Assembly: GCA_030055595.1 (NCBI GenBank)
Contig: JASFYH010000004.1
Span: forward strand, 20,770 to 84,769
Length of the DNA stretch: 64,000 nucleotides
Origin: Archaeoglobales archaeon
GTDB taxonomy: Archaea; Halobacteriota; Archaeoglobi; Archaeoglobales; Archaeoglobaceae
Reading direction: 5' to 3'
Shown here: piece by piece, positions 1 through 64,000 of the stretch
Numbering within the stretch: position 1 is the first letter of the stretch
Layout: every line of letters starts with the position of its first letter
Position numbers and translations under genes: made by a program
The notes under the pieces: generated by a model
The model's database searches: none
Seen by the model: only the letters and a program-made list of their open reading frames with translations
What the model was told of the DNA's origin: nothing

Positions 1-58
1 CTTCAGATATTTAAGGGGACAATGCTAAGTTTTTTAACTTCTAAAGCGATTTTTTGAT

Positions 59-328
59 GTGAAGGTTCGAATAGAGTTTTACGCAACCCTGAGGGAGAGA
101 TTTGGAAAAAGCATAGAAGTTGAGTGCAACGGCACACTGAGAGATGCGTTCTTATCAGCTTCTAAGATCCTTGGTGAGGAATTTCTGAAAGAAGTTTTTG
201 ACGAAAATGGTTCCTACAGATTTGACAGGATCATTACCGTCAATGGAAGGAACATTAAAGATGAGCTAATCGAAAACCTTAAAGAGGGGGACAGAATCGC
301 GGTCTTTCCCCCAGTGGCGGGCGGATGA
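59..328 (+). CDS. MoaD/ThiS-family ubiquitin-like sulfur carrier protein
   Basis: 89 aa beta-grasp-like protein ending in the diagnostic ...VAGG C-terminus; overlaps the next ORF by 4 nt. Confidence 0.8.
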   Translation: MKVRIEFYATLRERFGKSIEVECNGTLRDAFLSASKILGEEFLKEVFDENGSYRFDRIITVNGRNIKDELIENLKEGDRIAVFPPVAGG

Positions 329-1416
329 TCCAAAAACTACAGCTTGAGCTCACAACAAAGTGCAATCTGAGCTGTGAATACTGTTTGAAACCACCACTTG
401 TTTCTGAGCTCGATAAAAATGCTGTAGAGAAGCTAAGCGGTGTTGCAAAGAAGTTCGTGCTATATGGCTATGGCGAGCCTTTGCTTCATGAAAAAATACT
501 GCACTTTGTCAAGGCTCTCGAGGGGGAAATTGTTGTTAGCACAAACGGCATGGTCGATGAGAACTTCTACGAAGTCGCAGAACTTGTCGATGTATTTGGA
601 ATCTCGCTTGATGTCAACAATGCATTGAGACATGGAATGGAGCTGAGCAAGATCTTTCGAAAGCTTGAAAATTTAAAAGGAGAGGCAATAGCTCAGATCG
701 TTTTAACGCAAGATAATCTACCTAATTTTCCAGAGCTTGCTCAGAGACTTGCTGAAAGAGGACTTGATATAATGGCTACGAATTTAATCGCTCCAAATTC
801 CGAAATTTACTCAAAGGCTTTATACTTCGAAGGCTCAAGGGCTAATGCGGATTTCCTGCATGTTGATGAGGATTTTGTTTTAAAGATCCTCAAAGCCCGA
901 AAGTCGGAGCCTGAGGAATTGAAGATGAGCAGTAAAGTAAATTTCTGTGCTTTGCTCGAAGCAAAAGACAGAGTTCAGAGGGCAAAAAAGAGCGAAGAGA
1001 TAATCGAAAAAGTCGAAGAACTTGCAAAAAGCTATGGTGTGGACTTTGTTAAACCGAAATTCTTTGGAGAAGCGGACCAGCGAGATTGCCCTTATAAAGA
1101 TTCTCTATTTGTAAGGGCGGATGCTAAGATTTCTCCTTGTATGCCATTTGCCTACACTCACAACGAGTTTGTCAACAGAAGGTCTATTGTTATTCGAGAG
1201 CATATTCTTGGAAACCTGAGTGAAGAAATTGACAAGATCGTTGAAATAAAAAGCAAATTTGAAAAGCTTCGCAAAGAGATGGATTTTCCTTGGTGTGGAG
1301 ACTGCGGGCACGTTGCGGGTTGCTGGTTCCTTGAAAATGGGATGGATTGTTATGCAAATAAACCTTCCTGCTCCAATTGTCTTTACAGTGCTGGCATAGC
1401 TAAATGCCTGATTTAG
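325..1416 (+). CDS. Radical SAM protein with C-terminal Cys-rich (SPASM/Twitch-like) region, resembling tungsten-enzyme rSAM maturases
   Basis: TTKCNLSCEYC (CxxxCxxC) N-terminal motif; C-terminal cysteine cluster CGDCGHVAGCWF...CYANKPSCSNC. Subfamily call is tentative. Confidence 0.7.
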   Translation: MIQKLQLELTTKCNLSCEYCLKPPLVSELDKNAVEKLSGVAKKFVLYGYGEPLLHEKILHFVKALEGEIVVSTNGMVDENFYEVAELVDVFGISLDVNNALRHGMELSKIFRKLENLKGEAIAQIVLTQDNLPNFPELAQRLAERGLDIMATNLIAPNSEIYSKALYFEGSRANADFLHVDEDFVLKILKARKSEPEELKMSSKVNFCALLEAKDRVQRAKKSEEIIEKVEELAKSYGVDFVKPKFFGEADQRDCPYKDSLFVRADAKISPCMPFAYTHNEFVNRRSIVIREHILGNLSEEIDKIVEIKSKFEKLRKEMDFPWCGDCGHVAGCWFLENGMDCYANKPSCSNCLYSAGIAKCLI

Positions 1417-1458
1417 AAAAACTTAGAAAAATTTTTTAGGAAGAGAGCAACTTTTTTT

Positions 1459-1929
1459 ATGCCTTTAACTCCAATGGAAGTTTACAAGCTTTTGCCAAAA
1501 ACCAACTGCAAGAAATGTGGCGAGCAAACATGTATGAGCTTCGCCTTCAAGCTCATCAACAGAGAAAAGAAGCTTGAAGACTGCAAACCACTATTCGAGG
1601 ATAAAAAATACGAAGTTCAGCTTAAAAAACTTCAAGAACTCGTTAAGCCCCTTGCTGAAGCTACAGAGACAGGTTTGATCGTAAAAAGCGAAAACTGCAA
1701 CGGCTGTGGAAACTGCATCGTCGTTTGCCCAGTTCACGTTGAAAAGGATCCCTATGGAGCGGGCATTGGCAAAGGCATTACGATCAAGGATCCGATCTAC
1801 CGCATTGAAAATGGCAAACTTGTGATCATGAACATGCACGCATGCAGAAGATATGGTAAAAGCAGAATTCTCTGCATCGTTTGCAGGGAGAACTGCCCAA
1901 CAGATGCGATCAGCTTTCTGGAGGGATGA
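1459..1929 (+). CDS. Iron-sulfur protein (4Fe-4S CFeSP-type N-terminal domain plus ferredoxin-like domain), formylmethanofuran dehydrogenase-associated
   Basis: NCKKCGEQTCMSFAF motif plus CNGCGNCIVVCP and CIVCRENCP cysteine motifs; stop overlaps the fwdB start (ATGA). Confidence 0.7.
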   Translation: MPLTPMEVYKLLPKTNCKKCGEQTCMSFAFKLINREKKLEDCKPLFEDKKYEVQLKKLQELVKPLAEATETGLIVKSENCNGCGNCIVVCPVHVEKDPYGAGIGKGITIKDPIYRIENGKLVIMNMHACRRYGKSRILCIVCRENCPTDAISFLEG

Positions 1930-3122
1930 AGATGATCTGCACCGCATGTTCTTGCCTTTGCGATGACGTTGAGCTTGTAGACGGAAAGGTGCTCCATGCA
2001 TGCGAGAGAGGCTACAAGCACATATCACGCTATAAAGAGCAGAGATCGAAGCCATTGGTTAATGGAAAAGAGGTGGATCTCGACAAAGCCATAGAGAGTG
2101 CAATTGAACTGCTAAAGTCCGCAAAAAGTCCCGCAATTTATGGGCTTGACACTTCAACAGTCGAAGCCCAGAGACTTGCGATTGAAATAGCGAAGAAGTT
2201 GAACTGCTACATCGACGACAACTCCTCGTTCTGCCTTGGAGAATTCGTTGAAGCAATTCTAAGGAAAGAGCTCCCGAGTGCAACGCTTGATGAGGTTAGA
2301 GACAAAGCTTACGTCATGATCTATTGGGGGGCAAATCCCTATCACAGCCTACCGAGGCACATGTCCCGCTATACCTATTACCCAAGGGGTGCCAAAAGGC
2401 AGAGAGGCTATGACGAGGATCGCTATCTCGTTGTTGTCGATCTTAGAAGAACAGAGACCGCAAAGCTTGCAAAGAAGAATGCAAGATTTATTCAGGTTCA
2501 AAACGATCTTGAGCTTATTGAATCATTTAACAAAGCCTTAGAAGGCAAGGCGGGTAAATATGAAGTTGCAAGCATTCTAAGAGAAATGAAGAAAGCGGAC
2601 TTCAACGTCGTATTTGGTGGGCTTGGTCTTAAATACGGGCTAAAAAATAACTTTAAGGCTTTTATAGAGCTTATTAGAAAAATAAACGAATTTGCTCCGC
2701 TCTACTTTATTCCAGCGGGCTTTCATGCGAACATGCGTGGATTTAATGAGACCCTTTTTGAGGCGGTTGGAGCGGTGAACAAGTTCAGCTTCTCTTCTGC
2801 AAATTCATCGCCAGAATTTGCATTCACAGAGCTTTTGAAAAGCGAGAAGATCGACACCGCACTCATTGTTGGCACAGATCCAATCGCTTCTTTGCCCTAC
2901 GAGGTTTCGAGCAAGCTTGCAAAAGTCAATAAGATCGTTTTTGATCCTCGCTTCTCCTTGACTGCCAGAGTTTCTGAAGTTGTTCTGCCGTCCGCATTTT
3001 CTGGGATCGAATGCGGTGGCGAAATGGTAAGAAGTGATGGTGTAAGGATCAAATTGTCCCCAATTGCTAAAGCTGAAGTTGATGATGTTTACGTGCTTAA
3101 AAGAATTCTGGAGGGATTGTGA
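1926..3122 (+). CDS. fwdB: Formylmethanofuran dehydrogenase subunit B
   Basis: MKMICTACSCLCDDVEL N-terminus (CxxCxxxC), molybdopterin oxidoreductase-like body; ATG at 1926 preferred over the ORF-track start at 1881 because it gives an ATGA overlap. Confidence 0.85.
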   Translation: MKMICTACSCLCDDVELVDGKVLHACERGYKHISRYKEQRSKPLVNGKEVDLDKAIESAIELLKSAKSPAIYGLDTSTVEAQRLAIEIAKKLNCYIDDNSSFCLGEFVEAILRKELPSATLDEVRDKAYVMIYWGANPYHSLPRHMSRYTYYPRGAKRQRGYDEDRYLVVVDLRRTETAKLAKKNARFIQVQNDLELIESFNKALEGKAGKYEVASILREMKKADFNVVFGGLGLKYGLKNNFKAFIELIRKINEFAPLYFIPAGFHANMRGFNETLFEAVGAVNKFSFSSANSSPEFAFTELLKSEKIDTALIVGTDPIASLPYEVSSKLAKVNKIVFDPRFSLTARVSEVVLPSAFSGIECGGEMVRSDGVRIKLSPIAKAEVDDVYVLKRILEGL

Positions 3123-3469
3123 TGATCCGTTTAACAAAGCTGATGAAGTTCGAGGCTAACATAGTTATTGCAAGACTCTCGCAGGAGAGCAAGAAAGCAA
3201 CGATCTATCTACATCCTGAATTTGCAAAGAGAAGTGGAATAAATGAAGGCGACGTGGTGAGCGTTGCAAGAGCGGGCAAAGAGTTAAAATTCAGAGTAAA
3301 GTTTCTTGAAACCGCTCCAGAAAACGGTGGGATCATTCCGAACTCGATTTTTGCAAACTATCTGAGCGACTTTGGAAACTTCAAGAGTTTTAAGGTAGAT
3401 ATAGAGTTGGGTGAGGGCAATGAGAGCATAGAGGAGGAGGTAATAAGTATTATCATGCAAAAGAAGTGA
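3119..3469 (+). CDS. fwdD: Formylmethanofuran dehydrogenase subunit D (molybdopterin dinucleotide-binding)
   Basis: Short MopDN-binding-like protein directly downstream of and overlapping fwdB. Confidence 0.7.
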   Translation: MMIRLTKLMKFEANIVIARLSQESKKATIYLHPEFAKRSGINEGDVVSVARAGKELKFRVKFLETAPENGGIIPNSIFANYLSDFGNFKSFKVDIELGEGNESIEEEVISIIMQKK

Positions 3470-3551
3470 AGCTGTGGCGAAAAATAAAAAAAGGAGATGA
3501 TAAACGCTCTACTGTGCAAAAAGCTTTATTTATTCATGCTAAATTTCATCC

Positions 3552-6500
3552 ATGGATGCTACCCTCGACAAGTTTTTCCCTCTTTACGACAAAGAGCCAG
3601 ATAACGATTATTGTGCTGTTGAAAGCATAAAGGAATACCACAAAATGTTAAGCGAGAAACTTGAAGAAGCCTATAAGATCGCTGAGATTGCAAGAGCCAA
3701 AGCTCTTGATCCTGAGCCAAAAGTCGAGATTTTAATTGCAAAAGACATGGCTGAGAGAGTTGAGAAGCTAATAGGGCTTAATGGTGTTTCTAAAAGAATC
3801 AAGGAGCTTGAAGAAGGGGGAATGGAAAGGGACAAGATCTGCTTTAGGATCTCTGATGAGATCGTCGAGGGAAAATTTGGTAAAATGGACTATTTAGAGG
3901 CAATAGATAAAGCCATAAGGACTGCTGTTGCTATAATGACTGAAGGAGTCGTTGCTGCACCAATTGAAGGGATTGCAAAGGTTTCAATTGACAAAAACAA
4001 CGATGGGAGCAATTTTTTGAAGGTTTACTACGCTGGACCAATAAGAAGCGCTGGAGGGACTGCACAGGTAATTTCTGTTCTTATCGCAGACTACGTTCGC
4101 AGGAAAGTTGGCTTAGGAAGATACATTCCAACTGAAGAGGAGATCCTCAGGTATTGCGAGGAGATCCAGCTTTACAAAAAGGTTGCCAATTTGCAGTATC
4201 TGCCGAGCGATGACGAAATTAGGCTGATCGTCTCTAACTGCCCGATCTGCATAGATGGTGAGCCTACCGAAGATGCGGAAGTTTCAGGCTACAGAAATCT
4301 GCCGAGAGTTGAAACAAACAGAGTCAGGGGAGGGATGGCTTTAATAATAGCGGAAGGAATAGCCCTGAAAGCTCCGAAGCTCAAGAAGATGGTTGATGCA
4401 CTGAAGATCGATGGCTGGGAGTGGCTTGATAAGCTGATCAAGAAAGATACTGAGGAGGAAATCGATGTGAAGCCTCGAAGTAAGTATTTGTCAGATCTTG
4501 TTGCAGGAAGACCTGTATTGAGTCATCCTTCTAGAAAGGGTGGCTTTAGGTTAAGATATGGCAGAGCAAGAAACTCTGGTTTGGCAACAGTAGGAATCAA
4601 TCCCGCAACTATGGTCTTAATCGACTTCGTAGCCATAGGAACTCAGTTGAAAATTGAAAGACCGGGTAAAGCGGGGGCGGTTGTGCCGGTAACTACGATC
4701 GAAGGCCCTACTGTAAGGCTGAAAAATGGAGACGTTGTTAAGATACGCAGTGTCAAAGAAGCACTTGAATTGAAGAATGAAGTTGATAAGATCCTCGATC
4801 TCGGTGAGATCCTCATAAACTATGGCGACTTTCTTGAAAACAATCACCCGCTCATTCCCGCTTCTTATTGCAAAGAATGGTGGACTCTTGAAACTGGGAT
4901 CAAAGATCAGCAGATCGATGAGGAGACCGCATTAAAGTTTTCCGACGAATTTGGGGTTCCAATGCATCCCGATTTCACTTATCTCTGGCACGATATCAGC
5001 ATTGAGGACTTTTGCTATCTCAGAGATTTCATAAGCTCACGTGGAAAAATTGAAGGGCAGAGAAAGAGCTGTCTCTTTTTGCCATTCGATAAAAGAGCTA
5101 AGGAGATCCTCGAGAATTTGATCGTTGAGCACAAGGTGAGGGAGGGAATTGTCATTGAGAAATGGAAAGTTCTCGTGAGATGCCTTGGACTTGATTTCAA
5201 GCTGAGAAAACTGGGTGAGGTTCAGGGAGAAAACGTAATTGAAGCAATAAAGAACGTCTCAGGAATAACAGTTCGCATGAAGGCTCCTTCAAGGATTGGA
5301 GCAAGAATGGGGCGTCCTGAGAAGGCTAAGGAAAGGAAGATGAGCCCTCCGCCACACTTGCTATTTCCCGTTAGCTTTGCTGGGGGAAAAAGAAGAGATG
5401 TAAAAAGTGCTCTGGATCACAAAAACGGCTATAATTCTGCAAAAGGTTTGATAGAGGTCGAAGTAGCCTTAAGAAGGTGCAAAGTTTGTGGTAAAGAGAC
5501 TTTTTGGCTCAAATGCGAATGTGGTGGTGAAACAGAGCAGATCTACTACTGTCCAAAGTGCAGAATTAAAAGCGAGTCTGAGTTTTGCAAAAAGTGCGGA
5601 AGCGAGGCAAGAGGATACATGAAAAGGACTGTTGATATAAAGGCTCTCTACGACAATGCAATAAAAAATCTCGGCGAGCACGATGATCTTGAAATAGTTA
5701 AGGGCGTAATAGGGCTTACTTCTAAAAATAAAGTTCCAGAGAGAGTTGAAAAGGGGATCTTAAGGGCAAAACATGGCGTTTATGTCTTCAAAGACGGGAC
5801 GATCAGATACGACATGACAGATCTGCCCTTGACACACTTCAAACCCAAAGAGGTAGGTGTGAGCGTTGAGAAGCTAAGGGAGCTGGGGTATACGAGAGAC
5901 TACTTGGGTGTTGAACTTAAAAACGAGGATCAGATCTTAGAGTTGAAGCCACAGGATATAGTCATCTCGAAATACTGCGCGGAATACCTTGTAAAGGTGG
6001 CAAAGTTCATTGACGATCTTCTGGCTAAGTTCTACAAGCTTGAGCCATTCTACAATATAGAAAAGCCAGAAGACCTTATAGGGCACTTGGTTATTGGCTT
6101 GGCTCCACATACTTCTGCGGGAGTCCTTGGAAGGATCATCGGTTTCGCAGATATTTTGGGTGGTTATGCTCATCCATACTTCCATGCAGCAAAGCGAAGA
6201 AATTGCGATGGCGACGAAGATTGCGTGATGCTCCTACTTGATGGTTTGTTAAACTTTTCAAGGCATTTCCTGCCAGAAAAGCGTGGGGGACAGATGGATG
6301 CTCCTCTTGTGCTTACAGTGATCGTTGATCCAAGGGAAGTCGATAAAGAAGTCCACAACATGGACGTTGTTTCTCACTATCCATTGGAGTTTTATAAGGC
6401 AACACTTGAGTTCGCAAATCCAAAGGAGTGTGAAGATCTTATAGAAAAAGTCAAGGATCGACTAAGCTCAGAAACAAGATTCTGCACACTCAAATTTACG

Positions 6501-6947
6501 CACGATACAGATATAGGACTTGGACTAAAAGAGAGTGCATACAAAAAGCTCAAGACGATGGAAGAAAAAGTCGAAAAGCAGATGGAGCTTGCAAGAAAGA
6601 TCTTAGCGGTTGACGAGCATGATGTCGCTGAAAGGGTAATAACGATCCACTTCTTGCCAGATATAATTGGAAATCTGAGAGCATTTTCAAGGCAGGAATT
6701 CAGATGTGTCAATTGCAACGAGAAATTCCGCAGACTTCCTTTAAGTGGTAAATGCAGAAAATGCGGTGGCAATTTAACACTCACAGTGCACAGTAGTTCC
6801 ATAGTGAAGTATCTTGAGCTTTCTAAGAAGCTCTGTGAGAATTACGCCATATCTGACTACACAAAGCAGAGGTTGAAATTGATCGAATACGAGATAAAGT
6901 CGCTACTTATGGAGAGCAAGCAGATCACTCTTGTCGATGTTTTTTAA
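3552..6947 (+). CDS. polC: DNA polymerase D (Pol II) large subunit DP2
   Basis: 1131 aa; archaeal DP2 landmarks including YYAGPIRSAGGTAQ, RGGMALIIAEG, KAKERKMSPPPH, LLDGLLNFSRHFLPEKRGGQMDAPLVL and Cys clusters. No intein seen. Confidence 0.95.
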   Translation: MDATLDKFFPLYDKEPDNDYCAVESIKEYHKMLSEKLEEAYKIAEIARAKALDPEPKVEILIAKDMAERVEKLIGLNGVSKRIKELEEGGMERDKICFRISDEIVEGKFGKMDYLEAIDKAIRTAVAIMTEGVVAAPIEGIAKVSIDKNNDGSNFLKVYYAGPIRSAGGTAQVISVLIADYVRRKVGLGRYIPTEEEILRYCEEIQLYKKVANLQYLPSDDEIRLIVSNCPICIDGEPTEDAEVSGYRNLPRVETNRVRGGMALIIAEGIALKAPKLKKMVDALKIDGWEWLDKLIKKDTEEEIDVKPRSKYLSDLVAGRPVLSHPSRKGGFRLRYGRARNSGLATVGINPATMVLIDFVAIGTQLKIERPGKAGAVVPVTTIEGPTVRLKNGDVVKIRSVKEALELKNEVDKILDLGEILINYGDFLENNHPLIPASYCKEWWTLETGIKDQQIDEETALKFSDEFGVPMHPDFTYLWHDISIEDFCYLRDFISSRGKIEGQRKSCLFLPFDKRAKEILENLIVEHKVREGIVIEKWKVLVRCLGLDFKLRKLGEVQGENVIEAIKNVSGITVRMKAPSRIGARMGRPEKAKERKMSPPPHLLFPVSFAGGKRRDVKSALDHKNGYNSAKGLIEVEVALRRCKVCGKETFWLKCECGGETEQIYYCPKCRIKSESEFCKKCGSEARGYMKRTVDIKALYDNAIKNLGEHDDLEIVKGVIGLTSKNKVPERVEKGILRAKHGVYVFKDGTIRYDMTDLPLTHFKPKEVGVSVEKLRELGYTRDYLGVELKNEDQILELKPQDIVISKYCAEYLVKVAKFIDDLLAKFYKLEPFYNIEKPEDLIGHLVIGLAPHTSAGVLGRIIGFADILGGYAHPYFHAAKRRNCDGDEDCVMLLLDGLLNFSRHFLPEKRGGQMDAPLVLTVIVDPREVDKEVHNMDVVSHYPLEFYKATLEFANPKECEDLIEKVKDRLSSETRFCTLKFTHDTDIGLGLKESAYKKLKTMEEKVEKQMELARKILAVDEHDVAERVITIHFLPDIIGNLRAFSRQEFRCVNCNEKFRRLPLSGKCRKCGGNLTLTVHSSSIVKYLELSKKLCENYAISDYTKQRLKLIEYEIKSLLMESKQITLVDVF

Positions 6948-7036
6948 CTTTTAAATCAACTTTCTACATCTTTAATCTGGTTCACAAAAATTTTTAGCAT
7001 TTTGCGAGATTAACTCCACAAAATTTAGAAGCAATA

Positions 7037-8803
7037 TTATTTACCCCAGAAAGGATTTTCCTTCCTTTTTATTTCTAAATATTCCATAAAAGCCTTTTTA
7101 GTTTCCTCATCAAAAGAGCTGAGAAGCTCTCTCTCGATGATCTTCGCATGCTTCTCTGGAACCTCGACGTAGAGAACTTCGTCGCCTTCAAGCTGTCTGC
7201 CTATGGTGACGTCTTCAATCGCAATCGCAAGCTCTTCGCCAGCCTTTGCAATCGCCACATTTTTGCCTTCTTTCTGCATACTCCTTACTTCACTTACTTT
7301 GCTCCCGTCAGGCTTTATCAGCTCTGAACCTCTCCTAAGCTCTCCCGCAAGTATTTTGGCACCAATGATTGCGGGCTTGCTTCTTCTGAAGACAAATTCC
7401 TTTAGGAGTTTTACCTTTCCGGGTTTGATCAAAGCTTCTATTCTCTGCTTTTCTCTCGTAACCTTCAATTCATCCCGCCATTTTAGGAAGTTGTCGATGA
7501 TCGTATAGATTATGTCGCCCTCAAAGATCTTAGCTCCATACTTTCGAGCCTCTTCTTCCGCCTCAGGCGATATTTTAACGTTGAAAGCCAAAACCGCCTT
7601 GTTTACTTCCTCTTTATTTGTTGAGACATCTACGACATCTCTTTTGTCAACCTCCCCGACTTCTGCCTTCTTTATTGGAATTCCGTGCGCTTTGAGCTCA
7701 TTTATCATCGCCTCAAGAGAACCTATGGTATCTGTTTTGAGCACGACTCCCTCCCCCTCTGTTCTTATTGCGATTTCCTCGTATTCCTTCCTAACTCTCT
7801 CTCTGAACCTTTCAACATCTTCATCGCTCTCTACAACCTCAAACTCGCTTCCTGCGATCGCTTTTTCGAGATTTGGCGCAACGATCTTTATTCCCGCTGC
7901 AGCGGTTATGCTCTCCACTCGCATGAACTTGCTCTCAACCCTCATCTCTCTCGCAGGTGGTGGCTTCAGTATTGCCTTTACATTCGTAACGATCACGTCA
8001 TCTTTGCCTCCGATCGCAATTCTATCGCCAACTTTTAGCGTTCCATCGTAGATGATGGCATCGCAAGTTACCCCGACACCTCTTTCTTCTTTGATCTCAA
8101 GAATTGTTCCCTTCGCCTTGCCCTCAACCTGAAGCTTCAGACTATTGACAAGGTATCTTTGGGCAAGTCCAAGAAGGATCATCAAAAGCTCTGGAATTCC
8201 CTCCCCAGTCAGCCCAGAGACTGGAATTATTGCAACTGTCTTCGTGAAGTCTTTTATTCTGTCAAATCGATCACAGCTAAATCCATATTTGTAAAGGCTT
8301 GCAACGAGTTCGTAGATCTTCGTGTCCAAATTCCTCTTAGCAAAGTCTTCCTGAAGTGCGTAGCTTTTTATGAACGACTCGTTATCCTTACTCTGCCAGC
8401 CCGCAATTCTGTCGATCTTGTTCGCAGCAACAACAAAAGGGGTTTTAAACGTCCTTAAGATCGTTATCGCTTCTTCTGTCTGTGGCATCACTCCTTCATT
8501 TATATCGATGACGAGAATTGCAAGATCCGCTAAAGCCCCCCCTCTCTTCCTCAGATTTGTAAAAGCCTTATGACCAGGGGTATCAATAAAAAGAAGTCCG
8601 GGGAGATTGATATTCGGTCTCCAGATCTCCTTGCAGATACCCTCTATGATCTTAATCGGAATTTCTGTCGCACCTATGTGCTGAGTGATTCCGCCAGCTT
8701 CCTTCGCAGCAACCCTGCTTTTTCTGATTCTGTCAAGTATAGTAGTCTTTCCATGATCGACATGTCCAAGAACTGCTACGATCGGAGTCCTTATATTCTT
8801 CAT
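7037..8803 (-). CDS. infB: Archaeal translation initiation factor aIF5B (IF-2)
   Basis: [27 protein letters not shown] GTPase motifs. Confidence 0.95.
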
Positions 8804-9252
8804 TTCTCGTATACCCAGACATCGTTTTCTCTTCTGTAGCTTAGAATTTCTTCTTCTCTAAAGAATAGCTTTATTTCCCTTTCGGCTGAGGCTATAGAAT
8901 CTGATGCGTGAACAACGTTCCTTCCCAAATCTAAGCCAAAGTCACCTCGAATTGTTCCGGGCTCAGCTTCAGCGGGATTTGTTGCTCCAACGAGTTTTCT
9001 AACGACCTTAACCGCATTTTTCCCCTCAACAACCATCGCAACAACTGGAGCACTGGTTATGTAAGCAACAAGAGAAGAAAAGAAGGGTTTAGCTTTGTGC
9101 TCCGCATAGTGCTCTTCTGCAAGTTCTTTAGAAATTCTAAGCATTTTCATCGCAACAAGCTTCAGACCCTTTCTTTCAAGCCTTGAAATGATCTCTCCAG
9201 CAAGTCCTCTCTGCACGCCGTCAGGTTTCACCATTACAAAAGTCCTTTCCAC
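8800..9252 (-). CDS. ndk: Nucleoside diphosphate kinase
   Basis: [16 protein letters not shown] and NVVHASDS active-site motif. Confidence 0.95.
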
Positions 9253-9256
9253 GGAA

Positions 9257-9436
9257 TCACCTTCCCTTCTCGTAAACTTTTGTCCACTTCAGTTTTCTTG
9301 GACTTCTGCCAAGTTTATAGTTTTTCTCGCACTTTCCACTGCAGAAGTAAATTGTTCTGCCATCCTTTCTGACAAGGCTTTTTCCTGTGCCCGGTTCAAT
9401 TTCGGCGCCACAAAAAGAGCAGATCTTAGCTTCCAT
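9257..9436 (-). CDS. rpl24e: Ribosomal protein L24e
   Basis: Hand-translated 59 aa ORF absent from the ORF track: [59 protein letters not shown]; CxxC...CxxxC finger and typical synteny with S28e/L7Ae. Confidence 0.9.
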
Positions 9437-9437
9437 A

Positions 9438-9647
9438 CTACTTCACCGCCAGCTTTCTTGCTTCTCTTGAGGTTTCTTTTATCATGAGTATGTCTCCGAC
9501 TTTTACTGGTCCAAAGACGTTTCTTGTAATTATTCTGCCCGCATTCTCGCCAGCAAGCACTTTAACCTTCACTTGTGTAACTTCCCCATGCATTCCAGTC
9601 CTACCAATGATCTCCATCACTTCTGCTGGCTGGACATCTTCTTCCAT
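9438..9647 (-). CDS. rps28e: Ribosomal protein S28e
   Basis: [19 protein letters not shown] ... [13 protein letters not shown]...REARKL. Confidence 0.93.
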
Positions 9648-9653
9648 AGTTCA

Positions 9654-10013
9654 TCACTTCTTTAAGCCCTTGAGCTTCTCAACAATTGAAGATAGCTCCT
9701 TTTTTGCATTTCCCTCGTCGATAATCGCTGCAGAAGCACAGTTCACGTCGATCTTGATTGCTTTGCCAATGTCCGCCTTGCTTTTCACGTAAACGTATGG
9801 GATGTTCTTCTCCTCGCACAACAATGGCAGATGGGCTACAACTTCTGGAGGATCAACATCCATCGCAATGTAAACAAGCTTTGCTATCCCTCTTTCTACT
9901 GCCTTTGTTGTCTCGTTCGTGCCTTTTCTTACTTTGCCCGTCTCTCTCGACTTCTCAAGCAGAGCTAAAGCTTCATTCTGCAGATCTTGTGGAACTTCAA
10001 ACCTTATATACAT
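9654..10013 (-). CDS. rpl7ae: Ribosomal protein L7Ae
   Basis: [47 protein letters not shown] signature. Confidence 0.95.
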
Positions 10014-10256
10014 GGATTCACCTCCTTTCTTGCGTCATCATTCATCGGTTCAAAACCCAATGACTTCCGCTATTTTAAGCTTTTTGGTTAGGCATCTTTT
10101 AGTAGAGTCAGAGCATATGAAATTTGTTTTTCCAAGTAATAAATTAACAGGCACTTCTTTGCGATCTTTATTCTAGCCAATGTCAAACATGTCTATTTAT
10201 TTTTTAAAAAGCTACCGAAAAATTTATATATCTACCACGCAAAGTTTATATACTGC

Positions 10257-10547
10257 ATGACCAATCTCGGTGCTCTCGGAAGACCCGAAAAACTAACCAA
10301 ATCGGGGATGCTTTTAGTTCGGATTCAACCTACAAACCTTCCAAAAATTGGTGACAAGGTCGTCACAAGGAAAATGGAGCAAGTTGGAATAGTTTACGAT
10401 ATAATAGGTCCAATAATCTCGCCTTACGCGTTAATTAAGCCAAATAAGGTTGTTTATGAGGATCTTTTCGTGGTGAAAGGATATGGTGGAAGTAGAAAAG
10501 GTTCGGGAAAAGGAAGTAGAAAAGGAAGTAGAAAGAAAGGAGATTGA
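10257..10547 (+). CDS. H/ACA RNP subunit Gar1-like protein
   Basis: [31 protein letters not shown] core plus basic Gly/Arg/Ser/Lys C-tail; immediately upstream of tfb. Confidence 0.85.
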
Positions 10548-11463
10548 GAGAGAAGAAGATATCGAAGTTTGTCCTGAATGTGGTAGCCCGAGGCTTATAA
10601 GAGATTACAGAAGAGGGGAATTTATCTGTCAGGACTGCGGACTTGTGATTGAGGATCAGTATATAGATGCTGGTCCGGAATGGAGAGCATTTGACAGCGA
10701 GCAGAGAGACAAAAGAAGCAGAGTTGGCGCTCCAGTCACCTTCACAATCCACGATAAGGGTTTATCAACGATCATAGACTGGAGCAACAAAGACTACTAT
10801 GGCAAGGCGATCTCGGTCAGGAACAGGGCACAGCTCTTTAGGCTTAGAAAATGGCAACGCAGAATAAGGATCAGCAACGCTACCGAAAGAAATCTTGCAT
10901 TCGCTTTAAGCGAGCTTGACAGAATGGCTTCCGCATTGGGATTGCCCAAGAGCGTTAGAGAGGCTGCGGCTGTGATCTACAGAAAGGCGGTTGAGAAGAA
11001 CCTCATAAGGGGCAGAAGTATTGAAGGTGTCGTTGCAGCTGCTCTTTACTGTGCATGCAGGCAGGCGGGAGTGCCAAGGACTCTTGAAGAGATCGCAGTT
11101 TACTCGAGAGTCGACAGAAAAGAAATTGGAAGAACTTATCGCTTCATAACAAGGGAGCTTGGAATTAAGCTGATGCCCACAAGTCCCGCGGACTACGTTC
11201 CGAGGTTCTGTGCTGCACTGGGACTCAGCGGAGATGTGCAGAGGAAGGCAATTGAAGTTATAAAGAAAGCGGAAGAGAGAGAACTCACGAGTGGTCGCGG
11301 TCCCACTGGGGTGGCTGCTGCAGCGATTTACGTTGCTTCAATTCTGCTTGGCGAAAGAAGAACGCAGAGAGAAGTTGCGGAAGTTGCTGGAGTTACTGAA
11401 GTCACAATAAGAAACCGCTACAAGGAGCTTGCGGAGAAGCTCGGAATTGAAATTATTCTGTAA
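10483..11463 (+). CDS. tfb: Transcription initiation factor B (TFB)
   Basis: Zn ribbon [25 protein letters not shown]-finger and two cyclin-like repeats. Confidence 0.95.
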
Positions 11464-11518
11464 TTTTATTTTTACATATTTTGAAAAGTATTTTTAAATC
11501 CCGGGAATAGCTAAGGAT

Positions 11519-12037
11519 ATGAAAGAACTTGATCTGATCTTTAGGCGAGTTTCAATTAGGAAGTTTCAGCCTAAGGAAATTGACGAGAAAACGATCAGAC
11601 TGATCTTGGAAGCCGGAAATTCCGCACCTTCTGCGGGGAACTTGCAGGCGAGGGATTTTGTTGTTGTCAGGGATCAGAATATAAAGAATGAGCTCGCTAA
11701 AGCTTCGCTTAGGCAGATGTTTATTGCTCAGGCTCCAGTTGTTGTGGTAGTCTGTGCAAATTATCCAAGGAGCATGAGAGTATACGGCGAGAGGGGAAAG
11801 CTTTACGCTGAGCAAGATGCTACCGCAGCGGTTGAGAACATCTTGCTCGCAGTCACCGCACTAAACCTTGGTGCGGTCTGGGTGGGAGCTTTTGATGAAA
11901 AAAGAGTTTCAGAGATCTTGGGATTGCCAGCACACGTCAGACCGATGGCTATAATTCCAATTGGCTATCCCGCGGAGCAACCTTCAAGGAGAAGCAGATA
12001 TCCGATTGAGGAATTAACGCATTACGAACGCTGGTAA
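11519..12037 (+). CDS. Nitroreductase family protein
   Basis: [42 protein letters not shown] ... [10 protein letters not shown]. Confidence 0.9.
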
Positions 12038-13872
12038 ACATCGAGCTTGTCAATTTCGTCAAAAACGCCAATGATCTTATAGAATGTCGTGCACAACTTT
12101 AAATCCTTAGCATCTTCCTCACTCAGCGGTGCTTCGACTTCAACGAAGAAGACATAGTCTCCAAGTCCTGTCTTTGCGGGTCGGGATTCAAGCTTTCTGA
12201 GATTGAAACCCTTGCGATAAAAGACTTCAAGAACATTCTTCAATGCTCCGGGCTTGTCCTCGACTGCAAAGAAGAGCGAAGTTATTTTTCCTTCCATTTT
12301 TCCTGTTTTTCTCCTGATCATGTAAAATCTTGTAATGTTCCTGTCCCGAAGATCCTGAATCCCTTTTCTCAAAATAACCAATTTGTAAAGCTTTGCTGCG
12401 TTCTCAGAAACGATCGCTGCAGAGAAATCATCAAGTAGCCTTATAGCGTCGCTTGTTGAAGAGGTGTATCTAATTTCTGCATTCGGCAAGTAGTTGTTTA
12501 TGAAACCCAAACACTGTGCTATAGCCTGCGGATGAGAGTAAATGACTCTTATGTCCCCAAATTTGAGCTCTCTTTTTGCTACAAGGCAGTGATTTACTTC
12601 AAGCTTAGTCTCGCCAAAAACCTCGACTTCATGGCTCATGAGTGCATCGAGCACAGGCAAAACAGTTCCATTGACAGAGTTCTCGATTGGCACGATCCCA
12701 TAGTCGACTTCACCGCTCTCGACAAGCTTTATGATCTCGTCTGTGTTTGAGCAATACCTTAGCGGGAGCCTTGAACCAACAACTTTAAGGGCAAGCTCCT
12801 CACTGAAACTTCCCTTTGGTCCGAGAACCGCAACAGTCTTCTTTATACCAAGCATTGAGTATTCTTCTTCCTTGGTCAGCTTCATGATCTTTTCAAAGAT
12901 CTCTTCGACCGCCAATGGATTCAGGTTGGTCTTTTTGATCAATTGCCTGATCTTGTCTTCCTCAACCTCCTTTACCTCGACGGGTTCGTCAATCTCCTTC
13001 TTTTTGTCTGCAATCTTTTTTGCAATTTCGACCCTTCTCTCAAGGAGATGGAGGATCAATGAATCTATAACTTTAAGCGCCCCCCTCATTTTTTCGAGTT
13101 CGCTAAAGTCCTTGGTTATCTTGCAAACCTCAAGCAATAGTTCACTGCTCTCAGCACTTTCTGATTTCTCTCTTAATTTCAAAAAGATCCTTCTAAATTT
13201 CTCTTTATCTTTTATCGCTTCATTAAGTGCTAAAATTTTGCTAACAAATTCCTCTCGATCTTTTTCTGCATTTTTCTGGATCAGGTAGCACATCTCCCAG
13301 TTCTGGGCAAGGAACCTTGCGGATAGCTTTCTAAGAGTGTTGTAGATCTGCGTGCCATAGCTCACGCCTTCGGAAAGATCAGCAAATGCCAGCAATAGAA
13401 AATGAGTGAGCCCCTGAATTTTTGCCATGCTCTTATCGTGTTCTTCAGCGTTCATTTTATTAATCAACGCCCCACTTTTTATAAACTCATTCAATATAAT
13501 TTTTTCTTCCTCTTTTCCAGACTCATGGATCACTATGATATTAGCGAGAGCCATTTCGCTGTCTTTTCCAAACATTGGGTGAATGCTCAGAAAATCAAAG
13601 CCTGATTTTTCAAATTCTGGAATTGAAACACCTTTCACGGAGGCAACGTCAACAAGCAACGCATTCTTTTTAGCTTCGCTCCTTATATGAGCCAAAGCAT
13701 TCCTTATTTCACCCATTGGAGTGCATACAAAGATTACATCGAATTCGGAAATGCTATTAGTCTCTCTTTTCCTTTGATCTACGTCATAGCCCTTCACATA
13801 GTATCCCTTCGAGTAGAAGAAGTCTTTTAACAAAGCTCCAAGATCTCCAACACCATAGATCAGGATCTTCAC
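12022..13872 (-). CDS. Trifunctional prephenate dehydrogenase / chorismate mutase / prephenate dehydratase
   Basis: 616 aa; N-terminal Rossmann TyrA-like region ([13 protein letters not shown]), central AroQ-like helix region ([14 protein letters not shown]), C-terminal PheA region with ACT domain ([30 protein letters not shown]). Confidence 0.9.
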
Positions 13873-14468
13873 TTTCTCACCCCTAAAAGGCTGAGAATCT
13901 GAATTGCTTCACTAAGCTCGATTTGTCCAGGAGCCTTTTTTGTCCCAACATAGCAGTAAATTAAAGGTGAGCCAAGAAATGCGGAAAAGATCCTCGTGAA
14001 TTTGAAATCCTCGCCCATAAGAAAAGCAACAACGTTTTCATGCTCCAGAAGGAGTTTAACAATTTTTCGCCAGTCTTCAATGCTCTTGCCAAGGGTTGCG
14101 ATCTTGAAATAGTCTCCCCTTTTGTTATCAACCAAGTGTCTTAAGAACTCGTAATTCGGAGTTTCGGTGAAGTTGTGATAGGACTCTATGATCTTGCAGT
14201 CGAAGTGATCAAAATACCGATCTTGAAGGTCGAATTCAAGATCCACAAATTCCGCATCGGTTTTCTTAGCAAAAAGCCTTATTTTTTCAATTCTTTTTTC
14301 CTCGTCCCCCTCGTAAAGTCCGCCATCTTTTTTCCTTCTGCATGTTATTATATATTTGCCTTCTGGAATCTCCGAAAATTCGCCCAAGTCAAGCCTAAGC
14401 TCTACCAGATCCGCCTCTTTTGCCAAATTTAACTCCTGAGAGTTCGAAACAGTCGCAACAAGCCTCAT
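13869..14468 (-). CDS. aroD: 3-dehydroquinate dehydratase, type I
   Basis: LVELRLDLGEF, ITCRRKKDGG, ESYHNFTETP, KIATLGKS; ATG at 14468 gives an ATGA overlap with the upstream gene (ORF track start 14528 is probably too long). Confidence 0.9.
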   Translation of the reverse strand: MRLVATVSNSQELNLAKEADLVELRLDLGEFSEIPEGKYIITCRRKKDGGLYEGDEEKRIEKIRLFAKKTDAEFVDLEFDLQDRYFDHFDCKIIESYHNFTETPNYEFLRHLVDNKRGDYFKIATLGKSIEDWRKIVKLLLEHENVVAFLMGEDFKFTRIFSAFLGSPLIYCYVGTKKAPGQIELSEAIQILSLLGVRK

Positions 14469-15430
14469 TTTTCGACCACGAACTCCTCGACCTTTACACC
14501 AAAATGCCTTGCCTTCTCCCCAACCCATACAAGGACTTCATCGCCTGCTTTGAGTTCTGAAACCGACACGTGCTTCCCTTCGGGATTTATCAGCTTTATA
14601 GTCTCCGCATTCTGCAGAATAACACTGCCTTCGACTCCATTGGCTTCTGCAACGATCAAAAGCAATGGTCTTCGCTCGATCTTCACTCTACCGACATGGC
14701 TCTTCCTAACTTCGCCGTCAAACTTGACAACCTCAACCTCGTCCCCCGCTTTAAGCTCAGAGAGGTATCTGGTTTTATCTCCAACCTTAAGATAGGCATT
14801 TACACTCCCCGCATTGACTCTGAATGGTCTTGAAGCCACATACTCACTTTCTTCGCTTTCACTTGCAACGAGAAACATGAATCCCGCTTTGTTGCCAACA
14901 AGCATGCCCTCGCCGACTGACATGATCGAAACGGTGTCAATGCAAACTCTTTCCCCAAGTCCAAGTGGTTTTATTTCTTTTATCTTTGCCCTATTTAGCT
15001 CTATTTTCTCTTTTTCAGCCTTAACAAGCTCGTAGAATTTTCTAAGAGTTTCTCGATTGCCTTTAACTGCAATTCCATCCGCTCCCTTCTCAAGTGTTGT
15101 CAACGCGAGCCGTGCATCTTCAATGCTGTCCACGATCACGATTGCTTTTCCTTTTTTCATCGCTACGATGTTTTCAAGCGGAATCACCTTCCAGTCTGAG
15201 AACTTTAGCACTGCTGTCCGCTTGCCTAAAGCCAATTCTTGATCTCTTGCGGACTTTATTTCAACGATCTCTTCCAAGGGCTGAAGCTCAATTTTTCCGA
15301 GTTTTTTAGCCTTTTCGATGAACTTCTGCTGGATTATTGCACCATCAAAGCCAAGCTCGATCGCGTTCCTTAAATCAGCTTTAACTTCGTCCCAGTTATC
15401 TCCATCTGCCAGCAACCAGATCTCCTTCAT
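14465..15430 (-). CDS. Archaeal-type 3-dehydroquinate synthase (AroB')
   Basis: KEIWLLADGDNWDEVKADLRNAIELGFDG and VCIDTVSIMSVGEGMLVGNKAGFMFLVASE; adjacent to aroD and ADH synthase. Confidence 0.9.
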   Translation of the reverse strand: MKEIWLLADGDNWDEVKADLRNAIELGFDGAIIQQKFIEKAKKLGKIELQPLEEIVEIKSARDQELALGKRTAVLKFSDWKVIPLENIVAMKKGKAIVIVDSIEDARLALTTLEKGADGIAVKGNRETLRKFYELVKAEKEKIELNRAKIKEIKPLGLGERVCIDTVSIMSVGEGMLVGNKAGFMFLVASESEESEYVASRPFRVNAGSVNAYLKVGDKTRYLSELKAGDEVEVVKFDGEVRKSHVGRVKIERRPLLLIVAEANGVEGSVILQNAETIKLINPEGKHVSVSELKAGDEVLVWVGEKARHFGVKVEEFVVEK

Positions 15431-16178
15431 ATTCCATTACCTCTTCAACGCTCATCCCTTCATGGATTATGTGATGCAATGCCTTAGCAATATCTCTTGG
15501 TGAGGGACTGCTAAAAATGTTTCTCCCCACCGCAACTCCGCATGCACCACTTTTCAGTGCACTCTCAACTTTTCTGAGAAGCTCATATTCGCTTTCTTTG
15601 CTCCCACCTGCAATTACAACTGGCACCTTGCAGAATTTGACCACCTGAGTGAATTTTTCAACGTATGGAACCTTTACAAGATCCGCTCCAAGCTCATAGC
15701 CAACTCTCGCAGCCTGAGTTACGGTTTCGGTATTCACCTCTACTTTGCCTCTCGGATAGATCATCGCAAGCGTTGGAATGCCATAGCTGTCCGCAACTTC
15801 GCAAACCTGTCCGAGTTCCTCAAGTTGCCTTCCTTCAGTTTGGCTTCCAATGTTCACGTGCACGCTAACCGCATCCGCTCCAACGGCAATTGCATTTTCA
15901 ACGCTTGAAACAAGCCTTTTGTCATTCGGATCCTGACTGAGACTTGTTGAGGCGCTTAGATGAACGATCAATCCAATTTCCAGCTCAGCAATGATTCTTG
16001 AGTGCTTCACCACTCCCTTGTGAAGAACTACCGCATCTATATAATCGCTTACTGCTCTCAATGTTTCCTCAACGTTTTCTAGCCCGCTTTCAACTTTGCT
16101 TACTCCATGGTCCATTGGCATAATTAAAGTCCTTCCGTTTCGCAGTATTCTTCGCAATCTCCTTAATTTCCCAATCAT
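15396..16178 (-). CDS. 2-amino-3,7-dideoxy-D-threo-hept-6-ulosonate synthase (AroA')
   Basis: MPMDHGVSKV..., AGGSKESEYELLRKVESALKSGACGVAVGRNIFSSPSPR; ATG at 16178 (SD AGAGGTG) preferred over the GTG at 16187 used in the ORF track. Confidence 0.9.
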   Translation of the reverse strand: MIGKLRRLRRILRNGRTLIMPMDHGVSKVESGLENVEETLRAVSDYIDAVVLHKGVVKHSRIIAELEIGLIVHLSASTSLSQDPNDKRLVSSVENAIAVGADAVSVHVNIGSQTEGRQLEELGQVCEVADSYGIPTLAMIYPRGKVEVNTETVTQAARVGYELGADLVKVPYVEKFTQVVKFCKVPVVIAGGSKESEYELLRKVESALKSGACGVAVGRNIFSSPSPRDIAKALHHIIHEGMSVEEVMEYEGDLVAGRWR

Positions 16179-16231
16179 ATAAAACACCTCTTATATTTAT
16201 AGAGCATAGAGCCATACACAGACAGAGCCAC
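16175..16231 (-). CDS. Putative 18-aa leader peptide MALSVYGSMLYKYKRCFI upstream of the aromatic biosynthesis operon
   Basis: GTG start 7 nt downstream of GGAGGTG (16245-16239); TGA stop overlaps the AroA' ATG (ATGA, 16178-16175); 3 Tyr and 1 Phe in 18 codons. Confidence 0.5.
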   Translation of the reverse strand: MALSVYGSMLYKYKRCFI

Positions 16232-16267
16232 TGCAAAACACCTCCTTTAGTATCTAAACCTATAGCA

Positions 16268-16321
16268 CCAGCTAAACCTAAAATCGAAACTATATGCGAA
16301 TGTTTGCGATGGTTTAGCTGG
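16268..16321 (-). promoter_or_regulatory. Hairpin at the predicted 5' end of the aromatic operon mRNA
   Basis: Perfect 11-bp arms CCAGCTAAACC/GGTTTAGCTGG, further inner pairing ATCG/CGAT and AAAC/GTTT; TATA-like TTTATATA at 16353-16346 places the predicted TSS near 16324. Confidence 0.6.
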
Positions 16322-16372
16322 CATCGATCTGTGTTGTAGCAACAGTATATAAATTTTTTCTAACTCTCAAAA

Positions 16373-19300
16373 TTAGTTTATCTTCCTGATCTCCTCATAT
16401 AGCTCCCTGAGAGCTTCAAGAGATCCCAGCTTTCCACTCTCTATCATATCCATCTTTTCTTCCAAAGATCTGGTTCTGCTCTCGGAAATGAATTGTGCAT
16501 AATTCGAGATCAGAAAATCGTAAACAGTGATCCCATCTTTTGTCGGAATGAGCCTTCCATTTTTCTCTATAATGTAGTGTCGAGCGAAGAGTTTCTCGAG
16601 GATCGTAGCGTATGTAGAGGGTCTTCCAATTCCTTTTTGCTTCATCAAATTTATGAGATCCGCCTGAGTTAAAAGGTGCATGGACGGGATCTTTCGGATT
16701 TCTGCCTGAACCTTAAATTTTCCTTCTTTGAGTTCCTTTTTTACCCAAACCGACTTGTAAAGTTCGTAAGCTCTTCCTTTTGCCTCAACAATTCTCTCCT
16801 CCTCGAATGACTTTCCGTTTGCGGTAATTCGATATCTCTTTACCCGAACTTGGTAATCATTACATTGAGAAGCTATGAATCTTCGAAAGATCAGATCGTA
16901 GAGGGCAAAATGAGGCCATCTGAACCCTTCGATGTCCAAAACCCCTTCCTCGATCAGTCTCTCCAAAGTAGCCCTATCGACAGCTCTTGTTGGTCGAATG
17001 CACTCATGAGCTCCTTCAGAGAACCATTCTCTACCTCTAAAATCTTCGCCAAGATATTCCTTGGCAATTCTCATCCCGAATTCGCTAACCCTTGTTGAGT
17101 CCGTGCGGTGATAAGTTATAAGTCCGTTTTCGAATAGCTCTTGTGCAATTTCCATTGCCTGCTTTGCTGAGATCTTTAGAATCGTGTTTGCATCGAATAA
17201 AAGCGAGTTTGTTGTGTAAGGAGGCATAGGTATGCGAGTCTCCATTTTGTCTTCCAAAAGCTCAACACATACTTCGACCTCTTTTTTATCCAAATCTATA
17301 TATATTTCAAGTTCTGGAATAAAAGCTAAGCTTTTCTTAGTCTTTTGAGCTCTGAAACTCTCAATGATCCATCCTAAAGCGGGAGTTTGAGCTCTACCGG
17401 CGGATAAATGCTTCTTATTGAAGTAATTCTGAACTTTCTGGCTTAAAACAAAGCCGATCCATCTGTCCTCTATTCTTCGAACGATCTGAGCCTTTAATAA
17501 GTTTTCATTAAGATCTCTAAGGTTATTCAGCGCGTTTGTTATCGCTCTTCTTGTGATCTCATGAAACTCCGCTCTCTTGATCTCTCCACATAAAAGGTTG
17601 CCAAGATCCCAAGCGATCTTCTCCCCTTCCGCATCGGGATCTGTTCCAATGATCACAAAATTTGTTTCTCCCGAAAGTTTTCTCAAAGTGGAGATCCTGC
17701 TTAACGAATCATCCAAATCATTCGAATTACATTTCGGACATTTTTCCTCATCAACGAATTGATTTCCACATTTTTTACACTTCTTTATTGTCCCATAGAT
17801 TGGTATGAATTTCTCAAATGTCGTAAGAACACCGTAATAACCCCTTCTTGCTACAAGATCAGTTATGTGCCCAAGAGTGGCGGTTATTAGTAGGAGATAC
17901 TTCTCACTCGGCACTTCGTAAATTGGAATTGAGTTTACAAACCTTATGCTCGGCTTTCCAAAAAATCTCGCTATTTGTTTAGCCTTGGTAGGACTCTCCA
18001 CGATTAGAAGAGCGGGTTTAATTGGCTCAAATTCCTCCTCTTTTTTCTTTCTGCTCTCTTCTATCTCTTTTCTCAGTTTTTCCAGATCTACAGAGGACAA
18101 AGGAGCAAAGTTTATGTCGTAATATCCCGCTCTCCGGATAAAAGCTCTGAGAATTTCTGAGTCTTCTTCAAAAACGAAACTTGCCCCCTTTGTGAGTCCC
18201 TTGGCATGTAGCCTTGAAGTTCTTCCCGAAGCTTGCAAATAGGTTCTAATGTCTGGAAAAATCACTTCACCTTTTCGAACCACGAGATCCTCAACATTGA
18301 TTTTACTCTCTGAAATTACTTCCTTTAAAGCACTTCTAAGTTCCTTTTCGATTTTTTCTACAAATCTAAGCTTTGGAATGAAGTTCTCCAACCTTCTATC
18401 TTCTCTTAAGGTTAGAGTGAGCACTTTAATGATCGAAAGCGGAGCGGTGTCAAGATCCTGAATTTTCACTCTATGCACGGGGCATCCAATAAAGAGAGCA
18501 TATCTGATCCTCTCAGGCAGATCTAAACCTCTCACGAGGATCCCATAGTAATGTGCGGTGCCTATAAGATAGTCGAGCTCGCCCTTTGAAAAAAGCTCGA
18601 GATCCTTCGAATTTTTTGAGGTTACAATTCCAATTCTAAATCGCTTTCTAAGACTTTCATAAATTTTCTCACACTCTTCAACACCCCTCGCATACATTAT
18701 TCCCCCTGATCCAAGTTTGGCAAGTATACTCTCAAGATCTTCAAATTTTTCCACGACAACGTCTTCAATGTTTCTTATATAAAAATGCGAAGAGCCTATG
18801 CTGAAGTTAAGGAACTTCCTGAAAAGTTCCGCCTTTCTCCCAACTTTTGCTGTTGCGGTAGAGACTACAAGCGAACCTTTCTTACCTTTTTCAATTCCAA
18901 GCAAGCTTAAGATCCTTTCCACATTTTTCGAGGTTTTGAGAATTGCGTCGACATCGTCGACAAATATAAAATCGAACGTTAAATCTCTTATTTTTTCGAA
19001 ATTTTTGGCAAGAAACTGAGCGGTAGTTATCAAAATCCTGAATTCATTAATTTTCTCGAAAAAAGCTTCCTTGTCCTTAAGATCCGCGTAATAAAATCCT
19101 ATTGGAAATTTTCCCCTGTCGTTGAGAGTTAATTCAAAACCAGCTTTTTCAGCATACGATCTCAAATTCTTCACAGCTTGATTAACCAAAACAGAGGTTG
19201 GAGAAATTATATAACATCTTTTTCCATTCATTGCCAAAAACAGCGAAATTGCAAGCCCAAAAGAGGTCTTTCCAATACCAGTAGGAGCGGTTAAAGCGAA

Positions 19301-19507
19301 ACTCTCTCCACGCAAAACTCTTTTTGCCCACATCTTCTGGATCTCCCTTGGTTCACCAACGCATTTTGTAAAGAAATCTAAAAAAGGTTCAATTTCTTCT
19401 GTTAAGCAAGTTTCGGTTTTTTTAGTCTCGCAAAACCTGGATTCTATCTCTTTCCAGCTCAGATCTCCTCCACAAACTGGACAGAGTTTTTCGTAAATGA
19501 CTTCCAC
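16373..19507 (-). CDS. rgy: Reverse gyrase
   Basis: N-terminal CPVCGGD zinc finger, helicase-like APTGIGKTSFG, topoisomerase IA domain (TDPDAEGEKIAWDL, GLITYHRTDSTRVS, CKKCGNQF...CPKC). Confidence 0.96.
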   Translation of the reverse strand: MEVIYEKLCPVCGGDLSWKEIESRFCETKKTETCLTEEIEPFLDFFTKCVGEPREIQKMWAKRVLRGESFALTAPTGIGKTSFGLAISLFLAMNGKRCYIISPTSVLVNQAVKNLRSYAEKAGFELTLNDRGKFPIGFYYADLKDKEAFFEKINEFRILITTAQFLAKNFEKIRDLTFDFIFVDDVDAILKTSKNVERILSLLGIEKGKKGSLVVSTATAKVGRKAELFRKFLNFSIGSSHFYIRNIEDVVVEKFEDLESILAKLGSGGIMYARGVEECEKIYESLRKRFRIGIVTSKNSKDLELFSKGELDYLIGTAHYYGILVRGLDLPERIRYALFIGCPVHRVKIQDLDTAPLSIIKVLTLTLREDRRLENFIPKLRFVEKIEKELRSALKEVISESKINVEDLVVRKGEVIFPDIRTYLQASGRTSRLHAKGLTKGASFVFEEDSEILRAFIRRAGYYDINFAPLSSVDLEKLRKEIEESRKKKEEEFEPIKPALLIVESPTKAKQIARFFGKPSIRFVNSIPIYEVPSEKYLLLITATLGHITDLVARRGYYGVLTTFEKFIPIYGTIKKCKKCGNQFVDEEKCPKCNSNDLDDSLSRISTLRKLSGETNFVIIGTDPDAEGEKIAWDLGNLLCGEIKRAEFHEITRRAITNALNNLRDLNENLLKAQIVRRIEDRWIGFVLSQKVQNYFNKKHLSAGRAQTPALGWIIESFRAQKTKKSLAFIPELEIYIDLDKKEVEVCVELLEDKMETRIPMPPYTTNSLLFDANTILKISAKQAMEIAQELFENGLITYHRTDSTRVSEFGMRIAKEYLGEDFRGREWFSEGAHECIRPTRAVDRATLERLIEEGVLDIEGFRWPHFALYDLIFRRFIASQCNDYQVRVKRYRITANGKSFEEERIVEAKGRAYELYKSVWVKKELKEGKFKVQAEIRKIPSMHLLTQADLINLMKQKGIGRPSTYATILEKLFARHYIIEKNGRLIPTKDGITVYDFLISNYAQFISESRTRSLEEKMDMIESGKLGSLEALRELYEEIRKIN

Positions 19508-19556
19508 GTGTAACCTCGTAGAAATTAAGATAAATATCTTTTTTCCAATCCATTTT

Positions 19557-20645
19557 GTGATTCTGATCGTCGGAGGCGGACCCGCTGGAAGCCTTTCCGC
19601 AATGCTCTTGGGAAAGAATTATGAAGTTCTTTTAGTGGAGGAGCACCAAAGTGCAGGCTTTCCCGTGCAGTGTGCGGGACTAATAAGCGATAAATGCTTT
19701 GAAAGTTACAAGAAATACTGCAAGATCGAGAAAGCTCTTGAGAACAAGATAAAAGGAGCCTTTTTCTTTTCCCCTTCAGGAAATTTTTTCCCAGCATTCG
19801 GCGACGCTTACGTGATCGAAAGGAAGATTCTCGATGAAATACTATTTGAGAAAGCCTCCAATTTTGCTGAAATCTCAATAAAATCAAAGCTGAAGTTTAA
19901 AGATAAAAAGCCAATTCTTAATGGCAAAGAAGTTTCCGTGGAATACATAATTGGAGCGGATGGTGTGAACTCAGAGGTTGCAAGAGCCTACGAGTTTGAA
20001 AGACCACCCATAATGACCGCCATACAGATCGAGACGAGATTTGAAGCAATCGATCAAAACTTCGTCGAAATTTACCTTGGCAAAGCTTACAGTGATTTTT
20101 TTGCCTATGCTATCCCACTTGGAGACACCGCAAGGATTGGTGTCATTGCGAAAGAGAATGCAAAGCAATATCTTCAAAATTTAATAGAAAAACACCCCTC
20201 GGTTTCTAAGCGGGTTAAGGGGAGCATTATTGAACTAAACTCCGGCATGATCCCGCTAAAGCTTGTTGATTTCGTAAAGCAAAATGTTGCCCTGCTTGGA
20301 GACTCTGCGGGAATGGTTAAACCCCACACGGGTGGTGGGCTTTACTATTTGCTTGTTGCAGCTGAGAAGCTTGCAAAGAACTTTCCAAATCTTAATGCGT
20401 ATCGCAAAGACTTTATGAAAGAACTTGGAAGAGAAATCAAGCTCGGAGAGAGAATGAGGAGGGTTTACAGTCTGGAAAACAGGGATCTCGAAAAGATCGT
20501 CAGAGCGTTAAAGGAATTCGATTTCTCGGAAGTGCACATGGATCGACCCTCAACGTTTCTTAGTCCAAAAGTTCTTTTTAGGATCTTTAGAACAATTATC
20601 AGCAACCCATCGCTTGCAAGTGTTGCAAAAAAATTGCTCTTTTAA
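19557..20645 (+). CDS. Geranylgeranyl reductase family FAD-dependent protein
   Basis: ILIVGGGPAGSLSAMLL, FPVQCAGLIS, ALLGDSAGMVKPHTGGGLYY; GTG at 19557 preferred over the ORF-track start 19497. Confidence 0.85.
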   Translation: MILIVGGGPAGSLSAMLLGKNYEVLLVEEHQSAGFPVQCAGLISDKCFESYKKYCKIEKALENKIKGAFFFSPSGNFFPAFGDAYVIERKILDEILFEKASNFAEISIKSKLKFKDKKPILNGKEVSVEYIIGADGVNSEVARAYEFERPPIMTAIQIETRFEAIDQNFVEIYLGKAYSDFFAYAIPLGDTARIGVIAKENAKQYLQNLIEKHPSVSKRVKGSIIELNSGMIPLKLVDFVKQNVALLGDSAGMVKPHTGGGLYYLLVAAEKLAKNFPNLNAYRKDFMKELGREIKLGERMRRVYSLENRDLEKIVRALKEFDFSEVHMDRPSTFLSPKVLFRIFRTIISNPSLASVAKKLLF

Positions 20646-21190
20646 AACTTCATTCCGCTCAGTCTTTCGATTTCTTCTTTCATCTTTCTTGCTCTCACTC
20701 TCGTAGCTTCTGTGAACCACCTAAGCCTTGGGTTCTCCAAATCAATTTTGTCCAGACGCCTTATAAAGCTTTCAAAGTCCACGTTCTTGGCTCCAAAGGT
20801 TATGTTGTCCGCAAAGCTTACGATCTTCTCCTCTAAGCTATCTGGCAGGTAATCTTTTTCAGGCAATCCCAGTTTTTTTGCCTCTTCAGCAGTAATTCCC
20901 GCACTGAAATGTCTCTCAGCGATCTTTACGATCTTTTCGTCCATACCTTCAGCTCTTAGGATCTCCGCGGACTTCAAGAAATGCTGAAATGGATCATGAG
21001 TTATTGCTCTGCCGATGTCATGCAGAAGGGCGCCTAAGAGGATTGCCTCTTTGTCCACTCTGTGACCATTTTTGTCTACATTTTCAGCGATCTTCAAAGC
21101 TAAATCTGCAACCGCTATGCAATGCCTTCTAACACTCTCGCCAAACCTGTATTTTTCCCAGATCCTTTTAACAATCTCAGGCACTTGCAT
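20642..21190 (-). CDS. HD-domain phosphohydrolase family protein
   Basis: HCIAVADLALKIAENV...LLGALLHDIGRA HD motif. Confidence 0.85.
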   Translation of the reverse strand: MQVPEIVKRIWEKYRFGESVRRHCIAVADLALKIAENVDKNGHRVDKEAILLGALLHDIGRAITHDPFQHFLKSAEILRAEGMDEKIVKIAERHFSAGITAEEAKKLGLPEKDYLPDSLEEKIVSFADNITFGAKNVDFESFIRRLDKIDLENPRLRWFTEATRVRARKMKEEIERLSGMKF

Positions 21191-21194
21191 AGGC

Positions 21195-21983
21195 TCAAGT
21201 TATTACAATTTTCTTAAAATGCTCTGGAACAAAGTTGCCTGCATCAACTCCAACCGCCTTGCTGAAGTTGTAAACCATTATGTAGCCCGCAAGATGAAAT
21301 GGAGCTTCGATTAGCTCAACATCTCTTTCCATGCTTGCCATACATGGATAGGCACACTGATGCTGATGGATCTCCTTATAGAACTCGCTAAGCTCATCTA
21401 TAACAAAACCACGCATTCTTTTAGCCACAAAGTAAGCGGAACCACATGGATCGCTTCGCAAAACCTCTACATTTTCAATTGCATTACTATCAAGCTTTAC
21501 TTTGAATTCTGGACGTCCAATGCTGAAATAATCGCAGAATCCCTTTAAAATATTACCCTCTGGATTTAAAGCGCAGAAGGGCTTTGGAGAGTCAAATTGA
21601 ATGCCAACTTGCTCGCACTTTTCCTTCAATTGCCTTCTTAAGCCCGGAGAGCACCATTTTTGGTCGCACGCGGGAACAATTAAAGCCTTGAATTCTCCAA
21701 TTTTCGGCAAGGATATTAGAATGTCAGGATGAACGTTTATAGCAACAAGAACTTCGCAAGAAAATTTCTGGACGTAATTTTCAGGCTCTTCAACGTATAA
21801 TCCTATTGCACTTGGCTCAGGAAGTGATTGAACGAATGAAATATTTGAAGAGAAGTCATATTTCTTGCAGAAATCACAACTCTCGATCCCGCATGCACCA
21901 AATTTTGGGCATAGGTCGGGATAAGCAAGATTGCAAACAAATCTCTCTCCGAATTTTCCGCTGTAGATTATTCCGAGATCCAC
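21195..21983 (-). CDS. DUF166-like conserved archaeal protein
   Basis: IIYSGKFGERFVCNL..., CGIESCDFCK, LRSDPCGSAYFVAKRM; family assignment from memory. Confidence 0.6.
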   Translation of the reverse strand: MDLGIIYSGKFGERFVCNLAYPDLCPKFGACGIESCDFCKKYDFSSNISFVQSLPEPSAIGLYVEEPENYVQKFSCEVLVAINVHPDILISLPKIGEFKALIVPACDQKWCSPGLRRQLKEKCEQVGIQFDSPKPFCALNPEGNILKGFCDYFSIGRPEFKVKLDSNAIENVEVLRSDPCGSAYFVAKRMRGFVIDELSEFYKEIHQHQCAYPCMASMERDVELIEAPFHLAGYIMVYNFSKAVGVDAGNFVPEHFKKIVIT

Positions 21984-22073
21984 GTAATTCCACGGAAAGC
22001 AATTTAAAAAATTTTACAAAGTGCTCCTGAGTTGTATGGTAAGGATTTTATAATCTTTTATCTTTCCACGACT

Positions 22074-22886
22074 ATGCCGAAAGTTATTGTCGGGAATGTT
22101 GAAAGCTACGAAAAGGTTGGAGACTTTGTAGAAAAAGTGTATGAGGTTTTTGGATTCAAAAACTGCTCTTATCTGAAACCGAATTTTCTGAAGTTCACAG
22201 ACCCAAGCACTGGCTGCATTACCCACCCAAAGTTAATAGAGGCAATACTAAAGGTCGCAAAAGAGCATGGGCACGAGTTAACAATAATTGAAGGTGGATT
22301 TTATAAATATACTGCAAAGAAGTGTTTCGAAGCCTTCGGCTTAAACAACTTGGCTAAATGCATAAATCTGAACGAAGACGAATTTGTCGAGGTTGAGGTC
22401 AACGGAAAAGCTCTTAAGACTGTTAAGATGGCTAAAACTGCGCTGGAAGCGAGAAACAGATACATTAGCGTTCCAAAGCTTAAAGTTCATCATAAAACCA
22501 TTGTAACCTTAGGAATAAAGAACAACATGGGTTTTCTTAAGAAGCCCGCTATTTACATGCATCCGAGAATAAGCCAAAAGCTTGTCGATCTTCTTCAATT
22601 TACAAGACCACAGCTAACAATTGTTGATGGAATAATCGGTGGAAACAAATCTGAATCTAGCACAGTTCCGCTGGAACACGGAGTAATGGTTGCAAGCGAC
22701 AATGTGGTTGCATGCGATGTGATTTGTGCACGGCTAATGGGTTTCAATCCAAGGAGCATAAAGCACATTCGTTTAGCAATGGACAGCTTTGGTGTTAAGG
22801 AAGACGAAATAGAAATAGAAGGCAATTTAGCTGTTAAGAAATACTCACTTTCGTTATTAAACCGATTGTTTGGCAGATTTATTTGA
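22074..22886 (+). CDS. DUF362-family protein
   Basis: YLKPNFLKF..., PKLKVHHKTIVTLGIKNNMGFLKKPAIYMHP, DGIIGGNKSE; ATG at 22074 preferred. Confidence 0.7.
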   Translation: MPKVIVGNVESYEKVGDFVEKVYEVFGFKNCSYLKPNFLKFTDPSTGCITHPKLIEAILKVAKEHGHELTIIEGGFYKYTAKKCFEAFGLNNLAKCINLNEDEFVEVEVNGKALKTVKMAKTALEARNRYISVPKLKVHHKTIVTLGIKNNMGFLKKPAIYMHPRISQKLVDLLQFTRPQLTIVDGIIGGNKSESSTVPLEHGVMVASDNVVACDVICARLMGFNPRSIKHIRLAMDSFGVKEDEIEIEGNLAVKKYSLSLLNRLFGRFI

Positions 22887-22947
22887 GTGCTATAGTTTTT
22901 TAGACCGAAATCGAAAGGATTTTATATGCGGTTAGAAGCTCCTTGCT

Positions 22948-24840
22948 ATGAAGCTTTTTGAACCAATCGAAATCGAGGGAATGAAAATAAAGAATCGCAT
23001 CGTTTTACCCGCTGCGGAATTGAACTATCACACACCAGATGGTGGGATTACTGATAGACTTCTCGATTTCTACAGAGAGCGTGCAAAAGGAGGCATCGGA
23101 TTGGCAATAGTTGGTGTCGCAAAGATCGAGCCACATTTCTTCGGTGGCTTGGCAATTCACGATGATGCTTATATTCCTCAGCTTGCTGAAATTGCAAAGG
23201 TTTTCCACGAATATGATGTGAAGTGCGCGGTTCAGCTCTGGCATCCTGGCAGATATGAGATCTCGTTTGATCCAGAGAGAACCCCCGTTGCACCATCGCC
23301 AATTCCCCCGCCAATATTCAGCAAGAGAACTCCGAGGGAATTGACAAAAGAAGAGATTCTGAAGATCGAGGAGGAATTTGCGGACGCTGCGGTGAGAGCG
23401 AAAAAGGCGGGATTTGATGCGGTCGAATTAATAGGTTCCGCGGGTTATCTTATTTCACAGTTCTTTAGCCCTGCGACAAACAAAAGGAAGGACGAGTATG
23501 GAGGAAGCATAGAAAACCGTGCAAGGTTTGCGGTTGAGATCATTCAAAGGATCAAGGAGAAGTGTGGAAATTATCCAATCCTGATCAGAATTCCGGGCGA
23601 CGAGTTTGTTGAGGGAGGGAATACTGTTAAGGAAATGAAGACCATTGCGAAGATCCTTGAAGATGCGGGTGTTTGTGCGATCAACGTCATGGCGGGTTGG
23701 CATGAGTCGAGAAGACCGCTAACTACAATGCTTGTCCCAAGAGGAGGATTTGCATACCTAAGCGAAGAGATCAAGAGAGCGGTAAGTGTTCCCGTGATCA
23801 TAGCTCACAGAATTAACGATCCCTTCATAGCTGAGAAGATCTTGCAAGAGGGCAAAGCGGACATGGTTGCGATGTTCAGAGCACTGCTTGCAGATCCAGA
23901 ATTTTCGAATAAGGCTAAGCAGGGGAGGGCAAATGAAATAAGGTATTGCATCGCCTGCAATCAGGGCTGTATGGATAACGTTATGCAGGGAATGCCAGTT
24001 ACGTGCCTTGTAAACCCCACTGCGGGAAGAGAAGCAGAGCTCAGGAACTTGAAGACTGAAAAGAAAAAGAAGATCGTCATTGTAGGTGGCGGTCCTGGTG
24101 GATGTGTTTCTGCAGAATTCCTTGCAATGAAAGGGCACAGAGTTGTTCTTTTTGAGAAAACAGACAAGCTCGGAGGTCAGTTTAACATCGCTTCAAGTTC
24201 TCCTCTCGCTTATGAATTTGCTGAATTCGGAAAATACTTCATGAACATTCTTCCAAAGCTTGGCGTCGAGATCCGCTACAACACAACCGCGACAGCTGAA
24301 AAGGTTCTTGCAGAAAAGCCCGACGTTGTGATCATTGCGGTCGGGGCAAGCCCGCTAATTCCGCCAATTCCGGGAGTTGAGAACGCTGTAACCGCCTTTG
24401 ATGTGCTAAGCGGTAAGGCTAAAGTTGGCAAAAAAGTCGTGATCATTGGAGCTGGCGGTGTTGGTTGCGATACCGCAGCAATGCTTGCGGACAAATGCAA
24501 GGTTACGCTAATTGAGATGCTCCCGAAGATCGGTCAGGACATAGGAATTAGCACAAGATGGACTGTTCTGCTCTATCTGAACCAGAAAGGAGTTGAGATG
24601 CTTACTGAAACAAAGGCGGTGGAGATCAAAAAGAATGCGGTTGTGGTTGAAACTCCGAAAGGCAGAAAAGAGATCGAATGCGACACCGCGGTGATTGCGG
24701 TAGGAACAAAGCCAAATGATGGGCTATACGATCAGCTTAAAGACAAAGTCCCTGAGATCTATAAGATAGGAGATTGCTTAAAGCCAAGAAAGGCAATTGA
24801 TGCAACTCAGGAAGCTTTTGAGCTCGCCTTGAAGATCTGA
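22948..24840 (+). CDS. NADH:flavin oxidoreductase / 2,4-dienoyl-CoA reductase-like (OYE family plus FAD/NAD-binding domain)
   Basis: N-terminal OYE TIM-barrel (KNRIVLPAAELNYH), CIACNQGCMDNV Fe-S motif, IVIVGGGPGGCVSAEFLAMKGH. Confidence 0.9.
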   Translation: MKLFEPIEIEGMKIKNRIVLPAAELNYHTPDGGITDRLLDFYRERAKGGIGLAIVGVAKIEPHFFGGLAIHDDAYIPQLAEIAKVFHEYDVKCAVQLWHPGRYEISFDPERTPVAPSPIPPPIFSKRTPRELTKEEILKIEEEFADAAVRAKKAGFDAVELIGSAGYLISQFFSPATNKRKDEYGGSIENRARFAVEIIQRIKEKCGNYPILIRIPGDEFVEGGNTVKEMKTIAKILEDAGVCAINVMAGWHESRRPLTTMLVPRGGFAYLSEEIKRAVSVPVIIAHRINDPFIAEKILQEGKADMVAMFRALLADPEFSNKAKQGRANEIRYCIACNQGCMDNVMQGMPVTCLVNPTAGREAELRNLKTEKKKKIVIVGGGPGGCVSAEFLAMKGHRVVLFEKTDKLGGQFNIASSSPLAYEFAEFGKYFMNILPKLGVEIRYNTTATAEKVLAEKPDVVIIAVGASPLIPPIPGVENAVTAFDVLSGKAKVGKKVVIIGAGGVGCDTAAMLADKCKVTLIEMLPKIGQDIGISTRWTVLLYLNQKGVEMLTETKAVEIKKNAVVVETPKGRKEIECDTAVIAVGTKPNDGLYDQLKDKVPEIYKIGDCLKPRKAIDATQEAFELALKI

Positions 24841-25548
24841 CTACTTTAAAACCATTTTTGTTTTTGAGAACCAAACAAGCAGATCGAGCTCCGCAACGCT
24901 TAGCTTATTTTTAAATGCGATCTCCTGCATTCTCTTCTCTGCTTCGAGATATCCTTTTCTGCTCATGCATTTGTGCTCCACGCCGAGCCACCTTAAAATA
25001 TGCCTGTCAAGAATTGCAAATTCCTTTCTGCCAGTGTTTCTGAGAAAATGGCTTGCTTCTTTGAATCCAAAGCCATAGATCTCTTTTACGAGTAAGTCTC
25101 TCGCTTTCTCGTCTTCAGGAAGCTTTATTTCTTGAAATTTTTTTAGTGCATTCACAATGTAAACTGCTTTCTTTCTGCTAAATCTCACACCAGCAATTTT
25201 CAAAAGTTCTCCAATCTCTTCAGTCTCAAGCATTGAGACTTCTTTGTCTTCTAAAAGCTTTTGAAATCTCAAGCCCGCTTTTGCTGAAGAATTCGCGGTT
25301 GAAATGCAAAATGCAAGCTCACTCTCTATGGTTGCTTCAAGCTTAAGATCTAAAAAAGGTCTGAAGTCGAATTTCGTTGCTCCATTATTGCCAAGCTTTT
25401 CGAACTCCTTGATCCTCCTACGGATCGCATTCCAGACCTCTTCAGAAACTTCAGGGATCTCTGGCTCAGTCAAGTCTGAGATCTTTGACAAAGACTCCTT
25501 CTCCCTCTTCAATGTAGCCAACCCTCCTTGCTCCGAATTTTTCAACAC
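24841..25548 (-). CDS. N-glycosylase/DNA lyase (archaeal Ogg2-type 8-oxoguanine DNA glycosylase)
   Basis: [33 protein letters not shown] HhH-GPD-type motif. Start uncertain (overlaps purM by up to 83 bp). Confidence 0.85.
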
Positions 25549-26449
25549 AGCTAACCTGCTCTTCGGGAACTATGACAAGGAAACCCATCCCCATGTTGAA
25601 TGTGCGATACATTTCAAGCTCCTCAACATTTCCAAGCTTTTGTATAAACCTGAAGATCTCCTGAGGTTCAAGCGGAGAGTCTATTACGTATTTTACGTCC
25701 TTTCTAAGCCTTTTAAGCTTTCTGAACGCTCCACCTGTTATGTGTGCAAGCCCATGGACTTCGCAATTCTTCAAGATCTCGAGAATTTCCATGTAGATCC
25801 TCGTAGGCGTTAATAACTCCTCTCCGATTGTCTTGTTCCCTAATTTATCGAAATAATTCAATCCATTTGCCTCAATAACTTTTCTTGCTAAGGTAAGACC
25901 ATTGCAATGGATCCCGGAGCTCGGAAGAGCCATTATAACGTCGCCGGGCTTTACCGCTCTGCCCGTTATTATTCGATCTTTCCTAACAACCCCTATTGCG
26001 GTTCCCGCAAGATCAAAGCCGTTGATCATTTCTGGAAGAGTTGCGGTCTCTCCGCCCACAAGCGTAATGTTCGCAATTCTACAGCCCTCCTCAAGCCCTT
26101 TGGCGATCTCTGCAACAACGTTTTCATCAATTTTCTGCATTGCAATGTAATCAACCATCGCCAAAGGCTCAGCACCGATTGCAAGCAGATCGTTCACGTT
26201 TGCAGCAACGCAGTCAATTCCGAGGGTGTCGAATTTTTTCATTGCAATTCCAACAAGGATCTTTGTTCCCACGCCATCCGTGGTTATTGCAACACCGTAT
26301 TCACCCACGTCGATAACTCCAGCGTAATGCGACACGAGAATAGGTTCTCCGAAGCCCCTTCTTGCGTATTTCACTATGCTCGTCAAGGAGCTTATCGCCC
26401 TCTCTGCTTTGCCTATGTCCACTCCCGCCTTAGCGTAATCGAATTTCAT
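25466..26449 (-). CDS. purM: Phosphoribosylformylglycinamidine cyclo-ligase
   Basis: [52 protein letters not shown]. Confidence 0.95.
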
Positions 26450-26494
26450 AGCCCAAATTGGGAGAACTTTTTAAAAACTTATTCGATTTTCAGC

Positions 26495-27124
26495 ATGGAT
26501 CTCGTGAAGCTACTCGATCTCATGGAGAATGAGGCAAAGAAAAGAAATGCTCCGATCTTTCTGCACAATGTAAAGCTTGAGCCATGGCAGATCTTGATCG
26601 CAACGGTTTTGAGTGCAAGAACAAGAGACGAGCAAACATCAAGAGCGGTTGAAAGGCTTTTCTCAAGGGTTAAATCGCTCGAAGAGCTTGCAGATATGAA
26701 AGCTGAGGAGATCGAGAATCTAATAAAGTCTGTGGGCTTTTACAGAGTCAAAGCAAAGAGAATAAAGGAGATCGCGGAATTGCTTAAAAATAGAAAATTT
26801 CCAGAATCCATGGAAGAGCTTTTAGCATTGCCCGGAGTTGGAAGAAAGACCGCAAACATAGTCTTAGCTTACATGGGGAAGCCAGCGATTGCAGTCGATA
26901 CCCATGTGCACAGAATTGCCAACAGGCTTGGACTTGTTAATACCCGCAAACCTGAGCAAACGGAAGAGGGATTGAAGAAGATCTTCCCAGTAGAGCTTTG
27001 GGACAGGTTAAATTCCGCATTTGTTGGTTTTGGACAGACTTTATGCTTTCCAAGGAATCCTAAATGCAATGAATGTCCTGTAAAGGATTTTTGTAAGAGT
27101 TTTGCTTTGAGAAAAGATTTTTAA
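26495..27124 (+). CDS. nth: Endonuclease III
   Basis: LPGVGRKTANIVLAYMGKPAIAVDTHVHRIANRLGL and 4Fe-4S CFPRNPKCNECPVKDFC; ORF-track start 25907 is too long, ATG at 26495. Confidence 0.95.
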   Translation: MDLVKLLDLMENEAKKRNAPIFLHNVKLEPWQILIATVLSARTRDEQTSRAVERLFSRVKSLEELADMKAEEIENLIKSVGFYRVKAKRIKEIAELLKNRKFPESMEELLALPGVGRKTANIVLAYMGKPAIAVDTHVHRIANRLGLVNTRKPEQTEEGLKKIFPVELWDRLNSAFVGFGQTLCFPRNPKCNECPVKDFCKSFALRKDF

Positions 27125-27145
27125 TTTAAATGCAAAATAAAGAGC

Positions 27146-27904
27146 ATGAAAGTTGCAACTTTCAACGTGAATTCCATAAATTCAAGGCTTCATATCGTAA
27201 TTCCTTGGCTAAAAGAAAACAAGCCAGACTTCTTTTGCATGCAGGAAACAAAGGTTGAGGATAGGAAATTTCCTTCTGCGGATTTTATCAGGCTTGGCTA
27301 TCATGTCGTTTTTAAGGGCAAAGGGGGGCAGAGCGGAGTTGCAATTGCTTCGCTTAAGGAGCCTCTGAAGGTAAGCTTTGGTTTAAACGGCGAAGATGAA
27401 GACAGGCTGATCTTTGCGGATTTCGGAGATCTCAAGCTGATCAACGTCTATGTGCCACAGGGATACAGCATAGATAGCGAGAAATACGTTTACAAGCTCA
27501 AATGGCTCGAAAGGTTTTACGAATGGATCAAGAAGTTTGATCTGAGTGATCGAATTCTGATCTGCGGGGACATGAACGTTGCTCCGGAGCCAATAGATGT
27601 CCATAGCCCAGAGAAGCTTAAAAACCATGTTTGCTTCCACGAAGACGCAAGGAAAGCTTATAAGAAAATTCTGGATCTTGGCTTTGTCGATCTGCTCAGG
27701 AAAATGCATCCGAATGAAAAAGTCTACTCATTCTATGATTATCGTGTCAAAGGAGCGATCGAGAAGGGGCTTGGGTGGAGAGTCGACGCGATCCTCGCAA
27801 CCAAAAGCCTTGCTGAAAAGTGTGTTTACTGCGATGTCGATCTCAAGCCAAGGCTTGCAGAGAGACCTTCGGATCATCTTCCATTAATCGCTGAATTCCT
27901 CTGA
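27146..27904 (+). CDS. xth: Exodeoxyribonuclease III (AP endonuclease)
   Basis: MKVATFNVNSINSRL, CMQETKVED, GDMNVAPEPIDVHSPEK, ERPSDHLPL. Confidence 0.95.
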   Translation: MKVATFNVNSINSRLHIVIPWLKENKPDFFCMQETKVEDRKFPSADFIRLGYHVVFKGKGGQSGVAIASLKEPLKVSFGLNGEDEDRLIFADFGDLKLINVYVPQGYSIDSEKYVYKLKWLERFYEWIKKFDLSDRILICGDMNVAPEPIDVHSPEKLKNHVCFHEDARKAYKKILDLGFVDLLRKMHPNEKVYSFYDYRVKGAIEKGLGWRVDAILATKSLAEKCVYCDVDLKPRLAERPSDHLPLIAEFL

Positions 27905-28348
27905 AACCGCTCTAAGTCTCCTGTCCTTTGGAACGTAGTTTTTGATCATCTTTCCATTCCCCTTTCCACAACCAAGAAAGTATTCTCCCCATTTAAGAAT
28001 GCAGTAGCCCTTATAATCCCGCTTCAAGTCTTTCCCACTTAACCAATCCATAGCCTCTTTCTCTTCAAGCTCCAGAACTCCTTTTTTTGCAGTTTTGCCA
28101 ACAATAAAGCTCCCCTCTATTGAAAGCCTGAGACCGTCTTTTTCAAGCTTCCCAAAGTATATGCCCTTGCTTTTACTAAGAAGCGGAAATTTGCATTCTT
28201 TATTTGCATATATTTTGCCTTTTCCTTGAATAGAGAGATCAAGATCGACTTCAGCTTCAAACTGCTCCCTGATCAGTGCTTTTATTTCGTGATCTTTGCC
28301 ACAAAGAATGCTTCCGTGTCGTTCATCTGTGGGTGAATTCGAAGACAT
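27884..28348 (-). CDS. Small PUA-like / NOL1-associated RNA-binding protein
   Basis: Overlaps the downstream end of the NSUN-type methyltransferase gene; WLSGKDLKRDYKGYCILKWGEYFLGCGKGNGKMIKNYVPKDRRL. Confidence 0.6.
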   Translation of the reverse strand: MSSNSPTDERHGSILCGKDHEIKALIREQFEAEVDLDLSIQGKGKIYANKECKFPLLSKSKGIYFGKLEKDGLRLSIEGSFIVGKTAKKGVLELEEKEAMDWLSGKDLKRDYKGYCILKWGEYFLGCGKGNGKMIKNYVPKDRRLRAVSEEFSD

Positions 28349-29184
28349 TTTTTCACCTCCCTTAAATACTCTCTCCCGTTAAATTTTGTAAATCCGCCAA
28401 TAGCCTTAATGGGTAGATCGATCCTTTCCAAATTTGCTTCAGAATTCCTCAAGATGTGATCAACAACTTCTTCGTTCTCCAGTGGTTCCAGCGTGCATGT
28501 TGAATAAACGAGCACACCACCGGGTTTCAGACACTCATACCCCGCCCTCAGCAACTCCTTTTGCAGTCTTGAAAGATCAAGACTCATTTTCAGGTTCCAG
28601 CCTTTTGCATATGAAAAATTTTTTCTGATCATTCCCAGATTACTGCACGGAGCGTCTACGAGGACTCTATCGAATTTATTCTTAAATTTTGCAAATTTTC
28701 TTCCATCAAGCATCGTTACCTTTGCTATGAGCACACCACACTTCTGTATGTTTGAGATCAGCATGTTTATTCTCTCAAGCTTTACATCGTTCGCTACAAT
28801 ACATCCTTCATTTTTCATATACTGGGCAATTTGAGTTGTCTTAGCTCCCGGGGAAGCACAGAGATCAAGCACAAGCATTTTAGGCTCGATCTCCATCAAA
28901 ACTGGTGGGATCATTGAAGCGGAGGACTGGGAAAAAATGACGCCAAGCTGATGCTCAGGGATCTTCGAAAGCTCCTCCACATTTATGTAATATCCTTCCT
29001 CACACCACCGCACTTTTTCTTCAAGAACTCCAGAAAGTCTTTTTAACACAAATTCCAAATTCGCTTTCAGCGTATTTATTCTCACACTTTTTCTCAAAGG
29101 TTTTTCGAGAAATTCGAAGAAATCCTTAGAGCCGTCGATCTGAGAAAGTCTCTCAAAGAGTGGTGGATTTAGATCTTCGATCAT
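28282..29184 (-). CDS. NOL1/NOP2/Sun family RNA (cytosine-5) methyltransferase
   Basis: LDLCASPGAKTTQIAQYM, DRVLVDAPCSNLGMIRKN, GVLVYSTCTLEPLENEEVV. Confidence 0.93.
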   Translation of the reverse strand: MIEDLNPPLFERLSQIDGSKDFFEFLEKPLRKSVRINTLKANLEFVLKRLSGVLEEKVRWCEEGYYINVEELSKIPEHQLGVIFSQSSASMIPPVLMEIEPKMLVLDLCASPGAKTTQIAQYMKNEGCIVANDVKLERINMLISNIQKCGVLIAKVTMLDGRKFAKFKNKFDRVLVDAPCSNLGMIRKNFSYAKGWNLKMSLDLSRLQKELLRAGYECLKPGGVLVYSTCTLEPLENEEVVDHILRNSEANLERIDLPIKAIGGFTKFNGREYLREVKKCLRIHPQMNDTEAFFVAKITK

Positions 29185-30452
29185 AGAGCTGAATACGCAT
29201 CACACTCCTCAAACGTGAACTTCACGGTTTGAAAATCTTTTCTAAACTCTGAAATTGCTTTTCTAAGTTCTTCAACACTCTTCTTCTCTTTTAAAGCAAG
29301 ATCAATGAACTCCGCAATCGCGATCATCTCTTCCTCTTTCATTCCAAGTCTTGTTACTTCCTGAACTCCGATCCGGATTCCTGAGGGGTTTGCTGTATTC
29401 TCAACCGGATCCCAAGGGAGTAAGTTTTTGTTGAGCACAATTCCCACCGCTTCTAACTTTCTTGAAACTGGATCTCCACCACCAAAAGCTCGAACATCTA
29501 TGGCTATTTGGTGAGTTTCCGTAAATCCAAACTTTTCGCCAAGAACTTTGTAGCCCCTATCGTAAAGAGCTCCTGCAAGTGTTTTTGCATTCCGAACCAC
29601 TTGTCTGGCATATTCTTCACCAAATTCGATCATTTCCATTACCGCTATCGCATATCCCGCTAAAGAGTGAAGGTGGTGGTTGCTTATCACACCCGGAAAA
29701 ACCGCTCGATCGATCTTTTTTGCTAAGCTTTCTTTGCTCATGATCAGAGCTCTTTGAGGCCCAAAAAAGGTTTTGTGCGTTGAAGCGGTAAGCACGTCCG
29801 CCCCCTCTTTGAGGGGGTTTGGAAAAACTTTGCCAGCAATTAGCCCAAGCACATGGCTTGCGTCGAACATAACTTTTGCGTCGATCTTTTCTGCGATCTC
29901 TGTAATTTCCTTTACTGGTTGCCTGAAGAGCATTAGACTCGATCCCAGTATAAAGAGTTTTGGTTTAACGTCTTTTGCAAGCTTTTCTGTTGCTTTTAGA
30001 TCTAAATTCATCGTTTCTACATCAAAAGGATAGTATACAACCCTTAAACCCCTCAATCCCGCAGCTGAGATCTTGTCATGACTTATGTGTCCCCCACATG
30101 GAACAGAAATACTGAAAACTATGTCCCCGGGATTTGTTAATGCATAAAAAGCTGCAAGATTTGCAACAACGCCCGAAATCGGCTGTAAATTAACATGCTC
30201 CGCATCAAAAAGCTTTTTAGTTAGATCGATTGCGAGAGCTTCAACTTCATCAATGAACTTACACCCCGCATAATATCTCTCACCCACCTTCCCCTCCGCA
30301 TATCTGTGCCCAAAATCAGCAAGATAGCACTTCCTTACAAGCTCAGAAGTCAAGTTCTCGCTTGCGATTAGTGGGATGGAGTTTCTCATCATTTCGTTGT
30401 GCTTCCTGATCATATTGAAAATGTCTGAATACATGCGAGAAGCAAATGGCAA
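29181..30452 (-). CDS. glyA: Serine hydroxymethyltransferase
   Basis: PLIASENLTSELVRK, STHKTFFGPQRALIMSK PLP-lysine region. Confidence 0.95.
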   Translation of the reverse strand: MPFASRMYSDIFNMIRKHNEMMRNSIPLIASENLTSELVRKCYLADFGHRYAEGKVGERYYAGCKFIDEVEALAIDLTKKLFDAEHVNLQPISGVVANLAAFYALTNPGDIVFSISVPCGGHISHDKISAAGLRGLRVVYYPFDVETMNLDLKATEKLAKDVKPKLFILGSSLMLFRQPVKEITEIAEKIDAKVMFDASHVLGLIAGKVFPNPLKEGADVLTASTHKTFFGPQRALIMSKESLAKKIDRAVFPGVISNHHLHSLAGYAIAVMEMIEFGEEYARQVVRNAKTLAGALYDRGYKVLGEKFGFTETHQIAIDVRAFGGGDPVSRKLEAVGIVLNKNLLPWDPVENTANPSGIRIGVQEVTRLGMKEEEMIAIAEFIDLALKEKKSVEELRKAISEFRKDFQTVKFTFEECDAYSAL

Positions 30453-30477
30453 AAATATTTAAGTTTTCCGCGATGCT

Positions 30478-31035
30478 ATGATCTTCGTGGAAAGAGCAGA
30501 AGAATATCTTGAAGCCATATACGACCTTCAGAAGAACGGTAAAGTAGCAAAAACTGGAGATCTGGCAAAGATCCTGAAAGTAAAACCCGCAAGTGTAACT
30601 GAAATGCTTTCAAAGCTAAAAGAAATGGGATATGTGGAATACAACCCATACAAGGGAGCGGTTTTAACGAAAAGCGGTGAAAAAATCGCTGAAAGAATAA
30701 AAAAGCATTATAGTATTGCTTCAAGCTTTTTTAAGTTTATAGGTGTTGAAGAAGGGATCGCAGAGAAACTTGGCTGTGAGCTTGAACACCACATGAATGA
30801 TGACGTAGCGGACAGGCTTAGCAATATCCTCTACTATAGATGCGGGGGATGTGAAAGAGATATAAAAAGACTAACGTGTGTCTCAGATGGAATTTATGAA
30901 GTTATTTCCTCTCCAGACCCAGAACTAAAAGTTGGAGAGCTTATAAAGGTTGAAAGTGGCAAGATCGAAACTTTGAAAGGGAATAAAATAAAGGAGGGGA
31001 TCATCGATCTTATTCTTGTTCGGAGATCTTTATAG
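30478..31035 (+). CDS. DtxR/MntR-family metal-dependent transcriptional regulator
   Basis: [61 protein letters not shown]-terminal FeoA-like region. Confidence 0.9.
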
Positions 31036-31561
31036 CAATGATCTTCTCGAAGAAAAGTCTCTTCTCTGCAACGATCTCGTATTCAAAACCTCTCGACTCG
31101 ATCTCCTCAAAAATTCTCGGCATATTGATCGAGGAAGCTATCAAAATTGCCCTTCCTTTGGGTGACATAAAATTGCGTAGAGTGTCGAGAAATCTTTTAA
31201 TGGTCTCCAGACCCTCTTTTCCACCATTTACAGCCATGTCAGCCCATGGATCTCTCTTCAATTTCTCCTCCAATTCCAGATATGGGGGATTGAATAAGAC
31301 GAGTGAGAACTTCTTTTTTATTCCAGAAGCAAGGTCAGTCCTTAAAACATCCAAACCCTTCTTTTTAAGCTCTTTTACAGCATAGGGAGAGATATCCGTT
31401 ACCAAGAGAGATTTGCACTTTCCCAAAAGCTTTTCCGCAACAAAACCACTTCCCGCACCGATCTCAAGAACCTCATCTCTCTCGTTTACTTCTCTCAATG
31501 CAACTTCAAGAAGAAGTTCGCTGTCTTCAGCGGGTTCGTAGATCATCCACGATCCTCGCAA
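31010..31561 (-). CDS. HemK-type protein methyltransferase
   Basis: [33 protein letters not shown]; true start may be the ATG at 31546. Confidence 0.9.
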
Positions 31562-32258
31562 AGTTCAAAGCTCCAATTTCCTCGGGGCGTTTTTCTGCAA
31601 TTTCTCTATCAAGCTCTAATTTATATCCAAACCTTTTTTCAAACTCATTCACGATCTTGCTTAGCTTCTTTCTCTTCATAGAAAATGCAAAGGTGATGAA
31701 GAGCTCGAATAGTTTTCTGTTTCTCACTCTGATCGCGGGAGAAGGTTTGATCCTTACGACCGCAGAGTCTACTTTGGGCATCGGCCTAAAGTTATCCTTA
31801 TCTACAATCTCAAGCAACTCCGCCGTGCAATACGCTTTTGAAATGACCCCCAACCGATTGTCCTCGCTAATAAGCCTTTCTGCAAATTCTCGCTGAAGCA
31901 TAAGCACCGCGAGCCTGAAATCATAGTTAAAAAGTTTAAATATGAGTGGAGAAGAGATCTCGTAGGGAATGTTTGAAACAAGCTTTGTAAAACTTGGAAA
32001 CTCGATCCTGAGAGCGTCCTCATAGATCAGAGTGAACCTCTTGGATTCGATCTCATCTTTAAATTTCTCTTTGAGCAATTTTACGAATTTCAGATCCTTC
32101 TCGATTCCGATCACCTTGCATTTTCTAAGAAGGGTTTCGGTCAAATTTCCAGTTCCACAACCAATTTCGAGCACTATGTCATCGCTTTTCAGATCCGCAT
32201 ATTTAACGATCCTCTCTATGATCGCTCTGTTCACCAGCATGTGTTGACCCAATTTCAT
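31527..32258 (-). CDS. ksgA: rRNA adenine N6,N6-dimethyltransferase
   Basis: [48 protein letters not shown]. Confidence 0.95.
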
Positions 32259-32472
32259 AGATCTTTTTGAGCTCCAAGCCTATTTCCAACCATGCCCACG
32301 CCCATATAACGCATTCAAATGCTCTTACCAAATCCGCTCTCAGAAGAAAGAACTCCGCATCGCTTGCATACGCTTTTATATTGTCCAGAAATCTTTTATC
32401 CCCCTCTAATTGTGTGATCCTTACTTTCAATCTCTTTAGCCACTTCTCTGTCTCCTCTTTCAGCTCCTTCAA
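32203..32472 (-). CDS. DUF357-family protein
   Basis: Short helical protein ([37 protein letters not shown]); overlaps ksgA. Confidence 0.7.
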
Positions 32473-33712
32473 CCTTTCTCACCTTCAAATTAAGTCCATC
32501 CCGATCCAGAACGACGATCTCGTCTCCGATCTTAAGGTTGTCCTTGGACTCTATTCTCCAGATCTCCCCTCTGACTCTTGCAAATCCTTTTCCATTTTTG
32601 AATTCGACTACTTCTCCTCTCAATCCCATCACTTCCCCCACAGAGCTTCTCTTTCTCCTGACTTTGATGATCTTTATTAAAATGAATGTCATAAAACCCG
32701 CAATCCCAATTCCTATTCCCAAAGCAAACTTAGGAAAGAAATCGTAAAATTCCTTAGGCATCATAGGCTCTTCGAAGATCAGCAAAAGTCCGAGAGTCAT
32801 TGTGACTACCGACGCCACCGCTAATGCTCCATAGGTAGGAGTTAAAAGCTCTGCGATCAGAAATATGACCCCGAGAAGTATTAAGAAGATCCCGGCATAA
32901 TTCACATTTAAAACTCCAAGACCCGCAAAAGCCAAGATCAAAAGAATTGCTCCGACGACTTCAGCCATCATCCCCGGAGAAGTTAAGCCAAAGATCAGTA
33001 GGTAAACTCCAAGGAGTAGTAGGACTACTGCGATCTGGGGATTTGAAATTAAATCGTAAAGCACCGCTTGGATCGGTTTTTCAATTTCTAAAAGTTTGTA
33101 ATTTGTTGTATTTAGTAATACCTCTTTATCTGCAACTACAACTCTCATACCATTGATCTTAGCCAATAACTCTTCTCTGCTGTCCGCAAGCACATCAATA
33201 ACGTTCAACTCATAAGCTTCTTTTGCGGTTAAGCTAAGAGCCTCAGTAACAAAACGCTCCGCAACTTCTGGATTTCTCCCACGAGCATTAGCAAGATCTT
33301 TAACATAGCTTGCGATATAATTTATTGTCTTATTCTCCACCGCTGTTCCAGAGCTCGTCACAGGAGTTGCAGCTCCGATTGCGGTTCCATTTGCCATTCC
33401 CGCAATATGTGCGGAAAGAAGGATCACGGTGCCAGCGGAAGCACACATAGATCCTTTGTTTACATATATAACAATTGGGATCTCGCTGTTCATGAATAAA
33501 GACACGATCTTCTGGGTTGACGACAGCAAACCCCCCGGTGTGTCGATCTCGATCAAGATCAGTTCAAGATTTTTCTTCTTTGCCTCTTTATACGCATTTT
33601 CAAGTGTGATGTATGTGCCTTCTGTTATTTCTCCCGCTATGTTTACAACTCCAATCTCAACCGCACCTACATTTGCTATAAAAAGGATCGCCAGCAATAA
33701 TGCAAGTTTCAC
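32396..33712 (-). CDS. NfeD-family membrane-bound ClpP-class serine protease
   Basis: IDTPGGLLSSTQKIVSLFMNSEIPIVIYVNKGSMCASAGTVILLSAHIAGM, multiple TM segments, C-terminal OB-like domain. Confidence 0.9.
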   Translation of the reverse strand: MKLALLLAILFIANVGAVEIGVVNIAGEITEGTYITLENAYKEAKKKNLELILIEIDTPGGLLSSTQKIVSLFMNSEIPIVIYVNKGSMCASAGTVILLSAHIAGMANGTAIGAATPVTSSGTAVENKTINYIASYVKDLANARGRNPEVAERFVTEALSLTAKEAYELNVIDVLADSREELLAKINGMRVVVADKEVLLNTTNYKLLEIEKPIQAVLYDLISNPQIAVVLLLLGVYLLIFGLTSPGMMAEVVGAILLILAFAGLGVLNVNYAGIFLILLGVIFLIAELLTPTYGALAVASVVTMTLGLLLIFEEPMMPKEFYDFFPKFALGIGIGIAGFMTFILIKIIKVRRKRSSVGEVMGLRGEVVEFKNGKGFARVRGEIWRIESKDNLKIGDEIVVLDRDGLNLKVRKVEGAERGDREVAKEIESKDHTIRGG

Positions 33713-33764
33713 AAATTAATTTTGAAAAAGAGGGTTATATTTTTTACTGCTCTCTAAAATTTCT

Positions 33765-34247
33765 TTACAACTTATAGCCAATCTTCCTTAGAAACTCCTT
33801 TCTGACCCTTATGTCTCCTTCCTTCTCTATTCCTTTGCTCTTAAACCCATCAACAACCCCAATAATTCCTCTTCCTTGCTCTGTCTCGACTATGATCACC
33901 TCTAAGGGGTTTGCTGTTGCTGCATAGATCGTGCAAACTTCTGGAACCTCTTTGATCTTCCCTAGAACGTTTATAGGGTAAGCGTTTTTTATGAATATTA
34001 TAAAGCTATGCCCACATGCAATTTCAAGAGCTTTTTTTGAGGCAATTTCTCTAAGTTCAGGATCGTTTCCCTCGTGCCTGACCAAGCAAGGTCCTGAAGC
34101 TTCGCAGAATGCAATACCAAACTTGATCCCCGGGACAGAATTAACAAGAGCCTCATAAAGGTCTTCAACAGTCTTTATGAAGTGTGCGGTGCCGAGGATC
34201 ACATTGCAATCCTTCGGGACTTCGATCTTAACAATTTCGAACTTCAT
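33765..34247 (-). CDS. Adenosine-specific kinase family protein (DUF355-like)
   Basis: [21 protein letters not shown]...[20 protein letters not shown]...[24 protein letters not shown]. Confidence 0.8.
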
Positions 34248-34259
34248 ATTCTGTCCCCT

Positions 34260-34973
34260 TTATAATAAAAGAAGGGTAACTTCGGTTTTTTCTATGATCT
34301 CTTCCACTTTATCCTTGCCTATACTCTTGCCAAGTATTATCAGATCTGCGTCAAACTCGCTTGAGATTCTTTTTACCTCTTCGCCAATATTTCCAACCAA
34401 AACTACTCTATTTGCATTTAAGTCTGTAGAAATTTCTTCCAGCTCCTTTTTGATCTTTTCCTGAGCCTCTTTCATTCTTTTCGCGTGGCTTTCAGGTGGT
34501 AGCATGGGTTCTACTATACCCAAGAGCAAAACTTCTTTTCCCTTTTTTAGCCAGCCCATAGCTTTTTCAGCTTTTGCTCCTTCAGAATGGACATAAAGTA
34601 GTCGATCTAACACAATTTTTCCACGGTAAAACAGAATTGCAGTATTCGAAGCGAACAATTTCTCAGTTAATGGCATGTATCTCCCAGCGATCACAAGATC
34701 TGGCTTCTGAGCTTCGAGAACACGATCGATCTCTTTTTCGTATTCTCCAAAAACTACGCTCATTCCAATAACATTGTGCTTTTTTTCAAGTTTTTCTATA
34801 ATCTCTTCAGCTCTTTTAATGATCGGTAATTTGCTCTGTGCCAAGCTGAGCATTTCCCCCCTCTCAGACAATGTTATATTCCCCTTTGCACTCTTAGCGA
34901 AGATCACATAAACTTCCTCGATCTCAAGTCCCTCGAGATCAACTTCCTTGTTTGTGAAAACCACCGCTCTCAT
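34260..34973 (-). CDS. Universal stress protein-like (UspA-like) protein
   Basis: C-terminal DADLIILGKSIGKDKVEEIIEKTEVTLLLL; N-terminal related half. Confidence 0.55.
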   Translation of the reverse strand: MRAVVFTNKEVDLEGLEIEEVYVIFAKSAKGNITLSERGEMLSLAQSKLPIIKRAEEIIEKLEKKHNVIGMSVVFGEYEKEIDRVLEAQKPDLVIAGRYMPLTEKLFASNTAILFYRGKIVLDRLLYVHSEGAKAEKAMGWLKKGKEVLLLGIVEPMLPPESHAKRMKEAQEKIKKELEEISTDLNANRVVLVGNIGEEVKRISSEFDADLIILGKSIGKDKVEEIIEKTEVTLLLL

Positions 34974-36265
34974 TATGTCACCTCTCCAAGAGCCCTCTTC
35001 ATTTCTTCAACCCACTCACTAAGCCACTTACCAAGGATCTCGTAAGACTCGATCTCGACATTGTAGACATTCACAACACCGATCAACTGTCCTCTTTTGA
35101 TCTCTCCATCAAATACAGGTAAGAAAAGGACTTTTCTTATAATCTTCGGGTTTTCAACCTTTGCAGGCTCTTTTTCGATTAGATCAACGATCGTGCCGTA
35201 AGCGTGTCTCATGATATATAAGGGGTAAAGGATCGTGTTCTCCTCCAGTTTTACAGGTTCGATCTCAATTTCAGCAAGCTTGCCTTTTTTTACAGCAAGA
35301 TCTTCATTTGCAACGATCGGCTCCCATCTCGCGATCGGTTTTCTCCTATAAGCGAATGGTTTGAGGATCATCCCGTTCCTAAAGATCCTTCCAGACTTCT
35401 CATAGACCATTCTCGCAAATTTTTCTTCCTTTGGATTCATTTTAGGCTCAAAGTTGCCGATTGCGGTATAGTATACGTTCAAAACACCAAGCAGATCTCC
35501 TTTTTGTATCTTCCCATCTCTCTCAGCAAGAAAGATCGCATCTACGATCTTCTTTTCCTCCTCTACTTTCGAAGGCTTCCCTTCTTGAGCTACTTCGATA
35601 ACACTTCCAAATGTGTTTCTCATGATATGCAAAGGTGAAACTACAGTATTTGGCTGTAAAACGATCTCTTTTATTTTAATTCTTTCTACTTCTCCTTTTT
35701 TAACATCAATATTCTCCGCTGAAACCACTGGCTCCCATTCTGCTATGTAGCTCTTGAAATATCCAAAAAATCGTGTTTTAATTTTCTCTCTCTTTAACTC
35801 TCCACCTTCTTTATACACAAGATTTGCGGAAACCATATCTTCTCTAATCTTTATATCTGAGGCAGAAAAGCCAAATCTTCTATCGAGCATTCCTGTTTTC
35901 ACAAAGAAGACCTTCAAAACACCGACTATGTCCCCTTCCTCCACAATTCCATCCTCTACGGGCAGGAAAATTGCATGAGTTATTTTTTTCTCATTCTCAA
36001 CTTTCGAGATGCCTTTTTCAATAACGTCAAGAGTTGTCCCTAAGGCGTGCCTCATGATCGAAAGGGGAGCGAGAATTGTGTTTTCTGGAATTTCAACGTC
36101 TTTGATCTTCAATACCACTGGCAAACCTTTTTTTACCTCCGTCGTATTCTCAGCAATTAAGACTTTCCACTGAACAAACGGTGCAAGCCTATACCTCACT
36201 GTCTCCTTTTTTACCTTAAGACTTACAGTCTCTTTTCCGAGCTCCTTCCAGTAAAGGATCTCCAT
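34973..36265 (-). CDS. Protein of three tandem ~130-aa repeats (DUF22-like)
   Basis: Three aligned copies: WKVLIAENTTEVKKG..LAPLSIMRHALGTTLDVIEKG / WEPVVSAENIDVKKG..VSPLHIMRNTFGSVIEVAQEG / WEPIVANEDLAVKKG..LYPLYIMRHAYGTIVDLIEKE. DUF22 name recalled, not searched. Confidence 0.6.
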   Translation of the reverse strand: MEILYWKELGKETVSLKVKKETVRYRLAPFVQWKVLIAENTTEVKKGLPVVLKIKDVEIPENTILAPLSIMRHALGTTLDVIEKGISKVENEKKITHAIFLPVEDGIVEEGDIVGVLKVFFVKTGMLDRRFGFSASDIKIREDMVSANLVYKEGGELKREKIKTRFFGYFKSYIAEWEPVVSAENIDVKKGEVERIKIKEIVLQPNTVVSPLHIMRNTFGSVIEVAQEGKPSKVEEEKKIVDAIFLAERDGKIQKGDLLGVLNVYYTAIGNFEPKMNPKEEKFARMVYEKSGRIFRNGMILKPFAYRRKPIARWEPIVANEDLAVKKGKLAEIEIEPVKLEENTILYPLYIMRHAYGTIVDLIEKEPAKVENPKIIRKVLFLPVFDGEIKRGQLIGVVNVYNVEIESYEILGKWLSEWVEEMKRALGEVT

Positions 36266-36354
36266 GATGGCGTTTATATATGATTTTTGTTTAAAAATTT
36301 TCCGATCCGAAATAGAATCCCAGAATTTAGAATTCGTTAGCGACTATGGATCAT

Positions 36355-37176
36355 TTAAAGCTTCGAGCAATTTCCTGCAATGAACTCGAAGATTAACTTT
36401 GCTGTAAGTGTCTGCGTGATCTTGTTCTCGTCGGGAACGACTTCTACAAAATCAAGAGCTACTATTCTGTTCGAGATCTCGGAAAAGAGATCTAATAAGA
36501 TCCTTGGACTAATTCCAAACGGTTCTGGTGTTGATACTCCCGGAGCAAAGCACGGATCAAAGGCATCCATATCAATGGATAAATAGATCCTCTTATAATC
36601 CTCAATCAACCTTTCTACATCCCGGAAATCTTTCAATTCCCATGAGAAGAGGTAATCAATCCCACTTCGATCTGCAAAGACCCTTTCTTCTTTGCATCCG
36701 CTCCTCACACCTACAATTACGACATCAAAGCCTTGCTCGAAAACTCTTCTTGTGGTGCACGCATGATTAAATCTATTTCCATCAAATTCATCACGAAGAT
36801 CAAAATGAGCATCAAATACCAGAAAACAAGAATTTTTGAACTTTTTTGTAGTCAAAAAGCTCACACTGTGCTCCCCACCAAGAGCGATTGGAACACCAGA
36901 GATCTTACTCAACAGATCTTCCACTCTAACACCTATTTCTTCGAAACTACCATCACAGTTTATGTTTCCAGCGTCGCAGACCTTTGCAAGGGACAGATCG
37001 AAGGAGAAAAACTGTGAATAGGACTCAAGGTTCCAGCTTGCCTCTCTTATAGCATTTGGAGCGAATCTCGAACCCGGCTTGAATGACTGCGTTGCATCGT
37101 AAGGAATGCCGTATATAACGTATTCAGCATCTTTTATTTTTGAATTAGAGATCGAAAAATAGTTGTCTATATGCAT
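36355..37176 (-). CDS. speB: Agmatinase / ureohydrolase family
   Basis: ALGGEHSVSF, FDAHFDLRDEF, SIDMDAFDPCFAPGVSTPEP. Confidence 0.9.
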   Translation of the reverse strand: MHIDNYFSISNSKIKDAEYVIYGIPYDATQSFKPGSRFAPNAIREASWNLESYSQFFSFDLSLAKVCDAGNINCDGSFEEIGVRVEDLLSKISGVPIALGGEHSVSFLTTKKFKNSCFLVFDAHFDLRDEFDGNRFNHACTTRRVFEQGFDVVIVGVRSGCKEERVFADRSGIDYLFSWELKDFRDVERLIEDYKRIYLSIDMDAFDPCFAPGVSTPEPFGISPRILLDLFSEISNRIVALDFVEVVPDENKITQTLTAKLIFEFIAGNCSKL

Positions 37177-37562
37177 TAAGCCATCCTTTCAATTTTTCTT
37201 TTACCAAGAGATTCAATGTATATTACCTCTTTCCCAGCAGAGATCTTTTCCTTGAGATCATCAGGAATGGGGAGCTCAAAAGTCTCGAATGTGCTAAGAT
37301 CCATCAATTGAGCGTTATCCTTAGCTATACTAAGCACCTGTGCTCTTTTCCTCTCAACCATCGGAATGTAGATCTTAGCTGTAACTGGTTCGACAATACT
37401 CCTTTTTTGAGAATCAAAGATACCAATAGCATCTATTCTTGCTTTTGCTGCCCCATGCTTTCCGGGTTTGCTCACAGAGATGCTGATGATCTCACAAGGT
37501 TCTTCATCGATCACCACATAGCCCCCTTCTCTAAGTTGTCTGACTTCAGCCTGTTCTTTCAT
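37176..37562 (-). CDS. Translation initiation factor aIF5A
   Basis: SVSKPGKHGAAKARIDAIGIF hypusine-loop motif. Confidence 0.95.
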   Translation of the reverse strand: MKEQAEVRQLREGGYVVIDEEPCEIISISVSKPGKHGAAKARIDAIGIFDSQKRSIVEPVTAKIYIPMVERKRAQVLSIAKDNAQLMDLSTFETFELPIPDDLKEKISAGKEVIYIESLGKRKIERMA

Positions 37563-37603
37563 ATGAAAAGCGAATTAGGATAACAATTTAAAGCTTTTGC
37601 TTC

Positions 37604-38536
37604 TCAAACTCTAATAACGTTTCTCGCAGATCTGTATAGCCTATGCATTATCGCCTCACCAATCCCTTTTTCTTCAATTCCCTCAACAAGGATCACATCC
37701 GCTCCCATGTTCTCAGCTTTTCTCAATGCATCGAACAAATTCATGGCATAGCTCTCCAAAGTCTCTCCAACTTCTATAACATTGCCCTCATAAATGTTTT
37801 TCCTCGCAATAACCACAGCATTCTTTCTTCTCTTAAGAAACTTCTTTATCTCCTCCTCTGCACCTTTTCCAGTGAAAACAAATAGATCTACAGAGATCTC
37901 ATACTGCCCGAAAAGATCTTTGCCGACTTCTAGATCCACAAGTTTTCTTAAAAGATCGGTGCTGACCGCTCCGGGGCGTAAAAGCTTTGGAGGTGTCACA
38001 GTAACGTCTAAAATTGTAGATTCAATGCCAATATTGCAATCCCCCACTATGATCGCATCGAGGTTTTCCCCAAAATCAGAAATTACATGTTCGAATTTGG
38101 TTGGGCTCGGTCTTCCCGAGATGTTTGCAGAAGGGACTACGATTGGTTTATCCAGCTTTCTAGTCAGTTTTAATGGGATCTCGTGAGAGGGCATTCTTAC
38201 CGCTACCTTGTCAGAATTTGCGGTCACTATTGATGGGATCTTCTTATTTTTAAGAATTAGCGTGAGAGAACCGGGAAAAAAGTTCTTAATGAGCTTCTCT
38301 GCAACTTCGTTTACTTCTGCGATCTCGTAGATCTCCTCAACTTTGCCAACACCCACTATGAGCGGTTTATCTTTCGGTCTTTTCTTTAGCTCATAAAGTC
38401 TCTCTACCGCTTCTTCATTAAACGCATCACAGCCCACCCCATAAACAGTTTCAGTTGGAAAGGCTACAATACCCCCTCTTCTCAGGATCTTAACCGCTTT
38501 CTCAATATCACTTTCCACGGGATAGAGAAGCTCCAT
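37604..38536 (-). CDS. L-threonylcarbamoyladenylate synthase (Sua5)
   Basis: GGIVAFPTETVYGVGCDAFN, KKRPKDKPL, VRMPSHEIPLKL; C-terminal Sua5 domain. Confidence 0.93.
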   Translation of the reverse strand: MELLYPVESDIEKAVKILRRGGIVAFPTETVYGVGCDAFNEEAVERLYELKKRPKDKPLIVGVGKVEEIYEIAEVNEVAEKLIKNFFPGSLTLILKNKKIPSIVTANSDKVAVRMPSHEIPLKLTRKLDKPIVVPSANISGRPSPTKFEHVISDFGENLDAIIVGDCNIGIESTILDVTVTPPKLLRPGAVSTDLLRKLVDLEVGKDLFGQYEISVDLFVFTGKGAEEEIKKFLKRRKNAVVIARKNIYEGNVIEVGETLESYAMNLFDALRKAENMGADVILVEGIEEKGIGEAIMHRLYRSARNVIRV

Positions 38537-38609
38537 ACGAAGAATTCATTTGACTACTTTTAAATCTTGCTGAACAAAAGCTTTTTTATCCCGATAAAGT
38601 ATTGAACTC

Positions 38610-39533
38610 ATGGCTGAAGACAGATTCCAAGCAATTGTAAATGAGATCTACGAACGGTTTAAAGGTTATGGTGTCACAAAAAAAGAGATCGAAAATAGGT
38701 TAAAGCTTTTGCTTTTCGAATTCAAAGTTCCAGAAGAGGAAGCAAGAAAGACGATAATAAACGGTTTGAGAAAAAGTTATAACATTGCGAAAGTCGATTT
38801 AAAGTCCCCTATCGTAAAGATCTCCGAAATAGAGCCGAAACAATGGGTTAGTCTGAAATGTAAAGTGATCCAGCTTTGGGAACCAAATAGTCCAACGATC
38901 GCTCAGACAGGACTTATTGGAGATGAGACTGGAACTGCGCGATTTGTTGTTTGGTCAAAGGCTAATAAAAATAAACTTGAAGAGGGGAAAAGCTATCTTT
39001 TCGAGAAAGTCGTAGTAGATGAATTTATGGGAATTAAGAGCATAAAAGTGACTAGTGCAAGCGATATAAAGGAGATCTCTGAAGAGATTGAAGTTAAAGA
39101 GGGGGGCGAAGAGGTTGAAGTCATTGGAGCTCTCGTTGCAATTCAGCAGAATAGTGGATTGCTTCAGACTTGCAAGAGCTGTGGGAGAGTTGTAAAAGCG
39201 GGAGTTTGCGTTGAACATGGAAAGGTCGAGGTTAATGAGGTTCTGCGTTTGAGAGGCGTTCTTGATGATGGAGAGAAAACTTACGATCTCACGTTGAAAG
39301 AGGAGTGCGTTAGATCTCTAACAGGAATTGGTATTAAAGAGGCAAGAAAGCTCGCTGAAGAGCATTTGGATAGAAGTGTAGTCCTCTTAGAGTTGAAAAA
39401 AAAGCTTCTTGGAAGATATCTCCGTGTTAACGGAGAGCTAAGGTTTAGAACGCTCAACGCAAATAAAGTTGAATTTTATAAACCAGAAATAATAAAAGAA
39501 GTTGAAAAGACTCTTGAGGAGGCGGGAGCATGA
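38610..39533 (+). CDS. Single-stranded DNA-binding protein, replication factor A-like
   Basis: OB-fold-like repeats, Zn motif CKSCGRVVKAGVCVEHG. Confidence 0.85.
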   Translation: MAEDRFQAIVNEIYERFKGYGVTKKEIENRLKLLLFEFKVPEEEARKTIINGLRKSYNIAKVDLKSPIVKISEIEPKQWVSLKCKVIQLWEPNSPTIAQTGLIGDETGTARFVVWSKANKNKLEEGKSYLFEKVVVDEFMGIKSIKVTSASDIKEISEEIEVKEGGEEVEVIGALVAIQQNSGLLQTCKSCGRVVKAGVCVEHGKVEVNEVLRLRGVLDDGEKTYDLTLKEECVRSLTGIGIKEARKLAEEHLDRSVVLLELKKKLLGRYLRVNGELRFRTLNANKVEFYKPEIIKEVEKTLEEAGA

Positions 39534-40210
39534 TCAGAACCGCAAAGAGAGAAGTTGCAAGAAGAGTCTTTTCTAAAGAGTTCAATCTCTCCAAGTTTAA
39601 AGTTGGTGGAGAAGGGGAAAAGGAAGCGATCTATGTTTTAACTCCTCTTGGGCTCAGATGCAACAGGCTTTTCATCGTAGGTGTTCTACTCGAAAAAGAG
39701 GAGGTGAAGCCGGATTCAGACATGTGGCGAATAAGGGTTTCGGATCCAACAGGCTCATTTCTTGGATTTGTGAGCAAATTCCAATCCGAGGCTCTTGAGT
39801 CTTTAGCAGACTTAAACCCTCCAGAGATCGTAGCAATTACTGCAAAGGCGAAATTACTTGAAAGAGGAGAGAGAGCGATCCCACTAATAAGACCTGAATA
39901 TATAAATGCTTCAGACTTTGAAACGCGAGACTACTGGATCGTTGAAACCGCAAGGGCAACTTTAAAAAGGATCAAAGCGATTGAAAAAGGAGAAGATAAG
40001 ATCGTGCTTGAGAAATATAACCCTGATTTAGAGGATTTCCGAAATGCGGTAATAAATGCTATAAACAAACTGAAGGAAGAGCAAAAAGTATTGAAGAGCG
40101 AAGAAGCTGAAAAAAAGGAGGAGAAAGAGGAAAAAGAGGTTAGAAAGGATCTTGGATTTGAGATCGACGAGGAGATCGTGGACTTAAGTGATTTCGATAT
40201 TGGAGACTGA
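39530..40210 (+). CDS. RPA-associated protein (COG3390-like)
   Basis: Overlaps the upstream RPA gene by 4 nt; OB-like KREVARRVFSKEFN...SDMWRIRVSDPTGSFLGFVSKFQ. Confidence 0.75.
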   Translation: MIRTAKREVARRVFSKEFNLSKFKVGGEGEKEAIYVLTPLGLRCNRLFIVGVLLEKEEVKPDSDMWRIRVSDPTGSFLGFVSKFQSEALESLADLNPPEIVAITAKAKLLERGERAIPLIRPEYINASDFETRDYWIVETARATLKRIKAIEKGEDKIVLEKYNPDLEDFRNAVINAINKLKEEQKVLKSEEAEKKEEKEEKEVRKDLGFEIDEEIVDLSDFDIGD

Positions 40211-41110
40211 TCTTTCGTAATCCAGCTCTGTTGTAATTCCATTTTTGTTCAAGATCCTATTTGCCTCTTCGAGGTTCTTAGCGTCTCTTATTAGTCTTGC
40301 AGTCTCATTAATTTCAAAAACCTCATCTGCTTTGAAGTAAAAAATCAATGCGGAAAGCGGTGTTATAAGCACAGTTCTGCCCTTTCTTATCTTCTTCAAG
40401 CCCAGTTCCCCATTATAAGCCATTATCGGTATCTTACTTGCCTCGGTAAGAACTTCTTCGCAGAGCTTAAGCATTTCCGTGCAATCTTCTGCAGTTATAG
40501 AAGAGCATCCGAGAAATCCGCCGTTTCTAAAAAGTCCCGAAATATTCAGCATTAGTTCCTCAAATTTTAACTCTCCATCGCCACCAATCCCTGAGACGGC
40601 GACGATGCCACCGATCTCGTTCAGCACGGCAACGCTTAAGGCATCTGCAAGTGGACTTCTTACTCCGGATTCGTAACCAATAGCTATGGCATCTCCTCCC
40701 GCGTCAACTCCGATCACAAGTCCTATTCTGTTCTCTAAAATAAATTCTTCCAGTCCTCTTCCAAGTTTTTTAACGCCCTTTGTAATATCGAGTGCAACGA
40801 CTTTCCCTAAATACTTTGCAGATCTTGCGAGATTTGGTTTGACTCCATAATTGGTTCTCGTGTTCTCATTAACGAACGCCAAAACTTCATTGAGTTTTTC
40901 CATATTCTCAAGCTCCTCTATCGCCCTTGGTCCTGGTTTCGGATCAATAATAAGACGATCCCAGAGAACTCCCCCATGAATAACTTCGAAGTCGAAAAGC
41001 TTGAGGAAGTTTGCAACGGGAATGGTGCTAACTATATCTCCTCCACCGCCCATACCAAAAACAAAAGCTCTCTTTGGATCTTTTTCTTTGAGGATCTTGA
41101 TTAGATCCAT
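40184..41110 (-). CDS. DUF1152-family protein
   Basis: FVFGMGGGGDIVSTIPVANFLKLF, GVDAGGDAIAIGYESGVRSPLADAL. Confidence 0.75.
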   Translation of the reverse strand: MDLIKILKEKDPKRAFVFGMGGGGDIVSTIPVANFLKLFDFEVIHGGVLWDRLIIDPKPGPRAIEELENMEKLNEVLAFVNENTRTNYGVKPNLARSAKYLGKVVALDITKGVKKLGRGLEEFILENRIGLVIGVDAGGDAIAIGYESGVRSPLADALSVAVLNEIGGIVAVSGIGGDGELKFEELMLNISGLFRNGGFLGCSSITAEDCTEMLKLCEEVLTEASKIPIMAYNGELGLKKIRKGRTVLITPLSALIFYFKADEVFEINETARLIRDAKNLEEANRILNKNGITTELDYERSVSNIEIT

Positions 41111-41205
41111 GTCTGTTTGATAGGATCCTTGCTTATCTTCTTTTTGGTTTCCACGTTATTCAAAACTTGGAAAAGCTTATAATTGAGAGTGGGCAATTTT
41201 AGATT

Positions 41206-42300
41206 ATGAAGTTTCGGAGTTTAATAACAATAACAGTCTTGCTAACTGGTATCATGCTTTTTATAGGCTGTTCCCAGCCACCAACAGTTGTTGAAGAAAA
41301 AACAGATTGGTATAAGAATTTTAACACAAGTCTACACTATACAAGACAGGGGAAGATAACATTTTACTCCGCAGAGCACGGAGGAGCTGAGCTTATTACT
41401 GGGAAACCAATAGATGACTTTGGCTGTGTAAAATGCCATGCAAACACAAAGGCGAATGGTGATCCGATTTCGACTGAAACATACACCCCAGACTGCTACG
41501 ACTGCCATATAACTCCGGGAGACAAAGTAAACGACTCAAGATGTTTGGAATGCCATGCAAGGCAGAGAACAGAGATTGCAGTGCTTAATCTGACCGATGT
41601 CCACAAAGGAATGGGCTGTATGGACTGCCACAGCAAAGAAGATGTTATGGGAGATGGAAATCACTACCCAACATTGCTAAAAAGAGCGACTATGGTTGAA
41701 TGCACAGATTGCCACCAATACAACGGTAGTGCGGTGCACAATCTGCACGGAAAGGTTTACTGCACTTCCTGCCATCAAACAACTGTCATAACGTGCTACA
41801 ACTGCCATCTTGAAAGCGCTGAGAAACATCAGAAGAGGGCTTTCAGACCTGTTGCTGGTTTCGAGATCCTCGTGAATTACAAAGGCAAAGTGTATCCCGC
41901 AAATTTCATGACCGCAGTATACCACAACAGAACTTTCGTCACGATACAGCCGTTCTATTCGCATTCGATAAGTAAAGAAGCAAAGAAATGCGATGAATGC
42001 CATGGAAACGAGGTAATCAAGAATTATCTTGCGACGGGCAAGATCGTAATGACGAAGTGGAACGAAACCAACAAGAGCCTTTCGACAATCCGTGGAGTCG
42101 TTCCTTTGCCAGAGGACTGGAAATCGGTTCTAAAATTCGATTATATAACCTACATAGGAAATCCCTCAAATCCAGTAAAGCCTGAGCCATACAACTGGAC
42201 TTTTGTAAGTGGCGAATCAGAAGTTATGCAGATCTGCTGTGCGGAGCCTTTGACCAGCGAACAGATTCAGAAGCTTGCAAAAGAGTTCGGAAAACGTTAA
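41206..42300 (+). CDS. Octaheme c-type cytochrome lipoprotein
   Basis: Signal plus lipobox-like LTGIMLFIGCS; eight CXXCH motifs: CVKCH, CYDCH, CLECH, CMDCH, CTDCH, CTSCH, CYNCH, CDECH. Confidence 0.9.
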   Translation: MKFRSLITITVLLTGIMLFIGCSQPPTVVEEKTDWYKNFNTSLHYTRQGKITFYSAEHGGAELITGKPIDDFGCVKCHANTKANGDPISTETYTPDCYDCHITPGDKVNDSRCLECHARQRTEIAVLNLTDVHKGMGCMDCHSKEDVMGDGNHYPTLLKRATMVECTDCHQYNGSAVHNLHGKVYCTSCHQTTVITCYNCHLESAEKHQKRAFRPVAGFEILVNYKGKVYPANFMTAVYHNRTFVTIQPFYSHSISKEAKKCDECHGNEVIKNYLATGKIVMTKWNETNKSLSTIRGVVPLPEDWKSVLKFDYITYIGNPSNPVKPEPYNWTFVSGESEVMQICCAEPLTSEQIQKLAKEFGKR

Positions 42301-42308
42301 AACTATTT

Positions 42309-42599
42309 TTAGAATTTCAAATAACCTTTTCTTTCAAGCCACTCTACCTGCGGATTTGTATAACGCCAGACTATATCCGCACGGTCTTTTTGAAATGGCC
42401 AAGGAACAACTACAACAACGTCCCCTTCTTTTATCCAAATTTTCTTTCTCATTTTTCCGGGAATTCTCCCAAGCCTCTCAACACCATCTTCACATCTGAC
42501 TTTAATATGCCCAGCACCAAGCATCGAAGAGACAATTCCGAACATTTCACCTTTCCTTTTGTCTGGAAGCCGAACCCTTATTACTTCCTCCTCACTCAG
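42309..42599 (-). CDS. Translation initiation factor aIF1A
   Basis: [54 protein letters not shown]-terminal [17 protein letters not shown] lies upstream of the first ATG (42545). Candidate CTG start at 42599. Confidence 0.85.
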
Positions 42600-42641
42600 A
42601 GCGACACCTCTGCAATTTAAAAAACGGAATGGCTTAAATAG

Positions 42642-42974
42642 TTATCTAAAGATCTTTCGCTGTAGTGCATCTATTCTTTCTCCCAGTTCCCTTATATCGG
42701 GTCTAATAGTTCTTGAAATTCTGCTTTCAAGTTCATCCGAGCTTATCACGATTGTTCTCTTAACGTTCTGAAATTCTTCAGTCATTTCTCTCATTCTCAT
42801 TTCCACGCTAATCAGTAGCATTGCTAAACTCGTCATGAGCAGTGCAGCAAGGAAAACGAGGACAGGTTCAAACCTGTTATACATCGATAGCCACTGATAG
42901 ACGAGAGCAGCTGCAGAGAAGACCATTACGATCGAGAGAACGACTTCTCTAAGCATTTCTCTCCAGCCAAGCAT
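42642..42974 (-). CDS. Conserved hypothetical membrane protein (2 TM plus coiled coil)
   Basis: Two hydrophobic segments followed by a charged heptad-like C-terminus. Confidence 0.6.
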   Translation of the reverse strand: MLGWREMLREVVLSIVMVFSAAALVYQWLSMYNRFEPVLVFLAALLMTSLAMLLISVEMRMREMTEEFQNVKRTIVISSDELESRISRTIRPDIRELGERIDALQRKIFR

Positions 42975-43072
42975 GTCTTTATTTAAACCTATGACTATTT
43001 ATACTTTTTTATTAATCCAGCAGTTCAAGTCGGAAGTGGAGTTTTGGGTAGGATAAATGATTTATTCGATAA

Positions 43073-45316
43073 ATGCCAATGGCTATTGTGGAGTTCGTCG
43101 TTCACCCATTGATCCGAGAAGGAACACTTGAAAGGAGGCTATATCAGATTACAATTGCAATGAACGCTTTAATTAAAAATACACTCGTAATAATACCCAC
43201 AGGACTTGGAAAGACTTCTATTGCGGTTCTTGTTATAGCCTCAAGACTTTTAAACGAGAATGGTAAAGCGCTTTTTGTCGCTCCAACAAGACCACTGGTA
43301 GAGCAACATGCGAATTTCTTAAAACGGACGCTTAAGATCGAAGAAGACAAAATAGTTGCGATGAGCGGTGAAGACGAGCCAGAGAAGAGAGCAAAGCTAT
43401 GGGAATCCGCAAAGGTTGTAGTGGCAACTCCACAAGTGGTTGAGAACGATATTATTGCTGGCAGAATTAGCATCGAAGACGTTGTGATTACTGTAATTGA
43501 TGAGGCTCACCGTGCGGTCGGAAACTACAGCTACGTTTTCATCGCAGAAGAATATATCAGAAGGGCAAAAAAGCCTCTTGTATTGGCTCTAACCGCCTCA
43601 CCCGGAAGCGACCCAGAGAGGATTATGGAAGTTGTGAAAAACTTGCACATCGAGTCGATAGAGCTCAGAAGCGAGCATGATGACGATGTTCAGCCTTATG
43701 TAAGCGAGAAAGAGATAGAGTGGGTCAAAGTCGAGGTTCCAAAGGAAATAATGGCGCTTAAAGAGAAGATCGAAACAAGCCTTAAAGTTAGACTGAGAAG
43801 AATTAAAGAACTGGGCATTGAGATCCCTGATAAAGCGACCAAGAGAGAATTGCTCGAACTTCAGGAGCTTATTCAGAGTGAGATTGCAAGAACGCAAAGA
43901 CCAGAGCTTTTTGAAGCGAGCTCAATTCTTGCAGAGATCCTGAAGCTATCTCATGCGGTTGAATTGATCGAAACTCAGAGCGTTGAGAGTTTTAAGAGCT
44001 ACCTGAACAAGATTCTCAAAGAGAGTTCATCGAGAGGCGGTAGCAAGGCTTCAAAGAGTATTGCAAGCGATCCGAGCTTTAGAGACGCTCTGATCCTTGC
44101 TATGAGGCTCACAACTGAGCATCCGAAAATTGAAAAGCTTAAGGAGATCATCAAAAAGCAGTTAGACGAAAAGGAGGACTCAAGAATAATGGTATTCACC
44201 AATTACCGTGATTCTGCAGATTTCCTTGTTTCCGAGATCTCAAAGATCGCTCCAGCGGTTAAGTTCGTGGGTCAAGCAGATCGAGAGAATGATAAGGGAA
44301 TGAAACAGAAAGAACAGGTTGAGGTTTTGCAAAAGTTTCGAGAGGGTATTTACAAGGTTCTCGTTGCCACTTCGATCGGTGAAGAGGGTCTTGACATTCC
44401 CGCCACGGATCTTGTTGTCTTCTACGAGGCAATTCCCTCTGAAATAAGAGCCATACAGCGTAAAGGAAGAACTGGAAGGGGCAGAAAAGGAAAGATTGTG
44501 GTTCTAATGGCTAAGGGAACAAGAGATGAGGTTTACTATTACACAAGCCTTAGAAAAGAGAGGGCGATGTTCGAAAAGCTCAGAGAAGTGAAGTTAATGC
44601 TCGAAAAAAGTGAGTTAAAAGAACAGGCAACATTGACCGACTTCGAGAGAACTGGACTTAGAATTTTGGTAGATTCAAGAGAGATGCGCTCAGAAGTTGT
44701 TAAAATACTGAGAGAACTTGGAGCCAATCTTGAAGTAAAGAATCTCGAAGTTGCGGACTACGTGCTTAGTGATAGGGTTGCTATAGAGAGAAAAACTGTT
44801 GATGACTTTGTCGACAGCCTGATCTCGGAAAGGCTGTTTCCACAAATTTTAAAGCTCAAATCCTACCCGAGACCAGTAATAGTCCTCGAAGGGGAGAACA
44901 TGTTCCGCAGAGCGGTTCATCCGAATGCGATCAGGGGAGCCATTGCAGCGATCGTGACGGACTTTGGAATACCAATGATCTTCACTAAAGACGAAAGGGA
45001 AACCGCAGAGTTCATGATCGCAATAGCTAAAAGGGAACAAGAGGAAAAAAGGCGTGAAGTCGTTGAGCACTACGGAAAGACGAAGAGAACGCTTAAAGAA
45101 GAGCAAGAGTATTTGGTGTCTGCAATCTCAAATGTCGGGAGCGTTATTGCAAAGAACTTGCTTGAGCACTTCCAGACAATCGAAAGAATTGCAACCGCAA
45201 GCGAAGAAGAGCTAATGGAAGTTCCCAAGGTTGGAAAGAAGACCGCACAGCGTATAAGGCTTTTGATGTCCACTCCGTATAGCGAGGCGGATAAATACGA
45301 TATAGAAAATTTTTAA
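43073..45316 (+). CDS. hef: Hef/XPF-family helicase-nuclease
   Basis: Helicase motifs IIPTGLGKTSIAVL, DEAHRAVG, QRKGRTGRG; nuclease ERKTVDDFVDSL; C-terminal HhH VPKVGKKTAQRI. Confidence 0.95.
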   Translation: MPMAIVEFVVHPLIREGTLERRLYQITIAMNALIKNTLVIIPTGLGKTSIAVLVIASRLLNENGKALFVAPTRPLVEQHANFLKRTLKIEEDKIVAMSGEDEPEKRAKLWESAKVVVATPQVVENDIIAGRISIEDVVITVIDEAHRAVGNYSYVFIAEEYIRRAKKPLVLALTASPGSDPERIMEVVKNLHIESIELRSEHDDDVQPYVSEKEIEWVKVEVPKEIMALKEKIETSLKVRLRRIKELGIEIPDKATKRELLELQELIQSEIARTQRPELFEASSILAEILKLSHAVELIETQSVESFKSYLNKILKESSSRGGSKASKSIASDPSFRDALILAMRLTTEHPKIEKLKEIIKKQLDEKEDSRIMVFTNYRDSADFLVSEISKIAPAVKFVGQADRENDKGMKQKEQVEVLQKFREGIYKVLVATSIGEEGLDIPATDLVVFYEAIPSEIRAIQRKGRTGRGRKGKIVVLMAKGTRDEVYYYTSLRKERAMFEKLREVKLMLEKSELKEQATLTDFERTGLRILVDSREMRSEVVKILRELGANLEVKNLEVADYVLSDRVAIERKTVDDFVDSLISERLFPQILKLKSYPRPVIVLEGENMFRRAVHPNAIRGAIAAIVTDFGIPMIFTKDERETAEFMIAIAKREQEEKRREVVEHYGKTKRTLKEEQEYLVSAISNVGSVIAKNLLEHFQTIERIATASEEELMEVPKVGKKTAQRIRLLMSTPYSEADKYDIENF

Positions 45317-45343
45317 ATCTGAGAACTCATTCAATTTAAAAAA

Positions 45344-45416
45344 GCCACGGTAGCTCAGCAGGGAGAGCGCTTGCTTGGTAAGCAAGCGGTCGCGGGTTCA
45401 AATCCCGCCCGTGGCT
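45344..45416 (+). tRNA. tRNA-Thr (anticodon GGT)
   Basis: Acceptor GCCACGG/CCGTGGC, anticodon loop TTGGTAA, T-arm GCGGGTTCAAATCCCGC, discriminator T. Confidence 0.95.
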
Positions 45417-45463
45417 CTTTGTTTGAGATTAAATGCACGGAAACAAAGTTTAACGTTTTAAAT

Positions 45464-45646
45464 TTATACAAGCCCAGCCATAACATACTTTTTAGCGATT
45501 TTGAACTGTCCTGAGTCGGAAGTAATAATTTCAGCTGAAAGAGCCTCAGCAGTCAAAAGCTTTATTAGTTCCCCGCTTTGGCTTATACTATCACTCTCGA
45601 AATGGAACCAAATTAGAACAGGGGTTAAAATACCTATGATGCTCTA
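45464..45646 (-). pseudogene. Possible remnant of a PIN-domain toxin C-terminus
   Basis: Hand translation without start: SIIGILTPVLIWFHFESDSISQSGELIKLLTAEALSAEIITSDSGQFKIAKKYVMAGLV; ITSD..FKIAKK resembles VapC C-termini. Confidence 0.3.
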
Positions 45647-45663
45647 AAAATTTAGGGATCTCT

Positions 45664-45813
45664 TTAGTCTGGTAAGAATTTTGTCTTTTCGATCTCGAGG
45701 TTTTCAATTTCCTTCTTTACCTTTTTAACTCCTCTTTCGGACCTCTTGTAGAGAAATACTTGTGCCACAGACACTAGGAATATTCCAAGACATGCGATTA
45801 TCAACCATTCCAT
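45664..45813 (-). CDS. 49-aa single-pass membrane miniprotein
   Basis: Hand translation MEWLIIACLGIFLVSVAQVFLYKRSERGVKKVKKEIENLEIEKTKFLPD; hydrophobic N-terminus, charged tail. Confidence 0.5.
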   Translation of the reverse strand: MEWLIIACLGIFLVSVAQVFLYKRSERGVKKVKKEIENLEIEKTKFLPD

Positions 45814-46016
45814 GTTTTTCACCCATATTCTTGTGCGCGAGGAAGTATATAAGATTTTCTATAAAAAAAATTAATTGTTATAGTCATAATAATGATGGAA
45901 TCGAAGCTTTGCAAAAATTGGAATAATTAATCAGCTCTAAAGTAGGGGAAAGCTAAAGCTTAAATATACTTTGGTTGTCGGATAGATGGCTTTGAAGCTC
46001 GTTAAGGGTGGTTAGC

Positions 46017-46346
46017 ATGGAGAAAACAGAAATTCTCATTCAAATTAAGGAGGCTGAAGCGAAAGTTGAGGATGCGATAAAAAAAGCAGAAGAACTGCGA
46101 AAAAAGTCAATTTCTGAAGCAAAAAACGAAGCAAAGAAGATCTTAGAAGATGCAAATGCAGAGGCTAACAGATTGAGGGAAGAAACTCTAAAGAAGATCA
46201 GGGAGGCTTTAGAAAAAGAGAAGGAAGAAATAAAGAGCAAGAAGTTAAAAGAAGTGAATGAGTTTGAAAAGAGGGGGAGAGAGAACGTTGAGAAAGCGGT
46301 AGAAGTTTTATATAGTGAATTCTTGAGGATGGTGGAACATGCTTAA
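46017..46346 (+). CDS. A-type ATP synthase subunit H
   Basis: Charged coiled-coil protein at the head of the A-ATPase operon; ATG at 46017. Confidence 0.85.
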   Translation: MEKTEILIQIKEAEAKVEDAIKKAEELRKKSISEAKNEAKKILEDANAEANRLREETLKKIREALEKEKEEIKSKKLKEVNEFEKRGRENVEKAVEVLYSEFLRMVEHA

Positions 46347-48426
46347 ACCCGAAAAGATGGTCAAGGTTGCATTAGTGGGTGCCAAAGAGCAACTCGATCT
46401 CGCCTCGGAGATCCTTCATAGAATGAATCTGCTTCACGTTGAATCTCTCCCTGAAACAGATTATTTTAAGCTTGGAACACCCGCTGAAAGAGCTGGTCAG
46501 ATCTCCAAAAGTTTACTGCAGGTCAGAAGCTATATCTCCTATCTGAAACTCGATCCCACGAAGATCTCGGTAAAGAGAAAGTTTAAAAAAGAGGAAATCG
46601 AGAATAAATTGAGTCAAAAGCTTGCAGAATATCAAGGGGAAATAGGAAATAGGCTGGACGAATTAAAAAGAATAAATGATGGCTTAAAATCCATAGATGC
46701 AGAAATTTCAACAATAGAACCGTTGAAAGTTCTCGAAATTCCGCCTAAGCTTTTAAAGGGATACAAAACATTGAAGTGCTTTGTAGGGTTTGTAAAAGCA
46801 GATCCTGTAGAGGAGATCAGGAAGATCACGTCGAATTTCGATTTGGTTATCAAGAAATTTGAGGATCAATTCGTAATCGCTGTTTTTGTAAAGGCTGAGG
46901 AGAGTAATGAAGTCTATAGGATCCTACAAGGCTTCGGCTACAAAGAGATCCCCGTGCCTGACATAGAATATGAAACAAGAATTTCAGAGCTTACAAAGAT
47001 GAAAGAAGAGCTTTTAGAGAAGAAAAAGAAGATCGAAATTGAAATAGAAGAGCTGAAATTAAAGGAGTCTGAGATCATTTTGGCGATCGAGGAATACCTA
47101 TCTTCAGAAGTAGACAAGGCGGAACTTCCCCTAAAGGCTCTTGTTTCAAAGCATACTTTTGTTCTTGTCGGCTACATTCCCGCAAATTCGCTTGAAAAGT
47201 TCAAAAAAATGCTTAATGGGAAAGGAATTATAGTTGAAGAGCTTAGCTTTGAAAAAGAGGAAGTTCCGCCAACAAAACTAAACAATCCGGGATTTTCAAA
47301 GAATTTCGAAGTTCTCTCTAAAACCTATGCAATTCCGAGATACAAAGAGATCGATCCAACACTTCTAATGGCGATCTTCTTCCCGCTCTTCTTCGGCTTG
47401 ATGCTCGGCGATATGGGTTACGGTTTACTTATAGTTGCAACCGCCCTCTATCTGAAAAGAATATTCAAAACAGAAGGATGGCAAAAGCTTCTTAACATCG
47501 GTCTTGCCTGCGGTATCACTTCGATCTTCTTTGGCTTTATCTACGGCGAATTCTTTGGACCATTCATTGCTCCCGAAATGAAACCTTCAGAAGTGCATTT
47601 CCTTGGCGATCTACTTGCCGGGCTCTATGCATTCAATCACGGACATCCGATCTTTGATAGAATAGAGGAATTCGGCATAAAGGCTCTGCTCTTTATAGTT
47701 CTAATGATCGGCATGTTCAAAATGGTCTGGGGGTTCTCAATGGGCTTCTACAATGTATTTGTGGAGCATGGTTTAAAAGAAGCGATCCTCGAGAAGGGTT
47801 GCTGGATCCTCGGAGTTCTTGGTCTGATCTGTGCGATCTTCGGCTTCTCATACAACCTCGGGATTTTCACGTCTCCACCACCGGAGGGCTTTGGTGAGAT
47901 CTTTCCGAAGAATCTTTTCCTAAATGGAAACACCGTTACTGAGGCAAAGGCTGTCCCGCTTCCGATTCCTGGACTTGTAAATGGCTGGGAGGCGGGAGTT
48001 AACTACTTCTACATCCTTGCTTTGCCTCTGGTGATCATCTGGTTTATAATATTCCTAAAGGCAGAAATTCCGAAAATGGGGATCTTTGGCGTCATAATGG
48101 CGGTCGAACTGCTTACCTGGTTCGGTCAGATCATTAGCTATGCACGACTGCTCGCAATTGGTCTCTCTTCAGTCTATCTTGCCTTTGTTTTCAACTATCT
48201 CGGACTTAAGGCGGGTTTTGAACCCGGAATGGCAATACTTCCTTTGGCAATAGTAATAATGCTCTTAGGACACTTTGTGAATTTCCTCTTAGGCATACTC
48301 GACCCCGGGTTGCAATCTCTTCGATTGCACTATGTGGAATTCTTTACCAAGTTTTTTGAAGGGGGCGGTAGGGAATATACCCCCTTTGGAAGAGTTAAAA
48401 AGTTTATAGAAGAAGGAGGTGAATAA
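46339..48426 (+). CDS. A-type ATP synthase subunit I (a)
   Basis: Cytoplasmic N-domain then multiple TMs; FPLFFGLMLGDMGYGL, ARLLAIGLSSVYLAFVFNYL. Confidence 0.93.
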   Translation: MLKPEKMVKVALVGAKEQLDLASEILHRMNLLHVESLPETDYFKLGTPAERAGQISKSLLQVRSYISYLKLDPTKISVKRKFKKEEIENKLSQKLAEYQGEIGNRLDELKRINDGLKSIDAEISTIEPLKVLEIPPKLLKGYKTLKCFVGFVKADPVEEIRKITSNFDLVIKKFEDQFVIAVFVKAEESNEVYRILQGFGYKEIPVPDIEYETRISELTKMKEELLEKKKKIEIEIEELKLKESEIILAIEEYLSSEVDKAELPLKALVSKHTFVLVGYIPANSLEKFKKMLNGKGIIVEELSFEKEEVPPTKLNNPGFSKNFEVLSKTYAIPRYKEIDPTLLMAIFFPLFFGLMLGDMGYGLLIVATALYLKRIFKTEGWQKLLNIGLACGITSIFFGFIYGEFFGPFIAPEMKPSEVHFLGDLLAGLYAFNHGHPIFDRIEEFGIKALLFIVLMIGMFKMVWGFSMGFYNVFVEHGLKEAILEKGCWILGVLGLICAIFGFSYNLGIFTSPPPEGFGEIFPKNLFLNGNTVTEAKAVPLPIPGLVNGWEAGVNYFYILALPLVIIWFIIFLKAEIPKMGIFGVIMAVELLTWFGQIISYARLLAIGLSSVYLAFVFNYLGLKAGFEPGMAILPLAIVIMLLGHFVNFLLGILDPGLQSLRLHYVEFFTKFFEGGGREYTPFGRVKKFIEEGGE

Positions 48427-48427
48427 A

Positions 48428-48676
48428 ATGGTTGAAACCGCTTTAATCGAGAGCGAGGCATTCATAAAGGGTTGTGCAGCAATAGGAGCGGGTTTGGCTG
48501 TAGGACTTGCTGGAATTGGTGCGGGAGCGGGTGAAAGCGGAATTGGTGCTGCTGCGGTTGGAGCAATTGCAGAGGACAGAGGTTTCTTAGGCTTGGGTCT
48601 GCTGTTTACAGTCATTCCAGAGACGATCGTGATCTTCGGCTTGGTCATCAGCCTGATCCTGATGTTTGCATACTGA
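48428..48676 (+). CDS. A-type ATP synthase subunit K (c ring)
   Basis: MVETALIESEAFIKGCAAIGAGLAVGLAGIGAGAGESGIGAAAVGAIAEDRG...IPETIVIFGLV; two-TM proteolipid. Confidence 0.93.
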   Translation: MVETALIESEAFIKGCAAIGAGLAVGLAGIGAGAGESGIGAAAVGAIAEDRGFLGLGLLFTVIPETIVIFGLVISLILMFAY

Positions 48677-48689
48677 ATAAGGTGAAAAG

Positions 48690-49256
48690 ATGCCTTTGGA
48701 CACACTAATTCAAGAGATCACAAAAAAGGGAGAAGAAGAAGTGAAAAGAATCGAAAACGAAACAAAGAGAGAAGTAGAGAAGATCTTGGCAGATGCAAAA
48801 GCTGAAGCGGAGTTGATTCTCAAGAGAGCAAGAGAAGAAGCGGAAAAAGACGGAGAGGCTTTAAAAAGACAAGAAATTTCAAGTCTAAATCTTGAGCTCA
48901 AAAGAGTGCAGTTGTCAAAGCAGAAAGAGATCACTGAGGAGGTATTTAGAAGACTGAGGCAAAAGATAAGTGAGATGGATGAAAAGACCAGAAAAATGGT
49001 CTTAAAGTCTCTAATCGAGAAAAATGCAAAAGACGGGATGCGCCTATACGTAAGGAAAGAGGACGAGGAGATCGTAAAAGAAATTTTAAAGAAGGTTAAG
49101 CTACAACTCCAGCTTGCCGGAAATATCTCCGCTCTTGGTGGTTTAATATTAGAAGAGCCAAGTGGAGATGTAAGGGTAAATCTAACCTTCGATGAACTAC
49201 TCTCCAGTTTATACGATAAAAAGCTTGCAGAGGTGGCAAAGATTCTCTTTGGGTGA
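48690..49256 (+). CDS. A-type ATP synthase subunit E
   Basis: Charged helical N-terminus, ELASLYDK-like C-terminal region; operon position. Confidence 0.9.
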   Translation: MPLDTLIQEITKKGEEEVKRIENETKREVEKILADAKAEAELILKRAREEAEKDGEALKRQEISSLNLELKRVQLSKQKEITEEVFRRLRQKISEMDEKTRKMVLKSLIEKNAKDGMRLYVRKEDEEIVKEILKKVKLQLQLAGNISALGGLILEEPSGDVRVNLTFDELLSSLYDKKLAEVAKILFG

Positions 49257-50272
49257 TAGAAATGATCTCAAGGACTAAAGCAGCTTACGCTTACATTGTT
49301 GCAAGGACTAAGGTGATGAAAAGTAAACTTCTGAAGCCAGAAGATTTCAGGAAATTACTAAACATGTCATTTGATGAGGTCATGAGATTCCTTGAGGAAA
49401 CAGAATACAAAAAGGAGATCGATGAAATGGCTTACAAGTTCAGCGGTCCAAAACTTTTGGATTACGCCCTATTCTCAAATCTCGCAAAAACTTACAGGAA
49501 GATCTACACAGTCTCTTTCGGAGACGCAAAAATATTGATTGGACAGTATTTGCGAAGATGGGATGTATGGAACCTGATAAACATAATAAGAGGCAAAAAT
49601 GCCAATTTACCCGCGGAGATCGTCGAAGAAACTCTTGTGCCTGCTGGAGAGTTCAGCTTTGAAATTCTCCACTCGATGTTTTCAAAAGAACTAAATGAGC
49701 TTATTAAGGAGCTTGAGGGCACGATCTATAGCGAAGCACTTTCAAAGATTGGATCCGCTCCGATGAATTTGATCGAAGACGAGCTCTGGAAGGCGTATTA
49801 TAAGGCTTTGCTGTCTGTTAAGGCAAATGACTTCGAGAGCAGGGTTTTCACGAACTTCGTAAGAATGGAGATCGATCTGAGAAACATAAAGACGATCCTT
49901 AGACTTAAAGCGGAAGGGGACACCGCAGAGGAGATCATCGCGAGGATCGTGCCGGGGGGCTATGAGCTCACTGAAGAAGAGGCGAGAAAACTTGCAACTA
50001 TGTCTTTTGAAGAGATCATAAAGTCTTTGGAGGGTTTCTGGTTCTGGAAAATCTCTACTATACAGGATTTGGGTAGAGCGGAGATCGAGCTCGACAAGAT
50101 CTGGATCGAAGCGATAGCAAGAAGGGCGGGAAATTATCCACTAAGTGTTCTACCAGTTCTGCAGTATATAGTTCTCAAAAAGGTTGAAGTAGACGATCTT
50201 CGAATTCTTGGCTGGGGCAAATGGCATGGAATTCCAAATGAAGAAATAGAGAAGGAGATGGTGATCATATGA
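49253..50272 (+). CDS. A-type ATP synthase subunit C
   Basis: AYAYIVARTKVMKSKLL..., ARMEIDLRNIKTILRLK-like; overlaps E. Confidence 0.92.
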   Translation: MIEMISRTKAAYAYIVARTKVMKSKLLKPEDFRKLLNMSFDEVMRFLEETEYKKEIDEMAYKFSGPKLLDYALFSNLAKTYRKIYTVSFGDAKILIGQYLRRWDVWNLINIIRGKNANLPAEIVEETLVPAGEFSFEILHSMFSKELNELIKELEGTIYSEALSKIGSAPMNLIEDELWKAYYKALLSVKANDFESRVFTNFVRMEIDLRNIKTILRLKAEGDTAEEIIARIVPGGYELTEEEARKLATMSFEEIIKSLEGFWFWKISTIQDLGRAEIELDKIWIEAIARRAGNYPLSVLPVLQYIVLKKVEVDDLRILGWGKWHGIPNEEIEKEMVII

Positions 50273-50571
50273 AAATGGCGGTAATTGGTGATATGGACTT
50301 TGTCACCGGCTTCATGCTCGCGGGCATTACAGACATTTATGAAGTTTCCAAGGATGAGGAAATTGTTAAGGCTGTTGAGGATGTTTTGAATAGAAAAGAT
50401 CTTGGTGTAGTTGCGATAAAGTCGGAATTTTTGAAAAAATTGCCCGTTGCTCTAAAAAAAGAACTTGACGAGAGAGTTGAACCGACATTCATTGCTGTCG
50501 GTGCAACGGGCGGAGTTGAGGAGATTAAAGAAAAAATAAGAAAGGCGATAGGTGTTGAGCTATGGAAGTAA
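50269..50571 (+). CDS. A-type ATP synthase subunit F
   Basis: [20 protein letters not shown]; operon position. Confidence 0.93.
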
Positions 50572-52292
50572 GCGTTGGTGAAATCTATAGGATCTCGGGG
50601 CCTCTCGTTGTTGCTGAGAGGCTAAAAGCGAGGATGTATGATCTCTGCAAGGTTGGAGAAGAGAATCTGATGGGTGAAGTTGTTGGCTTAGCGGGAGACA
50701 AGGTGCTGATCCAAGTCTACGAAGATACCTCAGGAGTGAGACCGGGCGAAAAAGTCGTGAACACAGGACTGCCATTAAGCGTAGATCTTGGTCCAGGGCT
50801 CATTGGGAACATCTACGACGGAGTGCAAAGACCACTGCCGTCGCTCAAAGAAATAAGTGGAGATTTCATAAGCAGAGGCATCGAGGCGCCGGGAATTGAC
50901 AAGAAGAAAAAATGGGAATTTCAGCCTTTGATCAAGAAAGGTGACGAAGTTAAAGCGGGGCAGATCATTGGCAAAGTTCAGGAGACTGAAGTTGTTGAGC
51001 ACCGCATTCTTGTGCCTCCGAACGTTAAAGGAGGCAAAGTCAAGGAAGTTTATTCTGGAAGCTTCACGGTTGATGAAACCATTGCGGTTCTTGAAGATGG
51101 AACTGAGCTTAGGATGGCTCACAAGTGGCCAGTAAGAATTCCAAGACCATATATTGAAAAGCTACCACCAGTTGTGCCTTTGCTAACTGGACAAAGAATA
51201 CTTGATACTTTCTTCCCGATTGCAAAAGGAGGCACAGCAGCAATTCCGGGGCCTTTTGGAAGTGGAAAAACCGTGACACAGCATCAGCTTGCAAAGTGGA
51301 GTGATGCAAGAATAGTGGTCTACATCGGCTGTGGAGAACGTGGCAATGAGATGACAGAAGTTCTTGAAGAATTCCCTGAGCTCATTGATCCGAGAACTGG
51401 AAAGCCATTGATGCTGAGAACCGTGCTTGTGGCAAACACCTCGAATATGCCAGTCGCTGCAAGAGATGCAAGCGTTTACACAGGAATCACAATCGCTGAA
51501 TACTTCAGAGACATGGGCTACGACGTTGCTCTGCAGGCTGACTCGACTTCTCGATGGGCAGAAGCGATGAGAGAACTTTCTGGAAGACTCGAAGAAATGC
51601 CGGGCGAAGAAGGATATCCAGCGTATCTTGCTTCGAGACTTGCAGAATTCTATGAAAGAGCGGGAAGAGTGAAGACTTTGAGCGGAGAAATTGGAAGTGT
51701 AAGCGTCGTGGGAGCGGTTTCACCACCTGGCGGAGACTTTAGTGAGCCAGTAACTCAGAACACGTTGAGAATAGTAAAAGCATTCTGGGGACTCGATGCC
51801 AAGCTCGCTGGAAGAAGACATTTCCCCGCAATAAACTGGCTTATCAGCTACAGCTTATACACTGGAACTCTTGGCGAATGGTATGAGAAAAATGTTGCTC
51901 CCGAGTGGAACGAATTGCGCACATGGGCTATGAGCGTTCTGCAGGAAGAAGCTACTCTGCAAGAGATCGTGATGCTCGTTGGAAGCGATGCCTTGCCAGA
52001 ATCTCAGCGTGTATTATTGCTCGTTGCGAGGATCATAAGGGATTTCTATCTGTCCCAGTATGCATATCACGAGATCGACAGCTACTGCGATATTAGAAAG
52101 CAGTATGACATGCTCAAGGCAATTAAAACGGTGAACGACTGGTTCTACAAGGCTCTTGAAGCTGGAAAGACTTACGAAGAGATTGAAAAAGTAGAAGGCT
52201 TTGACGAGTTCATGAGGAGTAAGCTCGAGGCTGATTACAAGACCGCGATGACCAAGGCGATGGAGAAAATGAAGAAAAGCCTGGGGGTGTGA
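50562..52292 (+). CDS. A-type ATP synthase subunit A
   Basis: [18 protein letters not shown]-loop, [15 protein letters not shown]. Confidence 0.97.
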
Positions 52293-53683
52293 AAATGGAG
52301 GAATACAAGACGATTACCCAAGTAGCGGGCCCTCTAATCTTTGTAGAGAAAACGAAGCCAGTGGCTTATGGTGAACTCGTGAATGTTGTTCTTCCAGATG
52401 GCTCAGTAAGGAAAGGTCAGGTTCTCGACACTTCAAAGAATATTGTGGTTGTGCAGATGTTCGAGGGCACAAGAGGCATTGACAAAAGCTGTAGCGTTCG
52501 TTTCACAGGAGACATAGTAAAGCTGAATTGCTCCAAAGACTTGCTTGGGAGAATCTTAAGCGGTTCAGGAGAACCAATTGACGGAGGACCAGCAATTATT
52601 CCTGAAGAGAGAATACCAATCGTTGGTGCTGCTATAAATCCCTATGCAAGAAAGTATCCGAGAGAGTTCATTCAGACTGGAATTTCTGCAATCGACGGGA
52701 TGAACACACTCGTTCGTGGGCAGAAGCTTCCGATCTTCAGTGGTAGCGGTTTACCGCACAACGACATAGCCTTGCAAATTGCTCGCCAAGCGAAGGTTCG
52801 TGGGCAGGCTGAAGAATTCGCTGTAGTTTTTGCTGCGATGGGCATAACTTATGAGGAGGCATATCAGTTCATGAAAGAATTCGAAAGGACTGGAGCTCTT
52901 GAAAGGGCGGTAGTGTTCCTAAATCTTGCAAAGGATCCCGCCATAGAGAGAATAATAACTCCGAGAATGGCATTAACCGCTGCGGAGTATTTAGCCTACA
53001 CTTACGACTACCACGTCCTTGTTATTCTAACGGACATGACAAACTACTGCGAAGCTCTGCGAGAAATAAGCGCTGCAAGAGAAGAAGTCCCGGGAAGGCG
53101 CGGGTATCCGGGATACATGTATACCGACTTGGCAACGATCTACGAGAGAGCGGGGAGAATTCGTGGGAGAAAGGGCACAATTACGCAGTTCCCAATTCTT
53201 ACGATGCCCGCAGACGACATAACTCACCCGATCCCAGATCTTACTGGCTATATCACAGAGGGGCAGATCGTTCTGAGCAGAGAGCTTCACGCTAAGGGCA
53301 TTTACCCACCCATTAACGTGCTCCCGTCACTTAGCAGGCTGATGAAAGAGGGAATCGGGGCGGGAATGACGAGAGACGATCACAAGCAGTGGAACGATCA
53401 GATGTATGCTGCCTATGCAGAAGGCGTAGATCTGCGCGGTTTAGTTGCGATCGTTGGCGAAGAGGCTTTGAGCGAAAGAGATCGCCTATTCCTGAAGTTT
53501 GCAGACGAATTTGAACGCAGATTCGTCAATCAGGGCAAATACGAGGACAGAGACATTGAGACGACGCTCGATCTCGGCTGGGAATTGCTTAGCATGCTTC
53601 CAGAAAGAGAACTGACAAAGATCGAGAGAAAATACATCGAGAAATACCATCCCGCCTACAAAAAGAAGACACAGGGAGCTTAA
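52289..53683 (+). CDS. A-type ATP synthase subunit B
   Basis: [58 protein letters not shown]. Confidence 0.97.
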
Positions 53684-53705
53684 AGCTCAGCAGTGAGGGA
53701 TAGAG

Positions 53706-54335
53706 ATGGCAGAAGTTCAACCGACGAGAATGGAACTAATAAAGCTCAGAAGAAGAATAAAAATGGCTGTTCGCGGGCACGCGTTGCTGAAGATGAAAAG
53801 AGACGGCTTGATAATGGAGTTCAGAGAACTGCTTGAGGAGGCAAAGGTTGCAATTCAAAAGATGGTCGACAATTACAACAAGGCTCAGCAGAAGCTCTTG
53901 ATTGCAATGGCGGTAGACGGATTTCCCGCATTGCGCTCAATAGCACTTTCATGCTGTCAGATCCCGCCGAGTTTTACGCTAAAAAGGAAAAGCATAATGG
54001 GCGTAGTCGTGCCTGTGATCAAAAGAGAGAAAGTGGCAAGAAGGGCAATAGAGAAACCTTACGGGATCCTGAGCACGAGTGTCAGAGTTGATGAGGCGGT
54101 TACCGCCTACGAAGAGCTCGTTGACTCGATTCTTGAAGTTGCGGAGATCGAAACCACGATCAGAAGATTGCTCGAAGAGATCGAAAGGACTAAGCGTAGA
54201 GTTAATGCTCTCGAATACAGAGTTATTCCAAGAATGAATGAGCTTGCAAGGTTCATAGCATTTAAGCTTGAGGAAATGGATCGAGAGAACATAATAAGGT
54301 TGAAGAAGCTCAAGATGAAGAAGGCGAAGAGGTAA
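53706..54335 (+). CDS. A-type ATP synthase subunit D
   Basis: PTRMELIKLRRRIKMAVRGHALLKMKRDGL. Confidence 0.95.
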   Translation: MAEVQPTRMELIKLRRRIKMAVRGHALLKMKRDGLIMEFRELLEEAKVAIQKMVDNYNKAQQKLLIAMAVDGFPALRSIALSCCQIPPSFTLKRKSIMGVVVPVIKREKVARRAIEKPYGILSTSVRVDEAVTAYEELVDSILEVAEIETTIRRLLEEIERTKRRVNALEYRVIPRMNELARFIAFKLEEMDRENIIRLKKLKMKKAKR

Positions 54336-54365
54336 GACTTTTATATTTGCCTTATAACTTTTTTC

Positions 54366-54824
54366 ATGGTGGGTTTTTCCGAGCTTAAAGGCATATATTT
54401 AAAGCTTGGCGGAGACTACAAAGAATTCAAAAAGCTTTCTGGCGAGTTAAACGTTGGATATAAGTTCAATTTTGCAAAGAAGATCACAGAAGCGGATGTT
54501 CAGCTATTCGGACTTATCTCTGGTGATATGAATCCGATCCACTTTGACGAGGAATTTGCAAAGAAGACAAGATTCGGCGGTAGAGTTGCTCATGGAATGC
54601 TCACAACAAGCCTTGTCTCAACAGCTCTGGCAATGCTTCCCGGAACAGTTGTTTTGCTGGAGACCAATTTTAAATACACCTCTCCAGTTAAAATCGGAGA
54701 TCTCGTTAATGCGGAATGCGAGATCGTTGAGAAGGAGAAGAACAGGTTTAAAGTTGCGGTAATTTGCAAGGTTTCTGACAAAGTTGTTGCGGAGGGATGG
54801 GCTAAGGTCTTAATATGGCAGTAA
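54366..54824 (+). CDS. MaoC-like (R)-specific enoyl-CoA hydratase
   Basis: FGLISGDMNPIHFDEEFAKKTRFGGRVAHGMLTTSLVSTAL. Confidence 0.88.
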   Translation: MVGFSELKGIYLKLGGDYKEFKKLSGELNVGYKFNFAKKITEADVQLFGLISGDMNPIHFDEEFAKKTRFGGRVAHGMLTTSLVSTALAMLPGTVVLLETNFKYTSPVKIGDLVNAECEIVEKEKNRFKVAVICKVSDKVVAEGWAKVLIWQ

Positions 54825-55918
54825 TTGAGCTTCTCAAAGAGAAAAAGGCGGATTTTTTTGTTCTGCAGTCTGGGGGCGTGAATTTTAGCTATGCTACGAA
54901 GTTCAAAAGCTCCTCGACGATGTTCTATCTGATCGGAGTTGATGGCACAGATCTTCTGCTTTTGCCAGAGATGGAGCTTGGAAGGGCTTTAAGGGAGAGC
55001 AGAGTTAAAGAGATCGCAAGCTTCGAGAAGCTTGGTTATGAAGAGAAGCTTAAAGAGCTTAAAAGTCCAAGGAAAGCAATTGCAGAAATTCTCGTTGAGA
55101 GGCTCAAAGAAGGGAGGGCTAAGAAAGTTCTTATTCCCACCGACTTTCCCGCTTTTCTTGCCTTCGAGCTACAGAAGCATTTTGAAGTCGAAGCAGTCGA
55201 GAATCCCTTCTTAAAGCTCAGAGCGGTGAAGAGGGCGGATGAGATTGAAAAGATCAGGCAGAATTGCCTGATATTGCTTAGGAGTTTTGATAAACTTTAC
55301 AGGAAGTTGAGATCAAAGAAGCCAATGAACTGCGATTCTGCTCGATCTTTTCTTGAAAAAGAGCTGTTCTTTCAAGGTTTGATAGCTGAAGATACTATAT
55401 GCTCTTCAGGAAAACTCTCAGCAGATCCCCATGAGCTCGGAAAGGGGAAGATCGAGGATCATCTTCTCGTTGACGTCTTTCCGAGGAATTTAAGAACTGG
55501 ATACTACGCGGACTTTACAAGAACGATCTTGATCCGAAAAAATCCAGAGATTGAGGAAATGCTTAAGGCAGTAATCGAGGCAAAGAAAAAGGCAATCTCG
55601 ATGCTCAAAGAGGGTGTCAACGGAAAAGACGTGCACAATGCAGTCAAAGACTGTCTTAAAAGTCATGGCTTCGAAACTAAAGCGGGTGAGGGATTTATAC
55701 ATTCCACAGGTCATGGAGTTGGACTTGAAGTTCATGAGGAGCCAAGAATAGGCGATGTTGATGCTGAGCTAAAAAGCGGAATGGTTGTAACTGTTGAGCC
55801 CGGGCTTTACTACAGAAAAATTGGTGGTGTCAGGGTTGAAGACCTCATTTTGATCCGAAAGAATGACTGCGAAGTTCTCACACCCTACGAGAGCTTTTTG
55901 GCATTATATAATCCTTAG
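54815..55918 (+). CDS. Xaa-Pro aminopeptidase/dipeptidase (M24)
   Basis: LLVDVFPRNLRTGYYADFTRTI, GEGFIHSTGHGVGLEVHEEPRIG, VVTVEPGLYY. Confidence 0.9.
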   Translation: MAVIELLKEKKADFFVLQSGGVNFSYATKFKSSSTMFYLIGVDGTDLLLLPEMELGRALRESRVKEIASFEKLGYEEKLKELKSPRKAIAEILVERLKEGRAKKVLIPTDFPAFLAFELQKHFEVEAVENPFLKLRAVKRADEIEKIRQNCLILLRSFDKLYRKLRSKKPMNCDSARSFLEKELFFQGLIAEDTICSSGKLSADPHELGKGKIEDHLLVDVFPRNLRTGYYADFTRTILIRKNPEIEEMLKAVIEAKKKAISMLKEGVNGKDVHNAVKDCLKSHGFETKAGEGFIHSTGHGVGLEVHEEPRIGDVDAELKSGMVVTVEPGLYYRKIGGVRVEDLILIRKNDCEVLTPYESFLALYNP

Positions 55919-57242
55919 GCGCTGAGGGTATATTTTCAAGATACTTTCTTAGCACCTTCGGAATCTCAATCCTGCCATCTTCAAGCTGGTAGTTTTCGAT
56001 TATTGCAGTTATTGCCCTTGTTGTGGCTATTGCTGTTGAATTTAACGTGTGCACAAAGCCCTTGCTCGGCATACCCCTCTTCTCAGCATACCTTATGTCA
56101 AGCCTATAGCTTTGCCAGTCCGTGCAGTTGCTACATGAGACCATTTCTCTATAAGTAGCCTGAGATGGCATCCAAGCTTCGAGATCGTATTTCTTAGCTG
56201 CGACTATGCCAAGATCTCCCGTGCAGATGTTCACAACTCTGTAGGGAATTCCCAAGCCTTGCCAAAGCTTTTCCGCATTCTCCAAGAGTTTTTCATGCCA
56301 CTCCCAGCTCTGCTCTGGAAGGCAAAAGACGAACTGCTCCACTTTGTTGAACTGATGAACCCTAAAAATTCCTTTCGTGTCCTTTCCGTGAGCTCCCGCT
56401 TCCTTTCTAAAGCATGGACTGAAGCCAGCGTAGAGCAAAGGAAGCTCACTCTCCTCAAGCGTTTCCTTCATGTGCATCGCAGCGATTGCATGCTCGCTTG
56501 TCGCTATCAAGTGCAGATCCTCGCCCTCGATCTTGTAGATCACATCTTCAAAGTCGCTGAAAGCGGTTACGCCTTCATAGGCGGACTTTTTAAGCATAAA
56601 AGGCGGGAATATGAGTCTGAAGCCTCTGCTCGCAAGAAGATCCATTGCATAAAGCGTTAATGCAAGGTCAAGCCAAAGAAGATCCTCAAGTAGGTAATAA
56701 AACCTCGAACCCGCAACTTTTCCCGCTCTTGCAAGATCTGCCCAGCCAAAAAGCTCTACTGCGTCTGCATGGCTTACTGGCTTGAAGTCGACAACCTCAT
56801 ACTCCGCTTTGCCTTCTGTTTTTTTAACAAACTCATCGACGTCTTCAAAGTAAACCTTTGCCTTTCCCCAGTAGCGAATTGGGACATTTTCGCTGTCATC
56901 CTTGCCAATGGGCACAGTTTCATGGACTATGTTTGGGATTGAAAGCAAAATTGCCTCAACTTCCTTTTCAATTCTGCCTAATTCTTCTTCTGCCTTTTTT
57001 ACCTCTTCACTGAGCTTTTTAGCTTCTTCAATTAGCTTCTGATCTTTTTTATCCTTCAAAATCCTTGATAATTCGTTTCTTTTCTTTCTAAGCATATTCG
57101 TTTCTTTTAGCTTCTCTCTCCATTTTTTATCGAGCTCTATAGCACGATCTACAACTTCCAAGCTCAAACCCCGTCTTTTCTGCGACTCATATAGGATCTC
57201 TGGTTTATCTCTCAAAGCTTTAAGAATGCTCCACATCAACAA
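55878..57242 (-). CDS. serS: Seryl-tRNA synthetase
   Basis: Class II motifs FSPCFRKEAGAHGKDTKGIFRVHQFNKVEQF and LNSTAIATTRAITAIIENYQLEDGRIEIPKVL. Confidence 0.95.
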   Translation of the reverse strand: MLMWSILKALRDKPEILYESQKRRGLSLEVVDRAIELDKKWREKLKETNMLRKKRNELSRILKDKKDQKLIEEAKKLSEEVKKAEEELGRIEKEVEAILLSIPNIVHETVPIGKDDSENVPIRYWGKAKVYFEDVDEFVKKTEGKAEYEVVDFKPVSHADAVELFGWADLARAGKVAGSRFYYLLEDLLWLDLALTLYAMDLLASRGFRLIFPPFMLKKSAYEGVTAFSDFEDVIYKIEGEDLHLIATSEHAIAAMHMKETLEESELPLLYAGFSPCFRKEAGAHGKDTKGIFRVHQFNKVEQFVFCLPEQSWEWHEKLLENAEKLWQGLGIPYRVVNICTGDLGIVAAKKYDLEAWMPSQATYREMVSCSNCTDWQSYRLDIRYAEKRGMPSKGFVHTLNSTAIATTRAITAIIENYQLEDGRIEIPKVLRKYLENIPSAPKDYIMPKSSRRV

Positions 57243-57257
57243 CCCATGGCATTTCAG

Positions 57258-58187
57258 TTATAAAAATGCACCGAATAGCAACGCTAAGAAGATCACTCCG
57301 AGGGTTATGCTTGCGAGCTTATACATTCTCCTCGCTTTTTCTTTTTTTGGAGCAATTGCAAACTTAATGGCTTTAAAAAGAAATATTAGGACTGCTGGAA
57401 TCGCAATTGCTAAATAAATGGCATGTAGAGGGATCAAGAAATACAAAGAGACCGCCAAGACAAGCATAAGCGATGTTGCAAGAACAATAGCCCATGAAGC
57501 TTTCTTAATGCCAGCAATAAGCGGAAACATCGGAATTCCCGCCCTTCTGTAGTCCTCTTCGTAATGCATCGCTATGAACCAGATGTGCGAGGGGATCCAG
57601 AGAAGCACGATCCCAGCGATCAAAAATCCCGGCAGAGTGAAGCCTTTAACCGCAACCCAGCCAGCTAAGGCGGGCATGGCTCCCGCAAAGCCTCCAAGGA
57701 TGATCGAATAGGGGCTTTTTCTCTTGAGCAGAAGAGTATAAACGAGAATGTCGAAGATAAGCCCCAAAAGAAGAACGAGAGCAAATTCTATACTGTTGAA
57801 TAACGCAATAAGAAAGCCAGAGGCAAAGAGAAACGCTCCATAGATCGCACAAGCTCTTGGGCTTAGCTCTCCCGCGGGGATCGGTCTGCTTCGTGTTCTC
57901 ATCATGAGTGCATCGATGTCCCGATCGATCCACATGTTCAAAGCGGTTGTGCCAGAGATCGTTAGAAATGTTGCGGTAAAGCACAAGGGCAGAGTTTCTC
58001 TTCCTCCCGCTACGAGAAAACTCACCAAAAACGTGATCATGAGTAGTAAGGTTTGTTTTGGCTTGATCACTTCAAACAATGCTCTTGGATTCACATTTCG
58101 AATTCTCCCCTTGAATAAATACTTTTTCCGCTTTAGATCTTCGAGCCCACAAAATTCAGATAACTCACATTCCATTTTAATATACAT
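57258..58187 (-). CDS. Protoheme IX farnesyltransferase-like UbiA prenyltransferase
   Basis: NMWIDRDIDALMMRTRSRPIPAGELSP, IWFIAMHYEEDYRRAGIPMFPL. Confidence 0.9.
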   Translation of the reverse strand: MYIKMECELSEFCGLEDLKRKKYLFKGRIRNVNPRALFEVIKPKQTLLLMITFLVSFLVAGGRETLPLCFTATFLTISGTTALNMWIDRDIDALMMRTRSRPIPAGELSPRACAIYGAFLFASGFLIALFNSIEFALVLLLGLIFDILVYTLLLKRKSPYSIILGGFAGAMPALAGWVAVKGFTLPGFLIAGIVLLWIPSHIWFIAMHYEEDYRRAGIPMFPLIAGIKKASWAIVLATSLMLVLAVSLYFLIPLHAIYLAIAIPAVLIFLFKAIKFAIAPKKEKARRMYKLASITLGVIFLALLFGAFL

Positions 58188-58189
58188 TT

Positions 58190-58930
58190 AAAATATTTTT
58201 TGTTTAAACTATCCATAATATTATTTTTTAATTTTTTGTTAGTAAAATTTAATAATAAAATTTTTTAAATAAATTTTAAAATTTTTTGTTAAGTTAGAAA
58301 TAATATACTATATTTTGGATTACAATAGATAGATAAATTTTTTTGTTGAATACAAATATTCCAGAATTAATGTAATAAAAACTTTTAGGCTCCCCTAAAA
58401 ATTGCAATTCTGGTAACTCGTTTATTCCAAAAAATATAGGAATAAGGCACTTCTCACGAAAATATGGGGGGTTAACCGCGAAAACTCGTTGACTTCGCGG
58501 ATCCAATTGTTCAAGAGCAATGCTTTATTACATAATTTTTGTAATAATTGTTTTTAGATAATTAAATACTAAGTCTTAAAATTAAACTTAATAATTTTAT
58601 AAATAAAATTTTAATTAAAAATTCTTAAAATTAATTAAAAAATTTAAAATAAACGTATTTACGCTATATTATTTGAAATAAACTTTAAAAATTTATATAA
58701 TTTAACTTGATTAGAATATTCTAAATAAAATTATCGAACAATGTGGATCATAGAGTTAGTAAGAGGGGAATAGATCAAACGCCTGCAAAAGAGGGGGATC
58801 TTAATCAAATCCGCTCTAACATTCTAATTAAAAAGAAAAAGTCTTGAAGTAAAATCGAGCCAAACAGAGGAGGCTGAAAATTCCTACAAAATTAGCCTAA
58901 GCAAAAAAGTGAGTTTTAAAAAAGTAATTT
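58190..58930. other. Long AT-rich ORF-free interval with consecutive hairpins
   Basis: No convincing CDS; long A/T-only runs; inverted repeats at 58361-58413 (with nested 58383-58400), 58422-58445 and 58476-58500. Confidence 0.6.
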
Positions 58931-58937
58931 AGAGGCT

Positions 58938-60044
58938 TTAAAGTCCTAAGAAGAAGATCAGGACGTAGTAAACGCCCATTAAAACCAAACCAAGTGGCAC
59001 ACCAACTTTTGCCCACTCGCTTGAAGTGATCTTCATTCTCGCAGCGGAGACTATGTTCGGAATGTTGCCCGGGATCAGCATACCTCCAGAGATCAGTAGA
59101 GCCATGAGAGCACTCTGGATCTGCGTGAGCGTGAGCACTGGACCAATTTCCGCAGCAGTCAATGTAGCGTTGTCGAGCACCGCTGAGACTATGTTAACCC
59201 AGTATAGAATTTCTGGAGGGATCTTCGAGATATACCAGACTATGAGCGGTGTAAAGCCACCTCCCAGCAGAATAAGAGCTGCAACAAACGTGTAAACCTT
59301 CACAGCTCTAATTATTACCCCTCTTAGCGTCTCCGTGTATTCTGGAAGCCCAATACTTTCAACGCTCTGCTTTCCAACCCTGAATGCTGCGTAGATCCCG
59401 AGGAAAACGACTGCTGGAATTATATAGTGAGCCAAGATCCTGAAAAGGAACAGGAAGTCCGCGTGGTATGGTTCACCCGCAAGTTTTTTAACCGCAATTG
59501 TTGATAAGGGCTCCCCAACTGGTGTCAATGCTGCACCAAGACCAACCGCAAAACAAGCGATGACTATGAACTCGACTTTTTTCTTTCTCTCTAAAGGCAT
59601 CACAAGGGCTATTTCAGCTAAAAGCACCGCACAAACGATCACTGAGATCAGACTTGAAGCCAAGCCAAAAAGAACTACGAAAATGAATGCAAATGTTCGC
59701 ACTCCGATCTTCTTCATCATAGCAAGTAGTGCGGAATAGATCGGCTTGTTGAAGTAGTGTATGATCAGTCCAACGATCAGAACAACCTGAAAGATCCCTA
59801 TAGGGATCCCAAAGGCTTCTGTGATCCTTACTGGAGCTTCAATAGCTTCAATGATTAGTTTTTCGCTCCAAAGTCCACTGATCGTAACCGCAATTATGCC
59901 CATCACAAGAAAGAAAGGCTCGAGATTCTCTTCGACCTTTTTCACTCGGAAGGGCAAGATCAAAACGAGAGCGAGAATTATTCCGAGTCCAACCGCTATT
60001 AGAAGATTTGGCTCCTCTGGAATTGTCAATTCAACCGCAGACAT
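58938..60044 (-). CDS. DUF1646-like multi-spanning membrane transporter
   Basis: ~10 hydrophobic segments; GAALTPVGEPLSTIAVKKL, LDNATLTAAEIGP, GGMLIPGNIPNIVSA typical of ion-transporter (IT) superfamily proteins. Confidence 0.7.
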   Translation of the reverse strand: MSAVELTIPEEPNLLIAVGLGIILALVLILPFRVKKVEENLEPFFLVMGIIAVTISGLWSEKLIIEAIEAPVRITEAFGIPIGIFQVVLIVGLIIHYFNKPIYSALLAMMKKIGVRTFAFIFVVLFGLASSLISVIVCAVLLAEIALVMPLERKKKVEFIVIACFAVGLGAALTPVGEPLSTIAVKKLAGEPYHADFLFLFRILAHYIIPAVVFLGIYAAFRVGKQSVESIGLPEYTETLRGVIIRAVKVYTFVAALILLGGGFTPLIVWYISKIPPEILYWVNIVSAVLDNATLTAAEIGPVLTLTQIQSALMALLISGGMLIPGNIPNIVSAARMKITSSEWAKVGVPLGLVLMGVYYVLIFFLGL

Positions 60045-60114
60045 GCTCAGCGTTATGCGGTGATTTTAAAAACTTTTCTAAATTGGCTATTCTTAATGCT
60101 TTTTCAGTAATTAG

Positions 60115-60189
60115 TGCTCCGGCCGGGATTTGAACCCGGGGCTCAGGCTCGAAAGGCCTGGATGTTTGACCGGGCTACACCACCGGAGC
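60115..60189 (-). tRNA. tRNA-Glu (anticodon TTC)
   Basis: Reverse complement GCTCCGG...CAGGC-CTTTCGA-GCCTG...CCCGGGTTCAAATCCCGGCCGGAGCA. Confidence 0.95.
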
Positions 60190-60286
60190 TTAGATCCTCG
60201 CTACAAGTAGATTTAAATCTCTTTCGCTACGTCCATTTGCAGAGCATGGACGTAAAATTTTTAAATATTTAATACCATCTTTAAAT

Positions 60287-60376
60287 ATGACGAAGTGCGG
60301 AACTGGAAAGAAGAAGGCAGAGAAGAAGGAAGAAAAAACCGCCAAGACTGAAAAAGAGAAAAAGACAAAAAAGTAA
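60287..60376 (+). CDS. 29-aa lysine-rich miniprotein
   Basis: MTKCGTGKKKAEKKEEKTAKTEKEKKTKK; TATA-like TTTTTAAATATTTAA ~25 nt upstream of the ATG, suggesting a leaderless transcript. Confidence 0.45.
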   Translation: MTKCGTGKKKAEKKEEKTAKTEKEKKTKK

Positions 60377-60457
60377 GCCAAAATTATTTTATTTTTTAAG
60401 GATCCGAAGTTTCGATCTCATAGAAACACTTATAAATGCCATGCCAAGGGTTTTTAT

Positions 60458-61330
60458 ATGGCTATCAAGATCCTAATAAAGGGCAAAGTTCACGGAGTTG
60501 GCTACAGGGTAAAGCTCATAAATATGGCTTTAGAATACGGAATCGACAGATTTGCAGTCTTTAACACATTTACGAATGGAAAGGAAGCGGTCATGATTTT
60601 GGTTGACGCTCCTGAAGAAATTTTAGAGCTTTTAAAGGAAAGAATAAAGGCTGAAAAGCCTGAAAAGGCAATTGTTGAGTCCGTAGAATTTCTGGAATGT
60701 CGCTTTAGCGTTCCGCCGATCGAGAGAAGTATGCAGGCATTTCAGATCGAGCACTGGGGCAAGGCAATCCCAATAATGCTCAACATGCTCGAAAAACAGG
60801 ATCTAATGCTTGAAAAACAGGATCTGATGCTTGAGAAGCAAGACAAGATGCTCGAAAAGCAGGATCTGATGCTTGAAAAACAAGACAAAATGCTTGAAAA
60901 AATGGATGTGATGCTTGAAAAGCAAGACAAGATGCTTGAAAAGCAGGATCTGATGCTTGAGAAGCAGGACAAGATGCTTGAAAAAATGGATGTGATGCTT
61001 GAAAAACAGGATCTAATGCTTGAGAAACAGGATCTGATGCTTGAGAAGCAAGACAAGATGCTCGAAAAGCAGGATCTGATGCTCGAAAAGCAGGACAAAA
61101 TGCTTGAAAAACAGGATCTGGTGATCAACAAGCTTGATGAGACGAAACAAGAGCTTGGGAGTAAGATCGATCAAACAAGGGAAGATCTCGCTGAACGACT
61201 TGACGAAACAAATGCCAAGCTTGAGCTTCTCCGCTCAGATCTCAGAGATTACCTTGAAAAAAACATGAAAGAGCTGAATGCAAGGATCTTAAGGATCGAA
61301 GAGGCTTTGAGGAAAGCGGGGCTGATGTAA
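60458..61330 (+). CDS. Acylphosphatase-like domain fused to 16 MLEKQD(L/K/V) heptads and C-terminal coiled coil
   Basis: N-terminal IKGKVHGVGYRV...VFNTFTNGKEAV acylphosphatase signature (Arg and Asn retained), then heptads, then KLDETKQELGSKIDQTREDLAERLDETNAKLELLRSDL. Confidence 0.8.
   Translation: MAIKILIKGKVHGVGYRVKLINMALEYGIDRFAVFNTFTNGKEAVMILVDAPEEILELLKERIKAEKPEKAIVESVEFLECRFSVPPIERSMQAFQIEHWGKAIPIMLNMLEKQDLMLEKQDLMLEKQDKMLEKQDLMLEKQDKMLEKMDVMLEKQDKMLEKQDLMLEKQDKMLEKMDVMLEKQDLMLEKQDLMLEKQDKMLEKQDLMLEKQDKMLEKQDLVINKLDETKQELGSKIDQTREDLAERLDETNAKLELLRSDLRDYLEKNMKELNARILRIEEALRKAGLM
60785..61120 (+). repeat. 16 in-frame tandem 21-bp repeats (MLEK[QM]D[LKV])
   Basis: Counted by hand; 16 x 21 = 336 bp, consensus atgcttgaaaaacaggatctg. 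Confidence 0.95.
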
Positions 61331-61459
61331 GGCTTCTAAACCTTACCTGAATCTAATAGTTAATGTTTAAAACCACAAGATTTATTAACCGAGTTAGCAA
61401 AAATCAAAGTAGAAAAATTTTCACTCCAACGTGTAAAAGCGAAAAAGTTATATACTTGT

Positions 61460-61475
61460 TATAATCATGATTATA
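61460..61475. promoter_or_regulatory. 16-bp perfect palindrome TATAATCATGATTATA in the pilin-like gene promoter
   Basis: Lies just downstream of TATA-like GTTATATAC (61447-61455), i.e. between TATA and predicted TSS. Confidence 0.55.
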
Positions 61476-61500
61476 GTGAAGAACGTGAGGAGGTGAAAAA

Positions 61501-61878
61501 ATGAGAAAGGATGAGAAAGGTGTCTCGCCAGTGATTGGCGTGATCCTGATGGTGGCAATTACAGTGATACTCGCGGCGGTGATAGCGAGCTTCGTGTTTG
61601 GCATGAGTGGGACTGTGACAAAGCCAAAGACACCAGGATTAAGTCTAAAAAGGATAGACACTGATACAATCAGCGTTGTAATAACCGATATGGGCGGTGC
61701 TGATAAATTAACAAACTGCAAAATTTATGATTTACAAGGAAATGAAAAAGATTCGTCAACCGACACTCTTGATGAAGTTGGTGATGTAACCATTATTGAA
61801 GGAGTTTCCTACGGAAACTATCGCTTGATATGCGAAGTGGACGGAGTTAAACAAATAGTGTGGGAAGGTGCAATCTAA
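61501..61878 (+). CDS. Archaeal type IV pilin-like protein
   Basis: MRKDEKGVSPVIGVILMVAITVILAAVIASFVFG class III signal/pilin N-terminal helix; SD GAGGAGGTG. Confidence 0.88.
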   Translation: MRKDEKGVSPVIGVILMVAITVILAAVIASFVFGMSGTVTKPKTPGLSLKRIDTDTISVVITDMGGADKLTNCKIYDLQGNEKDSSTDTLDEVGDVTIIEGVSYGNYRLICEVDGVKQIVWEGAI

Positions 61879-62038
61879 AAATACATTTTTAAATCCATTT
61901 ATTTTTATTTTTTATATATAACATATTTTTGAGTTCAAGAGAGCTCCTAAAAGTTTTCAACAAACTTAAAAGCGTGTAAAAAGAATTTAGTCATTCTTTG
62001 CAATCCCGAAGCTCGAGCTTATAAATAAGACGATCTAA

Positions 62039-63547
62039 ATGCCTCGACTCTTAATTCTCGTATTCTTAGTTCTTTCGATTTTCCTTAGCAATCACATTTA
62101 TCTCAACGACGAAATGCTCGTGATCTTGCAAGTGCAAAGCATCGAATCAGGTTTTGCCATTGAGATCGAAAAACTCCTCGCTTACGTTGGCACGCCTTGG
62201 TTCGAATTCAATGGCGAGAAATACGCACCATTCAGCTACCTTTTGCCGATCTTAGCCTTTCCGATTTACAAGGCTCTTCTGTTCCTCAACAGCTTTGGTT
62301 ATCCAGACTTGATTCTGGCTCTAATTGCTCCAGCGGGATTTCTTTTGCTCGCAATTCAACACAGAAAATACGTTCTCCTGGCAATCGCTTTTTTCCTTGC
62401 AACGCTTTTGCTATTCAAGCCAATTTACAGATTCGAGGACTGGGCGGGAATTTACGCTTTAAAGCTAACAAACGTTTTCGCAATTGCAATCACCGCTGAG
62501 ATCCTTTACAGAATGCTAAAAGAGAGATTTGAAGATAAATTTGCGATCTCCGCAGTTTTTGCGTTTGTCTTCGCAACCCCCGTTGCTTACTGGACTCTTT
62601 CTGCAAAGCTTCATGCGATCTCGCTTATGCTAACCGCTTCATCTTTTTACTTCCTTGATAGATCTTTAAGACTTGAAAATACAAAAGATCTGCTCCTCGC
62701 ATCAGCGATCGCTGGACTCTGTTTCTTTTCAAGGGCAATTGATGGGGCGATCTTGTGTTTTTCCATTCTTCTCTTTCTATTCATTTTCAAAAGATCAAAG
62801 CTGATCCATGCAATTTCAGGCATTGCATTGGGTTATTTGCCATGTGCGATCTTTGGCTTTGCGATCTTCAACCTTCCCCTGCCTATTGAGATCATTGGAA
62901 ACAGATTCTCGAATGTCAGCTACATTGAAGCTTCAGATCCAGTTGAAACGGTCTCCTTAATTCCCTATGCTTTTGCGGGCATAAAAAACAACACTCTCGG
63001 CATTCTCAGCTACTCCCCAGTCATTGCATTCCTCATTCCTCCCGCAATAAAGGCTTTGAAGGCAAAGAAATTCAGCTTCTCGAACTTTGAAAAATTCCTG
63101 CTTCTTTTCACTATTCTCTGCTTTCTGATCTATCTTCCATTCCTAAGCGATGGCGTTGTCAAAACAGGAGTTCGCGACTACCGATTTTTGCTCCCGATCT
63201 ACATTCCAGTTGCCTATTTTCTTGCAAAGGCTAAATTCGAAATAGAGATTCGCTCACTGCCAATAATCGCTCTCTGCTTTGCAATCCCCGCAATTCCGCT
63301 CGTTTCTCTTTTAAATATCCACGAATTGCTAAGCTTTGCTTATCTTGCAGTCTCTACCGCATTGGCTTTGACTTTCCTTCTCGCGGAGAAATTCAAAAAC
63401 AAAGCAGAGATCCGCTCTTTGTCGATTCTTCCAATCATTTTCATTGTTTCAGACGTCACAAAAGCCTACTTCAGCCCATACGACGTCCACTTTCTCAATC
63501 CACTGCTTGACCGACTCGTTGAGCTTCTGCTCTGGCTTAAAGGATAA
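62039..63547 (+). CDS. Multi-spanning membrane protein, possible GT-C-type glycosyltransferase
   Basis: Many TM segments; first-loop acidic residues (NDEML) and GEKYAPFSYLLPILAFPIYK; family uncertain. Confidence 0.5.
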   Translation: MPRLLILVFLVLSIFLSNHIYLNDEMLVILQVQSIESGFAIEIEKLLAYVGTPWFEFNGEKYAPFSYLLPILAFPIYKALLFLNSFGYPDLILALIAPAGFLLLAIQHRKYVLLAIAFFLATLLLFKPIYRFEDWAGIYALKLTNVFAIAITAEILYRMLKERFEDKFAISAVFAFVFATPVAYWTLSAKLHAISLMLTASSFYFLDRSLRLENTKDLLLASAIAGLCFFSRAIDGAILCFSILLFLFIFKRSKLIHAISGIALGYLPCAIFGFAIFNLPLPIEIIGNRFSNVSYIEASDPVETVSLIPYAFAGIKNNTLGILSYSPVIAFLIPPAIKALKAKKFSFSNFEKFLLLFTILCFLIYLPFLSDGVVKTGVRDYRFLLPIYIPVAYFLAKAKFEIEIRSLPIIALCFAIPAIPLVSLLNIHELLSFAYLAVSTALALTFLLAEKFKNKAEIRSLSILPIIFIVSDVTKAYFSPYDVHFLNPLLDRLVELLLWLKG

Positions 63548-63585
63548 TATTTATCAATAGCTGAGAAATCTAATCCCAATCCTGA

Positions 63586-63606
63586 ATCTCCTTAGTCTAA
63601 GGAGAT
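63586..63606. repeat. 21-bp inverted repeat ATCTCCTTAG-T-CTAAGGAGAT
   Basis: 10-bp perfect arms around one central base, 39 bp after the upstream stop codon. Confidence 0.85.
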
Positions 63607-63728
63607 AAATCGGATTTTGGCGAATTGGAAATCCGAGCTAAAATATTGTTTAAAGTTAAAATTCTCTAAATTGAACAAACTACTCCTCCATTTTTGCTAA
63701 ATTGAATTGGTGGAGCTAAAAAGAAAAC

Positions 63729-63790
63729 GCGTGCTGTGCTACATGCGTATGCAAGCGTAAGCTTGCTACGCTGTATGCACATGCGAACGC
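63729..63790. other. 62-nt bulged hairpin with GTAA tetraloop
   Basis: 26 Watson-Crick pairs by hand: GCGT/ACGC, GC/GC, TGTGC/GCACA, TACA/TGTA, GCGTA/TACGC, GCAAGC/GCTTGC; bulges T44, T50, T76, T82 and GA85-86 (last two digits of 637xx). Confidence 0.85.
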
Positions 63791-63889
63791 CAATTTTTGA
63801 TTTTTTAAGTGATCTCAAGTTGAAATCTTTGAAGTTTTAGCCAATAAACCAATCGAAACCTATTTCTATTCTTAAAGCAAGCTAAATCT

Positions 63890-64000
63890 ATGCCTAAGAT
63901 CATCGAAGCAATTTATGAAGACGGAGTATTCAAACCTCTGGAAAAGATCGAGCTGAAGGAAGGGGAGAGAGTTACGATTAAAATAGATGATATGCGAATT
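63890..64000 (+). CDS. DUF104/AF2212-like antitoxin, truncated by window end
   Basis: [37 protein letters not shown]; characteristic (M)[26 protein letters not shown] pattern. Confidence 0.85.

Follow-up and report, generated by a model that had tools for sequence, protein, structure and literature searches.

Tandem clusters of DUF104/COG2880 and PIN genes are on record from Archaeoglobus fulgidus, and passages of the report that describes them already note tandem duplication (PMC2701414). Short palindromic repeats are likewise known, those of the REP type having GTAG and CGTC tags as hallmarks (PMC3733652), and integron cassette arrays with their attC sites extend to archaea (PMC9668308). 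In this work, we analyzed a hairpin at one end of a 64-kb stretch of DNA (hereafter the window) from a 1.55-Mb archaeal genome. The hairpin is a real, conserved, structured repeat; it belongs to a small archaeal family and is associated with a toxin–antitoxin array that undergoes shuffling, and its kind, the short palindromic repeat, is already known.

The 62-nt segment (63729–63790) folds as RNA into (((((((((((((((.(((((.((((((....))))))))))))))).))))).))..)))), with bulged U16 and U22 in the 5' arm, U48 and U54 in the 3' arm, GA at 57–58, and a GUAA loop. A preliminary description of this DNA had counted 26 pairs, with two T bulges on each arm, one bulged GA, and GTAA as the loop, and refolding reproduced all of this exactly. 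Against shuffled controls, the comparison named in the same description, the plus-strand RNA reached -34.6 kcal/mol for a shuffle mean of -23.2 ± 2.6 (z -4.31), and 0 of 200 shuffles were as good; the minus strand gave -33.7 (z -5.2) and DNA parameters gave -21.6 (z -4.3). In a scan of both strands of the window (64-nt segments, step 6 nt), the hairpin ranked first for stability (-35.4), about 6 kcal/mol ahead of the runners-up (-29.5, and a tRNA at -29.2). The GC enrichment noted earlier is also real (55% in the hairpin vs 42% in the whole window), as are the lack of a coding explanation and the adjoining toxin–antitoxin locus. Rfam contained no family matching the hairpin, even at E values up to 1.

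Table 1 Position of the hairpin and of the features around it in the window.
Feature	Position	Strand	Remarks
PMT_2-type glycosyltransferase gene	62039..63547	+	Upstream; the hairpin lies in sense, 181 nt past its stop codon
5' foot CGCGTGC	63728..63734	+	Also found in the short sister elements of the arrays
Long-type bulged hairpin	63729..63790	+	26 bp, four single-T bulges, GA bulge, GTAA loop
3' foot GCGAACGCCAA with GA bulge	63783..63793	+	GCGAACGC is conserved best within the family
Oligo-T tracts T5 and T6	63794..63806	+	Immediately 3' of the hairpin; probably of archaeal-terminator type
BRE/TATA-like promoter box CGAAACCTATTTCTATT	63854..63870	+	Recurs before the cassettes of the array
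AF2212-like (PF01954) antitoxin gene, first 37 codons	63890..64000	+	E 1.4e-17

The window stops at the end of contig C27, inside a toxin–antitoxin array, so that the antitoxin gene is cut there. Since the position of the TATA-like box places the expected start site near the antitoxin ATG, the hairpin would lie about 100 nt upstream of that site, on the 3' side of the upstream unit and outside the message of the downstream cassette. Three more small inverted repeats are found between the glycosyltransferase stop codon and the hairpin (63586-63606, 63611-63635, and 63683-63715): a perfect palindrome ATCTCCTTAGTCTAAGGAGAT, CGGATTT…AAATCCG, and CTCCTCCA…TGGTGGAG. Further upstream, the protein encoded by 60458-61330 has an acylphosphatase domain joined to an extended series of near-identical heptad-like repeats (MLEKQDLMLEKQDKM…); comparable acylphosphatase-like proteins are encoded near the array of G008 (L030:1659-2300) and near a decayed cassette of G006 (L034:6970-7611).

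Copies of the hairpin, which the preliminary description had proposed to look for and whose absence it had named as one sign against its reading, exist both in the same genome and in others. The long form is represented by six copies in five genomes, two of them in the genome of the window and one each in the congeners G008, G006, G005, and G003. The second copy of the window's genome, at the end of contig C28, is 98% identical over 121 bp with an identical hairpin, and the hairpin of the G008 copy is also identical to that of the window. A short sister element of about 52 nt, GCGTGCTAC-GAA-GTG-A-GCAAnnn-loop-nnnTTGC-CAC-GAA-GTAGC-GA-ACGC, stands behind many toxin genes and has the same feet as the long form (GCGTGC…GCGAACGC, with the GA bulge). 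A model of it retrieved 15 copies in 5 of 18 genomes from two genera, including the complete genome G010 (2,178,400 bp); the window's genome holds 2 long and 3 short copies, all at arrays. The long-form model independently recovers three short elements (35.9, 30.6, and 30.0 bits), and the only match of the short model in the window is the hairpin itself, through its feet, with an E value of 0.18 that is weak by itself; on the strength of these reciprocal matches, both forms are taken as members of one family. Among 397 genomes of the phylum, the short model had just one match beyond the family, a doubtful one in G280 (41.5 bits), which we treat as unrelated, as it lies amid other GC-rich palindromes and no toxin–antitoxin gene was recognized alongside. 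Those palindromes, with GAA-type loops, cluster around L097 4000-4200 in this genome of a distant family.

In intact short copies, the fold is a single hairpin that contains a GAA/GAA internal loop and again the GA bulge (z -4.5 to -6.1). Decayed copies range from z +0.6 to -2.2, and over half of the short copies examined are no more stable, or only slightly more stable, than shuffles. A cruciform of three small C-GNA-G hairpins was considered as the main fold and rejected, given that the RNA and DNA minimum-energy folds of intact copies prefer the single long hairpin. In an alignment of six short copies, 93% of the cells of the helix are paired, compared with 28–39% for slid controls. At four pairs, both partners have changed; the count of doubly changed cells and the covariation score beat all 500 shuffles, although the number of doubly changed pairs alone does not exceed shuffles (83/500). 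One such compensatory change is AATCC/GGATT in the window's genome vs AACTC/GAGTT behind the same toxin in G006. The long form is without compensatory changes: substitutions in G006 and a deletion in G003 break pairs, and its GTAA tetraloop is not conserved (GATA in G005, GAAA in G003).

Most copies border cassettes made of an AF2212-like antitoxin (PF01954) followed by a PIN-domain toxin (PF01850), the VapBC-type order, which is repeated along the arrays. About five cassettes form each array in G006 (L029:6134-9841) and G008 (L030:6171-9809), G010 has a similar array (L053), and that of the window's genome is split over contigs C27, C28, C2, and C7. Between cassettes, the toxin cores show a median amino acid identity of 29% and the last 38 residues 92%, whereas for the antitoxins it is the first 20 residues that are alike (90%) and the rest that differ (31%). 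Orthologous cores are 96–98% identical at the nucleotide level between genomes, compared with only 85–93% for their own end segments. Because these ends are less identical than the cores to which they are attached, the end segments have been exchanged between cassettes, making the arrays mosaic. The constant stretch that runs from the toxin end through the hairpin and promoter to the antitoxin start would be a natural place for such homologous exchange.

The similarity of the hairpin between genomes is also greater than vertical descent would give, since a housekeeping stretch of the window is less identical between the same genomes (best matches of 80–88% in G008, 77% in G005, 69–73% in G006, 72% in G003, and 67% in G010). 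In G006 and G008, the spacers around the hairpin are 90–97% conserved, about as much as the hairpin, vs a background of 69–88%. We therefore rejected this conservation as a sign of selection on the long hairpin; instead of selection acting on the hairpin alone, it indicates that the locus as a whole was exchanged. A truncated second 3' remnant of the window's glycosyltransferase gene adjoins the arrays of G008 (L030, about 5295-5730) and G006 (L029, about 5590-5700), which suggests that the whole locus may have been exchanged between species.

The position and orientation of the copies bear on what the element might do. Eleven of them (ten short, one long) lie 2–51 nt past the stop codon of a PIN toxin, on the same strand, the long one being the G005 copy, which starts 13 nt past that codon. 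All six long copies are followed by an oligo-T tract (T>=5 within 40 nt), even those of G005 and G003, which have flanks with no relation to the window's; across the whole family, the proportion is 10 of 21 copies vs a background of 20%. Among the non-Watson–Crick cells read on the plus strand, G·U outnumbers A·C (17 vs 5), the cells not being independent. A scan for bacterial-type terminators found none at the hairpin. Other copies are placed differently: one in G010 (position 266445) is solo, away from any array, and another (287361) precedes the first cassette and has a gene on the other strand upstream. In G005, a short element on contig C136 (L074:1771-1810) overlaps the stop codon of a non-toxin PDDEXK_10/DUF3782 gene, with a cassette about 1.2 kb away. 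Many cassettes of the same family lack the element, which is thus dispensable for toxin–antitoxin function.

Of the explanations considered, we tentatively favor a cassette-boundary repeat that acts as a 3' stem-loop or terminator and is spread by recombination with the arrays, while rating it somewhat short of probable. The hairpin would be a long-armed member of a small repeat family bordering the antitoxin and PIN toxin units of recombining arrays in the heat-loving Archaeoglobaceae, its copies having spread mainly with these arrays through recombination at the conserved cassette ends and horizontal exchange. Transcription would cover its plus strand at the 3' end of the gene before it, usually a toxin but here the glycosyltransferase, and the transcript would fold into the bulged stem-loop followed by oligo-T. 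Together, these could end or protect the upstream message and insulate it from the promoter of the next cassette. Such a role agrees with the structured-RNA option of the preliminary description, an option consistent with copies that are mostly in sense, with short copies that carry compensatory changes, and with oligo-T downstream of each long copy. Counting against this explanation are the element-free cassettes, the decayed short copies, the solo and first-cassette copies of G010, and the uncompensated long form; archaeal termination is also not known to require a hairpin. Alternatively, the element may be an old palindromic repeat that was duplicated and transferred with the arrays and has no present function. 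The many decayed copies, the cassettes without the element, and the conserved G006/G008 spacers, attributable to whole-locus exchange, speak for this neutral origin; we consider it rather unlikely in view of the compensatory changes and the near-invariant foot GCGAACGC.

A plausible though less likely competitor of the RNA stem-loop is an element working at the DNA level. It could be a palindromic repeat of the non-autonomous kind or, at cassette borders, a site of recombination that is folded and resembles attC in action and not in family; a putative mobilizing enzyme would recognize it as a hairpin in single-stranded DNA or as a cruciform. The G005 copy favors it: its stem is 100% identical to the window's, vs 77% for the housekeeping stretch, its loop is GATA for GTAA, both flanks are unrelated, and the homology stops at the feet CGCGTGC…GCGAACGCCAA. 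That copy sits on a 658-bp metagenome contig, however, and may be misbinned. A piece of about 125 bp with a short element is present or absent at one orthologous site (G006 vs the window and G008), long and short copies follow a different order in G006 and G008, the feet are conserved around a variable middle, and the two exceptional G010 copies fit an element that moves. Nevertheless, copies are few (1–5 per genome, vs the tens to hundreds expected of REP), no target-site duplication was seen, and the family has no match in phages, plasmids, or viral contigs. Since the toxin also has no viral relative, a virus or plasmid origin was rejected. The Y1 transposase (Y1_Tnp, PF01797) had 0 matches in the six carriers G000, G003, G005, G006, G008, and G010, some of whose assemblies are incomplete; it occurs in 16 of 55 genomes of the family, none of them a carrier. 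This null result, the low copy number, and the absence of a GTAG or CGTC tag beside the feet of all six long copies (GCGTGC…GAACGC) leave unsupported the other reading of the preliminary description, an IS200/IS605 end or a REP of the bacterial type, while its repeat or structured RNA remains viable. The bulged palindrome with several intergenic copies would suit such an end, as would the decayed TnpB/Cas12f-like gene (PF07282) at the end of the G006 array (L029:10360-11158, minus strand), in a genome with no detected Y1 transposase. We reject this identity as extremely improbable, the copies being in addition linked to toxin–antitoxin cassettes. Also improbable is that the arrays form an integron-like cassette system lacking a classical integron, in which a putative recombinase would use the hairpin sites to insert, excise, and reorder cassettes and thus swap toxin specificity cores, leaving the promoter, the start of the antitoxin, and the end of the toxin unchanged. 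The anatomy resembles attC (a foldable bulged hairpin with a conserved foot and a variable tip at a cassette 3' end, though not of every cassette). The attC core sites RYYYAAC … GTTRRRY were absent by eye from both strands of 63720–63800, which led us to reject attC membership, and inspection by eye of the reading frames listed next to the arrays revealed no recognizable integron integrase. On balance, the RNA reading is slightly ahead of the DNA reading.

A structured repeat tied to an array with constant cassette ends and swapped, unrelated cores provides a concrete case in which specificity shuffling in archaea can be tested. Should the hairpins be 3' RNA elements, they would show how neighboring toxin genes stay transcriptionally apart; if they are exchange sites, they would define a cassette system without a known integrase.

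Compared with known systems, the element has several partial counterparts. As in stem-loop plus oligo-T terminators, a hairpin past a stop codon is followed by T5 and T6, but at 62 nt with bulges it is far longer than needed and is missing from many cassettes, and archaeal termination relies on the oligo-T. With the REP and REP-like palindromes of the GTAG and CGTC super-families it shares short, bulged, intergenic sequences, intact and decayed, often just 3' of genes; in contrast to them, it has neither tag nor RAYT/Y1 transposase and occurs in just two archaeal genera, where nearly all copies are at toxin–antitoxin arrays. Integron attC/cassette arrays, including those of archaeal integrons, are similar in that same-oriented cassettes may terminate in a bulged hairpin whose foot is conserved and whose tip varies, in their toxin–antitoxin cargo, and in cassettes that differ between genomes; here, however, each cassette has its own promoter, exchange appears to pass through conserved coding ends, and attC core sites are lacking. 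The A. fulgidus clusters (PMC2701414) contain the same antitoxin and toxin families, also clustered; the searched passages of that report mention neither hairpin repeats nor a mosaic of conserved ends and variable cores, both of which are seen in the present arrays.
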